Shown in pieces: positions 1 to 47,217 of a DNA stretch of 47,217 nucleotides. Each line of letters starts with the position of its first letter. The stretch's first letter is position 1. The position numbers were made by a program, and so were the translations under genes. The notes under the pieces are model-generated. The model saw nothing but the letters and a program-made list of their open reading frames with translations, ran no database searches and was not told the origin of the DNA. Origin of the DNA: a virus. The stretch lies in the IMG/VR virus record IMGVR_UViG_3300027513_000024, positions 1 to 47,217 of that record. One strand, written 5' to 3'.

Positions 1-40
1 CCCAAAAACCATCACAAAGTGTAGGCAGCAAACGAATTGA

Positions 41-2125
41 ATGACCAGAAAGGCCTACGAATCCGACAAACGGCTACGCGCGGAGCGCTCGCGGCGCATC
101 GCCCTCGCCGGCCGCGACATCGGCGACATTCCCAAGGCCCAGCATCCGAAGCGCCGTGAGCTCGCACGCCTGGACCTACGCGCCTTCTGCGATACCTACC
201 TGAAGACGACGTTCTCGCTCCCCTGGTCACCTGACCACCTGAAGGTGCTGGACCGCGCCAGGCGGTGCGTGATCGAAGGCGGGCAGTTCGCGATGGCGAT
301 GCCGCGCGGATCCGGCAAGACCTCGCTGTGCGAGGCGGCAGCCTTGTGGTCGATGCTCTACGCGCACCGGCGATTCGTGGCGCTCATCGGCGCATCGGAG
401 ACGCACGCGCAGGAGATGCTGGACTCTCTGATGGCTGAGCTCGAGCACAACGACGAGCTCTATGCCGACTTTCCCGAGGTCTGCTACCCGATCCGCTGCC
501 TCGAGGGGATCGCGAACAGGTGCGCCGGGCAGCTCCACCAGGGTCAGCGAACCGAGATTGTGTGGACGCAGAACGAGCTGGTGCTACCGACGATCGAGGG
601 GAGCAAGGCGAGCGGCGCCATCGTGAAGGTCGCCGGGCTCACCGGGCGCATCCGCGGCATGAAGTTCAAGCGCGCGGACGGTTCCTCCGCGCGGCCGGAC
701 CTCGTCATCTGCGATGACTGTCAGACGGATGAGTCCGCAAACAGCCTCTCCCAGTGCGTCACGCGCGAGCGCATTCTCTCCGGTGCCGTGCTCGGGCTCG
801 CCGGCCCGGCCTCCAAGATCGCCGCTCTCATGCCCTGCACGGTCATCCGACCGGGTGACATGGCCGACGTGATCCTCGACCGGAAGAAGCACCCCGAGTG
901 GAATGGCGAGCGGACGCAGCTGATCTACGAGCACCCGACCGATACGAAGCTGTGGGAGGGGTATGCCGAGGTGCGCGCCGAGTCGCTGCGGCAGTGGGGG
1001 GACATCCGGGACGCTACCAAGTTCTACCGGGAGCACCGGGAGCAGCTCGACGCAGGGGCGCGGATCGCCTGGCCGGAGCGCTTCCACCACGACGAGGCGA
1101 GCGCGATCCAGCACGCGATCAACCTCCGGCTGCAGGACGAGGTCGCCTTCTGGTCCGAGTACCAGAACCAGCCCATGGTCGAGCGCGGGCTCTCCGACGT
1201 CGGCATCCTGACCGCCGACCAGATCGCGGCGAAGGTGAACGGGATCGAGCGCGGCATGGTGCCGCTCGACGCGACGCGCTCGACGGCCTTTGTCGACGTC
1301 CAGCAAAACCTGCTCTACTACGCCGTCGTTGCATGGCGCGACGACTTCACGGGTTACGTCATCGACTATGGCGCGCACCCGGACCAGGCCCGCGACTACT
1401 TCACCCTGGTGGATGCGCAGCACACGCTCGGCCTGGCGGCGAAGGGCGCAGGTCTCGAGGGCGCCATCCTCGCCGGGCTCGAGGCCCTGACTGAAAAGCT
1501 CTTCGGGACGCCGTTCATGCGCGAGGACATGTCGCCGATGCGGCCGTCGGTCTGCCTGATCGATGCGTCCTGGGGCACGTCGACCGCGATCGTGCACCAG
1601 TTCTGCAAGCGAAGCGTCCACGCGGCGAACCTGATGCCGTCGCACGGGCACTACATCGGTCCGGGTGGGCGTCCGATCGAGCAGTGGAAGAAGAAGCCGG
1701 GCGACCGGGTCGGGCTTGGCTGGCACATCGGCGCGAAGACCTCGAGGGAAGCGCGGCGCGTCCTCTTCGACTCGAACTACTGGAAGTCCTTCCTTCACGC
1801 GCGGCTCGCCGTGACGATGGGAGACCATGGATGTCTAAGCCTCTACGGGCGGAACCCCAACCGCCATCGGATGATCGCGGAGCACCTCACCTCGGAGTTC
1901 CGGACGCGGATGCAGGGGAGCTCGCGTGTGGTGGACATCTGGAAACTCCGTCCGGGGCAGCGCGAAAACCATCTGCTCGACTGCCTCGTGGGGGCGGGGG
2001 TGGCGGCAAGCATCCTCGGCGTGACGCTCCAGGGCATGCCATCGACCAGGATTGGCCCGCGGCGCAAGGTCAGCCTGGCGGAGCGGGCGGCGCGCTCCCA
2101 TGCCCGGGCGGGGTGGCATGGATGA
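41..2125 (+). CDS. terL: Terminase large subunit (DNA packaging ATPase/nuclease)
   Basis: 694 residues. It cuts concatemeric DNA and pumps it into the prohead through the portal. The N-terminal ATPase shows a Walker A motif MPRGSGKTS at about residues 87-95 and a Walker B LVICDD at about 221-226. The C-terminal half has the spaced acidic residues of an RNase H-like nuclease (AFVDVQQ, VCLIDAS, HLLDCLVGAG). It is longer than typical TerL proteins (about 450-600), and no separate small subunit is recognisable nearby. The start has no good Shine-Dalgarno sequence (upstream is GCAAACGAATTGA), so translation may be coupled to the small frame that crosses the contig ends and stops in an ATGA overlap here. 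It is followed by an ATGA overlap with a zinc-ribbon gene and then by the portal. Confidence 0.95.
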   Translation: MTRKAYESDKRLRAERSRRIALAGRDIGDIPKAQHPKRRELARLDLRAFCDTYLKTTFSLPWSPDHLKVLDRARRCVIEGGQFAMAMPRGSGKTSLCEAAALWSMLYAHRRFVALIGASETHAQEMLDSLMAELEHNDELYADFPEVCYPIRCLEGIANRCAGQLHQGQRTEIVWTQNELVLPTIEGSKASGAIVKVAGLTGRIRGMKFKRADGSSARPDLVICDDCQTDESANSLSQCVTRERILSGAVLGLAGPASKIAALMPCTVIRPGDMADVILDRKKHPEWNGERTQLIYEHPTDTKLWEGYAEVRAESLRQWGDIRDATKFYREHREQLDAGARIAWPERFHHDEASAIQHAINLRLQDEVAFWSEYQNQPMVERGLSDVGILTADQIAAKVNGIERGMVPLDATRSTAFVDVQQNLLYYAVVAWRDDFTGYVIDYGAHPDQARDYFTLVDAQHTLGLAAKGAGLEGAILAGLEALTEKLFGTPFMREDMSPMRPSVCLIDASWGTSTAIVHQFCKRSVHAANLMPSHGHYIGPGGRPIEQWKKKPGDRVGLGWHIGAKTSREARRVLFDSNYWKSFLHARLAVTMGDHGCLSLYGRNPNRHRMIAEHLTSEFRTRMQGSSRVVDIWKLRPGQRENHLLDCLVGAGVAASILGVTLQGMPSTRIGPRRKVSLAERAARSHARAGWHG

Positions 2126-2328
2126 AGCGCCATCCGCCGTCGAATGGGACCGGAAAAATCGACACGGCGGCCGAGGACCGCGGGCTCGAGTGCGCGCGAT
2201 GCGGGTGCCGGCACTTCTATACCCTCGAGTCGCGGCCCACGTGGGGGAGGCAGGTCCGCCGCCGGCGCGAGTGCCGGAACTGCGGGGCGCTCAAAACGAC
2301 CTATGAGGCAGACCGGCGACCGCGGTAA
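2122..2328 (+). CDS. Small NrdR-like zinc-ribbon protein
   Basis: 68 residues, starting in an ATGA overlap with terL. It contains CARC, then 23 residues on CRNC, around ESRPTWGRQVRRRRECRNCG. This closely follows the N-terminal zinc ribbon of the ribonucleotide-reductase repressor NrdR (CPxC ... DSRP ... RRRREC..C), including the final TYE. The ATP-cone domain of NrdR is absent, so only the DNA-binding ribbon is kept. Its place between terL and portal suggests co-expression with packaging genes. It could be a nucleic-acid-binding packaging accessory or a stand-alone regulator; the sequence does not decide. Confidence 0.8.
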   Translation: MKRHPPSNGTGKIDTAAEDRGLECARCGCRHFYTLESRPTWGRQVRRRRECRNCGALKTTYEADRRPR

Positions 2329-2388
2329 GGCGGCGGGGGCTTCTCGATCGGCAGTGGGCCGTACCACTCGAGCGACTCTTGTAGGTCG

Positions 2389-2700
2389 TCATGATCTTCG
2401 TTCCTTGTCGAGCAGCACGCGGATCCCATTGGCGAAGCAGGCGCCGCGACGCTCGCCGTGCACATAGACCCCATTCAGGTTGTCGAACTGGGCTCGGTCT
2501 CCGTCTCTGCAATGACCGCACACCAACGGGCACGATTCCTCGAGAGTTTTGAGGCGGCTCGCCTTCTCGCGGGCGGCGACGATGTCTTGAAGCTGATAGT
2601 ACGCAGATAATTCATCGGGCGTCACCATTTGGTTCATGATGCGCAGCGCGAGATTGTGCAACTCGTCGTCGTTCCGCATCGTCTGTTCGAGCTCGTTCAT
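2389..2700 (-). CDS. Reverse-strand small cysteine-containing protein between terL and portal
   Basis: 103 residues from ATG 2700, chosen over an upstream in-frame start because a -10-like box lies directly upstream. The sequence begins MNELEQTMRNDDELHNLALRI, has a predicted helical middle, and carries CPLVCGHC followed by a single Cys near the end (ACFANGIRVLL), a possible metal site. It is the only gene on the minus strand in the first 25 kb and lies between two essential late genes, the position of a cargo gene (moron) with its own promoter. Its function is not recognised. Confidence 0.6.
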   Translation of the reverse strand: MNELEQTMRNDDELHNLALRIMNQMVTPDELSAYYQLQDIVAAREKASRLKTLEESCPLVCGHCRDGDRAQFDNLNGVYVHGERRGACFANGIRVLLDKERRS

Positions 2701-2706
2701 GCCTTG

Positions 2707-2736
2707 AGCATACCACACAAAGCGACTAGCGCCCAA
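2707..2736 (-). promoter_or_regulatory. Candidate promoter for the reverse-strand gene
   Basis: Read on the minus strand, TTGGGC (2736-2731) and TATGCT (2712-2707) are separated by 18 bases. The A of the ATG at 2700 lies seven bases downstream of TATGCT, where transcription would start. There is no separate ribosome-binding site, so the mRNA would be leaderless or nearly so. Confidence 0.4.
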
Positions 2737-2788
2737 CCGTGCGCTCGGGATGCGCACCGCTTGGCTCTCAAGATGTTCCACACGAGAC

Positions 2789-2804
2789 GCGCTACCCGTA
2801 GCGC
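2789..2804. promoter_or_regulatory. 16-bp palindrome, operator-like
   Basis: GCGCTAC and GTAGCGC flank a CC centre in the 158-base gap between the reverse-strand gene and the portal start. The two-base centre makes a full hairpin unlikely and fits a protein-binding dyad. It may control the divergent gene or the head operon. Confidence 0.3.
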
Positions 2805-2858
2805 CTCACCTTGCCGGCCGGATTGCGCCTCCTTGGCGTCCGGTCCTTCCCTAGGTGC

Positions 2859-4355
2859 ATGGCCAAGCCGAAGGCGCCACGCAGGCGCGCCAAAGCCTCG
2901 CGGACCGACGCCCGTCTCGTAGCGGCTCAGGAGGTCGCACAGCGCGCCAATGCGAAGCTCCGCGAGCTCAGGGCCCGCTACGACGCCGCCCAGACGCACA
3001 TCGACAACCGCAAGCACTGGGGTGCGGCCGACGCCCTGTCGGCCAACGCCGCGAACGCTCCGGAGATCCGCCGCACCCTCCGCAACCGAGCGCGCTACGA
3101 GGTGTCGAACAACTCCTACGCCCAGGGAATCGGGCTCACGCTGGCGAACGATTGCATTGGCACCGGTCCCCGGTTGCAGGTGACCAGCGGGGACCGGTCC
3201 GCCGACTCGGCGCTCGAGGAAATATTCAGCGAGTGGGCCGAGGACATCGACCTCACCGGCAAGCTCCACACGATGCGGCTTGCCAAGTACGAGGACGGCG
3301 AGACCTTCGCCGTGATGGCGAGCAACCCCCGGAGTGAGTTCCCGGTCCAGCTCGATCTCCAGCTCGTGGAAGCCGAGCAGGTCGCGAATCCCTTTCCGAC
3401 GCTCGAGCCGAACGAGGCCGACGGGATCCTGTTCGATCGCTTCGGCCGCGCGCTCAGCTACCAGTTGCTGGCCGAGCATCCTGGCGACCGGCGCTCCATG
3501 ACGGGGTTTTTCAGCCAGTCGAGCACCATCCCCGCGCGATCGATGCTCCACTATTTCCTTCGCCTGCGCCCTGGCCAGATGCGCGGGATCCCCGAGATCA
3601 CGGCGGCGCTGCCGCTCTTCGCGCAGCTCCGGCGCTACTCGCTCGCGGTGCTGGCTGCCGCCGAGGTCGCCGCCGACCTAGCGCTCGTCATTCAATCGCA
3701 GTTCCCACCGACCGACGCCGACGAGGCCGACTCCATCCCCGAGATGTCCACGTGGGAGCTCGAGAAGCGCATGGCGACCGTGCTGCCGCAGGGCTGGTCG
3801 CTCGGCCAGGCGAAGCCCGAGCAGCCGACCACGACCTATGCGATGGCGAAGCGCGAGTATTTGACCGAAATCGCCAGGTGTTTGAACGTGCCATACAACG
3901 TCGCGGCCTGCGACTCGAGCTCCTACAACTACGCCTCCGGGCGCCTCGATCACCAGGTCTACAACAAGGCGATTCGCGTGGAGCGCGCGCGCATCGTGCG
4001 CCTGGTGCTGAACCCCCTCTTCCGCGAGTTCATCTCCGAGGCCTCGCTCATCGAGGGCCTGCTGCCGCAGGTGTTCCGGCGACGTGGTCCGCTGCCAAAG
4101 CACCGCTGGTTCTGGGATGGGTCCGAGCACGTCGATCCGGAGAAGGAAGCGAACGCGCAGGGCACGCGCCTCGAGAACAACACGACGACGCTCGCCGAGG
4201 AGTACAGCAGCCGCGGGCTCGACTGGGAAGAGCAGGTCCGCCAGCGCGCGAAAGAGGTGGCGCTGATGGACGAGCTCGGTCTCACGCCGGCGGCCGAACC
4301 CACACAACCCCAGCCGATGGTCGACGACGGAGAGCCGAATGGCGAAGAAGACTGA
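2859..4355 (+). CDS. Portal protein (lambda gpB type)
   Basis: 498 residues from ATG 2859; the frame is open further upstream (TTG 2811), but MAKPKAPRRRAKAS is a more typical beginning. It forms the dodecameric ring at one capsid vertex through which DNA enters. Family features are an early helical region ending in RNRARYEVSNNSYAQGIGLTLAND, then WAEDIDLTGKL, QLDLQLVEAEQV, the ARSMLHYFLRLRPGQMRGIPEITAALP signature (split here by position 235-260 or so) and a YNYASGRLDHQVYNKAIR motif. It sits between the terminase and the protease/capsid gene as in lambda-like head modules. The 3' end overlaps the next gene by 17 bases. Confidence 0.93.
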   Translation: MAKPKAPRRRAKASRTDARLVAAQEVAQRANAKLRELRARYDAAQTHIDNRKHWGAADALSANAANAPEIRRTLRNRARYEVSNNSYAQGIGLTLANDCIGTGPRLQVTSGDRSADSALEEIFSEWAEDIDLTGKLHTMRLAKYEDGETFAVMASNPRSEFPVQLDLQLVEAEQVANPFPTLEPNEADGILFDRFGRALSYQLLAEHPGDRRSMTGFFSQSSTIPARSMLHYFLRLRPGQMRGIPEITAALPLFAQLRRYSLAVLAAAEVAADLALVIQSQFPPTDADEADSIPEMSTWELEKRMATVLPQGWSLGQAKPEQPTTTYAMAKREYLTEIARCLNVPYNVAACDSSSYNYASGRLDHQVYNKAIRVERARIVRLVLNPLFREFISEASLIEGLLPQVFRRRGPLPKHRWFWDGSEHVDPEKEANAQGTRLENNTTTLAEEYSSRGLDWEEQVRQRAKEVALMDELGLTPAAEPTQPQPMVDDGEPNGEED

Positions 4356-6321
4356 GCACCCGAAGACACTCTCGCTCATCTGCCCTGCGGGCCTCGTGCT
4401 CGCGGCCGATGGCGACGGGAAGAAGCTCCCGACGTTCTCGATGGTCGCCTACACCGGCGCGCCGATCCGCGTGTCCATGTGGTGGGACCCGGTCGTGATC
4501 GACCTCGGTGGAGTGTCCACTCCCACGCAGTCCGTTGCGATTCGCCGCAACCACGATCCGAGCAAAACCATCGGGCACTCGGACGCTGTGGCAATCCGAG
4601 ATGGCCAGATCGTCGCAACCGGCGTGCTCTCGTTCGACACCGAGTCGGCGCGCGAGGTCGCGAGCTCGGCGAAGAACGGGTTCCCGTGGCAGGCGTCGGT
4701 GGGAATGGACGCCAACCAGGTCGAGTTCATTGCCGAGGGCAAGTCAACAGAAGTGAACGGCCGGATGGTCGACGGGCCGATCGACGTGATTCGAAAATCG
4801 ACCCTTCGCGAGATCAGTTTCGTGGACTTGGGCGCCGACTCCGGCACGAACGTGTCGGTCGCAGCGTCCGCAAAGGAGACGGAAATGGCAGTCAAGCACG
4901 AGGACAAGGATTCGCCCGCCGTCGAGGCGAGCGAGCCGGCGACGAAGGGCGCAGCTGCCACCGTCACCGAGACGAAGCCGAAGGTTGAGGCGCTGGGACC
5001 AGTGCCTGATCCTGCGGCTCAGGATCTGATCGCGGCGATGCGCACGCAGAGCGCGGGCGAGATGCGCCGCCAGGCGGCGATCCAGAAACTCGCCGGCCGG
5101 GAACACGGCGAGCTCGCGGCCAAAGCCATCGAGGAGAACTGGTCCCTCGAGAGGGCTGAGCTCGAGATGCTTCGCGCCGCGCGTCCGACTGCGCCCGCCG
5201 TGCACGTTGGCGGCGGTGGGATCGACGCAGCGACGATCGAGGCCGCGGCCTGTATCGCTGGCGGCTTGCGGAACATCGAGAAGAAGTTCGAACCCAAGAT
5301 CCTGGACGCTGCCCACAAGGCGTTCAAAGGGCGGATCGGGCTTCAGGACATCATCGCCATCGCCGCGCAGCAGGGCGGGTGGCAGGGCCGGTCGGTAAAG
5401 GGCGACATGCGCGGCGCACTCGAGGCCGCGTTCTCCACGCTCTCGCTCCCCGGGATCATGTCGAACACGGCGAACAAGTTCCTGCTCGAAGGATTCATGG
5501 CGGTCGAGCGGACCTATGCCAACATCTCGAGCACGAAGAACGTCTCCGACTTCAAGACGAACACGAGCTACCGCCTGAACGGCGGCTTCGAATACGAGGA
5601 GATCGCACCCGACGGTGAGTTCACGCACGGCACGGTGAGCGAGGACACGTTCGAGAACCGCGCGCGCACTTACGGGAAGATGTTCGCGATCACCAGGACG
5701 GACATCATCAACGACGACCTGGGCGCCCTGACGCAGATCCCGATGCGGCTCGGCCGCGGCGCGGCGCTCAAGTTGAACAAGGTCTTCTGGACCGCGTTCC
5801 TGGACAACGCGGCCTTCTTCAGCGTGGCGCATGCCAACCTGATCACGGGCGCCGGCGGCAATCTCTCGCTCACCTCGCTCCAGACGGCGCTTGCTCTCTT
5901 CCGAAACCAGACGGATCCGGATGGAAACCCGGTGGCGATCGAGCCGCAGTGGCTGCTCGTGCCGCCGTCGCTCGAGGTGACCGCGTTCAACATCTTCAAC
6001 TCGATCGAGTACCGCGACACGACGACGAGCGTCAAATTCGGCACCAGCAACGTGTTCGCCGGGCGCTTCCGGCCGATCGTGTCGACCTACCTGTCGAACT
6101 CGACGATCCCCGGCTTCTCGACGATCGCGTGGTATCTGCTCGCCGATCCATCGGCTCTCTCGACGATCGAGATCGCCTACCTGAATGGCGTGCAGGAACC
6201 GACGGTCGAGACCGCCGAGATGGACTTCAACGTCTTGGGTATTCAAATGCGCGGCTATCACGACTTTGGCGTCGCGAAGCAGGAGTACCGCGCTGGCGTG
6301 AAGAGCGAAGGCACGACCTAA
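4339..6321 (+). CDS. Prohead protease / scaffold / major capsid fusion protein
   Basis: 660 residues. The N-terminal 175 residues are an HK97-type (U35) prohead protease with the expected His (NHDP, H72), Ser (WQASVG, S120) and Glu (LREISFVDLGAD, E158). Residues about 180-330 are Ala/Glu/Lys-rich and helical, as expected of a scaffold. From about 330 on the protein is the HK97-fold major capsid domain (LLEGFMAVERTYANISS, TYGKMFAITRTDIINDDLGAL, QWLLVPPSLE). In most relatives these are two or three genes. Fusion implies that the protease must cut itself and the scaffold away during maturation. The ribosome-binding site CGGAGAG lies inside the end of the portal gene. Confidence 0.93.
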   Translation: MAKKTEHPKTLSLICPAGLVLAADGDGKKLPTFSMVAYTGAPIRVSMWWDPVVIDLGGVSTPTQSVAIRRNHDPSKTIGHSDAVAIRDGQIVATGVLSFDTESAREVASSAKNGFPWQASVGMDANQVEFIAEGKSTEVNGRMVDGPIDVIRKSTLREISFVDLGADSGTNVSVAASAKETEMAVKHEDKDSPAVEASEPATKGAAATVTETKPKVEALGPVPDPAAQDLIAAMRTQSAGEMRRQAAIQKLAGREHGELAAKAIEENWSLERAELEMLRAARPTAPAVHVGGGGIDAATIEAAACIAGGLRNIEKKFEPKILDAAHKAFKGRIGLQDIIAIAAQQGGWQGRSVKGDMRGALEAAFSTLSLPGIMSNTANKFLLEGFMAVERTYANISSTKNVSDFKTNTSYRLNGGFEYEEIAPDGEFTHGTVSEDTFENRARTYGKMFAITRTDIINDDLGALTQIPMRLGRGAALKLNKVFWTAFLDNAAFFSVAHANLITGAGGNLSLTSLQTALALFRNQTDPDGNPVAIEPQWLLVPPSLEVTAFNIFNSIEYRDTTTSVKFGTSNVFAGRFRPIVSTYLSNSTIPGFSTIAWYLLADPSALSTIEIAYLNGVQEPTVETAEMDFNVLGIQMRGYHDFGVAKQEYRAGVKSEGTT

Positions 6322-6328
6322 CGAAAGC

Positions 6329-6349
6329 GCGGGCGCAGCACGCGCCCGC
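6329..6349 (+). other. GC-rich hairpin between capsid and decoration genes
   Basis: Perfect 8-bp arms GCGGGCGC and GCGCCCGC around a five-base loop (AGCAC), starting eight bases after the capsid stop and ending just before the ribosome-binding site AAGGAG (6350-6355) of the next gene. No U-tract follows. It could stabilise or process the mRNA, or act as a partial terminator that sets capsid-to-decoration ratios. Confidence 0.5.
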
Positions 6350-6363
6350 AAGGAGATCAGACA

Positions 6364-7071
6364 ATGGCAGACGCAACTTTCGTGCAGGACGGCTGCGCGA
6401 TCAGCTACACGCCGGTGGCGGCCGTCGCAGCCGGTAAGATTATCGAGCTCGGAAACTTTCTCGGTGTTACCAAGGTACCGATCGCCGCGGGACAGCTCGG
6501 CGCAGTCGCACTCGAGGGAGTGTTCCAGCTTACCAAGGACGGTACCAGCGGACCGATCTTCGCGATTGGCGACCCGGTCTACTGGGACCCGGTCGCGCTG
6601 CTCGCGGTCGATACGGGCGGCATCTTCTTCGGTCTGGCGACCGAGGCCGCCGGCACCAACCAGGCGTTCGTCCGCGCCAAGCTGCGGCCGCCGGCGGACA
6701 TCGACGCCAGCACCCAGAGCAGGCTCTGGGAAGACGTCGATCTGACGTCCGGCTCGAAGACCCTCGATGCCGAGGACATCGGGAAGGTGATGAACGTGAC
6801 CGTCGGCAGCGCCACCAACGTGATCACGCTCCCGTCGACCGCGGTTGGTTTGGCGTTCACGATCCGGAACGGCACGACCGGCCAGCGCGTGGCGGTGTCG
6901 CCGGCGGCGGCTGATCGCTTCATCGGCGCGAACCTCACCGGCTTGGCGAACAAGGACAGGATCAACACTGCGGCGACCGCCGTTGCTGGCGATCTTCTCT
7001 CGATCGTCCACGGCGGCACGGTTACCTGGTCCATCATCGCCGAGGACGGGATCTGGGTTCAGGAGGCGTAA
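6364..7071 (+). CDS. Capsid decoration protein (DUF2190-like) with C-terminal beta domain
   Basis: 235 residues. The first 110 match the DUF2190 head-decoration family (FVQDGCAISYTP, AAGQLGAVALEGVFQL, GDPVYWDP, FGLATEAA, FVRAKL). These proteins bind the capsid exterior and stabilise it. Residues about 120-235 form an extra beta-rich domain (DLTSGSKTLDAEDIGKVM ... TVTWSIIAEDG) whose pattern resembles the C-terminal part of the fibre protein at 22767-23654. The capsid may therefore display a fibre-type domain. AAGGAG precedes the ATG. Confidence 0.85.
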   Translation: MADATFVQDGCAISYTPVAAVAAGKIIELGNFLGVTKVPIAAGQLGAVALEGVFQLTKDGTSGPIFAIGDPVYWDPVALLAVDTGGIFFGLATEAAGTNQAFVRAKLRPPADIDASTQSRLWEDVDLTSGSKTLDAEDIGKVMNVTVGSATNVITLPSTAVGLAFTIRNGTTGQRVAVSPAAADRFIGANLTGLANKDRINTAATAVAGDLLSIVHGGTVTWSIIAEDGIWVQEA

Positions 7072-7080
7072 GGTCGAGCC

Positions 7081-7476
7081 GTGGCCACCACCAACATCCT
7101 CCGATCAGGTGCCGAGTACCTGCGGAGCTTCTTCCGGGATCGGGAGTCGCTCACCGTGACCTACAGTCGCGGCGCGACCTCGTTCTCGGTGTTGGCCACG
7201 ATCGGAAAAACGCAGGCCGGTCCGGACCAGCGAACCGGCCTGCGCTTGAACATGATCGAGCCTCGCGACTTTATCATCTCGCGCGCCGATCTGGTCCTGG
7301 GGTTCGCGGATCCGGACTGGGTGCCGCTGCAAGGTGACGCGATCGTCGAGACCGACGGAGTGCTCACGCATACGTATGAGGTGACGGAGCCCGAAGGCAA
7401 GAAGAACGTCTGGGACTGGCACAGCCTCTACAAGACGGCCTTCCGCATTCACGCCGCACTGGTGGGCACCGCATGA
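7081..7476 (+). CDS. Head-tail connector (head-closure-like) protein
   Basis: 131 residues from GTG 7081, with AAGG eight bases upstream. Its size, position directly after the decoration gene and beta-rich content (VTYSRGATSFSVLATIGKT, PLQGDAIVETDGVL, YEVTEPEGKKNVWDWHSLYKTAFRIHA) fit the stopper proteins that close the portal channel and receive the tail. The family cannot be fixed by eye. It ends in an ATGA overlap with the next neck gene. Confidence 0.65.
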   Translation: MATTNILRSGAEYLRSFFRDRESLTVTYSRGATSFSVLATIGKTQAGPDQRTGLRLNMIEPRDFIISRADLVLGFADPDWVPLQGDAIVETDGVLTHTYEVTEPEGKKNVWDWHSLYKTAFRIHAALVGTA

Positions 7477-8060
7477 TCACCGCGATCATGGACTCTCGAG
7501 CACTGCGGAGATCCCTGCAGGAGGTGCGGCGCTCCGCCTACAAGGGCCTCCGGACGGAGTTCCGGGCGATCGGCCGCGACTTCAAGAAGGATTTCGTCAG
7601 CGCCCGCCTGTCGGGAAGACCCGGCATCAAAGGCCGCCGGTCCATGCTTCGGACCGCGACCAAGGGCAGCAGGCTCACGAACCTGCTGCTCAGGCTCAAC
7701 TTCTTTCCGCGCTACATCGGCATTCACGAGAAGGGCGGCACGATCAAGGCGAAGAGCGCCTATTCCTCATTGCCAGGAGGTCCCTATCTCCGAGTGCCCG
7801 TCGGGATCTCCCGCACCGAGCGACGGCGAAAAGCCTCATTCGTCAACACCTTCATCGCGCGCGGCAAGGGCGGCCAGTTCACAATCTTCCAGCGCACCGG
7901 CGCCGGAAACATCCGTCCGCTCTTCGTGCTGAAGAAGCAAGTCGTCATCCCCGCGCGCCTCGACTTCTACGCGACTTGGCGCAAGGGACTTTCCGTCGTG
8001 CTCAAGCGCGTCCAGAACGCGCTGCACCTGACCATGACCCATGCCTTCGGGAAACGATGA
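7473..8060 (+). CDS. Neck / tail-completion protein (HK97 gp10-like)
   Basis: 195 residues, basic. Motifs common to tail-completion proteins of this position are visible: YIGIHEKGGTIKAKSA near residue 90 and PLFVLKKQVVIPARLDF near residue 150. It probably sits at the head-tail joint. ATG 7473 overlaps the previous stop (ATGA); a second ATG five codons later is possible. Confidence 0.7.
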   Translation: MITAIMDSRALRRSLQEVRRSAYKGLRTEFRAIGRDFKKDFVSARLSGRPGIKGRRSMLRTATKGSRLTNLLLRLNFFPRYIGIHEKGGTIKAKSAYSSLPGGPYLRVPVGISRTERRRKASFVNTFIARGKGGQFTIFQRTGAGNIRPLFVLKKQVVIPARLDFYATWRKGLSVVLKRVQNALHLTMTHAFGKR

Positions 8061-8063
8061 CGA

Positions 8064-8519
8064 ATGGCCGACACGATATCCGAGCGCATCCTGCAGAACG
8101 TCGAAACGACGCTGCTCGGGATCACCACCGTCGGCGGCTACTCGGTCACGGTGGCGCAGGTCTACAGGAACACCGACACGACGCTGATGCAGACGACGTT
8201 TCCCTTCATCGATCTGGCCGAGCCGCAAGAGGACTCGCTCGAGGAGCCGATCGGGCTCACCACCAAGTTCATGCACCTCACGCTCACGCTCTTCATCAGC
8301 AACGACAGCGCACCGGCGAACAAGGTGATGAACAACTTCATCGGCGACGTGACCAAGGTCCTCCTGGTCGACCACACCCGCGGCGGGCTCGCTGTCGACA
8401 CGACGTTCCGCGGCGAGCGGATCACCGTCGACGAGACGAACGAGCCGTTCCTGCAAACCTCGCTCACCGTCGACATTCACTACCGGCACAAGTACGGCGA
8501 CCCGACGACTCTCTTCTGA
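8064..8519 (+). CDS. Tail terminator protein
   Basis: 151 residues. The beginning, ISERILQNVETTLLGITTVGGY, and the layout (helix, then beta strands, ending VDIHYRHKYGDP) are typical of tail terminators (lambda gpU-like), which cap the finished tail tube and join it to the head. It sits between the neck gene and the tube gene, as expected. Confidence 0.72.
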   Translation: MADTISERILQNVETTLLGITTVGGYSVTVAQVYRNTDTTLMQTTFPFIDLAEPQEDSLEEPIGLTTKFMHLTLTLFISNDSAPANKVMNNFIGDVTKVLLVDHTRGGLAVDTTFRGERITVDETNEPFLQTSLTVDIHYRHKYGDPTTLF

Positions 8520-8530
8520 GGTGATCAGGT

Positions 8531-8866
8531 GTGGCGATCCCCATCACCGAGTTCGAGCCTGTTGAACAACACGATTACGACCTACTGCAGTCGAGCGATG
8601 AGATCGGGCCCATTCAGCGCGCGCTCCGTCGGCCCGAGAGGATCCGGCGCTTTCGCCTCGTCTGGAAGCTCGCATCGCTCGCGGATCGCGACGCGGTGGC
8701 TGCGGAGTTCAACGCGGCCAAGGGGGGAGCGGGCACGTTCTCGTTTACACCCATCGACGAGCTCACGCCGGTCACCGTGCAGTTTGAAGAGGACTCGTTC
8801 CGATGGGACTGGGTATCGCCCAAGCGCGTGAGCATGGAAATCGCTCTGGTGCAGGAACTCTACTAG
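8531..8866 (+). CDS. Small tail protein paralogous to the C-terminus of the propeller tip protein
   Basis: 111 residues from GTG 8531. The core (RRFRLVWKLASLADRDAVAAEF, a GTFSF turn, final ALVQEL) matches the last 80 residues of the protein at 12809-14389 (CRFINRTKADRDALAAF ... FEVQEL). Both resemble the lambda gpM-type minor tail fold: strand, helix with a conserved Asp-Arg-Asp, then strands. Its position between terminator and tube is unusual for gpM. A structural role in the tail is inferred. Confidence 0.6.
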   Translation: MAIPITEFEPVEQHDYDLLQSSDEIGPIQRALRRPERIRRFRLVWKLASLADRDAVAAEFNAAKGGAGTFSFTPIDELTPVTVQFEEDSFRWDWVSPKRVSMEIALVQELY

Positions 8867-8881
8867 GACGGAGGACGTGAC

Positions 8882-10114
8882 ATGGGATTGCTTCTGACGC
8901 GCAAGCGAGAGGTCGGCGCCAAGATCGAAACGACCGAGGGGACGGTCAATCCGCCCACGGTCGCCGCCGAGTTCGCGCAGCTGATCTATGAGCCGACGGC
9001 GGCGCACGAAGTGCGCATGTTCGAGCGCGACCCAGCGCGCGTGACCCTCTCGACCTTGGACGAGATCCCGGGCATCCGATCGGGCAGCCTCCGCTTCCGG
9101 AGCGAGCTCCGCGGCTCGGGCGTGGCGACGACGGCGCCGAAGTGGGGCGTGCTCCTTCGCGGCTGCGGATTCCGCGAGGAAAAGCTCTCAGAGGTCACGG
9201 TCACGGCACCCAAGACCGGCATCTTCCTGCAGGGCGAATCGTTCACCACAACGGGCGGCGAGGCGGGCGTCATCCACCAAAACGCTGACATGGGCACTGC
9301 GACGACCCTTCGTTACGTGCTGACCACCTCCTCCATCGACCAGCCTGACCCGGGCGATACCATCACCGGGGTCACCTCAGGAGCGACGGCTACGGTCGGC
9401 GGCATCGCCGGTGCGCAGATCGGGTTCCGATATAGACCATGGAGCATCGACCCCCAGGTCGACGACGTCAACGGCAACTACTTCGGACCCGGCAGCCTCA
9501 CGCTCGCCATCATGGAGGACGGCGTGCGGAAGCTCTTCAAAGGCTGTCGCGGCAACGTCAACTTCACCATGAACGTGGGCGAGCCCGGCTTCATGGAGTT
9601 CGAGTTTTCCGGCGTCGAGGCTGGCGTCTCGGACGTCGCATTCGTGACCGGCGTGGTCTTCGACGCGACGATCCCACCCAAGTTCATGGGAACGAACATC
9701 CTCACGCTCGCGCTCGATGCCGGTACCTCTCCGTTCAATCCGCTGATCACGTCCTTCTCGTTCAACCTGAACAGCGAGATCGCGCCGCGCGAGAACGCCA
9801 ACGACGCGGCAGGAATCCTGTCCTTCAAGATCCCGAAGCGGAATCCCTCCGGAACGTTGGACCCCGAGATGAACCTAGTCGCCGACTACGACTGGTTTAA
9901 CAAGTGGTTCAACGGCATTGCTCACCGGCTCGACCTCGTCTCGCTCGGCACGATCGCCGGGAACAAGATCGACATCATCATGGAGCACCTACTCTTCTTC
10001 CAGGTGGCCGAGGCGAACCGGAACATGATCGACACGAATACCTTGGAGTTCCGACTCCACTCAGACTCGGTGAACAGTTTCGGTGACGACGAGCTCTTCA
10101 TCGTCGCCACGTGA
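8882..10114 (+). CDS. Major tail tube protein
   Basis: 410 residues. It starts MGLLLTRKREVGAKIETTEG, typical of siphovirus tube subunits that begin with an Ala/Lys-rich strand followed by a T-rich segment. The middle is an immunoglobulin-like or extra beta insert (GDTITGVTSGATATVGG). The C-terminus returns to tube motifs (DGVRKLFKGCRGNVNFTMN). Its place right before the frameshifting chaperone pair is diagnostic. AGGACGGAGG precedes the ATG. Confidence 0.82.
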   Translation: MGLLLTRKREVGAKIETTEGTVNPPTVAAEFAQLIYEPTAAHEVRMFERDPARVTLSTLDEIPGIRSGSLRFRSELRGSGVATTAPKWGVLLRGCGFREEKLSEVTVTAPKTGIFLQGESFTTTGGEAGVIHQNADMGTATTLRYVLTTSSIDQPDPGDTITGVTSGATATVGGIAGAQIGFRYRPWSIDPQVDDVNGNYFGPGSLTLAIMEDGVRKLFKGCRGNVNFTMNVGEPGFMEFEFSGVEAGVSDVAFVTGVVFDATIPPKFMGTNILTLALDAGTSPFNPLITSFSFNLNSEIAPRENANDAAGILSFKIPKRNPSGTLDPEMNLVADYDWFNKWFNGIAHRLDLVSLGTIAGNKIDIIMEHLLFFQVAEANRNMIDTNTLEFRLHSDSVNSFGDDELFIVAT

Positions 10115-10127
10115 CCAGGGAGAGTGA

Positions 10128-10526
10128 ATGGCAATCGCAGTCGACATGAAGACGGTGATCCGACACGTGCTCGAGCGTGACCGCTCGTTGCCCGCCGATC
10201 AGCAGACGACGTTCCTTCTCGGACCCATGAACGCGCGTGAGAGGGCGGCGATGGGCGACAAGCTCCTTGCTCGCCATGAAGGCGGGTTCGTCGAGCTGCG
10301 CCAAGAGACGGTCAACCTCGGCGTGCTGCGTGCGGGGCTTCGCGGGTGGGAGAACTTCAAGGACCGCGCGGGAAACGTCCTCGAGTTCAAGACAGTGAGC
10401 AACGGCACCGGCCACCAGGTTCCGACGGAAGAAATGCTGGACCTGATCCGCGAGGCTGATCGAGACGAGCTCGTGAGCGTCATCACCAAGGCGACGGAGC
10501 TTTCGGAGGACGACGAAAAAAACTGA
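10128..10526 (+). CDS. Tail assembly chaperone, short form (lambda gpG analogue)
   Basis: 132 residues, mostly helical and acidic at the end (ELSEDDEKN). Together with the frameshifted long form, it coats and solubilises the tape measure during tail assembly. The last sense codons, AAA AAC, form part of a slippery heptamer immediately before the stop at 10524. It lies between the tube and tape-measure genes. Confidence 0.88.
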   Translation: MAIAVDMKTVIRHVLERDRSLPADQQTTFLLGPMNARERAAMGDKLLARHEGGFVELRQETVNLGVLRAGLRGWENFKDRAGNVLEFKTVSNGTGHQVPTEEMLDLIREADRDELVSVITKATELSEDDEKN

Positions 10527-10912
10527 TCCTCGCGGTGCACCTCGCGCAGGAGTCCCTCCCCATGTCCTGCAAGGTGTGCCGCGTTCCTGAGGCGGTGAAG
10601 CCTCGCCAAGCCTGGGGGTGTGATGCGGACGCAGCGGAGGACGTGTGGACGATCGAGTGCGTCCGATGCGGCGGGCAGAACCCCACGTGCGAACGCTGCG
10701 CGGGAACAGGCCGAGAGAGCGGGCGCCGCTGCCCGCAGTTCCTCCTCGCCGGTCGCCACGACATTCACGAGGTGCTGCGCTTGTACGCCATCCTGAGCAA
10801 CCACGGTTTGTTGCCGAACGAGGGTGGCGCGCTCGACCAGAGCCCGGCGTTCATGGCGGCGGTGCGCCTGATCGACAATGAGCTCGCCGAGATCAGGAAA
10901 CGGAAGGCGTAG
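10128..10912 (+). CDS. Tail assembly chaperone, -1 frameshifted long form (gpG-T analogue)
   Basis: Ribosomes slipping back one base on A AAA AAC (10517-10523) continue at CTG ATC CTC and make a protein of about 261 residues. The T part (10523-10912) has no good start of its own. It has two double-cysteine sites (CKVC, CVRC..NPTCERC) in an HNH- or zinc-like pattern, then a helical end (EVLRLYAILSNHGLL, MAAVRLIDNELAEIRKRKA). The -1 fusion of adjacent chaperone genes is a conserved property of long-tailed phages. The cysteine-rich T part is less usual. Confidence 0.85.
10517..10551 (+). promoter_or_regulatory. Programmed -1 frameshift signal
   Basis: The heptamer A AAA AAC is in register with the zero frame (codons GAA AAA AAC TGA). 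A stem follows: CGCG (10531-10534) with CGCG (10543-10546), loop of eight, extended by TCCT/AGGA (10527-10530 and 10548-10551) across one bulged C. The spacer to the CGCG stem is seven bases. This is a classical simultaneous-slippage site. Confidence 0.88.
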
Positions 10913-10915
10913 GCC

Positions 10916-12799
10916 ATGGCCAGCAATGTCACCGAGGTTATCCTCAAGTTGCGCGATGAGGTGACCGCGCGCCTGAACACGATCGAGCAGCAAGTCACGC
11001 GCACGGGCCAGAAGTTCGAGAGCACCTTCAAGGGATCGGCCGTCAACGTTCGCGCCTTCGCGCAGAACATCATCTCAGTCGCGCAGAGCGTGAAGGGCCT
11101 CATCAACGAGCTCGGGCACTCGTCTGAACGGGTGCTCAACTTCGGCGAGCAGTTCGGCATCTCGACCGACAACGTGCAGAAGCTCGACCTCGCGGCCAAG
11201 CTCGCGGGAACGGAACTGGAGTCGTTGACACCGCTCTTCTCGCGCCTCGCCGTCGCACAGGAAAAGGGCGACCTCAAAGGTCGTGACTTCTTCGAAACGA
11301 TTCAGGACGTCGCCAAAGAGCTGAACGCGATGCCGCCTGGCGCCGAGCGTGCGGCCAAGGCCATCGAGCTCTTCGGGCGCGGCGGTGTGCGACTGATCCC
11401 TGTCCTTGCCGACCTCGAGAAGGCGTCGGGCAAGGTTAAGCTGATCAGCAAGGAGGACCTCGAGCTATTGGACCAGGCTTCGGATGAGGTGGACACCTTC
11501 GCGACTTCGATCAAGAACCTGGCGACGGAACTTGCAGCGGATGCGATCCGGGGCGCGCCGAAACTGTTCGAGGACATGTTCCCGTTCATCAGCGAATCGG
11601 TGCGCGAAATCCGCGAAGCCAAAAAGATCGTGGCCGAGTTTGACGCGAAGTCTTTCGTTGACCTCCAGGGGAACATCGTCCAGTTCAGCCGGAAGGTGGA
11701 TGCCAAGCCGCTCATGGAGCTCGGCCTGGCGCTCACGGGAATCGCGATAGGACCAGCGGCGGAGAAGCCCGACCCCGAGTCGGTGATCGCCAAGCTACTC
11801 AACGACAAGGAACTGAAGAAGGCCGACGAAGAACTGAAGAGGGTGGCCGACACGCTCGCCGAGCTGCACCCACAATTCCGCCGCCTGAACGAGGAGCAGC
11901 GAAAGCTCCTCGCGGAGAGGACGGTCAAGGAGTTCAAGTTCCTGGGTGGAACCGGAAGCGCCGAGGAGATCAGGGAAGTCGGCGAGGCGCAGAAGAAGGC
12001 GGGACAGGCGACGATCGACCGAGAGAACCAACTAGCCGCCGATCTTCTCGAGATCGACAAGAAGTTCATGCGGGACAAGCAGCGCGTTCGCGAGGAGAAC
12101 GAGCGAAAGGCGCAGGAGCGGCGGGACAAGACGGCGGGCTTCGGTGGCGCCAAGACCCTCGCAGGTGGTATCGAAGGGTTTACCGATCAGATGAATCTGA
12201 TCGTGAGCGAGTTCGAGAACCTCCAGAAACGGGGGGCCGACCTCGCCATCGATCTTGCATCGGGCCTCGGGAACGCCTTCGACAATCTCTTTTTCAACGT
12301 CGCCGAGGAGGGGTTCGACAACCTGACGCGAGCGGCCAGGAACTTCGGAGCGGAAGTCCTGAAGATGCTGGCGCAGATCGCGATCAAACAGGCGACCACC
12401 TCCCTCTTGGGCGGCATCTTCGGCGGCCTCGGCTTCGGTTTCGGTGGTGGGCCGGCCCTCGCCAAGGGCGGCGTCATGCCGGGCGGCGTGAGCGACACCA
12501 TCCCCGTGCGCGCTTTCGCCCGCGGCGGCATCGCGCGCGAACCCACCATGGCCTTGATGGGAGAGGGCCGCGGCAGCAAGGGGGAGGCGTTCGTTCCACT
12601 GCCCGACGGCCGCTCGATCCCGGTGCAGATGCAGGGCGAGGGGGGAAAGGCCGTCGGCGTCACCTTCAACATCACCACGCTCGACCCGCGCTCCTTCCGC
12701 GAGTTCCTGGTGAAGGATAAGAGCGTGATCAAGAACCTGATCCACGAAGCAGTGTCCTCGGACAAATCGTTCCGCCGGCGCATCGGCGAACCGAGGTAA
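10916..12799 (+). CDS. Tail tape-measure protein
   Basis: 627 residues. It sets tail length and is ejected during DNA entry. The N-terminal 45 residues are a heptad-like helix; the centre is long, helical and charged. The C-terminus has the Gly-rich signature of lambda-type tape measures (GGIFGGLGFGFGGGPALAKGG, then PVRAFARGGIAREPTMALMGE). At roughly 0.15 nm per residue this suggests a tail near 90-95 nm, an estimate only. It starts three bases after the stop of the frameshifted chaperone. Confidence 0.9.
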   Translation: MASNVTEVILKLRDEVTARLNTIEQQVTRTGQKFESTFKGSAVNVRAFAQNIISVAQSVKGLINELGHSSERVLNFGEQFGISTDNVQKLDLAAKLAGTELESLTPLFSRLAVAQEKGDLKGRDFFETIQDVAKELNAMPPGAERAAKAIELFGRGGVRLIPVLADLEKASGKVKLISKEDLELLDQASDEVDTFATSIKNLATELAADAIRGAPKLFEDMFPFISESVREIREAKKIVAEFDAKSFVDLQGNIVQFSRKVDAKPLMELGLALTGIAIGPAAEKPDPESVIAKLLNDKELKKADEELKRVADTLAELHPQFRRLNEEQRKLLAERTVKEFKFLGGTGSAEEIREVGEAQKKAGQATIDRENQLAADLLEIDKKFMRDKQRVREENERKAQERRDKTAGFGGAKTLAGGIEGFTDQMNLIVSEFENLQKRGADLAIDLASGLGNAFDNLFFNVAEEGFDNLTRAARNFGAEVLKMLAQIAIKQATTSLLGGIFGGLGFGFGGGPALAKGGVMPGGVSDTIPVRAFARGGIAREPTMALMGEGRGSKGEAFVPLPDGRSIPVQMQGEGGKAVGVTFNITTLDPRSFREFLVKDKSVIKNLIHEAVSSDKSFRRRIGEPR

Positions 12800-12808
12800 G
12801 TTCCGACG

Positions 12809-14389
12809 ATGGCGATCGTGCTGACAGAGATTGCGGATGGAGTGGCGGCGGACCAGCCTTCGGGCGGGCCCGCCCACATGGCGCGCGACCTCTCCGGCAT
12901 CCTCTGGGTCGCGATCGATACAGCATCGGCCGGGAACGCGAGCCCGCAGCTCTGGAAGTCGACGGACAACGGCAACACCTGGTCACTCGACGGCACAGTC
13001 ACGAGTCTTTCCTGCACGCTCTCCGGCGTCTGCATCTCGAGCGCGAACCAGATCGTGATCCACGCCGACAAGAATGGCGCCACCGATGGCCCGCACTACG
13101 CGATCAGAACCGGCGTCGGCACCTACAGTGCAGCAATCCGCGCGGCGACCGAGCAGGTGGCGAGCAATAACCCAATGTTCTGTTTCGGGCCCAACGGGAC
13201 GCTGCACGCGGCATGGTCGAAGCGCGACCTGGGCGGCGGCGATCCCACGGGCGAGGTGTGGTATTCGAACGACTCGCTGGGCGGCGCGCCATGGACCTTC
13301 GGCTCGGAAACGGTGTTCGCGCAGAACCTCTACCTAGGCCTCGGCCTCACGCTCATCATCGACAAGAACAACCTCCAGCACATCCTTTTCGACAATGACA
13401 TTACCGACCGAGTGAACTACACGAACCGCACGGGTGGAGTCTGGGCCGCTCCCATTGCCGTTTACACTGGAACGACGCTCAACAGCGGCGGGAATCAAGC
13501 GAGCCTGTCCGCGGTCCTTGACCCCATCGACGAGCTGACGATTCACACCGCGTTCTATGCCGGCATCAACACGAGCCGCACACCGCACTACAGCGTGCGC
13601 AATCCCAGTACGGGGGTGTGGACGACGGAGCAAATCGACGCGGCGTTCATCACCGGCGCGAACACGAATGACATCTCGATTGGGCTCGACCGTAGCGGCG
13701 CGATCTATGTCATCGCCGTCAAGCCAGCGCAAATCGCCGTGTGGCTGCGAACGGCGCCCGCAACGTGGGTGAAGACCATCGTCTTTGCACCCTCCTACAC
13801 GATCACTTCCGCCACGTGTTTTGGCAACGGTTGCCGGAACACGCCGAAGTCCGGCACGATGCTCCTCGACTACGGTTCTACCGGCGCCTACTTCGTCGGC
13901 GAGCTGAATCACACCGCGGTCGGCACCACCGATGTCATGTTCTACGGGATCGATCTCTCCTTCACCGTCGAGGACGAAAGCCCGAGCTGTCCAGCGGAAC
14001 CCGCGCGCGCCTCCTTCGTCTTCGCCGGCGAAGGTGCGAGCGAGGCCACGCTCACGATCGCGCCTGACTTCGTCTTCGATGGGACGGAGCGATACGTCAC
14101 GCTGAAGGTCCCGACGGATCGCGGCTACGTCGTCACGCATTCGAAGTTCGCATCGAGCCGTCGGCTTTACACGTGCCGGTTCATCAATCGCACCAAGGCC
14201 GACCGGGACGCGCTCGCGGCCTTCGTGCTCGCGCGGCGTGATGGAGTCGACGCGTGGTCCCTCGTGCTTCCCGACGGCGGCGGGACGGTGAAGGTCCATA
14301 TCAGGACGGACTCGCTCCGGTTCTCGAAGTTGAACCCCGGAGTGTATGCGACCGAGTTCGAGGTCCAGGAGCTCCTCTTCACCACATGA
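12809..14389 (+). CDS. Tail-tip protein with Asp-box beta-propeller and gpM-like C-terminus
   Basis: 526 residues. Residues about 1-420 look like a beta-propeller: repeated blades, each starting with an aromatic-rich strand, and at least one sialidase Asp-box (WKSTDNGNTWS, near residue 50). The last 100 residues are a separate domain related to the small protein at 8531-8866 (TKADRDALAAF, EFEVQELLF). The position right after the tape measure is where lambda has gpM. I infer a tail-tip protein that carries a carbohydrate-binding or hydrolysing propeller. No catalytic sialidase residues can be assigned by eye. Confidence 0.7.
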   Translation: MAIVLTEIADGVAADQPSGGPAHMARDLSGILWVAIDTASAGNASPQLWKSTDNGNTWSLDGTVTSLSCTLSGVCISSANQIVIHADKNGATDGPHYAIRTGVGTYSAAIRAATEQVASNNPMFCFGPNGTLHAAWSKRDLGGGDPTGEVWYSNDSLGGAPWTFGSETVFAQNLYLGLGLTLIIDKNNLQHILFDNDITDRVNYTNRTGGVWAAPIAVYTGTTLNSGGNQASLSAVLDPIDELTIHTAFYAGINTSRTPHYSVRNPSTGVWTTEQIDAAFITGANTNDISIGLDRSGAIYVIAVKPAQIAVWLRTAPATWVKTIVFAPSYTITSATCFGNGCRNTPKSGTMLLDYGSTGAYFVGELNHTAVGTTDVMFYGIDLSFTVEDESPSCPAEPARASFVFAGEGASEATLTIAPDFVFDGTERYVTLKVPTDRGYVVTHSKFASSRRLYTCRFINRTKADRDALAAFVLARRDGVDAWSLVLPDGGGTVKVHIRTDSLRFSKLNPGVYATEFEVQELLFTT

Positions 14390-14748
14390 CGGGAAAACAA
14401 CAACCCGACGGAAGAGAATTGCCGGCGCCGAAGCCGTGGAATCTGCATGCGGCCGATCGGCACTGTGTGCGTTGCGGCAAGGTCGACCCGACGAACGACC
14501 AGCCGGTCCTCTACGTCTTCGGGCACCAGGGGCAGCAACTCTATCGACCCATCCATCACAAGTGCGCCTGCGAGATGCTGGGTTGGCGCGTGGCGATCGA
14601 TGAAGCGCTCAGGGCCTTGAGTGAGCTCGCGATCTCAATGGATCCCGATGGGCCGTGCTGGTGCGAGTACGCGGTCGCAGGGCGACATAGCACCGGCTGC
14701 GAGCACGCGCGGACACTGACCCGGGGGGTGACATGGCAAGAGCATTGA
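14386..14748 (+). CDS. Cysteine-rich small protein in the tail-tip operon
   Basis: 120 residues, starting in an ATGA overlap. It has CVRCGK, then CAC, then WCEYAVAGRHSTGCEHAR, so it may bind one or two metal ions. The segment YVFGHQGQQLYRPIHHKCACEMLGW is a plausible zinc-knuckle core. It lies between the gpM-like and gpL-like genes, where lambda has no gene. Its function is not recognised. The last 16 bases overlap the next gene. Confidence 0.6.
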   Translation: MTGKQQPDGRELPAPKPWNLHAADRHCVRCGKVDPTNDQPVLYVFGHQGQQLYRPIHHKCACEMLGWRVAIDEALRALSELAISMDPDGPCWCEYAVAGRHSTGCEHARTLTRGVTWQEH

Positions 14749-15392
14749 CCGCGGCCCTGGTCACGGAGAAGAACAAACTCCACAGTACGACGCCGTTCAT
14801 TTGGTTGTTCGAGCTGGTGGTCTCTGACACGGTGATGGCTCGCATTACCTCCTACCAGACGAACGTTACCTTCAACGGTAACCTCTTCTATGCCTTCCCG
14901 TGCACGATCGGTCCCATCGAGTCGAACAGCGAGAGCCGCGTCGACTCGCTCCAGCTGATCGTCGCCAACATCTCGCGCGAGATCCAGGGCATCCTGGACG
15001 GGACGGACGGCAGTGGCGACGGGCTCACGCGGAAGCGCGTGTTCGCGCGTCTCGTGCATTCGGCGCACCTGGCAGACCCGGCGAGTGGGCTCCTCTTCGA
15101 CTATCGGATCATCACGGCGACTGCGACGTGGGAGACGGTGACGTTCACGCTCGGCAGCTACGATTTGTGGGGCAAGGAATCGCCCAAGCGGCGCTTCGTG
15201 CGCGCGCACTGTGGGTGGACGTACAAGAGCAATGATTGCGGCTACGTCGGCGATCTGGCAACATGCGATAAAACTCTGAGCGGACCCATGGGCTGCAAAA
15301 TTCATGGAGATGACGAAGTGGCTCACTCACTGCCAAGGTTGCATCCCAAGCGGGCCGGAATGTTTCCCGGAATTCCCGGCAGCAGAACCTGA
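14733..15392 (+). CDS. Minor tail tip protein, gpL-like (Fe-S cluster type)
   Basis: 219 residues. It matches the lambda gpL / DUF2163-like tail-tip family in length and layout: an N-terminal beta domain and a C-terminal segment with four cysteines (C160, C169, C178, C188 in AHCGWTYKSNDCGY, CDKTL, GPMGC). In gpL relatives these bind an iron-sulfur cluster. The end, LPRLHPKRAGMFPGIPG, is also typical. It joins the tape-measure tip to the central tip protein. The start overlaps the preceding gene by 16 bases. Confidence 0.85.
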   Translation: MARALTAALVTEKNKLHSTTPFIWLFELVVSDTVMARITSYQTNVTFNGNLFYAFPCTIGPIESNSESRVDSLQLIVANISREIQGILDGTDGSGDGLTRKRVFARLVHSAHLADPASGLLFDYRIITATATWETVTFTLGSYDLWGKESPKRRFVRAHCGWTYKSNDCGYVGDLATCDKTLSGPMGCKIHGDDEVAHSLPRLHPKRAGMFPGIPGSRT

Positions 15393-15408
15393 GCTATCAT
15401 TCGCGGTC

Positions 15409-15903
15409 ATGACCAAACGCCAGCGCCCGATCCAAGACCTCGCACCATTCCAGGGACACTTCGATCCTCGGCGCGAACGATGGAACAAGTACACCCCCCT
15501 CGAACGGCTCCTGCAAAGCGTCGATGTTGGTGGCAGCCCGATAGGCTGTTGGCGCTGGACGAGATCAACCGATCGCGAAGGTTACGGCTTCATGAAATTT
15601 CGCGGTCGCCAAGAGCGCGCGCACCGAGTCGCGTGGGAACTGTTGGAGGGCCCGATTCCGCCAGGGCTTGAGCTGGACCATCGCGAGTGTGAGAACAAGT
15701 CGTGCGTCAATGTTGACCATCTCGAGGTCGTGACCGGCCTTGTGAACACGCAGAGGGGATGCCTGAAGAATCGAAAGAGAGTGTGCGTCCGGGGGCATCC
15801 CCTCGAAGGACCCGAGGCGGACATCTATGAGCGCCCGAATGACCGCGACCGCGAGTGTCGGGCGTGCATGCGAATCCGTGACCGAGCCAGGAAGAGACGG
15901 TGA
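15409..15903 (+). CDS. HNH endonuclease (free-standing, homing type)
   Basis: 164 residues from ATG 15409; the frame is open upstream, but MTKRQRP is the natural start. Motifs are GCWRWTRSTDREGYG, RAHRVAWELLEG, and the HNH core LELDHRECENKSCVNVDHLEV (D90-H91, N101, H104). It is inserted between the gpL- and gpK-like genes of a conserved operon, a usual place for selfish homing genes. A weak promoter-like pair, TTCCCG (15373) and TATCAT (15395), ends nine bases before the ATG. It ends in a GTGA overlap with gpK, so the insertion preserved coupling. Confidence 0.88.
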   Translation: MTKRQRPIQDLAPFQGHFDPRRERWNKYTPLERLLQSVDVGGSPIGCWRWTRSTDREGYGFMKFRGRQERAHRVAWELLEGPIPPGLELDHRECENKSCVNVDHLEVVTGLVNTQRGCLKNRKRVCVRGHPLEGPEADIYERPNDRDRECRACMRIRDRARKRR

Positions 15904-16322
15904 ACCTTGACCTCCCCGCCATGGAAGCGGTGGCCAAGGGGCTCCTCGGCGTCCCGTTCCTCCACCGCGGCCGGGATCCCTCACGCGGCCTCGACTGCTC
16001 TGGGCTTGCCATCCTCGAGTATGCGGCTGGCGGGTTCGCGATGCCCGACTACGTCGGCGAGCTGCAGTCGGAAAGAGACGATCCCGTGGATGCCCTAGCA
16101 CTGCTCGCCCGCTATGAGGTTGTCTTTTCGAGGGTGAAGACGGCGCCAGCTCCGGGCGATCTTCTGATCTCATCGTTCTATAGCGACATGAGCGACCACG
16201 TTGCTATAGTATTGCGCAACGGCTACGCGGTGCACGCGGTCGAGCGCATTGGGGTCATCCGATCGAAGCTCTCGCTCTTCTCGGGCAAGGTCGTGGCCAT
16301 TCTCCGCCCCCGCCTGATGTAG
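15900..16322 (+). CDS. Tail assembly NlpC/P60 peptidase (gpK-like)
   Basis: 140 residues from GTG 15900 (overlapping the HNH stop). The catalytic Cys is in LDCSGLAILEY (C33), with His candidates in MSDHVAIV (H100) and YAVHAVE (H112). Such tail-tip peptidases cut peptidoglycan peptides or process tail proteins during assembly. Only the NlpC/P60 part is present; lambda gpK also has a JAB domain. The stop TAG at 16320 lies at the point where the frame of the next conserved domain begins without a start codon. Confidence 0.85.
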   Translation: MNLDLPAMEAVAKGLLGVPFLHRGRDPSRGLDCSGLAILEYAAGGFAMPDYVGELQSERDDPVDALALLARYEVVFSRVKTAPAPGDLLISSFYSDMSDHVAIVLRNGYAVHAVERIGVIRSKLSLFSGKVVAILRPRLM

Positions 16323-16588
16323 TCAGCGAGCACGCCCCCGTCCGCATCATCGCCGTCAAGAACGCGCTCCATCCTGGCACACGGGAACAGTGGATCGAGC
16401 AGGCCCAAGAGAACGGCACCATCGCCGACCATGCGCCGTTCGCCTTCGCCGAGGCGTATCACGCCGTCGCCGTCCACAACAGCACCCGGATCCCCCGTGA
16501 GCGCTGGGACGAGACGCGAGTCCTGCCCGGCGACGAGATCATCTTCACATCGGTCCCCGCCGGCATCGAGATCGCGCTCGCGATCGGC
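16322..16588 (+). other. Conserved gpI-like coding region lacking a start codon, in frame with gpJ
   Basis: This frame is open from 16184 and continuous with the large tip protein, but has no ATG, GTG or TTG before TTG 16589. Its translation is clearly protein-like: PVRIIAVKNALHPGTREQW, then AVAVHNSTRIPRERWDE, TRVLPGDEIIFTSVPAG, followed by a hydrophobic segment. That pattern (beta-grasp domain, GD-I motif, then a Gly/Ala-rich membrane-like helix) is what gpI or the N-terminus of gpJ-like proteins show. It must be translated by frameshifting from gpK, by an unusual start, or there is an indel in the sequence. Confidence 0.7.
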
Positions 16589-19500
16589 TTGACCGGCCTG
16601 CTGGCCACGGCGGTCGGCACGGCGATCACGCTCGGCTTCGCGTTCGGTGCGACCTTCCTCGCGCAAAAGCTGCTCGGCGCGCCCGATGATGCGGACATGG
16701 GCGACAGCCCCACGTACTCGTTCGGCAACATCCAAAACACCACGCGGAACGGGCAACCCATCGCCGTCACCTACGGCGAGCACAAGGTCGGCGGCGAAAT
16801 CATCAACGTCTTCACGACGTCGGACGAGCAAGGCAACTCGAGCCTACGTCTCCTGATCGGCATGGGCGAGGGCACGATCGAATCAATCGCCGGCCTGACC
16901 AGCGACTTCAACAATCTCGAGAACGGTTCGATTCCCGACGGGATCAAGATCAACGGCAACGAAGCCAACATCCTGGACGGCGTGAAAGTCAGCGGCCGGC
17001 TCGGGTCCGATGGTCAATCGATCATCCCGGGCTTCCGCGATCTCGTTACCGTGATCACTTTGAACATAGACCTGGTCATCTTCGTCGAGGTGCAGCAGGT
17101 CACGTCCGGCGCAGTCGATGCGTTCGAGGTCGTCCTCTTTTGGCCGAATGGGCTCTACAAGATCGACAAGCATGACGGGGACATCGATCACGAGTCGGCC
17201 TTCTACCGTGTGCGCTGGCGCCGGCAAGGCGACGTCGGCGACCAAGAAGACGTCACGATCGAAGTACGGAAGCGCACGACGTCCCCCTTCACAGTCACCT
17301 ACCGAACCGACAAACCCTTCGAGGTGTTCGGCCAGGCGGTCATCTGCGAGGTCGACGTCACGATGTTGTCGGGCAACGACGACGAGCGCCACAAGCTCGA
17401 GTTCGACTGGCAGAGCCTGAATGAAATCGACATCAACGGCGGGTTGAAGTACCAGCACACCGCCCTGCTTGGCTTGGAGATCCCCGCGCAAGAGGCGGTG
17501 AACAACACCGTGCCTTCCGTCACGGTGATCGTAGAGGGCAAGCAGGTCTTCATCTGGAACGGCGTCGATCCGGACCCGGAAACCGCCACCTATACCTTCG
17601 CGTACTCGTCGAACCCCGCCTGGTGCGCGATGGATCTCATCCTCAACAAGCGCTATGGCGGCGGAGACAGGTTCGACGCTTGTTCCATCGACCTCGTGTC
17701 GTTCAAGGAGTGGGCCGACTACTGCGACGAGCTGATCCCCGACACGATCGGCGGGGACATGAAGCGATGGGAGCTGGGCCTGGTGCTCGACGAGGCCGAG
17801 CCCTTCTGGGATCAGGTCTTGCGCATCTGCGCCTGCGGGCGCGCGACCATCCTGAAGGACGGCAACATCTTCCGGGTCAAGATCGAGCGGCCAAGTGATC
17901 CCGTCCAGCTCTTCACGTCGGGGAACATGAAGGTCGGGACGCTCGTGATCCAGTACGCGAGCAACCAGGACCGCGCGAACGTGGTGGAGGTGCAGTACCT
18001 CGACGCGGCGAACGAATACGAGAACTCGATCGCGGGGCGCGAGGACGAGACGGCACTTGAGCAGGTCGGCGATCCGGTGCGGAAGGAGAGCGTCCAGCTC
18101 TACGGGATCACCAAGCAGGCGCGCGCGTATCGTGCCGCGCAATACTTGCTCAATATCAACAGCCGCTGGCTGACCACCGTTGAGTTCGAGGCGCCGGTCG
18201 ATGCCATCGCGGCCGAGCCTGGCGATGTCATCCTCGTCAGCCATGATATCTGGAGCCAGCTGTCGGGCCGGATCCACACGACGAGCGCGACATCGACGCA
18301 GGTGGTGATCGATCGTGATCTCACGATCACCGCTGGCCAGACGTGGAAGATCACCGTGCGCACCAGCGCACTCGGCTCGGATTCGCTGCAAGAGCGGACC
18401 ATCGTGAGCTCGCCGGGCACCTACCTGACGGGCAGTATCCTCACCGTGAATGTGCCATGGACGGGCGGCGATCTCCCACAGAAGTACGACCTTTATGGGC
18501 TCGGCAACACGGCCATCCAGCCGCACGTGAAGCTCTACCGGATGGTATCGAGCGAGCTCAGGCCGGACCTGACACGCCACATCGCCGCGCTCGAGTATGA
18601 CGAGACGGTCTACGACGATGACCCTGGGACCATCATCGAGGATCCTTCCGACCCACCGATCACGCCGGACACGATCCCGCCGATTGGAACAAGCCTGACC
18701 TTGCTCGAGGGCGGTGGGCCATCCATCAACGCCTCGTGGGTAAAGGCCTCCTGGCCATTCGCCTACCAGTCGCAGGTGTACCTCCGGAACGAGACGGACG
18801 GCGCGACGACGTTCGTGCTGGTCGGAACGACCTTCGAGTCGACGTTCATCATCACCGACGGGGTCTTCCTCTCGAACTTCTACACCGTCTCCATCGTGCC
18901 GATGGCGCCGAACGGGCAGCACGGCCCGCCGGAAAACGGGCTCATCGGAACGATCCTGATCAGCGGCAACACGGGCTTCCCCGATCCGGTGACCGACCTT
19001 ACCTGCTCGCAGCAGGGACGCAACGTGACGTTGCAATGGACGGGCGTCGCCCCGGCGGATAACAACCTCTCACACTACGAGATCCGCCGCGGGCTCGAGT
19101 GGATCCACGGGCACCAGATCGGCACGACCACGGCCGTCATGTTCACGACCACCGACTGGCCGGTCGGCCTCGAGACGTTCATCGTCCGCACGGTCAGCAA
19201 CGCGGGGAAACTCGACCTCAACCCCGATCGTCACGAGTGCCTGCTCGTTACGCCAGTGCCGGAAGTGTCGGTGATCAACCGGGACGAGGTCGCGCTCGGG
19301 TGGCCTGGCACGAAGACCAACCTGACCGTGGACGGGGACGGCACGCTTCGGATCAGCGACACGTTCCTGACCGGCACCTACGAGAGCCCGGCGCTCGATG
19401 GTGCCATCATCCAGAGCTTCCGCGCGGGCATCCTGATCGGCTCGCGGCAGGAGGACAACGCCTTTACCTGGGACTCGGGCAGCACGCTCTGGACGGATGC

Positions 19501-21988
19501 CACCTACACATGGGACAGCGGCACGGCCGGCAGCACGACCTGGGATAGCGCGTCGATCACCTGGGATTCGATCGAGGCCAAGATCCGCGACTGGACGGGA
19601 CTCTATTACCCACCGACCAACACCACGCAGACGCTCGAGTGGAAGTTCTCCGACGACGACATCACCTACAGCGCCTACTCGCCCGCGATCCCCGGGGACT
19701 ACTCCTTCCGGTATCTGAAGTTCCGGATCACGCTCACCAGGGACCACGTCACCAACCGCCAGGCGCGCGTCTCGATCCTGCTGACGACGGCGAGCCATGC
19801 GACGGATGCACCGGCGGACGCGACCTATGTCGTGATGTCCTTGAACGGAACGCTGACGGACGAGCGCGTGCTTACCGCCGGCGAAGGCATCGATATCACG
19901 GACGGCGGTGCCGGCGGGAACGTGACGGAAAAAGTGCTGTTCACGCCGGGCGAGCTCTTGCGGCTCCGGGACAGCGACAACTCGCACGCGACCACGTTCG
20001 GCACCGGCAACCAGGCGGTCGACATCGACTACACCCTGCCCATCGCCGGGCCTTCCGTGAACGGCCAGGTTCTCTCTGGGACGACGGGCAACGTGCTGAG
20101 TTGGGTGACGCCGAGCGCGGGCTCGACCCTGATCGTCCAGGAGGATGACGTCACGGTCGACGCGGCGGCGACCACACTCGATTTCCTCGAGCCCCTCGCC
20201 ACGATCGTCACGTCCGGGCCGGCCGGTGAAGCGAACGTTGACCTGTCGCAGTACATGCTCGCGTCCGGTGCTCGCCCTGCGGCCGGCAACATCGACCTCG
20301 CGAACTTCCTCTTGCTCAACATCGGCGCGGCGGGGACCGACTTCACGGCGGGCGGGGGGCTCACGCTCGCGAGCACGCTCACGCTCACCGGGTTCACCAC
20401 CGGCTCGGTCTTGTTTATCGGCGCCGCCGCCGCCGTCTCCCAGGACAACGCGAATCTCTTCTGGGACGACTCCAACAATCGCCTTTCCGTCGGCAGCACC
20501 GAGAACTCCATCACGATCTCCGGCGGCGGCGAGGGAATCCGGCTCGCCCTGCACATGGACGATCCTGGCGACGAGTACGTGTTCGGCCTCCACCAGCACA
20601 ACAGCTCGGCGGGGCTTGGCGCCCATGCGATCTTTGCGCGCTCGCGCGGGACGGAAGCCTCCGAGACGGTGGTATCGAGCGGCGACACGATTGGCGAGAT
20701 CCAGTTCGCCGGCCACGACGGCACCGATTACGCGCTTGGAGCCATCCTCAGGGTCGCAGTCGATAACACGCCCGGTGCTGGCGACATGCCGTCTCGCTTC
20801 GAGTTCTTGACCAGCGCGGACGGCTCCGAGGCACCGACAGAGCGCATGCGCATCGCCTCGACGGGGTTGGTGACGATCGGCACGGGAGGGACATTCACCA
20901 CGGCGACGGGCGCGAACGACTTGGCGGTCGCCGGCGACTTCGAGGTGGAGGGCCAGAGCCGCTTCGACGGCATCATGGGCTGGGGCACTGCACCCGTTAG
21001 CTCGACGATCTTCACGCTGACGTCGAGCAGCGCCACGATCGTGAACGGCATGGACTTCGACATGACGGTGAGCCCCGGATCTGGCACGCTCTCCGCCATC
21101 GTCATGAACTTCGTCCTGGTGGACGAGGCCACGCATGCGGGCGCATTGACCACGGTGACCGGGCTCAACGTCCGGACGAGTTTCCATCGCACCACGCTGC
21201 CCGCGAGTCATACGCAAAAGGCCATCAACGTCCAGGGCTATGGCGTGCAGTCCGGCACGACGATCGGCTCTGGCACGTATGATTTTTACGGCCTACAGAT
21301 CACGGGGAACAACGGTGGCGCGAACATCAGCGGCGGCACCTTCACCTTCACCGACATCCGCGGCGCTGCGGATCCCTCCGGCTATGCGGCCGGCGCCACC
21401 ATGCGCCATTATTTTTTCAAGGCGCAGGCCGACTGCTGGATCGTCGACAACGAGCCCTTCTTCTGGGGCACGGGCGAAGACTGCGACATCCGCTACGACG
21501 GTACGAACTGGCTCTTCAACGTCAACGTCGCCACCACGAACATCGTCTGGAACGAAGCCGGCCTCGATACCAACTTCCGCATCGAGTCGGACAACAAGAG
21601 TGCGATGTTCTTCCTCGATGCGGGACTCGACCGAATCGGCATCGGTGACATCAGCTCGCCCGCTTCCATTCTCGAGATCGAGGAGCAGACGACACTAACC
21701 GCCGGCCTCGGCGATGGGTTCTCGGCGATGATCCTGCTCGACCCGGCCTACACGGGCGCGTTCACGGTCACGAGGCATAACTACCTCAAGTGCGAGAACG
21801 TCGCGGTCTCAGGCTCGGCCGTGGTGACGGATGCGTGCACGATCTGGTTCGACGCAGCGGCGGGCACCCACAAAGCGCTGGATGCCGGGACCACGAAGGT
21901 GAGCATCGGCGTGGTGACCGCGTGGGAGAAGAAAAACGTGGCAGGAACGGTGATGTTCTCGCCCCTCTACTCGAGCAAGACGAGTTAG
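16589..21988 (+). CDS. Central tail tip / host-specificity protein (gpJ-like) with fibre C-terminus
   Basis: 1799 residues from TTG 16589; the true N-terminus probably lies about 90 codons upstream. Order: a hydrophobic segment (residues 1-30), gpJ-type tip domains to about 680 (YSSNPAWCAMDLILNKRYGGG, then KEWADYCDELI near residue 370), and two fibronectin-III-like domains (about 690-790 and 800-900). A W/D/S-rich repeated stretch follows near 960-995 (TWDSG, TWDSA, TWDSI). The rest is long, beta-rich and fibre-like and ends with a module also found in the separate fibre protein (FRIESDNKSAMFFLDAGLD). It plugs the tail tube and should contact the receptor. Lambda gpJ is about 1130 residues; the extra length is fibre fused to the tip. 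Confidence 0.9.
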   Translation: MTGLLATAVGTAITLGFAFGATFLAQKLLGAPDDADMGDSPTYSFGNIQNTTRNGQPIAVTYGEHKVGGEIINVFTTSDEQGNSSLRLLIGMGEGTIESIAGLTSDFNNLENGSIPDGIKINGNEANILDGVKVSGRLGSDGQSIIPGFRDLVTVITLNIDLVIFVEVQQVTSGAVDAFEVVLFWPNGLYKIDKHDGDIDHESAFYRVRWRRQGDVGDQEDVTIEVRKRTTSPFTVTYRTDKPFEVFGQAVICEVDVTMLSGNDDERHKLEFDWQSLNEIDINGGLKYQHTALLGLEIPAQEAVNNTVPSVTVIVEGKQVFIWNGVDPDPETATYTFAYSSNPAWCAMDLILNKRYGGGDRFDACSIDLVSFKEWADYCDELIPDTIGGDMKRWELGLVLDEAEPFWDQVLRICACGRATILKDGNIFRVKIERPSDPVQLFTSGNMKVGTLVIQYASNQDRANVVEVQYLDAANEYENSIAGREDETALEQVGDPVRKESVQLYGITKQARAYRAAQYLLNINSRWLTTVEFEAPVDAIAAEPGDVILVSHDIWSQLSGRIHTTSATSTQVVIDRDLTITAGQTWKITVRTSALGSDSLQERTIVSSPGTYLTGSILTVNVPWTGGDLPQKYDLYGLGNTAIQPHVKLYRMVSSELRPDLTRHIAALEYDETVYDDDPGTIIEDPSDPPITPDTIPPIGTSLTLLEGGGPSINASWVKASWPFAYQSQVYLRNETDGATTFVLVGTTFESTFIITDGVFLSNFYTVSIVPMAPNGQHGPPENGLIGTILISGNTGFPDPVTDLTCSQQGRNVTLQWTGVAPADNNLSHYEIRRGLEWIHGHQIGTTTAVMFTTTDWPVGLETFIVRTVSNAGKLDLNPDRHECLLVTPVPEVSVINRDEVALGWPGTKTNLTVDGDGTLRISDTFLTGTYESPALDGAIIQSFRAGILIGSRQEDNAFTWDSGSTLWTDATYTWDSGTAGSTTWDSASITWDSIEAKIRDWTGLYYPPTNTTQTLEWKFSDDDITYSAYSPAIPGDYSFRYLKFRITLTRDHVTNRQARVSILLTTASHATDAPADATYVVMSLNGTLTDERVLTAGEGIDITDGGAGGNVTEKVLFTPGELLRLRDSDNSHATTFGTGNQAVDIDYTLPIAGPSVNGQVLSGTTGNVLSWVTPSAGSTLIVQEDDVTVDAAATTLDFLEPLATIVTSGPAGEANVDLSQYMLASGARPAAGNIDLANFLLLNIGAAGTDFTAGGGLTLASTLTLTGFTTGSVLFIGAAAAVSQDNANLFWDDSNNRLSVGSTENSITISGGGEGIRLALHMDDPGDEYVFGLHQHNSSAGLGAHAIFARSRGTEASETVVSSGDTIGEIQFAGHDGTDYALGAILRVAVDNTPGAGDMPSRFEFLTSADGSEAPTERMRIASTGLVTIGTGGTFTTATGANDLAVAGDFEVEGQSRFDGIMGWGTAPVSSTIFTLTSSSATIVNGMDFDMTVSPGSGTLSAIVMNFVLVDEATHAGALTTVTGLNVRTSFHRTTLPASHTQKAINVQGYGVQSGTTIGSGTYDFYGLQITGNNGGANISGGTFTFTDIRGAADPSGYAAGATMRHYFFKAQADCWIVDNEPFFWGTGEDCDIRYDGTNWLFNVNVATTNIVWNEAGLDTNFRIESDNKSAMFFLDAGLDRIGIGDISSPASILEIEEQTTLTAGLGDGFSAMILLDPAYTGAFTVTRHNYLKCENVAVSGSAVVTDACTIWFDAAAGTHKALDAGTTKVSIGVVTAWEKKNVAGTVMFSPLYSSKTS

Positions 21989-21990
21989 GC

Positions 21991-22530
21991 ATGTACATCG
22001 CACTCGGCAAAGGACCATATGGAGAAGACAAGCGGATTGCCGCCAATCCGATCCTTCTCCGCACCGGAACCTTCGCCCTGGTGAGCCAAACGGCCTATTG
22101 GGTCTACCTTGGTTGGTGCGCGGAGCTGATCACCCCCGCCTTCGTCAATGGATCTCAGACAGTTGCCTCTGCTACTGTGACCACGGCGGAGTTCGGCTTC
22201 TTCTCCACTCCATTGCCGTCCAATCGCGCGGGCCAGACAGTGACCAAGATTGTCGCTGGTGCTTTCACGGGAACCGGCACCGGGCTCAAGCGCAACAGCA
22301 GCGCATTCGTGACCGCCCTCACCGTCCCCGTTCATCTCTGGGCCGGTGTTCGAGTAAACGCTACCACCGCAGGCACGTTCAGTGCACTCGCCCGCGATTG
22401 GTCTTCCGGTAATCAGCTTCAGCTGGCCGCCGCAGGTACGTTCGCGGCCACATCGACCTTTGCTGGTGTGGTCCCCGCTTTCGCAGATGCGACTACCACC
22501 GGCCCAGACCTATTCGGGAGTCTCGACTGA
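21991..22530 (+). CDS. Putative tail-associated beta-rich protein
   Basis: 179 residues from ATG 21991, two bases after the tip protein's stop. It is Thr/Ala/Gly-rich with alternating strands (QTVASATVTTAEFGFF, TKIVAGAFTGTGTGLKR, VHLWAGVRVNATTAGTFSALARDW) and no Lys/Glu-rich helix, like small virion beta-sandwich proteins. Its position among fibre genes suggests a fibre or tip accessory. The family is not recognised. Confidence 0.65.
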   Translation: MYIALGKGPYGEDKRIAANPILLRTGTFALVSQTAYWVYLGWCAELITPAFVNGSQTVASATVTTAEFGFFSTPLPSNRAGQTVTKIVAGAFTGTGTGLKRNSSAFVTALTVPVHLWAGVRVNATTAGTFSALARDWSSGNQLQLAAAGTFAATSTFAGVVPAFADATTTGPDLFGSLD

Positions 22531-22754
22531 TGCCTATCACCGCAGGACAGGTCCCCGCCGAGCTCGCCGCACTGCGCGGCATCGGCGGCGACGTGAAAGC
22601 CGGGATCGACTTCCTTGTGGAGGTGACCAAGATCATCAACGATGTCGCGCCCATTTGGAACGAGATCGATCTCACCGGCACACAGTCCAATCTTCTGCTT
22701 GCGAAGTACGACACAGCCAAAGCGGCGCTCAAAGCCAAAGTTGCAGCGTTCTAA
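22530..22754 (+). CDS. Small helical protein in the fibre operon
   Basis: 74 residues, mostly helical (PAELAALRGIGGDVKAGIDFL ... NLLLAKYDTAKAALKAKVAAF). The ATG shares its A with the previous stop (TGATG). It could be a fibre chaperone or linker; nothing specific is visible. Confidence 0.6.
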   Translation: MPITAGQVPAELAALRGIGGDVKAGIDFLVEVTKIINDVAPIWNEIDLTGTQSNLLLAKYDTAKAALKAKVAAF

Positions 22755-22766
22755 GGAAGGTCCCCC

Positions 22767-23654
22767 ATGTCCCAAGTGTTTGGTATTCCGATCGCCGGCT
22801 CCGCTTCGCTCAGTGCAAGCCGGAGCGTTTTGAACGACGCCTTCCTGGCGCTGCAATCGAACTTCCTCGGCACCGCCGACCCGACGGGTGCAGCCGCCGC
22901 GGACGGTGCGTGGGCAGTGCGCACGGACACGGCCGAACTCAAGATCCGGATCTCGGGCGCCTACGTCGTGGCGGGGAAATACGCGCTCAACCTCGGTCAC
23001 TTGAGGATCGACGGCACGAACGCGATGACCGGGTCGCTCGACATGGACGGGCAGGACATCATCTTGACCGCGGACGGTAACACGCGGCTCGAGAATGGAA
23101 CGAACAACTCCATGCGGTTCGTGATCAACTCCGTCGAGACGATCGTCCTCGGCGTCGCTGGCGGCGAGTTTGCTTACAACGAAACCGGGGCCGACATCAA
23201 TTGGCGGTTCGAGTCGGACACGAACGCGAATCTGCTCTTCCTCGATGCGGGCCTCGACTCGGGCGCTGGGTTTGTCGGGATCCGCACCGCGACCCCGGTC
23301 TCCGTGCTCGACGTGGTGGGGTCCTTCTCGTATATGGTGGTCGCCACAAGCACGAGCCCTTACAACCTGACTGCGGCCGACTGCGTGCTCGACGTCACGA
23401 CGGGCGCCGGAACGTTCACCGTGAACCTGCCGGTGATGGTTCGTGGGCGTCGTTATGTGGTCAAGAAAGCGGACGTCAGCGCTGGCACCGTGGTCATCAA
23501 TCGCGCCGGAGCCGACACGATAGAGAATCCCGCAGGCGCGGGACGCGCGCAAACGACGCTCACGCTGGCCGCAACGCAAAACACGGCCGTCACGCTCGAG
23601 GGTGGCGCCGGCACAGTATGGCTCATCCAAAGTCTCCGCGGGACAGTCACCTAA
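22767..23654 (+). CDS. Tail fibre protein
   Basis: 295 residues, beta-rich. An N-terminal helix (SASRSVLNDAFLALQSNF) precedes repeated short strands (GSLDMDGQDIILTADGNTRLENG) typical of trimeric fibre shafts. The segment YNETGADINWRFESD..NLLFLDAGLD matches the C-terminal module of the large tip protein. The last 100 residues form a knob-like beta domain (NLTAADCVLDVTTGAGTF ... GGAGTVWLI) that resembles the added domain of the decoration protein. It likely binds receptors alongside the tip protein. GGAAGG precedes the ATG. Confidence 0.75.
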   Translation: MSQVFGIPIAGSASLSASRSVLNDAFLALQSNFLGTADPTGAAAADGAWAVRTDTAELKIRISGAYVVAGKYALNLGHLRIDGTNAMTGSLDMDGQDIILTADGNTRLENGTNNSMRFVINSVETIVLGVAGGEFAYNETGADINWRFESDTNANLLFLDAGLDSGAGFVGIRTATPVSVLDVVGSFSYMVVATSTSPYNLTAADCVLDVTTGAGTFTVNLPVMVRGRRYVVKKADVSAGTVVINRAGADTIENPAGAGRAQTTLTLAATQNTAVTLEGGAGTVWLIQSLRGTVT

Positions 23655-23678
23655 ACCCAAGTGAAAGGCGAATCCAGC

Positions 23679-23957
23679 ATGGACGGAAAGAACAGGCTGC
23701 CGGCAGAGGTGGACGTGGTGGAGGTGGAACCGCAGGGCAGCAAGCCCAAGGTGTATCCGCTGCCGCAAGGCTCGCGCGAGACATACAACGCGATTCATGC
23801 GGAGGCGGCGGTCGCACTCGCCAAGCGCGACGGCTTCCTGCGCGGGGTCAAGGGTTCGATCGGCGTTCCCGACAGCTACGCCTTCAACCTGCAGACCTTG
23901 TGCTTTGAGCAGACGGGCGTGATCGAGCCGGCCGATCCGCCGTCGAATGGTGCGTGA
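23679..23957 (+). CDS. Small protein at the end of the fibre operon
   Basis: 92 residues from ATG 23679, preferred over GTG 23661 because AAAGG lies ten bases upstream of it. It is acidic at the start (DVVEVEPQGSKPKVYPLPQG) with a central helix (YNAIHAEAAVALAKRDGFL). No family is recognised; it may be a fibre-assembly or virion accessory protein. Confidence 0.6.
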   Translation: MDGKNRLPAEVDVVEVEPQGSKPKVYPLPQGSRETYNAIHAEAAVALAKRDGFLRGVKGSIGVPDSYAFNLQTLCFEQTGVIEPADPPSNGA

Positions 23958-24030
23958 TTCCGGTTTGGCCCGGCGCGGCAATGGCATCTTGTGACGGGGA
24001 GGAAGAGCAACCAGCCAGGGCTCCAGGAAC

Positions 24031-24336
24031 ATGGTCAAGAAGGTCTCGGATGTCGTGATTGGTGTGGCGGCAAACAATAGGACCTGGATTGCGACGATCT
24101 TCGTCGCCCTTTTTGTGGCGATCCCGCCGACGATCTTGGCGTGGAACAATAACGCGAAGGCCGACGCGATCCACGTGCTGGTCAACAGCAACCTTACCGC
24201 GGTCAAGGCGGACCTGGCCGTGGCGAATCAGCGCATCGACGACCTGATCAAGCTGGTGACGCAGCTCCAGCAGTTGAGGGACGCGGAGATCGCCGAGAGG
24301 GCGGCGGAGAAGCCGAAGAAGGACGACAAGAAATAG
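24031..24336 (+). CDS. Membrane protein with one transmembrane helix and coiled coil (holin-like?)
   Basis: 101 residues. A hydrophobic helix lies at about residues 19-38 (WIATIFVALFVAIPPTIL), followed by a coiled coil (VNSNLTAVKADLAVANQRIDD) and a Lys-rich tail (EKPKKDDKK). Position after the tail genes and this topology fit small lysis-associated membrane proteins, such as a holin or spanin-like factor. A holin usually has a shorter cytoplasmic part, so the role is uncertain. No endolysin gene adjoins it. Confidence 0.6.
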   Translation: MVKKVSDVVIGVAANNRTWIATIFVALFVAIPPTILAWNNNAKADAIHVLVNSNLTAVKADLAVANQRIDDLIKLVTQLQQLRDAEIAERAAEKPKKDDKK

Positions 24337-24374
24337 CCACGGCGCGGTCCCATTTCGGGAAAGCGGCCAGGGCC

Positions 24375-24404
24375 TTGACTAGATCGCGCGCCCACGCTCA
24401 CAAT
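24375..24404 (+). promoter_or_regulatory. Candidate promoter upstream of a lipoprotein gene
   Basis: TTGACT (24375-24380) and CACAAT (24399-24404) are 18 bases apart, about 48 bases before ATG 24452. The -35 box is strong and the -10 box weak. It would give this accessory gene its own expression. Confidence 0.35.
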
Positions 24405-24451
24405 TCACCCGGCGCTTGCGATGTCCTCCTACCTTCTCAGGGAGATCAACC

Positions 24452-25270
24452 ATGCCCTGCATGGCTACGCGACGCATTGCGTCAGCACTCCTCATCCTTT
24501 CCCAGATCGTCCTGCCTGGCTGCGATTCCACGGGCCCGGTGGAGGACGAGTACACCTTCCAGACGCCGCTCGGTGGCGGCTCGATCAAGATCAATCGGCC
24601 GGGCGGTCCGATGTTCTGCAAGCTCGACGTGCCGAACGGCGGCTGCCTCTGGTTCACGAGCGCGGCCGATCCCTCCACCTGTATCGGCGAGTGTATTACC
24701 GTTCCGCCGGGCGGCGGCGTGTACCAGATCCCCGCCGGTGCCACCGTCTGGAACTTCGCCGAGGACTGCGGCAAGTGTCCATGCGAGCCGGTCGAACCGC
24801 CAGCGCCAGAGGCCCCGATGAGCGGGCCGACAACGCACGTGTTTGGCAGCATGATCACGAGCACGCGCGACCGCAGCGGCTTCAACTGTGTCGTCATCGC
24901 GGAGGGGACTTGGACCGCCTCGCGCGCGTATGAGCGCCTGCGCGACAAGCTCCCGTTCGACGGGGTCGCCAACGTCAACGAGTACATCGCGGTCGAGGGA
25001 CTCGGCGGTCACGCCGGCGGTATGCGCAACTGGCGCGTGGACGTGCGCGATGACGATCAGGCCATCGACTCGGTGAAGGTTTATCTCGACGGCGCCGAGG
25101 TCGGCAATACCAAGTACGCCGCCGGAGACTGGGGCTTCGGGTCGGAGACGCGGATCAACCTCACCGTGGATCAGTTGAGCGCTCGCATCGGCGGGACGGT
25201 CAACCTGCTCGTCACCTGGAACCAGGGTGGCGTGCCGCGGAAGTGGGCCTACCGCGCACTCATGCAGTAA
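24452..25270 (+). CDS. Exported lipoprotein with beta-rich domain
   Basis: 272 residues from ATG 24452 (AGGGAG seven bases upstream). The signal peptide ends in the lipobox LPGC, so C24 would be lipidated. The mature part has several cysteines (MFCKLD, GGCLWF, STCIGECI, CGKCPCEP) and then a proline-rich linker (PVEPPAPEAP). A beta-sandwich-like domain closes the protein (DSVKVYLDGAEVGNTKYAAGDWGF). Phage lipoproteins often change the host surface and block superinfection; that role is an inference. It sits at the end of the late plus-strand block, facing a reverse operon. Confidence 0.7.
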   Translation: MPCMATRRIASALLILSQIVLPGCDSTGPVEDEYTFQTPLGGGSIKINRPGGPMFCKLDVPNGGCLWFTSAADPSTCIGECITVPPGGGVYQIPAGATVWNFAEDCGKCPCEPVEPPAPEAPMSGPTTHVFGSMITSTRDRSGFNCVVIAEGTWTASRAYERLRDKLPFDGVANVNEYIAVEGLGGHAGGMRNWRVDVRDDDQAIDSVKVYLDGAEVGNTKYAAGDWGFGSETRINLTVDQLSARIGGTVNLLVTWNQGGVPRKWAYRALMQ

Positions 25271-25279
25271 CGGGAACGG

Positions 25280-25297
25280 GGGCGCATGGCGGCGCCC
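25280..25297. terminator. Hairpin between convergent stops
   Basis: GGGCGC and GCGCCC around a six-base loop, extendable by G-U and G-C pairs, fill the 27 bases between the lipoprotein stop and the stop of the reverse operon. No U-run follows on either strand, so bidirectional termination is likely but not certain. Confidence 0.45.
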
Positions 25298-25471
25298 TCA
25301 CTTCCTCCACCACCGCGCGGCCGCGCCCTTCCGGCCGATCGCCGAGAGCTCTTCCGACGTGAGCTTCCGCGCGCGCGCCTTGCCGCCCTTGCTCGGGCCG
25401 CCCACCTTGGCGGATGCCTTGCCAGCGAGACGACCGAGGGCCACGGCGGCGGGGTTCTTCCGGCGCGTCAT
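25298..25471 (-). CDS. Small basic protein (Lys/Arg/Ala-rich)
   Basis: 57 residues from ATG 25471. It reads MTRRKNPAAVALGRLAGKAS and ends EELSAIGRKGAAARWWRK, strongly basic with Gly-Lys-Ala repeats, a kind of small protein often found in phage and plasmid accessory regions. It probably binds nucleic acid. It is the last of three coupled reverse genes; its start overlaps the previous stop (ATGA) with GGAAGGCGG upstream. Confidence 0.65.
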   Translation of the reverse strand: MTRRKNPAAVALGRLAGKASAKVGGPSKGGKARARKLTSEELSAIGRKGAAARWWRK

Positions 25472-25725
25472 GGGGCACCGCCTTCCCCGCGGCTCGGATC
25501 GGAGAGAACCCAACCCACCGAAGTTCGGCGAACGGTACAGTTCAGCTGCGCCGCGATTCGCGAAGCCTGCTCGTCGCTGATGCTCGCGTCGTGCGGGATC
25601 ATGCGACCTGGCTCAAGGTTCAGGAGCTGCGCCGCCCCCCTGTAGTCGCCGAGGCGGACGAGATCGCCGACCGTGTAATCCACAACGACCTCGCCGCAGT
25701 ACGCGCACCTGTATTCGATTTTCAT
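25468..25725 (-). CDS. Small protein with CxxC site, reverse operon
   Basis: 85 residues. It begins MKIEYRCAYCGEVVVDYTVGD and has one CxxC plus a later Cys, then a helical region (DEQASRIAAQLNCTVRRT) and a terminal beta hairpin. A half zinc site is possible if it dimerises. Its start is embedded in a 19-base junction sequence that recurs, with one mismatch, at the start of the downstream gene. Its function is not recognised. Confidence 0.6.
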   Translation of the reverse strand: MKIEYRCAYCGEVVVDYTVGDLVRLGDYRGAAQLLNLEPGRMIPHDASISDEQASRIAAQLNCTVRRTSVGWVLSDPSRGEGGAP

Positions 25726-25973
25726 GAGGCACCGCCTTCCTGCTCGAGGATCCCATCCAAGGACTGGCCAAGTTCAGCCTCAAGCCATGCGCGGCGACCG
25801 ATCAGGCAGTCGCGCAGCTTGCCGGCCCAGAGGCCGCCAAATTCTTCCTGCAGAGCCTCCGCGGCGCGGGCCTCACACTCCGCGTTGGTCGCGCCGCTGG
25901 CGACCAGGATCGGCAGGCCGTGTCCCTCGTGACCAAAACCAAGTCGCACTGCGTAGCGTTGTTCGGTCTTCAT
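25722..25973 (-). CDS. Small protein, first gene of the reverse operon
   Basis: 83 residues. A beta-like start (QRYAVRLGFGHEGHGLPILVAS) is followed by helices (AECEARAAEALQEEFGGLW, RRAWLEAELGQSLDGILEQ). A strong ribosome-binding sequence, AAGGAGATCGACC, precedes the ATG and is the same as that of the lipoprotein gene at 26176 on the other strand. The family is unknown. It leads a compact three-gene operon with ATGA overlaps. Confidence 0.6.
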   Translation of the reverse strand: MKTEQRYAVRLGFGHEGHGLPILVASGATNAECEARAAEALQEEFGGLWAGKLRDCLIGRRAWLEAELGQSLDGILEQEGGAS

Positions 25974-26175
25974 GGTCGATCTCCTTTTCGTTGCCTAACC
26001 TACTATCGGTTGCAGGCAGCGCTCACGACGGGGAAAAATCGGATTCCCACATCGAGCCACGGCGGCGCGCGGGCGCAACCCCCGCCGGCCCGCGCATTCT
26101 TTCCCCGCCCACCGTCAAGCCGCGCCCGCCCGCGCTCCGATCTCCGCACGGGGACCAACCAAAGGAGATCGACCC

Positions 26176-26511
26176 ATGCGAACCCTATCAGCCCTCTTCC
26201 TGGCGCTCGTCTGCTCCGGCTGTGTCACCGGCCCGAGCCACTGCGGGAACAAGGTGAACGACTTCTTCGACGGGATCTACAAGGACGAGCCGGTCTTGGC
26301 CGGCGCCATGACCGACGTGGTGCCGGTGTACTTCCTCGCCAAGGTGGTGGCGTTCATCCCGGACTTCCTCGTTCTCAATCCGGTGCAGTTCTGGGCTTTC
26401 GACATCTGGCGAGGCGAGGGCGCACCCTACAAGCACAAGAACCCCCCGGGCAAGGTCGCCTGGTTCCTCTCCGAGCCGCAGCGGCGGAGCGAGACCAGGG
26501 CGAGCCGCTAG
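26176..26511 (+). CDS. Small lipoprotein (DUF3332-like features)
   Basis: 111 residues. The signal peptide MRTLSALFLALVCSGC ends in a lipobox with C16 as the lipidated residue. The mature protein has a membrane-like segment (VVPVYFLAKVVAFIPDFLVLN) followed by PVQFWAFDIW. That order (short lipoprotein, hydrophobic hairpin, LN-FW motif) recalls the DUF3332 lipoproteins of bacteria. AAAGGAGATCGACCC precedes the start. It stands alone on the plus strand, flanked by reverse genes. A role in altering the host envelope is inferred. Confidence 0.65.
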   Translation: MRTLSALFLALVCSGCVTGPSHCGNKVNDFFDGIYKDEPVLAGAMTDVVPVYFLAKVVAFIPDFLVLNPVQFWAFDIWRGEGAPYKHKNPPGKVAWFLSEPQRRSETRASR

Positions 26512-26795
26512 CCGGGCCTGAGCCTTGGGCGCGGCCGCCAGAACACGCGCTCGCGGAGGATGCGCGCCAGCCGGCGGATGCCTTCTTCGCGGCGCGTGCT
26601 GGTCTGCGCGTTCATCACCATCCGCTCGACGTCTTCGCGGTGGAAGAGCCGATAGCCAGTTCGCGGCTGGCGGATCGCCTGTAGGTAACCGACGTGCTCC
26701 CATTCGCGGAGCGTCGAAGCGCGCACCTGGAGCGCAAACGCCGCTTCACCGATGAAAAGGTACCGGCTCAAATCGGGATCTGGGTGTAAGTCCAT
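26508..26795 (-). CDS. MerR/excisionase-type helix-turn-helix regulator
   Basis: 95 residues. FIGEAAFALQVRASTLREWE gives the winged-helix recognition region, followed by GYLQAIRQPRTGYRLFHREDVERMV, the wing and next helix of MerR-like or excisionase-like proteins. There is no ligand-binding domain. The last four bases overlap convergently with the lipoprotein gene. It is one of two such regulators facing left in the control region. A hairpin with the Shine-Dalgarno sequence in its loop sits directly upstream. Confidence 0.75.
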   Translation of the reverse strand: MDLHPDPDLSRYLFIGEAAFALQVRASTLREWEHVGYLQAIRQPRTGYRLFHREDVERMVMNAQTSTRREEGIRRLARILRERVFWRPRPRLRPG

Positions 26796-26797
26796 TC

Positions 26798-26822
26798 GGG
26801 ACGCCTTCCTTCTGAGCGTCCC
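26798..26822 (-). promoter_or_regulatory. Hairpin presenting the ribosome-binding site of the regulator gene
   Basis: On the minus strand, GGGACGC and GCGTCCC (7 bp) enclose an 11-base loop, TCAGAAGGAAG, containing the Shine-Dalgarno core AGAAGGAAG. The ATG starts two bases after the stem. Such a structure could tune translation of the regulator. Confidence 0.4.
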
Positions 26823-26885
26823 TCCCCAAACGACCGCCTGCCTGGTTCCTTGCTGTATGGATTGCCGCGCGCGGACGAACCGGAC

Positions 26886-27152
26886 TCAGCGTGGGCGAGG
26901 CCGGCTGCGCCGCTTGGTGGGGCTGCCGTTCTGGGCGGCAGGTGGTGGGCCAAAGTTCCTGGCCGCATAGGCGGCAATCTCGTCCTTGTCAAAATAGCGG
27001 TGGCCGTGCTCTGGGTGCTGCCACATCCTGAACTTGCCGGCGGCGCCGTAGTTCCGCATGGTGCCTTCGCTCACCTGGACGAGCGCAGCTGCCAGGCCGA
27101 TCTTCATACGTTTCTCGGGTGGGATGTAGGTCGATTTTGCATTCACCATCAT
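26886..27152 (-). CDS. Second MerR/excisionase-type helix-turn-helix protein
   Basis: 88 residues. RMKIGLAAALVQVSEGTMRNY is the helix-turn-helix, followed by GAAGKFRMWQHPEHGHRYF and DKDEIAAYAAR, the wing and following helix. The end is very basic (TKRRSRPRPR). Two ATG codons in tandem open it, with GGGGA upstream. It is divergent from the early plus-strand genes, the place of a repressor or early-control gene. Family-level assignment is firm; its target is unknown. Confidence 0.7.
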   Translation of the reverse strand: MMVNAKSTYIPPEKRMKIGLAAALVQVSEGTMRNYGAAGKFRMWQHPEHGHRYFDKDEIAAYAARNFGPPPAAQNGSPTKRRSRPRPR

Positions 27153-27234
27153 GGTTTGTCCCCGCTAGCCGCCAGGCCGTAAGGCTTTGACGGTAGCAAG
27201 CTTACCAGACAAAAGCAACAAATCTACAAAACGC

Positions 27235-27264
27235 TTGCACCAGCAACGCGCGCGGGCATACTAT
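27235..27264 (+). promoter_or_regulatory. Candidate rightward early promoter
   Basis: TTGCAC (27235-27240) and TACTAT (27259-27264) are 18 bases apart, in the 233-base gap between the divergent regulator and the first early gene. The gap is A/T-rich at 27195-27230 and includes the dyad GGTA-N7-TACC around AAGCTT near 27192-27206, which could be an operator. A second AT-rich stretch, CATATATCATGG, lies near 27335-27346. Confidence 0.4.
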
Positions 27265-27385
27265 CCGCCCGGGTTCGCGGAGTCGTCTCTCGCATCTGAT
27301 CGGCACGGGGGGAAGTTCACCTGAGCGGCAACCTCATATATCATGGACCGAGCTCCGGTGGCAACTGTCTCGGAAGGATTCAGCT

Positions 27386-27709
27386 ATGCAAGCGCCTCAT
27401 TCCGGTGCGTCCGCCATTGGGACTACGTCCGATAGTGGATATTGTCACAGTACTGTATTAGGTTGTACATTAGGCTCAATTCCCGATTGTGAACACATTG
27501 CCCTCTGCGCCGTTTGTGGCGCGCTGGCAAGCGATTGGTTGCGCACTACTCCCGATGGCGCACCGATCCCGGTCTGCGCCGCCTGCCTCCTCGCCCCCCT
27601 CCATCTCATTCACGCCCGCTCCCGGGATGCCGTGCCCTTGACGCTTCTCGTCGGTGTCGGCCTCGCGGCCTTTGTCGCGATAGGAGCCGTTGTCGCGTTG
27701 CTTTTCTGA
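27386..27709 (+). CDS. Small zinc-site protein with C-terminal membrane helix
   Basis: 107 residues, with GGAAGGA eight bases before the ATG. CAVCGAL and PVCAACLLAP give two CxxC pairs (a likely zinc ribbon). A C-terminal hydrophobic helix follows (TLLVGVGLAAFVAIGAVVALL). As the first gene after the control region it would be made early and anchored at the membrane with its zinc domain in the cytoplasm. Function not recognised. Confidence 0.6.
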   Translation: MQAPHSGASAIGTTSDSGYCHSTVLGCTLGSIPDCEHIALCAVCGALASDWLRTTPDGAPIPVCAACLLAPLHLIHARSRDAVPLTLLVGVGLAAFVAIGAVVALLF

Positions 27710-27737
27710 GCCAATTCTAGACAAACTAGATATTGGC
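27710..27737 (+). other. AT-rich hairpin directly after a stop codon
   Basis: GCCAATTCTAG and CTAGATATTGGC pair as GCCAAT/ATTGGC and TCTAG/CTAGA with one bulge, loop ACAAA. It starts at the base after the stop at 27709. There is no U-run after it, so simple rho-independent termination is doubtful. It could be an operator, RNA-processing site or attachment-site core. Confidence 0.45.
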
Positions 27738-27815
27738 GATTTACCGATTCTCGCAGCCTGAAGAGTCGATAAGAGTAGAGGCAAGACAAGGCAACGAGGA
27801 AACAGGAGGCGCAAC

Positions 27816-28025
27816 ATGGTCACCGAAATCATCACCGAGGTCCGGAACGCCAAGAGCTACGCGGTCGCCCAGATGGCAGCGGCCCTCGACCTGGCGGCCG
27901 GCGACGCGGACAAGGCTCAGATGCGGAGCATGGTCAGCGCGGCGAAGCTCGCCCTGGAGGACTACCGCCGAGCGATCGAGCTCGCCCGCGGGATGATCAA
28001 GGCGCAGCGCGCGGCCGGTTTCTGA
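27816..28025 (+). CDS. Small helical early protein
   Basis: 69 residues, helical throughout (KSYAVAQMAAALDLAAGDADK ... LALEDYRRAIELARGMI). AGGAGG lies nine bases upstream; the stretch AACAGGAGGCGCA before the ATG recurs before the gene at 46142. No family recognised. Confidence 0.6.
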   Translation: MVTEIITEVRNAKSYAVAQMAAALDLAAGDADKAQMRSMVSAAKLALEDYRRAIELARGMIKAQRAAGF

Positions 28026-28057
28026 CCAGCGACGGGACGACGGTGGAGGCAACGACG

Positions 28058-28165
28058 ATGAACGCGAGGCAGATCACGGCGCTGGTCCTCATGGCGATCG
28101 ACCTCGTGGCGATCGCGAACCTGGTGAACGCGCTGGTGCCTTACGTGAAGAGCTTCGCGGCGTGA
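28058..28165 (+). CDS. 35-residue membrane peptide
   Basis: Sequence MNARQITALVLMAIDLVAI followed by ANLVNALVPYVKSFAA: one hydrophobic helix with a short basic start. GGAGG is 11 bases upstream. The stop overlaps a GTG, suggesting coupling to the next gene. It is a plausible small membrane regulator; it is too short for a firm call. Confidence 0.45.
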   Translation: MNARQITALVLMAIDLVAIANLVNALVPYVKSFAA

Positions 28166-28197
28166 ACGACGGGCGGACGGGGATGGGAGTGACGACG

Positions 28198-28503
28198 ATG
28201 GCAACGATTGAACGATGCGCGAGATGTGACGGGCTCCTCCGTCACTACGAGAGGCGGGTTCACTCGAAGTGCCGGTTTCGGATCGGCGATCGAGTGACGT
28301 TCACCGGCGAGCGGTTCGACGTCCCGGAGTCGGGCGAGTCCGGTGAGCCGGTGGCCGGGACATGGTCGGGCAGGGTCATCTCGGTGTGGGACTCGATGGG
28401 CGAGCTGCACGTGCGCTTCGACGACCAGCGAGAGGGTGAGCACTACGTGTTCAAGAATCGGTTCGAGAGGCTGACCGTGGTGAAGCTCGAAAGGGGGGCG
28501 TGA
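28198..28503 (+). CDS. Small early protein with CxxC and beta barrel-like core
   Basis: 101 residues from ATG 28198 (GGGAG eight bases upstream); GTG 28162 is an alternative. CARCDGLLRHYERRVHSKC could bind one metal ion. The rest (RFRIGDRVTFTGERFDVPE, GRVISVWDSMGELHVRFDD) has the alternating strand pattern of small SH3-like or KOW-like barrels. Function unknown. Confidence 0.55.
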   Translation: MATIERCARCDGLLRHYERRVHSKCRFRIGDRVTFTGERFDVPESGESGEPVAGTWSGRVISVWDSMGELHVRFDDQREGEHYVFKNRFERLTVVKLERGA

Positions 28504-28733
28504 TGATCCGCCCCCTCGGGATCCCGCCCGTGTACGCCGCGCTCGCCAGCGAGTTCGACGAAGACGGTTGGACGCGGCTGCTCTCGGTACAGCCACGCGA
28601 TCGGCGGCACGTGATCCGTCTGTCGGTCAACAGCGAGACTCAACTCGCTCTGTCCGTGCGGCTCGAAGAGCTCGAACGGATGCAGGAAGCAATTGCCAAG
28701 TATGTCCGAAGCGTGAAGGAGAACCTGTCATGA
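28503..28733 (+). CDS. Small early protein
   Basis: 76 residues; ATG 28503 overlaps the previous stop, with AAGGGGGG upstream. It has a beta-like middle (WTRLLSVQPRDRRHVIRLSVN) and a terminal helix (EELERMQEAIAKYVRSVKEN). It ends in an ATGA overlap. No family recognised. Confidence 0.55.
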   Translation: MIRPLGIPPVYAALASEFDEDGWTRLLSVQPRDRRHVIRLSVNSETQLALSVRLEELERMQEAIAKYVRSVKENLS

Positions 28734-29002
28734 CGGCGGTGCTGCGATTGGTGGCGGCGCTCGAGGGGACGGAGAAGGACGAGGGGCTCGCGCGCATGCT
28801 GGATCGGGCGCTGCGCTACGCCCGCGAGTTCGCGCGGAGCCAGGTGGAGAAGGATGCGCATCTGCGCCGCGACAATTCCATGCTGGCCGCCGCCCGGCTG
28901 AACGCGGCGTGCGAGCTAATCGCCGCGAGCAGCGGGATACCCGAGGACGCGGTGATGAAGGTGGTGATGCAGCACGCCAAGACGAAGGGTAGCGCCTCAT
29001 GA
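28730..29002 (+). CDS. Small helical early protein
   Basis: 90 residues, Ala/Arg-rich and helical (LRLVAALEGTEKDEGLARM, LRYAREFARSQVEKDAHLR, ARLNAACELIAASSGIPED). Starts and ends in ATGA overlaps. It may be a DNA-associated accessory protein; nothing diagnostic is visible. Confidence 0.55.
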   Translation: MTAVLRLVAALEGTEKDEGLARMLDRALRYAREFARSQVEKDAHLRRDNSMLAAARLNAACELIAASSGIPEDAVMKVVMQHAKTKGSAS

Positions 29003-29298
29003 ACTGCGCACACTGCGACGAGACAATCCTGGACAGCGCGCTCCGCTGCCTCGCCTGCAAGCTGGGCATCTGCGCGGTATGCGCAGCGAACGACGTGGCC
29101 AACCGGGGCCGCTGCCCGCGCTGTCCGCCGGCCGTTCGAGCTCGACCCAGCGCGACCTGCAGGCATTGCCGCCAGCCCATCGAGGGACACACGCACAGCA
29201 AGGACGCGACGTTCTTCTGGAGCCACGCGCGGAGCGGCGATCGGTACTGCAACCCGCGCTCGCCGGAGAGGGCCGAGCCGGAAGGATGGAACAAGTGA
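28999..29298 (+). CDS. Multi-zinc-ribbon protein
   Basis: 99 residues with five CxxC pairs: CAHC, CLAC, CAVC, CPRC and CRHC, the last followed by HTH and a Cys (YCNP). The spacing of the first four fits a cross-braced, RING-like two-zinc module (residues 3-42), and the fifth could close a third site. The first module resembles the small protein at 46999-47151 (RCAHCGEPVLD, ECKLC, VCMLC). It may bind nucleic acid or protein; no enzyme motif is visible. Confidence 0.65.
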   Translation: MNCAHCDETILDSALRCLACKLGICAVCAANDVANRGRCPRCPPAVRARPSATCRHCRQPIEGHTHSKDATFFWSHARSGDRYCNPRSPERAEPEGWNK

Positions 29299-29540
29299 AC
29301 GAGTCTCTCGTCGTTTACCACAACGAGCGCGGAGTCCGCATCGCGACGTGGCGCGACCGATACGGCGCGCCCTGCTCGATCCAGGAGAGCTCGCTTGCCA
29401 CCGCCGAGGCGTGCATCTGGCTCGGGCGTGATGGACTCTTGAGCGACCACCGCGGTGGTCGAATGCACCTGACGCAGGACATGGTGCGCGTGTTGCTGCC
29501 CCTCCTCCAGGCGTTCGTCGAGACGGGGGAGATCGCATGA
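29295..29540 (+). CDS. Small conserved-looking early protein
   Basis: 81 residues from GTG 29295, with AAGGA eight bases upstream and a GTGA overlap; ATG 29286 is an alternative. It reads as one beta sheet plus helix (VRIATWRDRYGAPCSIQESSL, then RMHLTQDMVRVLLPLLQAFVE). Proteins with this pattern are common in phage early regions, but the function is not known to me. Confidence 0.6.
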   Translation: MNESLVVYHNERGVRIATWRDRYGAPCSIQESSLATAEACIWLGRDGLLSDHRGGRMHLTQDMVRVLLPLLQAFVETGEIA

Positions 29541-29617
29541 TTGCCGGTCGGGGCCCTCCAGTGAGTTCACACCGAAACGATCTGAGAATCTGGCGCTATG
29601 CAGGAACGGAGTAACCG

Positions 29618-30598
29618 ATGAAGACCGACACAGAACCGACCGTCGTGGGCGATCTGGCCGAGGCAACCGCGCTCACCATCTCTCGCGACTCGGGTGTGCT
29701 CGCGCTCGCGACGATGAGCGACGAGGACTTCGCCTCGCGGATCGCGGCGCTGAAGCGTGGCCAGGAGCGCGTGCTGCAGATCCAGCGCGAGCTCCTGCGG
29801 CCGACGTGGACTTACGGCACCATCCCCGGCACGCCGAAGCCCACCCTTTACAAGCCGGGCGCGGAGAAGCTCTGCGCCTTCTATGGACTGGTGACGGCCT
29901 TCGTCGTGAACGTCGAGCATGGCGACGGCGTGAGCACTCCACCCTTGCGCGTCGAGGTCACGTGCACTCTCAGGCACGGGTCGAACGATGGGCCCGTGGT
30001 CGCGCAGGGGATCGGCTCCGCGAACGCATGGGAGAAGAAGTACCGCTATCGCGCCGCGCAACGCTCGTGCCCACAGTGCCACGTCGAGGCGATCAAGCGC
30101 AGTCAGTACGCCGACAAGGAGACCGGCGACAAAGGCTGGTATTGCCACCAGAAGGCCGGCGGCTGCGGCGCACAGTTCCACAGCAAGGACCCGTCGATCA
30201 CCGGGCAGGAGTGCGGCCAGGTCGACAACCCAGATCCCTACGACGTCGATAACACGCTGGTGAAGATGGCTTCCAAGCGCGCGCACGTCGATGCCACGCT
30301 CAGAGCGACGGCGACGAGCGGACTCTTCTCGCAGGACCTGGAGGACCAGCTACCCACCGATGTCGAGACCGGACCGAAGGCACCGCAGCGCGCCAGCAAG
30401 CCCGAGGGCAAAGCGTCGCCCGCACTGATCGGCAACGACGAGCGGAAGAAGCTGTTCTCCGTCGCCAAGGCCGCGGGCTGCACCGACGACGAGCTGCGGG
30501 AATACCTCTACTCCACCTTCGGCTTCGAATCCTCCGCGGCGATCACGCGCGCTTCGGTGGAAACGATCTACGAGTGGTTGCGGAAGGGTGGCGCCTGA
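29618..30598 (+). CDS. Candidate ssDNA-annealing / recombination protein with zinc site
   Basis: 326 residues. Conserved-looking segments are TYGTIPGTPKPTLYKPGAEKL, VVAQGIGSANAWEKKYRYR, a zinc site formed by CPQC and WYCHQKAGGCGAQF, and NTLVKMASKRAHVDATLRATA. The TLYK-GAEKL / MA-KRAHVDA pattern recurs in phage proteins encoded beside exonucleases, and the next gene is a PD-(D/E)XK nuclease. I infer a two-component recombination system of exonuclease plus annealing protein. The C-terminal 60 residues are a separate helical domain after a Lys/Pro-rich linker. I do not claim a specific family such as RecT or Erf. Confidence 0.55.
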   Translation: MKTDTEPTVVGDLAEATALTISRDSGVLALATMSDEDFASRIAALKRGQERVLQIQRELLRPTWTYGTIPGTPKPTLYKPGAEKLCAFYGLVTAFVVNVEHGDGVSTPPLRVEVTCTLRHGSNDGPVVAQGIGSANAWEKKYRYRAAQRSCPQCHVEAIKRSQYADKETGDKGWYCHQKAGGCGAQFHSKDPSITGQECGQVDNPDPYDVDNTLVKMASKRAHVDATLRATATSGLFSQDLEDQLPTDVETGPKAPQRASKPEGKASPALIGNDERKKLFSVAKAAGCTDDELREYLYSTFGFESSAAITRASVETIYEWLRKGGA

Positions 30599-31401
30599 TG
30601 CCGCTCGAGTTCGACGAGGTCGATCACATCTACCGCCTCGACGGAAGGGTCCTGCCGAGCGTGACCGAGATTCTGAAGGACGTCGGCGCGATCGATACGC
30701 AGTGGTACACCGAGGGTGATCGCCATCGCGGCTCGCTCGTGCACCGGGCGGCGCTGTACCTCATGGAGGGGGACCTCGACTGGTCGGAGCTCGACGAGTC
30801 GATCGCGGGTTACGTGCGCTCGCTCGATCGCTTCCTAGCCGAGCACCGGGTCGAGGTGCTGTTCGCCGAGAAGATCGTTCACGGTCCGAACCACGCCGGG
30901 CGGCTGGATATCGTGTGCAAGCTGAGCGGACGTCTTGCGCTGATCGATGAGAAGACCGGGAACGTGGAGCCAGCCTGCAAGCTGCAGACTGCCGGGTATG
31001 CGCAGGCCCTCGAGTACAGCGAGGGGATCCGGGCGGAACGGCGCTACGGGTTGAAGCTCCACGCCGACGGCAAGGCCGCCCGGATCGTCGGACCCTACGA
31101 CGACGTGTCGGACTTCGCCTACTGGAATGCGTGCGTCCGGGTGTACTACGGCAAGCGAAACCGCTGGTCGGAGATCAAGCCGCTGGTGCAGCCGGACGAG
31201 GCGATCGTCGACCCCGAGGCCGGCGAGCGGATTCACCTGGACGCGGCAATCAAAGCGGCGCTGAAGAAGACGCGCAACCCCGTCGAGGCGCGAGCGAGGC
31301 ACTTCCGGACCCCGCGCTGGAACGAGATTCGACTGAAGCCGCTCGACGACCTGCGCCGGGGCCTCGAGTCGCTGCGCGCAGCGGTGGAGGTCAAGGCATG
31401 A
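30598..31401 (+). CDS. PD-(D/E)XK exonuclease (RecB/Cas4-like)
   Basis: 267 residues; ATG shares its A with the previous stop. The active site is readable: GSLVH (H49), FAEKIVH (E91), GRLDIV (D104), LIDEKTG (D117, E118, K119) and KLQTAGYAQAL (Q130). This order matches Cas4/RecB/AddB-type nucleases and lambda-exo-like recombination nucleases. It should resect DNA ends for the upstream annealing protein. The family has an Fe-S version with four cysteines; those are not present here. Confidence 0.85.
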   Translation: MPLEFDEVDHIYRLDGRVLPSVTEILKDVGAIDTQWYTEGDRHRGSLVHRAALYLMEGDLDWSELDESIAGYVRSLDRFLAEHRVEVLFAEKIVHGPNHAGRLDIVCKLSGRLALIDEKTGNVEPACKLQTAGYAQALEYSEGIRAERRYGLKLHADGKAARIVGPYDDVSDFAYWNACVRVYYGKRNRWSEIKPLVQPDEAIVDPEAGERIHLDAAIKAALKKTRNPVEARARHFRTPRWNEIRLKPLDDLRRGLESLRAAVEVKA

Positions 31402-31655
31402 ACAACCCTGATCGGCTGCGCGGGATCCTCGAGAAGCACCTGCACTATGACGAGCGGGTGTGGGGCTCCATGCTGACGGCGCTACGCTTGATGATTGCGG
31501 ACGAGCGCAAGGACGCACGACGATTGGAGCGGCAACGAGCCGAAGCATTGCTGGCCTGCATTCGCGGGGACCAGGCCGATTTCGTCGCAGCCGAACAGAT
31601 CGGTGTCTGCATCGATGCGTTGCACGCCCTGCCCGACGAGGAGCCGACCACATGA
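31398..31655 (+). CDS. Small helical protein
   Basis: 85 residues, ATGA overlap with the exonuclease and with the next gene. Helical and charged (RLRGILEKHLHYDERVWGSM, KDARRLERQRAEALLACIRG). No family seen; position suggests an accessory of DNA metabolism. Confidence 0.55.
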   Translation: MNNPDRLRGILEKHLHYDERVWGSMLTALRLMIADERKDARRLERQRAEALLACIRGDQADFVAAEQIGVCIDALHALPDEEPTT

Positions 31656-31906
31656 ACGGCAACGGACACCACCGTCTGCCGGCGAGCGCCTTCGCCGAGA
31701 TGGTGTCTCTTCTTGAGACCGACCGGGAGTACCGCCGCCTCCAGGCCAAAGCCGACGACCTGCTGGCCAAGATCGTGCGGCTCGAGCTCAAGAAGCATCG
31801 CTGCCGCGGTCTCTTGCAAGCGGCCGAGGTTGCGGCGGCACTGGCGATCGAGAAGCGGGAGCGGCGGCGGCGTGAGCTTCTCAGTCTGCTCGGTCAGGAG
31901 GTGTGA
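31652..31906 (+). CDS. Small coiled-coil protein
   Basis: 84 residues with a strong heptad-like helix (EMVSLLETDREYRRLQAKAD, KIVRLELKKHRCRGLLQ) and a basic end (EKRERRRRELLSLLGQ). Likely oligomeric. Unrecognised. The sequence around its stop contains AGGAGGT, a ribosome-binding site for the next frame. Confidence 0.55.
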   Translation: MNGNGHHRLPASAFAEMVSLLETDREYRRLQAKADDLLAKIVRLELKKHRCRGLLQAAEVAAALAIEKRERRRRELLSLLGQEV

Positions 31907-31909
31907 ATC

Positions 31910-32155
31910 GTGGCGGCCAGTGCTCGACAATCGCATGAGACGATGCTTAGGAGGACGTCACAAGCGCCATTCCCGTCGAGACTGGCCGCATCTCTTGCGA
32001 GCATGCCACAACGGCGAGCGCCCGCGATGCTGACTCCTCCTGATGGCATCTGCAGGCGTGACCGAAGCGGGGGCGGTGCCCACATTCTCCCCTTCCGCCA
32101 CACCTCTCTAGATGTGGTCCGTGGGCCCGCTCCCGCCGAGGTCATCCATGAGTGA
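31910..32155 (+). CDS. Doubtful small open frame
   Basis: 81 codons from GTG 31910, favoured only by a very good ribosome-binding site, AGGAGGTG, seven bases upstream and by filling a 258-base gap. The composition (Ser/Arg/Pro-rich, few patterned strands or helices) is unlike the neighbours. An overlapping 32-codon frame (31935-32033) is an alternative. The gap may instead be non-coding. Confidence 0.3.
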   Translation: MAASARQSHETMLRRTSQAPFPSRLAASLASMPQRRAPAMLTPPDGICRRDRSGGGAHILPFRHTSLDVVRGPAPAEVIHE

Positions 32156-32164
32156 GGCGCGCCC

Positions 32165-32584
32165 ATGAAGCTCTCGTTCTTCGTTCACGGACCGCCGGTC
32201 ACTCAAGGCAGCATGCGCGCGTTTGTGAACAAGCACACCGGCCGCGCGGCCATCACCTCGAACAACGGCGGCAAACTCCAGCTCTGGCGTCATGCCGTGT
32301 CGGACGAGGCGCGCAAGGTGCGCAGCGAGGAAGACGTCATCCCCTTCGCTGGACCGATCGCGATGCGCCTCACGTTCCGCCTGCTCAAGCCATCTAGCGC
32401 GCCGAAGCGCGTCACCTATCCCATCGGCGCGCGCTCGGGAGATATCGACAAACTTTCAAGGTCAGTCCTCGACGCATTGACCGGCGTCCTGTTCCAGGAT
32501 GACTCGCAGGTCACAAGTCTCGTCGCAACCAAGGTGTGGGGCGATCCCGGTGCCCTGATCGAGATTGAGAGCGTGACGCCATGA
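32165..32584 (+). CDS. rusA: RusA-family Holliday junction resolvase
   Basis: 139 residues, the usual RusA size. The catalytic Asp cluster is visible in GDIDKLSRSVLDALTG (D93, D95, D103) and QDDSQV (D112 or D113), preceded by the PxPKxR-like segment APKRVTYP. It resolves branched DNA before packaging. It fits beside the recombination pair and the replication genes. Confidence 0.9.
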   Translation: MKLSFFVHGPPVTQGSMRAFVNKHTGRAAITSNNGGKLQLWRHAVSDEARKVRSEEDVIPFAGPIAMRLTFRLLKPSSAPKRVTYPIGARSGDIDKLSRSVLDALTGVLFQDDSQVTSLVATKVWGDPGALIEIESVTP

Positions 32585-32865
32585 CGTGGATGCGGTTCGA
32601 TGGCAGCCGAAAGAGGCCTCTCAAGGTTGAGTTCGATCCTATTCAGACTACCGGGACGGCCTTCGGAATCGCCGCGTTGAGATCCGATGCGAAGGCGCGT
32701 GGGCTCATCATCTATCACTACTCCGGCACCCTGCCTCCCCTCGTGTTTGTTCGGGAGTTCGACAACGAGGACAAAATCCGGGAGTTCGCGGAAATGCTTC
32801 ATGGAGTCGCGGACACGATGCTGGAGCAGATGATCGCCAGGCCGGCGGGGGAGAAGCCGGCATGA
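32581..32865 (+). CDS. Small protein, function unknown
   Basis: 94 residues in ATGA overlaps on both sides. Alternating strands (RGLIIYHYSGTLPPLVFVREF) and a terminal helix (KIREFAEMLHGVADTMLEQ) give a compact alpha/beta protein. No motif recognised. Confidence 0.55.
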   Translation: MTWMRFDGSRKRPLKVEFDPIQTTGTAFGIAALRSDAKARGLIIYHYSGTLPPLVFVREFDNEDKIREFAEMLHGVADTMLEQMIARPAGEKPA

Positions 32866-33452
32866 TCGCGGCCCTCTTTGTCGAGCGTGGTGGCGTGTAC
32901 TGGGATCTTCCCGGCGTGGACCCCTGGGACGAGGAGCGCGACGCGCGCAAGTACGACGGCCCCTGGGCGGTGGTGGCACATCCCCCGTGCTCGCGATGGT
33001 GCCGGCTTGCTGGGCTGGTGGAGGCTCGTTGGGGCCACATGCGTGGCGAGGATGGCGGGTGCTTCGAATCGGCGTTGAGGGCCGTGCGCCAATTCGGTGG
33101 AGTTCTCGAACACCCGGCCTTCAGCGACGCATGGGCTGCGTTCCGCCTACCGGTTCCTTCGCGCTATGGCGGGTGGCAGGGTGGGCTATGCGGCGGCTTC
33201 TCCTGCTACGCGGAACAGGGTCGCTACGGCCACCCAGCCAAGAAGGCCACCTGGCTCTATGCCTACGGGCGCTCCAGGCCCAGCCTCCTCTGGAGCCATG
33301 ATCCCGACCAGAAATCCACTTCGCTCGTGAGTTGGTGTGGGAACCACGTGTCGATTGCCGAACGCCGGCCGCGTGTGGGGAAGGCCAAGGCCGCGGCGAC
33401 CCCCATCGCCTTCCGTGACGTCCTGATCGAGATCGCGCGGGGTGCCAAATGA
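32862..33452 (+). CDS. Methyltransferase-like phage protein (PPC motif)
   Basis: 196 residues. AHPPCSRWCRLAGLV contains a Pro-Pro-Cys as in motif IV of cytosine-5 DNA methyltransferases. Trp/Gly-rich segments follow (FGGVLEHPAFSDAW, QGRYGHPAKKATWLYAYG, SLVSWCGNHVSIAERRP). No S-adenosylmethionine motif I (FxGxG) is visible. It may be a diverged or partial methyltransferase or a protein that only shares this loop. Proteins with this signature are widespread in phage replication modules. Confidence 0.55.
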   Translation: MIAALFVERGGVYWDLPGVDPWDEERDARKYDGPWAVVAHPPCSRWCRLAGLVEARWGHMRGEDGGCFESALRAVRQFGGVLEHPAFSDAWAAFRLPVPSRYGGWQGGLCGGFSCYAEQGRYGHPAKKATWLYAYGRSRPSLLWSHDPDQKSTSLVSWCGNHVSIAERRPRVGKAKAAATPIAFRDVLIEIARGAK

Positions 33453-33687
33453 CGACATCGGGCGGCGGCTGGCAGACCCGAGCTGACACTTTTCAGCACC
33501 CTTTTTGACACTTCTCGCCACATTTTCAGCGACGCGACGAGGAACAGGAGGGGCTCGCAGGATGGCAAGGATAGGGCAAGGATCGATTTGGATTGGCCGA
33601 GGCGATAGGTGGACGCAATTCGGCCAGCGTCAACGTGCGGGGATTTGACAGCCAGAGAAAACGAGGAAGAGGCGGAGGTGGGGACAG
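33453..33687. other. Gap upstream of the replication gene
   Basis: No convincing gene: a 19-codon frame in ATGA overlap (33449-33508) and a 28-codon frame with GGAGG upstream (33562-33648) are the only candidates. It contains two TTGACA boxes (33505 and 33644) without matching -10 elements, and the direct repeats listed separately. It is probably regulatory DNA for the replication genes. Confidence 0.4.
33484..33513 (+). repeat. Two TGACACTT direct repeats, 22 bases apart
   Basis: TGACACTT at 33484-33491 and 33506-33513, each followed by T/C-rich bases and a TTTT run (TTTTCAGCACC / TTCTCGCCAC). A spacing of two helical turns puts both on one face of the DNA, as for an operator or initiator site. 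Confidence 0.45.
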
Positions 33688-34623
33688 GTGCCAGGACAAC
33701 AGCGCCGGCAGTGCGTCGGCGTGCGAAAGGACGGGGGGCCGTGTGGTATGGCTCCCCTCAAGGGATCGGACAGGTGTGTCAACCATGCGGGCGAGGCGGA
33801 GGCGGTTGCACGTCGGGATGAGGCGGGCAAACGAGCGCGGCTGGTGTCCATGGTCGCGCGCAAGGCGGCCATGGTGAAGCGCGAACTGCGAGCGATTGGC
33901 ACGCACTTCGGCGGCTGGGTCGTTGCTGGCCACCTACTTTCCATCGCCGATGATGCAGTCGATGCACTCACTGCATTCTCTGCATCTCCGGAAGGCCCCG
34001 TTTTCGATGCACACAATGCACTCAGTGCATTGAGCCAAGGCTTCCCCGGAAATAGTAGTTGGTACCCCTCTAAGAAGAAAGACATACCCCCAGAGTGTGG
34101 AGTACCACACTCTTCGCCCCCGCATGCATCCAACACGTCCAACACATCACACCATCCTCCGCCCGACGGCCTCGACCCGAGGCTGATCGATCGCCCACCG
34201 GACGAGCAGATCCGGAAGGCCGTGGCCAAGAAGCCGACGGCGGGCCTCAGCCAGGAGCAGCGTTCCATGTTCGCGCGCTTCTGGGCGGTCTACCCCCGGC
34301 ATGAGAAACGAGCCGATGCCGAGAAGGCTTGGGCGAAACATGCGCCCGATGAGGAACTGACGCGGCGTATCGTCCGAGCCATCGAGCTGCAGATCCTGCA
34401 CACATGGCGGGACAGCGACTTCATCCCCCACCCGACGACCTGGCTCAACGGCAGGCGCTGGGAAGACGAGATCCAAACCAAAGCACCAATCACGCGCGGC
34501 AAAACGGTGGAGCTCCCTCGTGCTCAAGCGGCCGCGCTCAGGTTCCTCGCGAAGGAGGCGCAACGCGAGGCCATGGCCCGAGCAGCGCGAGGCGAGACGG
34601 ACAACCCAGGAGAAAGCGAATGA
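33688..34623 (+). CDS. Replication initiation-like protein with N-terminal zinc site
   Basis: 311 residues from GTG 33688 with GGAGGTGGGG upstream. Residues 8-33 read as a small zinc module (C-x8-C-x9-C-x3-H: QCVGVRKDGGPCG, RCVNHAG). A low-complexity linker follows (Ser/Ala/His/Pro, about 85-160). The C-terminal domain, MFARFWAVYPRHEKRADAEKA ... SDFIPHPTTWLNGRRWEDE, is common in phage replication proteins with helix-turn-helix domains. The linker-coding DNA holds a repeat and palindrome cluster, as lambda's origin lies within gene O. The next gene is helicase-loader-like. Overlap ATGA. Confidence 0.65.
   Translation: MPGQQRRQCVGVRKDGGPCGMAPLKGSDRCVNHAGEAEAVARRDEAGKRARLVSMVARKAAMVKRELRAIGTHFGGWVVAGHLLSIADDAVDALTAFSASPEGPVFDAHNALSALSQGFPGNSSWYPSKKKDIPPECGVPHSSPPHASNTSNTSHHPPPDGLDPRLIDRPPDEQIRKAVAKKPTAGLSQEQRSMFARFWAVYPRHEKRADAEKAWAKHAPDEELTRRIVRAIELQILHTWRDSDFIPHPTTWLNGRRWEDEIQTKAPITRGKTVELPRAQAAALRFLAKEAQREAMARAARGETDNPGESE
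33952..34113. other. Candidate replication origin: iterons and palindromes inside the replication gene
   Basis: Seven copies of a GATGCACTC-like unit lie in 81 bases: plus strand at 33952, 33961, 34006 and 34015; minus strand at 33971, 33980 and 34025. The 19-base CAATGCAC-TCA-GTGCATTG (34014-34032) is a perfect dyad. A less GC-rich stretch (about 34049-34085, GGAAATAGTAGTTGG and TAAGAAGAAAGACAT) follows. Another perfect dyad with 9-bp arms, AGAGTGTGG and CCACACTCT (34092-34113), comes next. The layout (iterons, AT-richer DNA, dyad, inside an initiator gene) resembles lambdoid origins. Confidence 0.6.
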
Positions 34624-35159
34624 CCCCCGAAGAGAAGACACGTTACAGCATCGTCCATGCGCTGATGGAGATGGCCCGAGCATTCCCGAACGTGCCTGTC
34701 ACGGACGACACATTCGCGCTCTACGCCGAGCGTCTCGCAGAGTTCGACCCCCGCGTGGTCAAGGCGGCGATTCTGCACCGGATCGACCGGCACAAGTTCA
34801 ACTCGTTCCCGACCATCGGCGAGATTCGGGAGACGATCTTCGACCTCGTTCCGCCGGATCTCTACCCGACGCCCGACGAGGCGTGGGGGTTGGTGCGCGC
34901 CAAGACACATCGCGACTACCACGGCGACGAGCTGATGGAGCGCGCGCTCGACGACATCGGCGGCCGGTTCATCCTGGACGGCGACGTCTACGCGATGGGC
35001 AAGAGCCGCGAGCGGTTCCTTCACCGCTACCAGGAACTACTCGACGAGGCACGCCGCGACTACGCCATTGCGCCCGACGTTCGCCAGCTCATCGACGGCA
35101 TCGAGACGCCGTTCCTGACGGGCGCCGCGGACGCGAAGCAGATCGAAGGCAGCCGATGA
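34620..35159 (+). CDS. Helicase-loader-like protein (G39P type)
   Basis: 179 residues. The N-terminal 100 residues fit the replicative helicase loader/inhibitor fold: an early helix (RYSIVHALMEMARAFPN), AERLAEFDPRVVKAAILHRID, and KFNSFPTIGEIRETI. Such proteins bring the DnaB helicase to the initiator complex. No helicase gene is seen in the window, so the host DnaB is the likely partner. ATGA overlaps on both sides tie it to the replication protein. Confidence 0.65.
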   Translation: MTPEEKTRYSIVHALMEMARAFPNVPVTDDTFALYAERLAEFDPRVVKAAILHRIDRHKFNSFPTIGEIRETIFDLVPPDLYPTPDEAWGLVRAKTHRDYHGDELMERALDDIGGRFILDGDVYAMGKSRERFLHRYQELLDEARRDYAIAPDVRQLIDGIETPFLTGAADAKQIEGSR

Positions 35160-35866
35160 GCACGCACAAGAAGGGCGGCGAAGGGAAGAAGAGCGAGGCC
35201 GACCTCGTTCGAGACGCCCGCGAGCGCATCGTCCGCCAGGCCGAGCTCGCGCTCATCCAGCTCAACGACGAGATGCAGGCGAAGGGCCCCGGCAACACCA
35301 AGGCGCCGATGCACACCCAGGACGAGTACCTCATCCTCCGCCGCCGGATCACGCTCGCGGCGAACCTGACGGAGGAAGACCTGATGCAGCGGCTGGTGTT
35401 CGCCGCGGGCAAGGGTGGGTTTGCGCCCGACGTCGATCGCACGCTCACGTGGGACGGCCTCGAGCGACATCGGGACGGCACGGAGCGGAAAGAGGCGATG
35501 GAGCGCGGGGAGGTGACGACACGGAGCCTCGCGTCCGCGCTGAAGGATCACCTCACGGGGTTGAAGCGCCCGCCGGGAGAGCGAGGGCCGGTCGCTGGTG
35601 CTGGTGCGCAGGCGCCGCGCGTGGTGATCACGATCGAGCAGCAACTGTCGATTCTGGAGAACCAGGAGCGCATGGGGGCGATCACCCCTGTTCAGCACGA
35701 GGTCCGCTCACACGAGGCAAGGCAAGGCAAGGTGTGGTCGGTGGAGCAGCGCGGAAGGATCGAGACGGCGCTGTCGCACCTGCTCGAGGCGAGCATCCGC
35801 GGCGAAGTGAGCGAAGAGGACTATGACCGGCAGAGGAAGGCGTTGCTGGATGGGGGGCCAACGTGA
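35156..35866 (+). CDS. Replication-region protein of unknown function
   Basis: 236 residues. Basic start (THKKGGEGKKSEADLVRDAR), a helical region (IVRQAELALIQLNDEMQAKG, EYLILRRRITLAANLTEEDL), a Gly/Ala/Pro linker (RGPVAGAGAQAP) and a helical C-terminus (EQRGRIETALSHLLEASIRG). It may be a replication accessory given its coupling to the loader gene. No family recognised. Confidence 0.55.
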   Translation: MSTHKKGGEGKKSEADLVRDARERIVRQAELALIQLNDEMQAKGPGNTKAPMHTQDEYLILRRRITLAANLTEEDLMQRLVFAAGKGGFAPDVDRTLTWDGLERHRDGTERKEAMERGEVTTRSLASALKDHLTGLKRPPGERGPVAGAGAQAPRVVITIEQQLSILENQERMGAITPVQHEVRSHEARQGKVWSVEQRGRIETALSHLLEASIRGEVSEEDYDRQRKALLDGGPT

Positions 35867-36216
35867 GCATCCAGAGCCTACGGGACATCATCAGGGACCA
35901 CGATCACGGGATCGTTCGGGGACTGGCGAGTATCGACAACCTCGAGGAAAACATCCTCGACTGTGCCCCCGATCGAAGGCGAGGTGCAGACGTGAACGGC
36001 ACCTGCTACGCATGCGCCAACCCTCTCGGCGAGCAATGGGTCTGGCTCAAGGTCCAGGATACTGGAACAACGAGCGGCACGGGCTGGCGCCCGTTCTGCT
36101 TGCACTGTGCCTATCTGAATAGGCCGGCAAAGTACACGCTCACTTACAACCCCGAGTGGACGGGCTGCATCGAATACCTAGTCGATGCAAAAGAGCGGCG
36201 AGGAGGCGAAGCGTAA
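35863..36216 (+). CDS. Fused small protein: MS-LRDII start joined to a CxxC protein
   Basis: 117 residues from GTG 35863. The beginning, MSIQSLRDIIRDHDHGIVRG, resembles the paralogs at 39580 and 40738 (MSPLREILE, MSTLREILE). At residue 34 the frame enters a 30-base junction repeat in the non-standard frame (APDRRRGADVN) and continues into a cysteine protein (GTCYACANPLGEQWVW ... FCLHCAYLNRP). GTG 35992 inside the repeat could start the second part alone. I read it as two genes fused by a frame-changing deletion. Confidence 0.5.
   Translation: MSIQSLRDIIRDHDHGIVRGLASIDNLEENILDCAPDRRRGADVNGTCYACANPLGEQWVWLKVQDTGTTSGTGWRPFCLHCAYLNRPAKYTLTYNPEWTGCIEYLVDAKERRGGEA
35966..35997 (+). repeat. Gene-junction repeat J1, copy 1
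   Basis: Begins CCCCCGATCGAAGG and ends GGTGCAGACGTGAAC. Here read as APDRRRGADVN inside a fused gene; the other frame would end PPIEGEVQT-stop. Confidence 0.8.
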
Positions 36217-36271
36217 GGCGATTACGCTGCGGCTTGAGCATGAGACGAGAAAGGCGTTGATGGATGGGTGA
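36185..36271 (+). CDS. 28-residue ribbon-helix-helix-like fragment
   Basis: MQKSGEEAKRKAITLRLEHE then TRKALMDG. The KAITLRL strand followed by a helix is the start of a ribbon-helix-helix fold, but the second helix is missing. It overlaps both neighbours by 32 and 8 bases. It may be a real peptide, a remnant, or chance. Confidence 0.3.
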   Translation: MQKSGEEAKRKAITLRLEHETRKALMDG

Positions 36272-36551
36272 CAAGCTCGAACGCATGGACGAGGTGTGCC
36301 TTCGGTTCCGCACTCGGACGGAAGATGATGTCACATGGGTCATCGCAGGGGTGGTGTTCGATGACGGTGTGATGACGGCACTTGCACGGCTCCGCGTGAG
36401 TGTCATCGACGGTGCGGGTGACCCGCTGTACCAGGATTGGGTCAGCCTCATCTCGAAACTCTACGCCGCGAGCATCGAGCGCGCGACAGGCGCGACGGTC
36501 GCGCAGATGAAGCGTGCCAAGCCGAACCGCGAAGGAGAGGTCGATGGGTGA
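36264..36551 (+). CDS. Small protein, function unknown
   Basis: 95 residues from ATG 36264. A beta-rich first half (EVCLRFRTRTEDDVTWVIAGV) is followed by a helix (QDWVSLISKLYAASIERATG). It ends NREGEVDG, overlapping the next start. No family recognised. Confidence 0.5.
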   Translation: MGDKLERMDEVCLRFRTRTEDDVTWVIAGVVFDDGVMTALARLRVSVIDGAGDPLYQDWVSLISKLYAASIERATGATVAQMKRAKPNREGEVDG

Positions 36552-36792
36552 GCACGCACCCTTCACGGAATCGCGCATAGTCTTCGTCTGCCGTGACCTC
36601 GATGGCCGCCGCCAGCGCTTCACGTTCATCGGCGACCATGTCGTGTGGACCGTGCAGGGCGTGGGCAGCACCGTGCTGAACGAGTTCAATTTCCGCCGCG
36701 TGCTCGACCTCGCACAACAAGAACGGACCGCTGGCGCCCAGGTAGAAGGCCACGAGCCCGGCGCCAGCGGCGTGGGGGTTGTCACACCATGA
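36544..36792 (+). CDS. Small protein, function unknown
   Basis: 82 residues from ATG 36544. Strand-rich (SRIVFVCRDLDGRRQRFTFIG, HVVWTVQG) then one helix (FNFRRVLDLAQQERTAG). No motif recognised. ATGA overlap with the following broken gene. Confidence 0.5.
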   Translation: MGEHAPFTESRIVFVCRDLDGRRQRFTFIGDHVVWTVQGVGSTVLNEFNFRRVLDLAQQERTAGAQVEGHEPGASGVGVVTP

Positions 36793-36922
36793 CCAAGCAA
36801 CTTGTCATCATCCTCGGTTCAGCGACCGAGAGGGACTCTCCGAGTTCATCGCCGAGCTGCAAGGGGCGAGGGTGCGTGCGTGGAAAGGGAAGGAGCTGAA
36901 GCAGGTGGGGGCGGGGGGATGA
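36789..36922 (+). pseudogene. Frameshifted small gene
   Basis: The ATG frame begins MTKQLVIILGSA and then turns into Ser/Arg/Gly-rich nonsense. The -1 frame from about 36818 reads FSDREGLSEFIAELQGARVR and AWKGKELKQVGAGG, ending in an ATGA overlap with the next gene. Together they make a plausible 44-residue protein, so one base appears to be gained or lost near 36812-36822, either a real mutation or an error in the sequence. Confidence 0.5.
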
Positions 36923-37437
36923 GCCAAGCAGTTCGCGGGTACTATGCTTCCGGCGGGATGTATTGGGTAGTGCCATGCGCCAACAAACGGTGCGACAAGA
37001 AAGCAAGGGCGAGATACCCACAGCAGCAAAGGTGCTGTCGGAGTTGCGCGATAGCAAAGGAGCACCTGCGCAGGTTCCTCAGCAAGCGGCCGCCTCATGC
37101 GATCGAATGGAGGTGGCACGGCCGGAAGGTGCCGTGCAGGGAGTGGGTTGTGATGTGTTCTATCTGCACTAGGCCACACCCGTGGGGCGTGTATCCCACC
37201 CACATTGAACGGTGCCGACTCTGTCGGCAGGAAATCAGTGAGATCGACAGAAACCTTAAAAGGAGAACCTGGACATGGCAAAGCTTCGTAAAGGAATCGC
37301 TAACGGTAGCAAGGCTGGCAATCGGTCAAAGCAAGCCCGGGTCACCCCATCAACGGACGAGAGTTCGACGTCGTTTCGCCTTGCTCAAAAAGGTGTCCGG
37401 ACGAGTCGCGAGTTCGCCGCCGTCGCGTCTGCTCTGA
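36919..37437 (+). CDS. Cysteine-rich protein with long out-of-frame tail
   Basis: 172 residues from ATG 36919. Cysteine sites: VPCANKRCDKK, RCCRSCAIA, CSICTRP, RCRLC; two zinc ribbons are likely. After about residue 118 the frame runs across the start of the next gene and overlaps it by 163 bases. The last 54 residues (Ser/Arg/Pro-rich) look like the shadow of that gene, so the natural stop has probably been lost. Confidence 0.5.
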   Translation: MSQAVRGYYASGGMYWVVPCANKRCDKKARARYPQQQRCCRSCAIAKEHLRRFLSKRPPHAIEWRWHGRKVPCREWVVMCSICTRPHPWGVYPTHIERCRLCRQEISEIDRNLKRRTWTWQSFVKESLTVARLAIGQSKPGSPHQRTRVRRRFALLKKVSGRVASSPPSRLL

Positions 37438-37595
37438 TGTGCGACGCGATCACGAACATGGTTCCGCCGCAGCGCGTCAACGCGGCCTGTAACGCGGCGG
37501 GAAAGCTGCTCAAGGTGGTTGAGATGGAACTAAAGTACGGGAAGAAGGTGGCCAACGGCACCGCGCCGCTCATGCTCACGACGGAGGCTCGTTGA
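37275..37595 (+). CDS. Small basic protein, function unknown
   Basis: 106 residues with AAGGAG 11 bases upstream. Lys/Arg-rich start (MAKLRKGIANGSKAGNRSKQ), then a helical domain (EFAAVASALMCDAITNMVPP, VNAACNAAGKLLKVVEMELKYG). The P-RVNAACNAAGKLLK pattern is often seen in phage small proteins. It may bind DNA. Confidence 0.6.
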   Translation: MAKLRKGIANGSKAGNRSKQARVTPSTDESSTSFRLAQKGVRTSREFAAVASALMCDAITNMVPPQRVNAACNAAGKLLKVVEMELKYGKKVANGTAPLMLTTEAR

Positions 37596-37795
37596 CGACC
37601 CGCTGCAAAGCCTGCAAGGAACCGATCGTCTGGCTGAAGACCAAGGACGGCAAGAACATGCCGGTCAACGACACGGCCGCGGCACGGCGCTGCGCGGAGG
37701 CTGAGACGCTGTTCGAGCTCGGCGTGGAGGAGATCGTGCCGCATTGGTCGACGTGCACGGAGCCAGGACTGTTTCGCAGGAAGGAAAAGCCATGA
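37592..37795 (+). CDS. Small single-ribbon protein
   Basis: 67 residues from TTG 37592, overlapping the previous stop. RCKACKEPIVWLKTKDGKNM then PVND is a common phage zinc-ribbon beginning (CxxC, a Trp, KNMPVN). A later HWSTC may complete the site. Function unknown. Confidence 0.6.
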   Translation: MTTRCKACKEPIVWLKTKDGKNMPVNDTAAARRCAEAETLFELGVEEIVPHWSTCTEPGLFRRKEKP

Positions 37796-38013
37796 GCGAA
37801 GACCCGATCCTCGCGAGGATGGATCAGCTGATCGAGCGGCATTGCGTCGCCTACTATCGCGAGCAAGCACGACAAGAGTTGCGCGAGCTGATGGCCGACG
37901 TGGCGATCGAGCAGATGCTCTACTGGACTGGTCAGAGTATCGGGCGCCCTCTATGGGTCGATGAGATCCGCGCGCGCTTCGGCGTGCCGCCGAGCGAGGA
38001 GCCGAAGACGTGA
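37792..38013 (+). CDS. Small helical protein
   Basis: 73 residues from ATG 37792 in an ATGA overlap. Helical (ARMDQLIERHCVAYYREQAR, ELMADVAIEQMLYWTGQ). The end (PSEEPKT) overlaps the next GTG. No family recognised. Confidence 0.55.
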   Translation: MSEDPILARMDQLIERHCVAYYREQARQELRELMADVAIEQMLYWTGQSIGRPLWVDEIRARFGVPPSEEPKT

Positions 38014-38168
38014 GCGAGAAGAAGCGACGCATCGTCACGGTTACGGCGCAATGCGTGGTCTGCAAGCATCGCCGCGAGATCAAGGCTGGAGAGGTTCCGC
38101 TCGGTGGTCTACCCGAGTGCGACAAGTGTCACTCGGTCATGGTGGCGGTGAAGGCGAGCGGCCGATAA
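38010..38168 (+). CDS. 52-residue zinc-ribbon protein
   Basis: GTG 38010 in a GTGA overlap. It has CVVCKHRREIKAGEV and CDKCHSVMVAVKAS, two CxxC pairs 20 residues apart, a simple ribbon. It may bind nucleic acid. Confidence 0.6.
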   Translation: MSEKKRRIVTVTAQCVVCKHRREIKAGEVPLGGLPECDKCHSVMVAVKASGR

Positions 38169-38176
38169 GGAACCTT

Positions 38177-38368
38177 ATGGCGACCTGGATTATGAGCTGG
38201 ATTAGATCGCCACGACGCATGTGGAAAATCTACGTGCGGAATCGGTGTCCTGACTGCAACGGGCTTCTGTGCTGGGGCCAATGGAATGACGGCGCATGGG
38301 CTGGACGGCCGTTCTGCCTCAACCGACACGAGCAACAGCAGTCGGAGGCCAAGCCTCATGGCGACTGA
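38177..38368 (+). CDS. Small Trp-rich protein with CxxC
   Basis: 63 residues; AAGGA five bases before ATG 38177. WIMSWIRSPRRMWKIYVRN, RCPDCNGLLCWGQWND, then a Cys and His (FCLNRHE) that could complete one zinc site. It ends QQSEAKPHGD, a variant of the junction repeat J2. Confidence 0.5.
   Translation: MATWIMSWIRSPRRMWKIYVRNRCPDCNGLLCWGQWNDGAWAGRPFCLNRHEQQQSEAKPHGD
38343..38360 (+). repeat. Gene-junction repeat J2, diverged copy
   Basis: CGGAGGCCAAGCCTCATG: the end SEAKP of one gene and the ATG of the next. Confidence 0.5.
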
Positions 38369-38564
38369 ATCAAGGCGAGAATGTAGCACTTGCCGGTACT
38401 GGGACAGGCCCGCTGCCGATATCGTAGGCCGATGCCGTCGCCATCCTCCCTGTCGGTCCGAGAAACGCTCAACGCACGGCGTCAGCTATGGGGTCTGGCC
38501 ATTCACCGAGGCAAGAGACTGGTGCGGCGAATGGGAGCAGCAGCCGGAGGCCAAGGAACCTTGA
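38358..38564 (+). CDS. Small cysteine protein (C-x2-C-W ... DWCGEW type)
   Basis: 68 residues. CSTCRYWDRPA, GRCRRHPPC, then WPFTEARDWCGEWE. The order CxxCxxW, GxCxxxPP, WPxT..DWCGEW is a widespread phage small-protein pattern with three or four metal-binding cysteines, somewhat rubredoxin-like. It ends QPEAKEP-stop within repeat J2. Confidence 0.65.
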   Translation: MATESRRECSTCRYWDRPAADIVGRCRRHPPCRSEKRSTHGVSYGVWPFTEARDWCGEWEQQPEAKEP

Positions 38565-38565
38565 G
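38541..38565 (+). repeat. Gene-junction repeat J2, copy
   Basis: CAGCCGGAGGCCAAGGAACC then TTGAG; encodes QPEAKEP-stop and contains the TTG start of the next gene. Confidence 0.7.
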
Positions 38566-38785
38566 CACGCAATCTTGCAAGACATGCTCCCATGCTAAGT
38601 GGGAGCGGGCGGATCGTGGATGGTGTTGCTTCGATGTGGAACCGATTTGGCGAGCGTGCCGCGAACAGCTCCCGGCGTCGGTCTGTACTTTCACGGGGTT
38701 GACGAAGGCCTATCTCTATCCCGACGTGCATGATGTTGGCAAGGCCTGTGTTCAGTGGAGGCAGCCGGAGGCCAAGCAACCATGA
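38561..38785 (+). CDS. Small cysteine protein
   Basis: 74 residues from TTG 38561. SCKTCSHAKWERADRGWCCF, then WRACREQLP, VCTF and ACVQW give six or seven cysteines, a second member of the CxxC..W class found one gene upstream. It ends QPEAKQP-stop, again in repeat J2. Confidence 0.55.
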   Translation: MSTQSCKTCSHAKWERADRGWCCFDVEPIWRACREQLPASVCTFTGLTKAYLYPDVHDVGKACVQWRQPEAKQP

Positions 38786-38786
38786 G
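38762..38786 (+). repeat. Gene-junction repeat J2, copy
   Basis: CAGCCGGAGGCCAAGCAACC then ATGAG; encodes QPEAKQP-stop and the ATG of the next gene. Confidence 0.7.
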
Positions 38787-39249
38787 AGACCTGCTCAACG
38801 AGCGAATCGATTCTATCGCCGCTGCGGCTGCCCGTTCCCAACAAGATCGAGCCAGGATCGAGATGGAACTGCGCTTGCTGATCGTGGATTGTTGCGCAGC
38901 TCAGCAATGCAGCGGGTGCGGCAACCCCGAAGAGCACGAACGGTGCATGCGGCAGCGCTTCGCGCCGGAACCGCGCATGACTTGGTTTGCGCACGGAAAG
39001 CGAGGCCAAGCAACCATGAGCGAAGCCCCAGCTGCCGTTGCCCCCGATCGAAGGCGAGGCGCAGACGTGAACAGGGCAACTGACGAGGAACGCCACGCTC
39101 GCGCGATCCAGAGAGCCGAGAAGGCGGTGGTGCGTGCGGCGATCAAGCACTACAGAATCGAGGATTGCCGCGGATGGATACGGTGTCCGATCTGTGATGT
39201 CACGGCCGAGCTGCTCGCAGCACGCGCAGCGGCGAAGAAGGGAACATGA
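38782..39249 (+). CDS. Mosaic fused protein spanning J2 and J1 repeats
   Basis: 155 residues. Part A (1-70) is helical with CSGCGNPEEHERC. It then runs through a third J2 copy in a different frame (GKRGQATMSEA) and a J1 copy in the non-standard frame (APDRRRGADVN). Part C (NRATDEERHARAIQRAEKAV ... CPICDVTAELLAARAAAKKGT) is a paralog of the cassette at 39834 and 41292. GTG 39067 inside J1 could start part C on its own (60 residues). It appears to be a chain of at least three gene pieces. Confidence 0.55.
   Translation: MRDLLNERIDSIAAAAARSQQDRARIEMELRLLIVDCCAAQQCSGCGNPEEHERCMRQRFAPEPRMTWFAHGKRGQATMSEAPAAVAPDRRRGADVNRATDEERHARAIQRAEKAVVRAAIKHYRIEDCRGWIRCPICDVTAELLAARAAAKKGT
39002..39020 (+). 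repeat. Gene-junction repeat J2, embedded copy
   Basis: GAGGCCAAGCAACCATGAG, 18 or more bases identical to the copy at 38762, but here inside a gene and out of the usual frame. Confidence 0.65.
39041..39072 (+). repeat. Gene-junction repeat J1, copy 2
   Basis: Begins CCCCCGATCGAAGG and ends GGCGCAGACGTGAAC; read as APDRRRGADVN. One base differs from copy 1 over 32. Confidence 0.8.
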
Positions 39250-39255
39250 ACGAAC

Positions 39256-39576
39256 ATGAGCATACAACACCATGGCCAAGGCGAAGACTTACCAAGGCCC
39301 ATCTCCGACATCATAGCTACCAAGCGGATGTTGGGTGAGTTGCTTAATCGTGCACAGCGAAACTACCCGAGCGGCCGCGTATCGGCTGATGATGAGGGCG
39401 AAACAGCTTTTGCGATTGCCGTCGATCACGCCCATCGAATCATTCGCATTCACTTCACAAAACCAATGGAGTGGCTTGGCTTCGATCTCGCTTCGGCTCG
39501 TCATCTTCGCAGTCTGCTCAATGAAAAGATCCAGGAACTCGAAGCCGCCGACGTTCCGTTGGAGAAGGGAAGGTGA
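39256..39576 (+). CDS. Small protein, function unknown
   Basis: 106 residues from ATG 39256. Helical start (DIIATKRMLGELLNRAQRNY), a central sheet (ETAFAIAVDHAHRIIRIHFT) and a final helix (LRSLLNEKIQELEAADVPL). A compact alpha/beta fold is likely. It ends in the sequence GAAGGTGACGCATGAGC that also starts the gene at 40738. Confidence 0.55.
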   Translation: MSIQHHGQGEDLPRPISDIIATKRMLGELLNRAQRNYPSGRVSADDEGETAFAIAVDHAHRIIRIHFTKPMEWLGFDLASARHLRSLLNEKIQELEAADVPLEKGR

Positions 39577-39579
39577 CGC

Positions 39580-39837
39580 ATGAGCCCCCTGCGGGAAATC
39601 CTGGAAGCGAACACGCGCGCCCCCGTCAATTACATGAAGCTCGAGGCCAAGGTCCTCGCCTGGCACAAGGCCGAACTCGAGAGCTACGGGGAGAAGGTGC
39701 GGGAGGCGTGTGCGACGTATCTTTTAGGTCACATCGAAAAGCTGATAAGTGATGGCGGCAGGGCGTCACCAACCGAGTTGGCAAACGTCGTTCTTGCCGC
39801 TCCACTGCCCCCGATCGAAGGCGAGGAGCAGACGTGA
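39580..39837 (+). CDS. Cassette paralog P1a (MS-LREIL family)
   Basis: 85 residues. Shares its start (MSPLREILE), a central VLAWHKAELE and its end (PPIEGEEQT) with the gene at 40738-40980; the middle differs in sequence and length. Helical. The 3' end is repeat J1. No known family. Confidence 0.6.
   Translation: MSPLREILEANTRAPVNYMKLEAKVLAWHKAELESYGEKVREACATYLLGHIEKLISDGGRASPTELANVVLAAPLPPIEGEEQT
39808..39837 (+). repeat. Gene-junction repeat J1, copy 3
   Basis: Begins CCCCCGATCGAAGG and ends GGAGCAGACGTGA; encodes PPIEGEEQT-stop and contains the GTG of the next gene. Confidence 0.85.
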
Positions 39838-40097
39838 CGCACGCTTGCGATATGGACGGCTGCATGAACATCGTGTCCAATTACCATTCGTTTTGCTACG
39901 ACCACAGGGAGCCCGACTGCCTCGCCCGTGCGGTCACAAGGGCAGAGAAGGCGGTGGTGCGTGCGGCGGTAGCCTTCAATCATGTGCGATTTTCACATCC
40001 GCCACTGGGGGAGTTTATGGGCTACCTGCATCGATTCGAGGATGCGGTCGACCACTTGCTCGCTGCGCGCGCGGCCGCGAAGAAGAAAGGCAAGTAA
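39834..40097 (+). CDS. Cassette paralog P2a (MTHACDMDGC family)
   Basis: 87 residues from GTG 39834. The N-terminal 46 residues (ACDMDGCMNIVSNYHSFCYD, HREPDCLARAVTRAEKAVV) are nearly identical to those of the gene at 41292-41534. The cysteines and histidines there could bind zinc (C5, C10, C23, H26). The middle (AFNHVRFSHPPLGEFMGYLH) is unrelated, and the end (LLAARAAAKKKGK) is again shared. Confidence 0.65.
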   Translation: MTHACDMDGCMNIVSNYHSFCYDHREPDCLARAVTRAEKAVVRAAVAFNHVRFSHPPLGEFMGYLHRFEDAVDHLLAARAAAKKKGK

Positions 40098-40120
40098 AAT
40101 GCAAAGCGTGAAGGTGAGGC

Positions 40121-40339
40121 ATGACGAACGAGATCATGAAGGACAGCCGCAAGCTGGTGGCGTTTCTCTACGTCTTGATGCGGGAGGACGTGGTGCCGGG
40201 ACGCATCGAGACCATACTCGAGCGGCACGTCTTCGACGTCGAGTCCGAGTACAGCAACGTACATCTGGCGCGGTACGCACAAGAGATCGCCGCACGGCTA
40301 AGCGAGCAGCAGCCCGAGGGCAAAAATGCTAGAGAGTGA
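40121..40339 (+). CDS. Small helical phage protein
   Basis: 72 residues; GAGGC precedes ATG 40121. Pattern KLVAFLYVLMREDVVPGRIE ... YSNVHLARYAQEIAARL is one I associate with many phage small proteins; its role is unknown. Helical. Confidence 0.6.
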   Translation: MTNEIMKDSRKLVAFLYVLMREDVVPGRIETILERHVFDVESEYSNVHLARYAQEIAARLSEQQPEGKNARE

Positions 40340-40427
40340 AGTGCGCGAACGATACGGTCTTCAGCGGGCGGTGCATCAAGGGGTGCCTCGGTAGCGATCC
40401 TCGTAAACATCGTACAAGGCAGAGGCG

Positions 40428-40511
40428 ATGACTAAGCTTGACGCCCTATCAGACGTGGAGCGCGGCGAGTATGATCCTCGAGATGGGGGCGCGATTGACG
40501 GTGACGCATGA
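40428..40511 (+). CDS. 27-residue acidic peptide
   Basis: MTKLDALSDVERGEYDPRDG then GAIDGDA. AGAGG lies before ATG 40428 and the stop overlaps the next ATG. The preceding 88 bases (40340-40427) hold nothing else. A short coupled peptide is plausible. Confidence 0.4.
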   Translation: MTKLDALSDVERGEYDPRDGGAIDGDA

Positions 40512-40741
40512 GAGCAGACTGGAACGTAACCGTGTGCGCGGAATGTCTACGCGCGTCCTGCTGGCACGGCGACGACATGTGTGCCAAGGCAAGATCGGCA
40601 GATATCAAGCTGATCCGCGCGTCGCAACTCGACAGCCTTGCGAGGGAGCATCCGTCGCACTACTCGCGCGAGACGATCCTTCGCACGTCGGGCTCATTGC
40701 CGGCGCTCCGCGCCCTACCCGACATCGAAGGTGACGCATGA
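40508..40741 (+). CDS. Small cysteine protein (CAECLRASCWHG type)
   Basis: 77 residues. VCAECLRASCWHGDDMC carries four cysteines and a histidine, enough for one zinc ion, followed by a helical part (LIRASQLDSLAREHPSHYS). The CLRASCWHG string is common in phage small proteins. It ends in an ATGA overlap. Confidence 0.6.
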   Translation: MRADWNVTVCAECLRASCWHGDDMCAKARSADIKLIRASQLDSLAREHPSHYSRETILRTSGSLPALRALPDIEGDA

Positions 40742-40980
40742 GCACGCTGCGGGAGATCCTGGAGCAGCACAACATCATCAGTCAGGCCCGACGTCGCATA
40801 GAGCCGGCCATTCTCGCCTGGCACAAGGCCGAACTCGAGCGGTATCTGACGCAGGCAGCTACCATCGCGTTCGATGACATTGGCTCAGACCATCTCCGCC
40901 AGGCCATTCTTGCGTTGATCGAACAGGAGGGCGCCCACGGCCCGGAGGATCCCCCGATCGAGGGCGAGGTGCAGACGTGA
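40738..40980 (+). CDS. Cassette paralog P1b (MS-LREIL family)
   Basis: 80 residues. Shares MSTLREILE, ILAWHKAELE and PPIEGEVQT with P1a. The start region GAAGGTGACGCATGAGC is identical to that of P1a and the end is repeat J1. Helical middle (FDDIGSDHLRQAILALIEQE). Confidence 0.6.
   Translation: MSTLREILEQHNIISQARRRIEPAILAWHKAELERYLTQAATIAFDDIGSDHLRQAILALIEQEGAHGPEDPPIEGEVQT
40951..40980 (+). repeat. Gene-junction repeat J1, copy 4
   Basis: Begins CCCCCGATCGAGGG and ends GGTGCAGACGTGA; encodes PPIEGEVQT-stop and contains the GTG of the next gene. Confidence 0.85.
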
Positions 40981-41237
40981 GCCCAGTCAAGCAGAGCGGC
41001 CGACGGTTTGTCGGCGTCGGGATCCATGCGCTGTATGGTCCATGGTTCTCGTGCGGCGTGCACATCGACATCGGCGCGCCACATGTGGCCCTGCACCTTC
41101 TCTGGTGGCAGGTCTACATTGGTTGGATGCGAGAATCGACCGAGGCAGATCAGACGGCGGCGTTGACGATGATCGACCAGGAGCGCGCATTACCGGCTCG
41201 AGGATTGTCGAGAGTGGGCCGCGTGCGCGGTATGTGA
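40977..41237 (+). CDS. Small phage protein with out-of-frame cassette tail
   Basis: 86 residues from GTG 40977. The first 60 residues (GVGIHALYGPWFSCGVHIDI, HVALHLLWWQVYIGW) form a Trp/His-rich strand pattern common in phage small proteins. The last 20 (PARGLSRVGRVRGM) are an out-of-frame reading of the cassette P2 C-terminus, so the original end has been replaced. Confidence 0.55.
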   Translation: MSPVKQSGRRFVGVGIHALYGPWFSCGVHIDIGAPHVALHLLWWQVYIGWMRESTEADQTAALTMIDQERALPARGLSRVGRVRGM

Positions 41238-41295
41238 TGCGGCCGACCGCCTGCTCGCTGCGCGCAAGGCCGCGAAGAAGAAGGTGAACGCATGA
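41185..41295 (+). pseudogene. Out-of-frame remnant of a P2 cassette C-terminus
   Basis: Read in the frame of 41197, this gives HYRLEDCREWAACAVCDAAD then RLLAARKAAKKKVNA-stop, closely matching HYRIEDCRGWIRCPICDVTA ... ELLAARAAAKKGT at the end of the gene at 38782-39249. It has no start and lies under the end of the preceding gene. Its stop overlaps the ATG of the next cassette. Confidence 0.65.
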
Positions 41296-41534
41296 CGCAC
41301 GCTTGCGATATGGACGGCTGCATGAACATCGTGTCCAATCACCATTCGTTTTGCTACGACCACAGGGAACCGGACCGCCTGGCCCGTGCGGTCACAAGGG
41401 CAGAGAAGGCAGTGGTACATGAGGTGCTGTGGCATCTACGCAAGGGACATGTGATCGCTCAGGTGAGCATTCACCATGCCGGCAAGCGCTTGCTCGCTGC
41501 GCGCGCGGCTGCGAGTAAGAAGGCGAAGACATGA
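41292..41534 (+). CDS. Cassette paralog P2b (MTHACDMDGC family)
   Basis: 80 residues. Residues 1-46 nearly equal those of P2a; by eye about six base differences in 110. The middle (HEVLWHLRKGHVIAQVSIHH) is different, and the end (RLLAARAAASKKAKT) is shared. ATGA overlaps on both sides. Confidence 0.65.
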   Translation: MTHACDMDGCMNIVSNHHSFCYDHREPDRLARAVTRAEKAVVHEVLWHLRKGHVIAQVSIHHAGKRLLAARAAASKKAKT

Positions 41535-42106
41535 GCGAGCAGAAGCCGCCGCGGTTGAGCGACAAGCGGATTGCGGAGCTTGAGTCAAACTGCTCATTCC
41601 GCAGCGACTGCGACTCCCGCGACATCTCGATTGCGCTTGCCGAACTCCAAGACTGGCGCAACACGCAGCGCGCGGTCATGCAGGAGACGTGCACCTTGCC
41701 GGCGGACATGAGACATTGCACGTGTGTGCCAATGCTCCGGAAGCGCATCGCCGATCTCGAGAGCGAGTGGAGCAAGCCGGAGCCAGTGAGCATCCTCGAG
41801 GACGCCATCGGCCCGACGGAAAGCGTGTTCCAGGAGTGCCCGACCTGCCGCGCGATACCAGTCCCGCACCTTCTCTGTATCGCCTGCTTACACAACCGCT
41901 CCCTGATCGGGCGCCTCACGCGCGAGAACGAAAGGCTGGAAACGCGCGCGGACTTCCTGGTCGATGAGGTGACACGCCTGGTGTCTGCCAGGCTCGATCG
42001 GATGAGCAACGTCGCCGAGCGCGCCGCGGCCGTGGCGAGAGAGGACATGAAGCGCCAGTGTGTGGAGAAAGTACGCAGCGCCTTCAGAGCCTGGCAATTG
42101 TCCTGA
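41531..42106 (+). CDS. Coiled-coil protein with zinc site
   Basis: 191 residues. N-terminal helix (LSDKRIAELESNCSFRSD), a central zinc site (CPTCRAIPVPHLLCIAC) and a C-terminal coiled coil (RLTRENERLETRADFLVDEV). Last gene of the small-gene array. A hairpin with 6-bp arms (GTCGCG/CGCGAC, 42117-42140) follows and may end transcription. Function unknown. Confidence 0.6.
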   Translation: MSEQKPPRLSDKRIAELESNCSFRSDCDSRDISIALAELQDWRNTQRAVMQETCTLPADMRHCTCVPMLRKRIADLESEWSKPEPVSILEDAIGPTESVFQECPTCRAIPVPHLLCIACLHNRSLIGRLTRENERLETRADFLVDEVTRLVSARLDRMSNVAERAAAVAREDMKRQCVEKVRSAFRAWQLS

Positions 42107-42572
42107 TCGTGAACCCGTCGCGAAAGAGTGTGAGCGCGACTCGGCGGCGGAATGGGGTCATTTTCCCGGTTCCAGTAGCTTGTCGAGCGCCTCCAGCTCA
42201 CGGGTGAGCTGATCGTCATCCGGCATGTTCGTCTCCCTCGATTGGGTGGAGGTCCAATACGGCGACGAGGAGTACGACACGCGCATCGTGCGACATAGCG
42301 ACGAGGAAGAACGCCACCTCGATCGCAGCTGACACCACCCACCCCTAACACGCACACCCCGCGCGCACGGCTAGAGACCCTCCCTTTCGCGCCAATCCGC
42401 CGCAATTGACGCCCCCCCATCCCGAAGCGCATCATCCCACTGGCGGGCGTGGTAGGGCTGGCCGGCTCTACCACCGACAGGTCGAAGCGGGTGCCTTTCC
42501 CGACTGCCGTTTGCACCGTGTAGACGTGAAAGACTCCGCTTCGCGCCCGTAACGGTGCAGACATGGAGGACC
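42107..42572. other. 466-base gap before the right-end block
   Basis: No confident gene. Two short overlapping candidates exist: a minus-strand 22-codon frame (42226-42158, MPDDDQLTRELEALDKLLEP, with GGGAG upstream) and a plus-strand 35-codon frame (42225-42332, FVSLDWVEVQYGDEEYDTRI) without a ribosome-binding site. The rest is C-rich (42333-42420), with one TTGACG (42405) lacking a -10 partner. It probably separates transcription units. Confidence 0.45.
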
Positions 42573-42815
42573 ATGAGCACCGATCTCGACTGCCCGCCTC
42601 AACCCACCGGAATCGTCCTGCAGCTCGAAGCCGATGGCCAGGTCACCGTCCGGGTGACTGTTCCCCAGCCTCAGGTAGTTGCAGCCCTCATGATCGCGAC
42701 TCGCGCGATCGACGACTTCTTACACCCAGGCAAGCGCCACAAGATTGGCATTACCCAGGTGCTCAAGATTCGCAAGGAACTGCTGCCCGAACTGCTCTCA
42801 ACCAACCCCTTCTAG
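42573..42815 (+). CDS. Small protein at the start of the right-end block
   Basis: 80 residues from ATG 42573 (GGAGGA immediately upstream; GTG 42555 is an alternative). A strand pair (GIVLQLEADGQVTVRVTVPQ) precedes a helical part (VVAALMIATRAIDDFLHPG). No family recognised. Confidence 0.55.
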   Translation: MSTDLDCPPQPTGIVLQLEADGQVTVRVTVPQPQVVAALMIATRAIDDFLHPGKRHKIGITQVLKIRKELLPELLSTNPF

Positions 42816-42827
42816 GAGACTGACCAT

Positions 42828-43184
42828 ATGGCAACCTACACATTCACCTGCGACACGGGCGAGGCTGTCCTGCTTGCGCTTGACGCCCCGAAGGATCGCC
42901 TCGGCCGGAATACGCGCTATGGCAGCGTCGTGTGGGCGAAGGCCGAAGGCGATGCGGGCACCTCCACCGTGGTCGCGAGCAAGGATGGCATGAAGGCCTA
43001 CCTCGTGAGCGGCGAGGCGCCGGAGATCACCGCGTTCACCGTCACGGCGACGGACGTGGATGGCAGCGCGCATGAGCCGGTCACGATCGACTTCGCGACG
43101 ACCGAGCCTGATGCGGTTGGCGCGCCTTCGATCAACGTCGGGCCGCCGGTCGACAAAGCGACGGTTCCCGCCCCAGGGTTCTGA
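42828..43184 (+). CDS. Small immunoglobulin-like protein
   Basis: 118 residues, strand-rich with Thr/Val (GSVVWAKAEGDAGTSTVVAS, APEITAFTVTATDVDG), the look of a single Ig-like beta-sandwich. It could be a virion surface or adhesion protein. TAGGAGA precedes the start. It is followed by a strong hairpin. Confidence 0.55.
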   Translation: MATYTFTCDTGEAVLLALDAPKDRLGRNTRYGSVVWAKAEGDAGTSTVVASKDGMKAYLVSGEAPEITAFTVTATDVDGSAHEPVTIDFATTEPDAVGAPSINVGPPVDKATVPAPGF

Positions 43185-43195
43185 TCTGACTCACT

Positions 43196-43225
43196 GGACC
43201 GTCTTCCCGAAAGGGGAGGCGGTCC
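43196..43225 (+). terminator. 13-bp hairpin with GAAA tetraloop
   Basis: GGACCGTCTTCCC pairs with GGGGAGGCGGTCC (11 Watson-Crick pairs and two G-U pairs) around GAAA, a GNRA tetraloop. It lies 11 bases after a stop codon and just before AGGAGG of the next gene. No U-run follows, so it may be an attenuator or an mRNA stability element as much as a terminator. Confidence 0.55.
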
Positions 43226-43241
43226 CACTCCAGGAGGCATC

Positions 43242-45347
43242 ATGCCCGAGCCGAGCCCTCTCGATCACGCAGGGACCGCCGGTGCCGCGCAGCCGATCAT
43301 CCCCACGCCGCCGCCACCCCCGCCACCCCCGCCTCCCGACCAAAAAGCCCCAGACCATCGCATCACGGTCAAGTTCACGATCAACGAGCGCGGCTGGAAG
43401 AAGCTCATCACGCCCATCGTCGCCACGTTCGACTCAGGGGCGACTGGCGTGCACCTTTTCCCGCAGGACCAATTCCTCGAGGGTCACGCACCACAGGACG
43501 CGACGGGACATATCTGGCGCTCCTGGTTGCAGCCGATGTCCTTCAACGAGCCGGAGCGATGCCTGCGTATCACGTGGTGGCACTACAAGTTCAAGGACGG
43601 GAGCTGGTGGATCGCCGGCGCGGTCCTGAACGACTCGATCGAGGCACCTCTCCCGCGCATGCGCGGCGTCATGGAGGTCAACCTCTGCGACCTCGACGGC
43701 AAGGTCCGCGAATCCTTCCCGTCCGGGGTGTGTGTCATCGCCCTGCAGGAGGGGTATTCCTTCTCCTTCGGCGCCCCCGCCCGGTTCTTGAACTTCGGCG
43801 CGGCCAAGTACTGGATCCAGAACTTTGGCGAAGCCGGCGGCGTGGTACCCCCTGACCGACTCTGGGAGCCTGTCACGGCGCCCGATCGCATCGGCGGGAA
43901 TGGTCCCTGGCAGGCGCAATGGACCCCGCGTCGCATCGACGTCAAGAAGGCAGACGGCAGCTACCAATACCCCCGCTATTGGGACACGAGCGACCCACGG
44001 AACCCGCCAATCGGTGCGACCATTGGCGAGATCGAGGTGCCGGACCTGTACAACGACCAGACGCACGCTCACCACAGGGAGGTCTTCCGGTCACCCTACG
44101 AGACGGGCTGGCAGGCGCACGAGCGCGCGAACAACAACGCCGGCGTTAGGGCCGTGCTGCGCGCGCTCTGGCAATGGTCCGCGCGCCAGGTGGGGTCTTG
44201 GTCACCCAAGTTCGGGCCGCCCTACTGGATCCCCGGACGGCCAGCCTACCTCGCCGGCCTTGATGGCTGGATGCCTGACGCCGAGACCCGATACAAGCTC
44301 ACCGGGACGGACGCGGTCGCGCTGAAGCCCTGGATCGGCCACGAGGGACGAGTCGAGATCACGAAAGGCAACCTGTACCAGTTTCCCGAATGTTTCGGCC
44401 AGGACTCGGGCAAGCCGCTCAGTGAGAACGCGATCTCAGCGCTCGAGCTCGCCGGCGGCAGGTACAGCGGCGGTTACTCCGATACGCAAGCGTGGGACCT
44501 CGAGCACGGTGGCGCGGAAAACCTGGCGGCGGCGGCGATTCTCTTGGCCGATCCGTTGGCGATGCATCACCTGCACCACTGGTGCGAGGAGTACATCACG
44601 AACGGGATCGTGAAGCACAGCAGTCGAGCGTCCGGCTGGATGATCGTGATCTCGCTCTACGGGTGGCTCTGCTTCAAGGACAAGCCCTCTTTCCGTCAGG
44701 ACGCCGAGCGCTACCTCTCCTACGCACGCTCCATCGCGCAGTGGGTCTGGCAGGCACGCCTGGACGAGACGGCCTACCAGGGTCTGCTCGGTCGGAACTA
44801 CGGCGGCCGGGATCTGTCGATCCCCGAAGAGCAGACCGGTGGGTTCGAAGGCGCTTTCGGCTCCGCCATCGCACTGAACGCCTTCTGTATGGGTGCGCAG
44901 GTGGACCCGAACCCCGCGGAACTCGGTCTCTGGCTCGAACTGGTCGAGTACACCGCGAACCTCTTCCTTCAGCCCGGAATCATCCAGCGACCGAGCCCGA
45001 CCTTCAAAGGCGGCGTGCTCGACTCCTGGAATCTGTTCGGGCCGAAGAGCGAGGCCGAGATGCCGGGCAAGACGATCGATGAGCGCCTGCGCGCGAACAG
45101 CGGCGCCTATTCCGGCGTCGACTGGCTGGCAGACCAAGGCTGGTCAGGGCCCGCGCTCTCGAAAGCATCGCGGGTGCTCAAGGCAGCACCTCGCGCGAGC
45201 TGGGCGGCGATCGACGCGCTCGCCAAGGAGATCAGGGGGTATCAGGTCCTCGAGGTCTACAACGGCAACTCGTTCCTCTCGCCAAAGGGCGCGGACGGGT
45301 GGGCCATGTACTTCGAGCAGGCCGCAACCTACGGATGGCCGAAGTGA
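43242..45347 (+). CDS. 701-residue enzyme-like protein of unknown function
   Basis: AGGAGG upstream. Order: a short Ala/Gly start, a run of ten prolines (about residues 24-33), then a beta-rich domain (40-200; HRITVKFTINERGWKKLITP, FDSGATGVHLFPQDQF). A Trp/Tyr-rich central part follows (200-400). A helical C-terminal domain (400-700) has paired helices and conserved-looking loops (YSDTQAWDLEHGGAENLAAA, YGWLCFKDKPSF, PEEQTGGFEGAFGSAIALNA). The helical part resembles an (alpha/alpha) toroid as in some glycoside hydrolases and polysaccharide lyases, but no catalytic set can be named. There is no export signal. It could be virion-associated or act on host polysaccharide. Confidence 0.6.
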   Translation: MPEPSPLDHAGTAGAAQPIIPTPPPPPPPPPPDQKAPDHRITVKFTINERGWKKLITPIVATFDSGATGVHLFPQDQFLEGHAPQDATGHIWRSWLQPMSFNEPERCLRITWWHYKFKDGSWWIAGAVLNDSIEAPLPRMRGVMEVNLCDLDGKVRESFPSGVCVIALQEGYSFSFGAPARFLNFGAAKYWIQNFGEAGGVVPPDRLWEPVTAPDRIGGNGPWQAQWTPRRIDVKKADGSYQYPRYWDTSDPRNPPIGATIGEIEVPDLYNDQTHAHHREVFRSPYETGWQAHERANNNAGVRAVLRALWQWSARQVGSWSPKFGPPYWIPGRPAYLAGLDGWMPDAETRYKLTGTDAVALKPWIGHEGRVEITKGNLYQFPECFGQDSGKPLSENAISALELAGGRYSGGYSDTQAWDLEHGGAENLAAAAILLADPLAMHHLHHWCEEYITNGIVKHSSRASGWMIVISLYGWLCFKDKPSFRQDAERYLSYARSIAQWVWQARLDETAYQGLLGRNYGGRDLSIPEEQTGGFEGAFGSAIALNAFCMGAQVDPNPAELGLWLELVEYTANLFLQPGIIQRPSPTFKGGVLDSWNLFGPKSEAEMPGKTIDERLRANSGAYSGVDWLADQGWSGPALSKASRVLKAAPRASWAAIDALAKEIRGYQVLEVYNGNSFLSPKGADGWAMYFEQAATYGWPK

Positions 45348-45730
45348 AAACCACCCTCGCCAGTCTGGTCCTCTTGATAGCGATCGCCCCAGCGTATGCC
45401 ACCCTCTACGTCTTCCGCGTGACCGACTGGCACGAGCCAGCGATCGGCTACCTGGACAGCGAGATCGGCCATGGCGAAGGCTTGGGCGCACTCTACCTCG
45501 GTGGCTATCGCTTCCCGTTGACGGCGTTCGATTGGTGGTTACTCGGTGGGCCACTGGATGACACCCTTCACTGCTGCATCATCATCCACCCTTACGGGCC
45601 CTGGATCGTGGGTATGCTGCAATGGCAAGGGAGCAAGGGGAGGATCGACATCCTCTCAACGGACTGGGTGTGGTGGGAGATCAAGACGGACGTCGAGATC
45701 GTGATCGGCGACCAAAGGAAGAGACCATGA
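45344..45730 (+). CDS. Exported or membrane-anchored small protein
   Basis: 128 residues from GTG 45344 in a GTGA overlap; ATG 45335 is an alternative. The start MKTTLASLVLLIAIAPAYA is a good signal peptide ending in an AxA-type site. The mature part is Trp/Gly/His-rich (DSEIGHGEGLGALYLGGY, FDWWLLGGPLDDTLHCCI, WVWWEIKTD). The role is unknown; secretion into the periplasm or insertion in the membrane is likely. Confidence 0.6.
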   Translation: MKTTLASLVLLIAIAPAYATLYVFRVTDWHEPAIGYLDSEIGHGEGLGALYLGGYRFPLTAFDWWLLGGPLDDTLHCCIIIHPYGPWIVGMLQWQGSKGRIDILSTDWVWWEIKTDVEIVIGDQRKRP

Positions 45731-46023
45731 AGAAGCAAAGAACCCTGCTCGTTCTCTCAGCGGCCATCCTCGTCGGCGGAGTCGGCACCGCACTCGCGCT
45801 GCAGAGCAAGACCGAGTTCACGGTCGCGCGGCCGATTGTCCAACCGAAGACCGTGGAGCAGGTCGCCATGCGGATGCTCGCCGACGAGGCAGCTGGCATC
45901 ACCGTGGACGACAAGTACCTGGTACAGATCGCACCCTGGATCTCGGCCAAGCCCGCCGAGGCGATGGTCAAGGGTGCACTCGCCGTCAACCTGGTGAACA
46001 ACTATCACTTGCGGAATCGATGA
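45727..46023 (+). CDS. Small exported protein
   Basis: 98 residues with AAGGAAGAG before ATG 45727. Signal or anchor helix (TLLVLSAAILVGGVGTALAL) followed by a soluble part (KTVEQVAMRMLADEAAGITV, APWISAKPAEAMVKGALAVN). With its two neighbours it forms a group of envelope-directed genes, perhaps a lysis set; no lysis motif is seen. Confidence 0.55.
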   Translation: MKKQRTLLVLSAAILVGGVGTALALQSKTEFTVARPIVQPKTVEQVAMRMLADEAAGITVDDKYLVQIAPWISAKPAEAMVKGALAVNLVNNYHLRNR

Positions 46024-46027
46024 CATG

Positions 46028-46111
46028 GAACCGGCGAGCCTAACCAGCGGGGGTCCAACCACGCCGACAGGGGGTTTGTGTGTGAGGTACCGTGGCAACG
46101 TTCGCCGGTTC
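46028..46111 (+). other. Long-range inverted repeat in a 118-base gap
   Basis: GAACCGGCGA (46028-46037) and TCGCCGGTTC (46102-46111) are perfect 10-bp arms 64 bases apart. Inside, CCACG (near 46059) could pair with CGTGG (near 46090). CTTTTCC follows the right arm, then AACAGGAGGCGCAC before the next ATG. It could be a structured leader or a terminator. Confidence 0.45.
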
Positions 46112-46141
46112 TTTTCCGCACTGACCTAACAGGAGGCGCAC

Positions 46142-46348
46142 ATGGCAGATGAGAAACCGACCACCAAAGAAGCGAAGACCTATGTCGTGGAATCGGGCCA
46201 AAACTATCGAGGCCTTCCGGCTGGCACGCTGGTCCTCCTGACCGAGGCCGAGGCTCTAAGAAACAAGGACGTCGTCCGAGAGCTTCGTGAAGGTGAGGAG
46301 GGCTTCATCGAGCCAGCTACCCAGCCCTTCGGTGGCTTCAACGTATGA
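46142..46348 (+). CDS. Small beta-rich protein
   Basis: 68 residues with a very strong AGGAGG. TYVVESGQNYRGLPAGTLVL looks like a small beta-barrel core, followed by a helix (EAEALRNKDVVRELREGE). Ends in an ATGA overlap. No family recognised. Confidence 0.6.
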   Translation: MADEKPTTKEAKTYVVESGQNYRGLPAGTLVLLTEAEALRNKDVVRELREGEEGFIEPATQPFGGFNV

Positions 46349-46440
46349 AACCTCGGCCTGGCCTGCCATTCTCTCCCGAACGCCCGATCCCCTCGGGCGC
46401 CTTCAATCCTTTGCTGGGTGGGCCAGGCCTTCCTACCTGA
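46345..46440 (+). CDS. 31-residue proline-rich peptide
   Basis: MKPRPGLPFSPERPIPSGAF then NPLLGGPGLPT. The ATG overlaps the previous stop (ATGA), the coupling used throughout the genome. The Pro/Gly content is unlike a globular protein. Confidence 0.4.
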   Translation: MKPRPGLPFSPERPIPSGAFNPLLGGPGLPT

Positions 46441-46454
46441 AAGGCAATGACGGC

Positions 46455-46667
46455 ATGGGCGCGTACTTCGACAACCCGGATGGCACGAAACGCAAGCATG
46501 ATGAGATGGTCCTTGCAGGGTGGGAGGGAATCACGCAAATCTGCCCCCTCTGCGAGAAGCCCCTTTCCGACCAGTGCGAGGTGATCCTTGTCGGCCGGAA
46601 GGACGGAAATCGAATCAGCTACAACTCCGCGCACATCGAGTGCGTGCGAGGAAAGGACGGTACCTGA
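46455..46667 (+). CDS. Small zinc-ribbon protein
   Basis: 70 residues from ATG 46455. ICPLCEKPLSDQCEV and AHIECV give three or four cysteines with His for one zinc site. Start GAYFDNPDGTKRKHDEM. The last base of its stop is the A of the next ATG. Confidence 0.55.
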   Translation: MGAYFDNPDGTKRKHDEMVLAGWEGITQICPLCEKPLSDQCEVILVGRKDGNRISYNSAHIECVRGKDGT

Positions 46668-46819
46668 TGCTACCCATGACGCTCTTGTCCTCCGACAACG
46701 TGACCCTGTCCTTCGACTGGCACTTGATCCTGAACGTGATCGCAGGCGTGCTGCTGGCGCAGCTGCTGGTCTATGCACTGCGATGGCTGGTGTCCAAGCT
46801 CAAGCCAGGAGGGCCATGA
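46667..46819 (+). CDS. 50-residue single-span membrane protein
   Basis: MLPMTLLSSDNVTLSFDWHL then a hydrophobic helix (ILNVIAGVLLAQLLVYALRW) and a basic end (LVSKLKPGGP). The size and N-out topology suggested by the basic end fit a small holin-like or regulatory membrane protein. The start overlaps the previous stop (TGATG). Confidence 0.55.
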   Translation: MLPMTLLSSDNVTLSFDWHLILNVIAGVLLAQLLVYALRWLVSKLKPGGP

Positions 46820-46820
46820 C

Positions 46821-46997
46821 ATGGCGGACATTGATCCAACACAACCGAAGCGAGTCGAAGAGGATGGGCTTGTGGTGGAGAACCATTCACTCCACGATCA
46901 GATCGAAGCGGACAAGTACGCCAAGGCGAAACTGGCACAACTGAACAAGCATCTCGGCATCGTGTTCCGTCGACTCGAGCCACCCGAGGCGTATTGA
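46821..46997 (+). CDS. Small conserved-looking protein
   Basis: 58 residues with AGGAGGGCC upstream. VENHSLHDQIEADKYAKAKL is a helix seen in many phage small proteins that end in an amphipathic segment (LNKHLGIVFRRLEPPEAY). Role unknown. Confidence 0.6.
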   Translation: MADIDPTQPKRVEEDGLVVENHSLHDQIEADKYAKAKLAQLNKHLGIVFRRLEPPEAY

Positions 46998-46998
46998 C

Positions 46999-47151
46999 GT
47001 GTGTCCGCTTCGCTGTGCTCATTGCGGAGAGCCTGTGCTGGACCTCGACCTGACCTACGAGTGCAAGCTGTGTACTGGGACAGCACATCCGGTTTGCATG
47101 CTATGTCCTGAGTTCAAACCACTCGACCAAGCAACACAGCATGAGACATAG
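46999..47151 (+). CDS. 50-residue zinc-ribbon protein
   Basis: GTG 46999. RCAHCGEPVLDLDLTYECKL, then HPVCMLCPEF: three CxxC pairs plus a His. It resembles the first module of the multi-zinc protein at 28999-29298. Probably one two-zinc cross-braced unit. Confidence 0.55.
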   Translation: MCPLRCAHCGEPVLDLDLTYECKLCTGTAHPVCMLCPEFKPLDQATQHET

Positions 47152-47156
47152 GGGGA

Positions 47157-47217
47157 GTGAACGATTGTCGTTCGAAAAAATCGCGCGGGTCCTTCCCGGC
47201 TACCCCTCGAGAAAGAG
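47157..47217 (+). CDS. Partial small frame running off the right end into the left end
   Basis: GTG 47157 (GGGGGA upstream) opens a frame, NDCRSKKSRGSFPATPRER, that is still open at 47217. If the ends are joined it continues through bases 1-44 (AQKPSQSVGSKRIE) and stops in an ATGA overlap with terL, making a 34-residue basic protein. It is too short for a usual small terminase. Its seamless joining supports a circular or permuted genome. Confidence 0.45.
   Translation, partial: MNDCRSKKSRGSFPATPRER

Follow-up and report, generated by a model that had tools for sequence, protein, structure and literature searches.

A repeated stop-start junction precedes different small genes in an environmental tailed phage

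Introduction

The nin genes form an interlinked chain. Short boundary sequences at the borders of such small genes have been described for the nin region of lambdoid phages (Susskind and Botstein 1978; Clark et al. 2001, both as cited in PMC3029335). A second kind of conserved sequence, the start-associated sequences (SAS) and ESAS, is known from cluster K mycobacteriophages and cluster EF Microbacterium phages (PMC3203893, PMC7302621). T4-type phages carry PeSLs, portable expression elements that are reported to mediate gene shuffling (Arbiol 2010 and Comeau 2014, as cited in PMC4503421). The locus described here had originally been thought to have no described counterpart, a claim that these three precedents do not bear out.

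Results

Four copies of a short repeat in one phage record

The window, the whole stretch of 47,217 nt analysed here, is the record of a tailed phage from environmental DNA, with terminase, portal and head genes. The phage encodes an exonuclease-like protein (PHROG 298) and a RusA resolvase, so that homologous exchange is possible. The 30-34 nt repeat, termed D3, is present in exactly four copies, all on the plus strand (Table 1). With up to three mismatches allowed, the record contains four matches and 100 shuffled versions contain none, which confirms the four near-identical copies of the original prediction. The core is 88-97% identical between copies over 32 nt, whereas the 60-nt flanks on each side are only 17-40% identical, and the identity ends abruptly at both edges. 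Copies 1 and 2 differ by a single base in 34. The four copies are therefore not the remnants of one recent tandem duplication; tandem duplication of a single unit was rejected as their sole origin on these flank identities, and it holds partly for copies 3 and 4. A search of other genomes with the 30-mer, as proposed with the original prediction, matched no other record in IMG/VR, the GTDB genomes or the phage collection.

Table 1. Coordinates of the repeat copies, neighbouring genes and related features in the window.
Feature	Position	Strand	Remarks
Second variable small-gene interval (terminase-portal)	2319..2696	-	Content differs in L006, L007 and L035
Small-gene array, all junction families	35800..42110	+	17 repeat pairs; both copies hold a gene start in 11
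117-aa ORF reading through D3 copy 1	35863..36216	+	N-terminal SIQSLRDII, then zinc-ribbon-like GTCYAC part
D3 junction copy 1	35964..35997	+	Read one base out (APDRRRGADVN) in ORF 35863-36216; SD-like GAGGTG and GTG at 35992 intact
D4 junction family (GCAGCCGGAGGCCAAG..CC-NTGAG)	38540..38565, 38761-38786, 38995-39020; partial 38338-38363	+	
77-aa ORF	39016..39249	+	8-codon remnant, followed by D3 copy 2 (out of frame) and the RATDEE gene
D3 junction copy 2	39039..39072	+	Read one base out in ORF 39016-39249; GTG at 39067 intact
D13/D14 junction family (GAAGGTGACGCATGAGC)	39569..39605, second copy at 40727, partial at 40494	+	
MSPLREILE gene	39580..39837	+	Tail within D3 copy 3
D3 junction copy 3	39806..39839	+	PPIEGEEQT-stop overlapping (GTGA) GTG of THACDM gene
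THACDM gene copy A	39834..40097	+	D3 copy 3 directly before
MSTLREILE paralogue	40738..40980	+	Tail within D3 copy 4
D3 junction copy 4	40949..40982	+	PPIEGEVQT-stop overlapping (GTGA) GTG of SPVKQS gene
SPVKQS gene	40977..41237	+	Between D3 copy 4 and THACDM copy B
THACDM gene copy B	41292..41534	+	93% DNA identity from start codon, 132 nt; unrelated junction before

The repeat is read in two frames

Structurally, each D3 copy consists of 8-9 codons of a gene tail, an SD-like GAGGNG segment, 5 nt, and a GTGA stop/start overlap. The genes that end in copies 3 and 4 use the tail as PPIEGE(E/V)QT-stop, with the GTGA overlapping the GTG of the next gene. The 117-aa and 77-aa ORFs instead run through copies 1 and 2 one base out, as APDRRRGADVN, and remain in frame with the following gene. 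Both readings had been anticipated, and both are borne out by the ORFs. The accompanying description of copies 1 and 2 as lying inside fused genes holds insofar as the read-through ORFs exist, but the fusions may be apparent only: the SD-like segment and the GTG are intact in both copies, so that a start within the repeat is still available to the downstream gene. Copy 2 lies 24 nt past the start codon of a D4 junction, and its placement looks as though an intervening gene had been lost.

The tail encoded by copies 3 and 4 raises plain paralogy as an explanation, namely that selection maintains PPIEGE(E/V)QT as the C-terminus of a duplicated gene family, the DNA repeat being a consequence of this. 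The two upstream genes are indeed paralogues (MSxLREILE), the LRDII gene before copy 1 may be a third, and related gene tails (GPLPIEKPEPP) occur in relatives. However, the ORFs upstream of copies 1 and 2 do not use the tail frame, and yet these two copies differ at only 1 base in 34. Moreover, the repeat reaches the start codon and ends there, and its most variable base is the second codon position of the tail frame (V/A/E). We consider paralogy by itself an unlikely account of the repeat, if the best placed of those competing with the reading favoured below.

A probable start signal before different genes

In all four copies, the SD-like GAGGNG stands 5 nt upstream of the GTG, the ribosome-binding position of otherwise unrelated genes. 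Predicted pairing energies with the 16S rRNA end range from -7.5 to -11.2 kcal/mol, compared to a mean of -4.2 kcal/mol at random positions; the best 5% of these background positions reach -9.5 kcal/mol, so that the D3 copies are not all extreme. Translation probably starts at the D3 GTGs, judging from this arrangement of the sequence. Together with the GTGA overlap and the four different gene starts behind it, these features agree with the original view of D3 as a translational junction before different genes.

Conservation well past the length of an SD segment, combined with the position at gene starts, would also suit a regulatory site in mRNA or DNA, bound at selected gene starts by a phage or host factor as in the SAS-like motifs of cluster K and EF phages. 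Such a site seems rather improbable, somewhat more so than plain paralogy. The SAS consensus GGGATAGGAGCCC is not above chance in the record, with one match at 2 mismatches, located outside the array, where 1.15 are expected. The repeats form no conserved hairpin (z -1.3 to 0.2) and have no inverted-repeat structure, and an Rfam search of D3 matched no family. A scan for promoters of the sigma-70-like type revealed neither an excess at D3 nor any such promoter in the array. Furthermore, only 4 of roughly 24 starts carry D3, and other junction types stand alongside it in the array.

Patchwork genes downstream of the junction

The gene behind D3 had been described as different each time. This is true of the four gene starts but not of the entire genes, as those after copies 2 and 3 have RAEKAVVRAA and LLAARAAAKK segments in common under different N-termini, forming patchwork bodies. 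The two copies of the THACDM gene likewise diverge at a junction. Starting at the TGA of the start overlap, their DNA is 93% identical for 132 nt, while upstream nothing obvious is shared, with D3 before one copy and an AAKKKVNA tail before the other; the whole-unit MAFFT alignment misplaced the upstream parts, and only its THACDM part was used. Gene swaps, as originally proposed, are seen within the window itself, bounded exactly by the start codon. Behind the SPVKQS gene, positions 41187-41295 hold an out-of-frame copy of a HYRxEDCR...LLAARKAAKK gene tail, likely a recombination scar. None of the array genes tested against Pfam, PHROGs and NCBIfam gave a significant family.

D3 lies in an array rich in repeated junctions

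The array containing D3 holds 17 repeat pairs (minimum 18 nt and 88% identity), compared to 0-2 in other 6.3-kb stretches and 0-1 in Markov simulations. A gene start is included in both copies of 11 of these pairs, whereas 5000 shifts of the starts gave 0.43 such pairs on average and never more than 4; pairs of one family depend on each other, however, and the gene starts were listed by hand. The junction families D3, D4 and D13 and the THACDM pair contribute to the start-bearing pairs; in the other 6 of the 17, a gene start is not present in both copies. When 1.78 Mb of DNA from related and control phages was scanned uniformly for junctions, D3 was the only family with at least three members, next to eleven two-member families. 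This makes its copy number unusual, but not its kind. Only junctions whose upstream frame is open for at least 30 codons enter the scan, so that copy 2 is not counted in it. Repeat pairs of 24-38 nt whose end coincides with an ATGA stop-start overlap, or lies just beyond it, were also observed in unrelated phage fragments (L067/L068, 11765 and 12265; L050, 1305 and 1929; L020, minus strand, 6244 and 6607).

Relatives reuse other junctions

Five fragments encode terminases 97-98% identical to that of the record, and the shared blocks are 91-97% identical in DNA. Searches with the array proteins and with the interval 29618-30598 found no close relative covering the array. The interval 43242-45347 retrieved only L006, which starts just past the array end and there carries small genes other than those of the record.

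Two further junctions recur in the relatives. The first, J1 (GATCGA(G/C)AAGGAG..GGCATGAGCTGCCCG), has two copies each in L035 and L008, one reading LIEKERPA-stop/ATG and the other read through as DRQGEGMSCPKC. The read-through copy sits after a short remnant, MSELQTWQVLRD, and resembles D3 copy 2 in this respect. The second, J2 (GAGCCGCCGAAGGA..ATGAGC), stands before three different genes. It has one additional base in L007, whereby the stop is lost and the genes are fused. Two-frame reading is therefore a recurring outcome and not peculiar to the D3 30-mer. One border joined to different genes in related genomes is seen for J1 and J2 (L006, L007, L008 and L035), D3 itself having matched no other record searched.

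Three further observations concern the record as a whole. The minus-strand small genes between terminase and portal form a second hypervariable site, with different sets across L005-L008 and L035 despite 97%-identical terminases. In L006, positions 5263-5915 contain the last bases of the record (47157-47217), followed about 250 bases later by its first gene; this order makes it probable that the record is close to complete and either circular or circularly permuted. Short direct repeats of the TCGATGCACTCACTGCAT type at 33950-34030, inside a replication-initiator-like gene (33688-34623), are possibly origin iterons.

Discussion

We favour, with a probability of roughly three in four, the reading of D3 as a ribosome-binding stop-start junction that was spread by duplication, deletion and recombination, kept for translation and coupling, and that acts as a passive patch of homology. 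Such a junction would comprise the tail of an upstream small gene, the SD-like segment and the GTGA overlap, and in a fast-changing small-gene array it could be copied around by these processes. It would be retained since a gene newly placed behind it may be translated at once and coupled to its neighbour, which is the selective reason that we infer. A stop-start junction with a good ribosome-binding site may thereby be a safe spot for the gain and loss of small genes: duplications and exchanges that preserve it would survive, small slips nearby would create fusions, and as a side effect the junction would offer a short patch of homology for later exchanges. Copies 1 and 2 may be scars of this process, in which an indel or the loss of an upstream gene body put the junction one base out of frame, such that the upstream frame enters the next gene while the start signal stays intact.

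Homologous recombination is a plausible route of spread, as far as the sequence can tell. Duplication and deletion would also suffice without recombination at the 30-mer, and the paralogous genes upstream of copies 3 and 4 make ordinary duplication enough there. The data fit exchange by junction homology and blind breakage filtered by selection equally.

It is improbable that the locus goes further and constitutes a dedicated cassette exchange, in which the 30-mer would be a preferred recombination site and the alternate frame would make fused proteins, as an evolved generator of small-protein diversity. An active system with its own recombinase acting at the junction is more doubtful still, to the point of being very improbable: the repeats do flank gene cassettes in direct orientation, and the phage has the exonuclease-like protein and resolvase named above, but no dedicated recombinase is recognised beside the array, and the repeat is neither an inverted repeat nor found in the other genomes searched. 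A metagenome assembly artefact is just as hard to credit, for although this is a single metagenomic record and short repeats can misjoin reads, the copies differ, their longest shared exact words (11-21 nt) are below usual assembly words, and relatives from other samples reuse junctions in the same style.

Understood as a translational junction retained in a changing array, D3 provides a clear case, in a little-known group of environmental phages, of small genes mixed at ready-made start signals. It also points to a simple by-product, in that a one-base slip at a junction can merge two overlapping genes into one fused frame. In deeply sampled relatives, shared junctions versus blind breakage as the driver of phage mosaicism becomes testable.

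Comparison with known systems

PeSLs, as far as they are outlined in PMC4503421, resemble D3 as portable expression elements tied to gene shuffling between related phages. A PeSL combines an early promoter with a stem-loop terminator, whereas D3 sits inside overlapping genes, with no sigma-70-like promoter found in the array and no stem-loop at the repeats. In SAS as in D3, a single, unusually conserved sequence recurs within a genome at the ribosome-binding position, before genes that are unrelated. SAS differ in being 13 bp long with a fixed consensus, often with an inverted repeat (ESAS), whereas D3 spans the upstream gene tail.

The boundary sequences of lambdoid phages, as summarised in PMC3029335, are likewise short sequences at the stop-start overlaps of small interlinked genes that bound gene gain and loss. 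As a control, we compared the nin genes of lambda and P22: they cease to be similar at the ninB stop and become similar again near the ninD start, ninC occurring in lambda only, and several nin junctions have a GAGG..GCATGA-like ending in common. D3, with its four different gene starts and unrelated flanks, is equally a short conserved sequence bordering exchangeable genes. Judged by eye, the nin junctions share some 12-18 nt, which for the most part correspond from genome to genome, whereas D3 extends over 30-34 nt and occurs four times within one genome, twice read in another frame. As a whole, the idea of such junctions is already known, and D3 is a real, unusually clean instance of this described evolutionary pattern, to which it adds the length of the junction and the frame-shifted fusions as new details.
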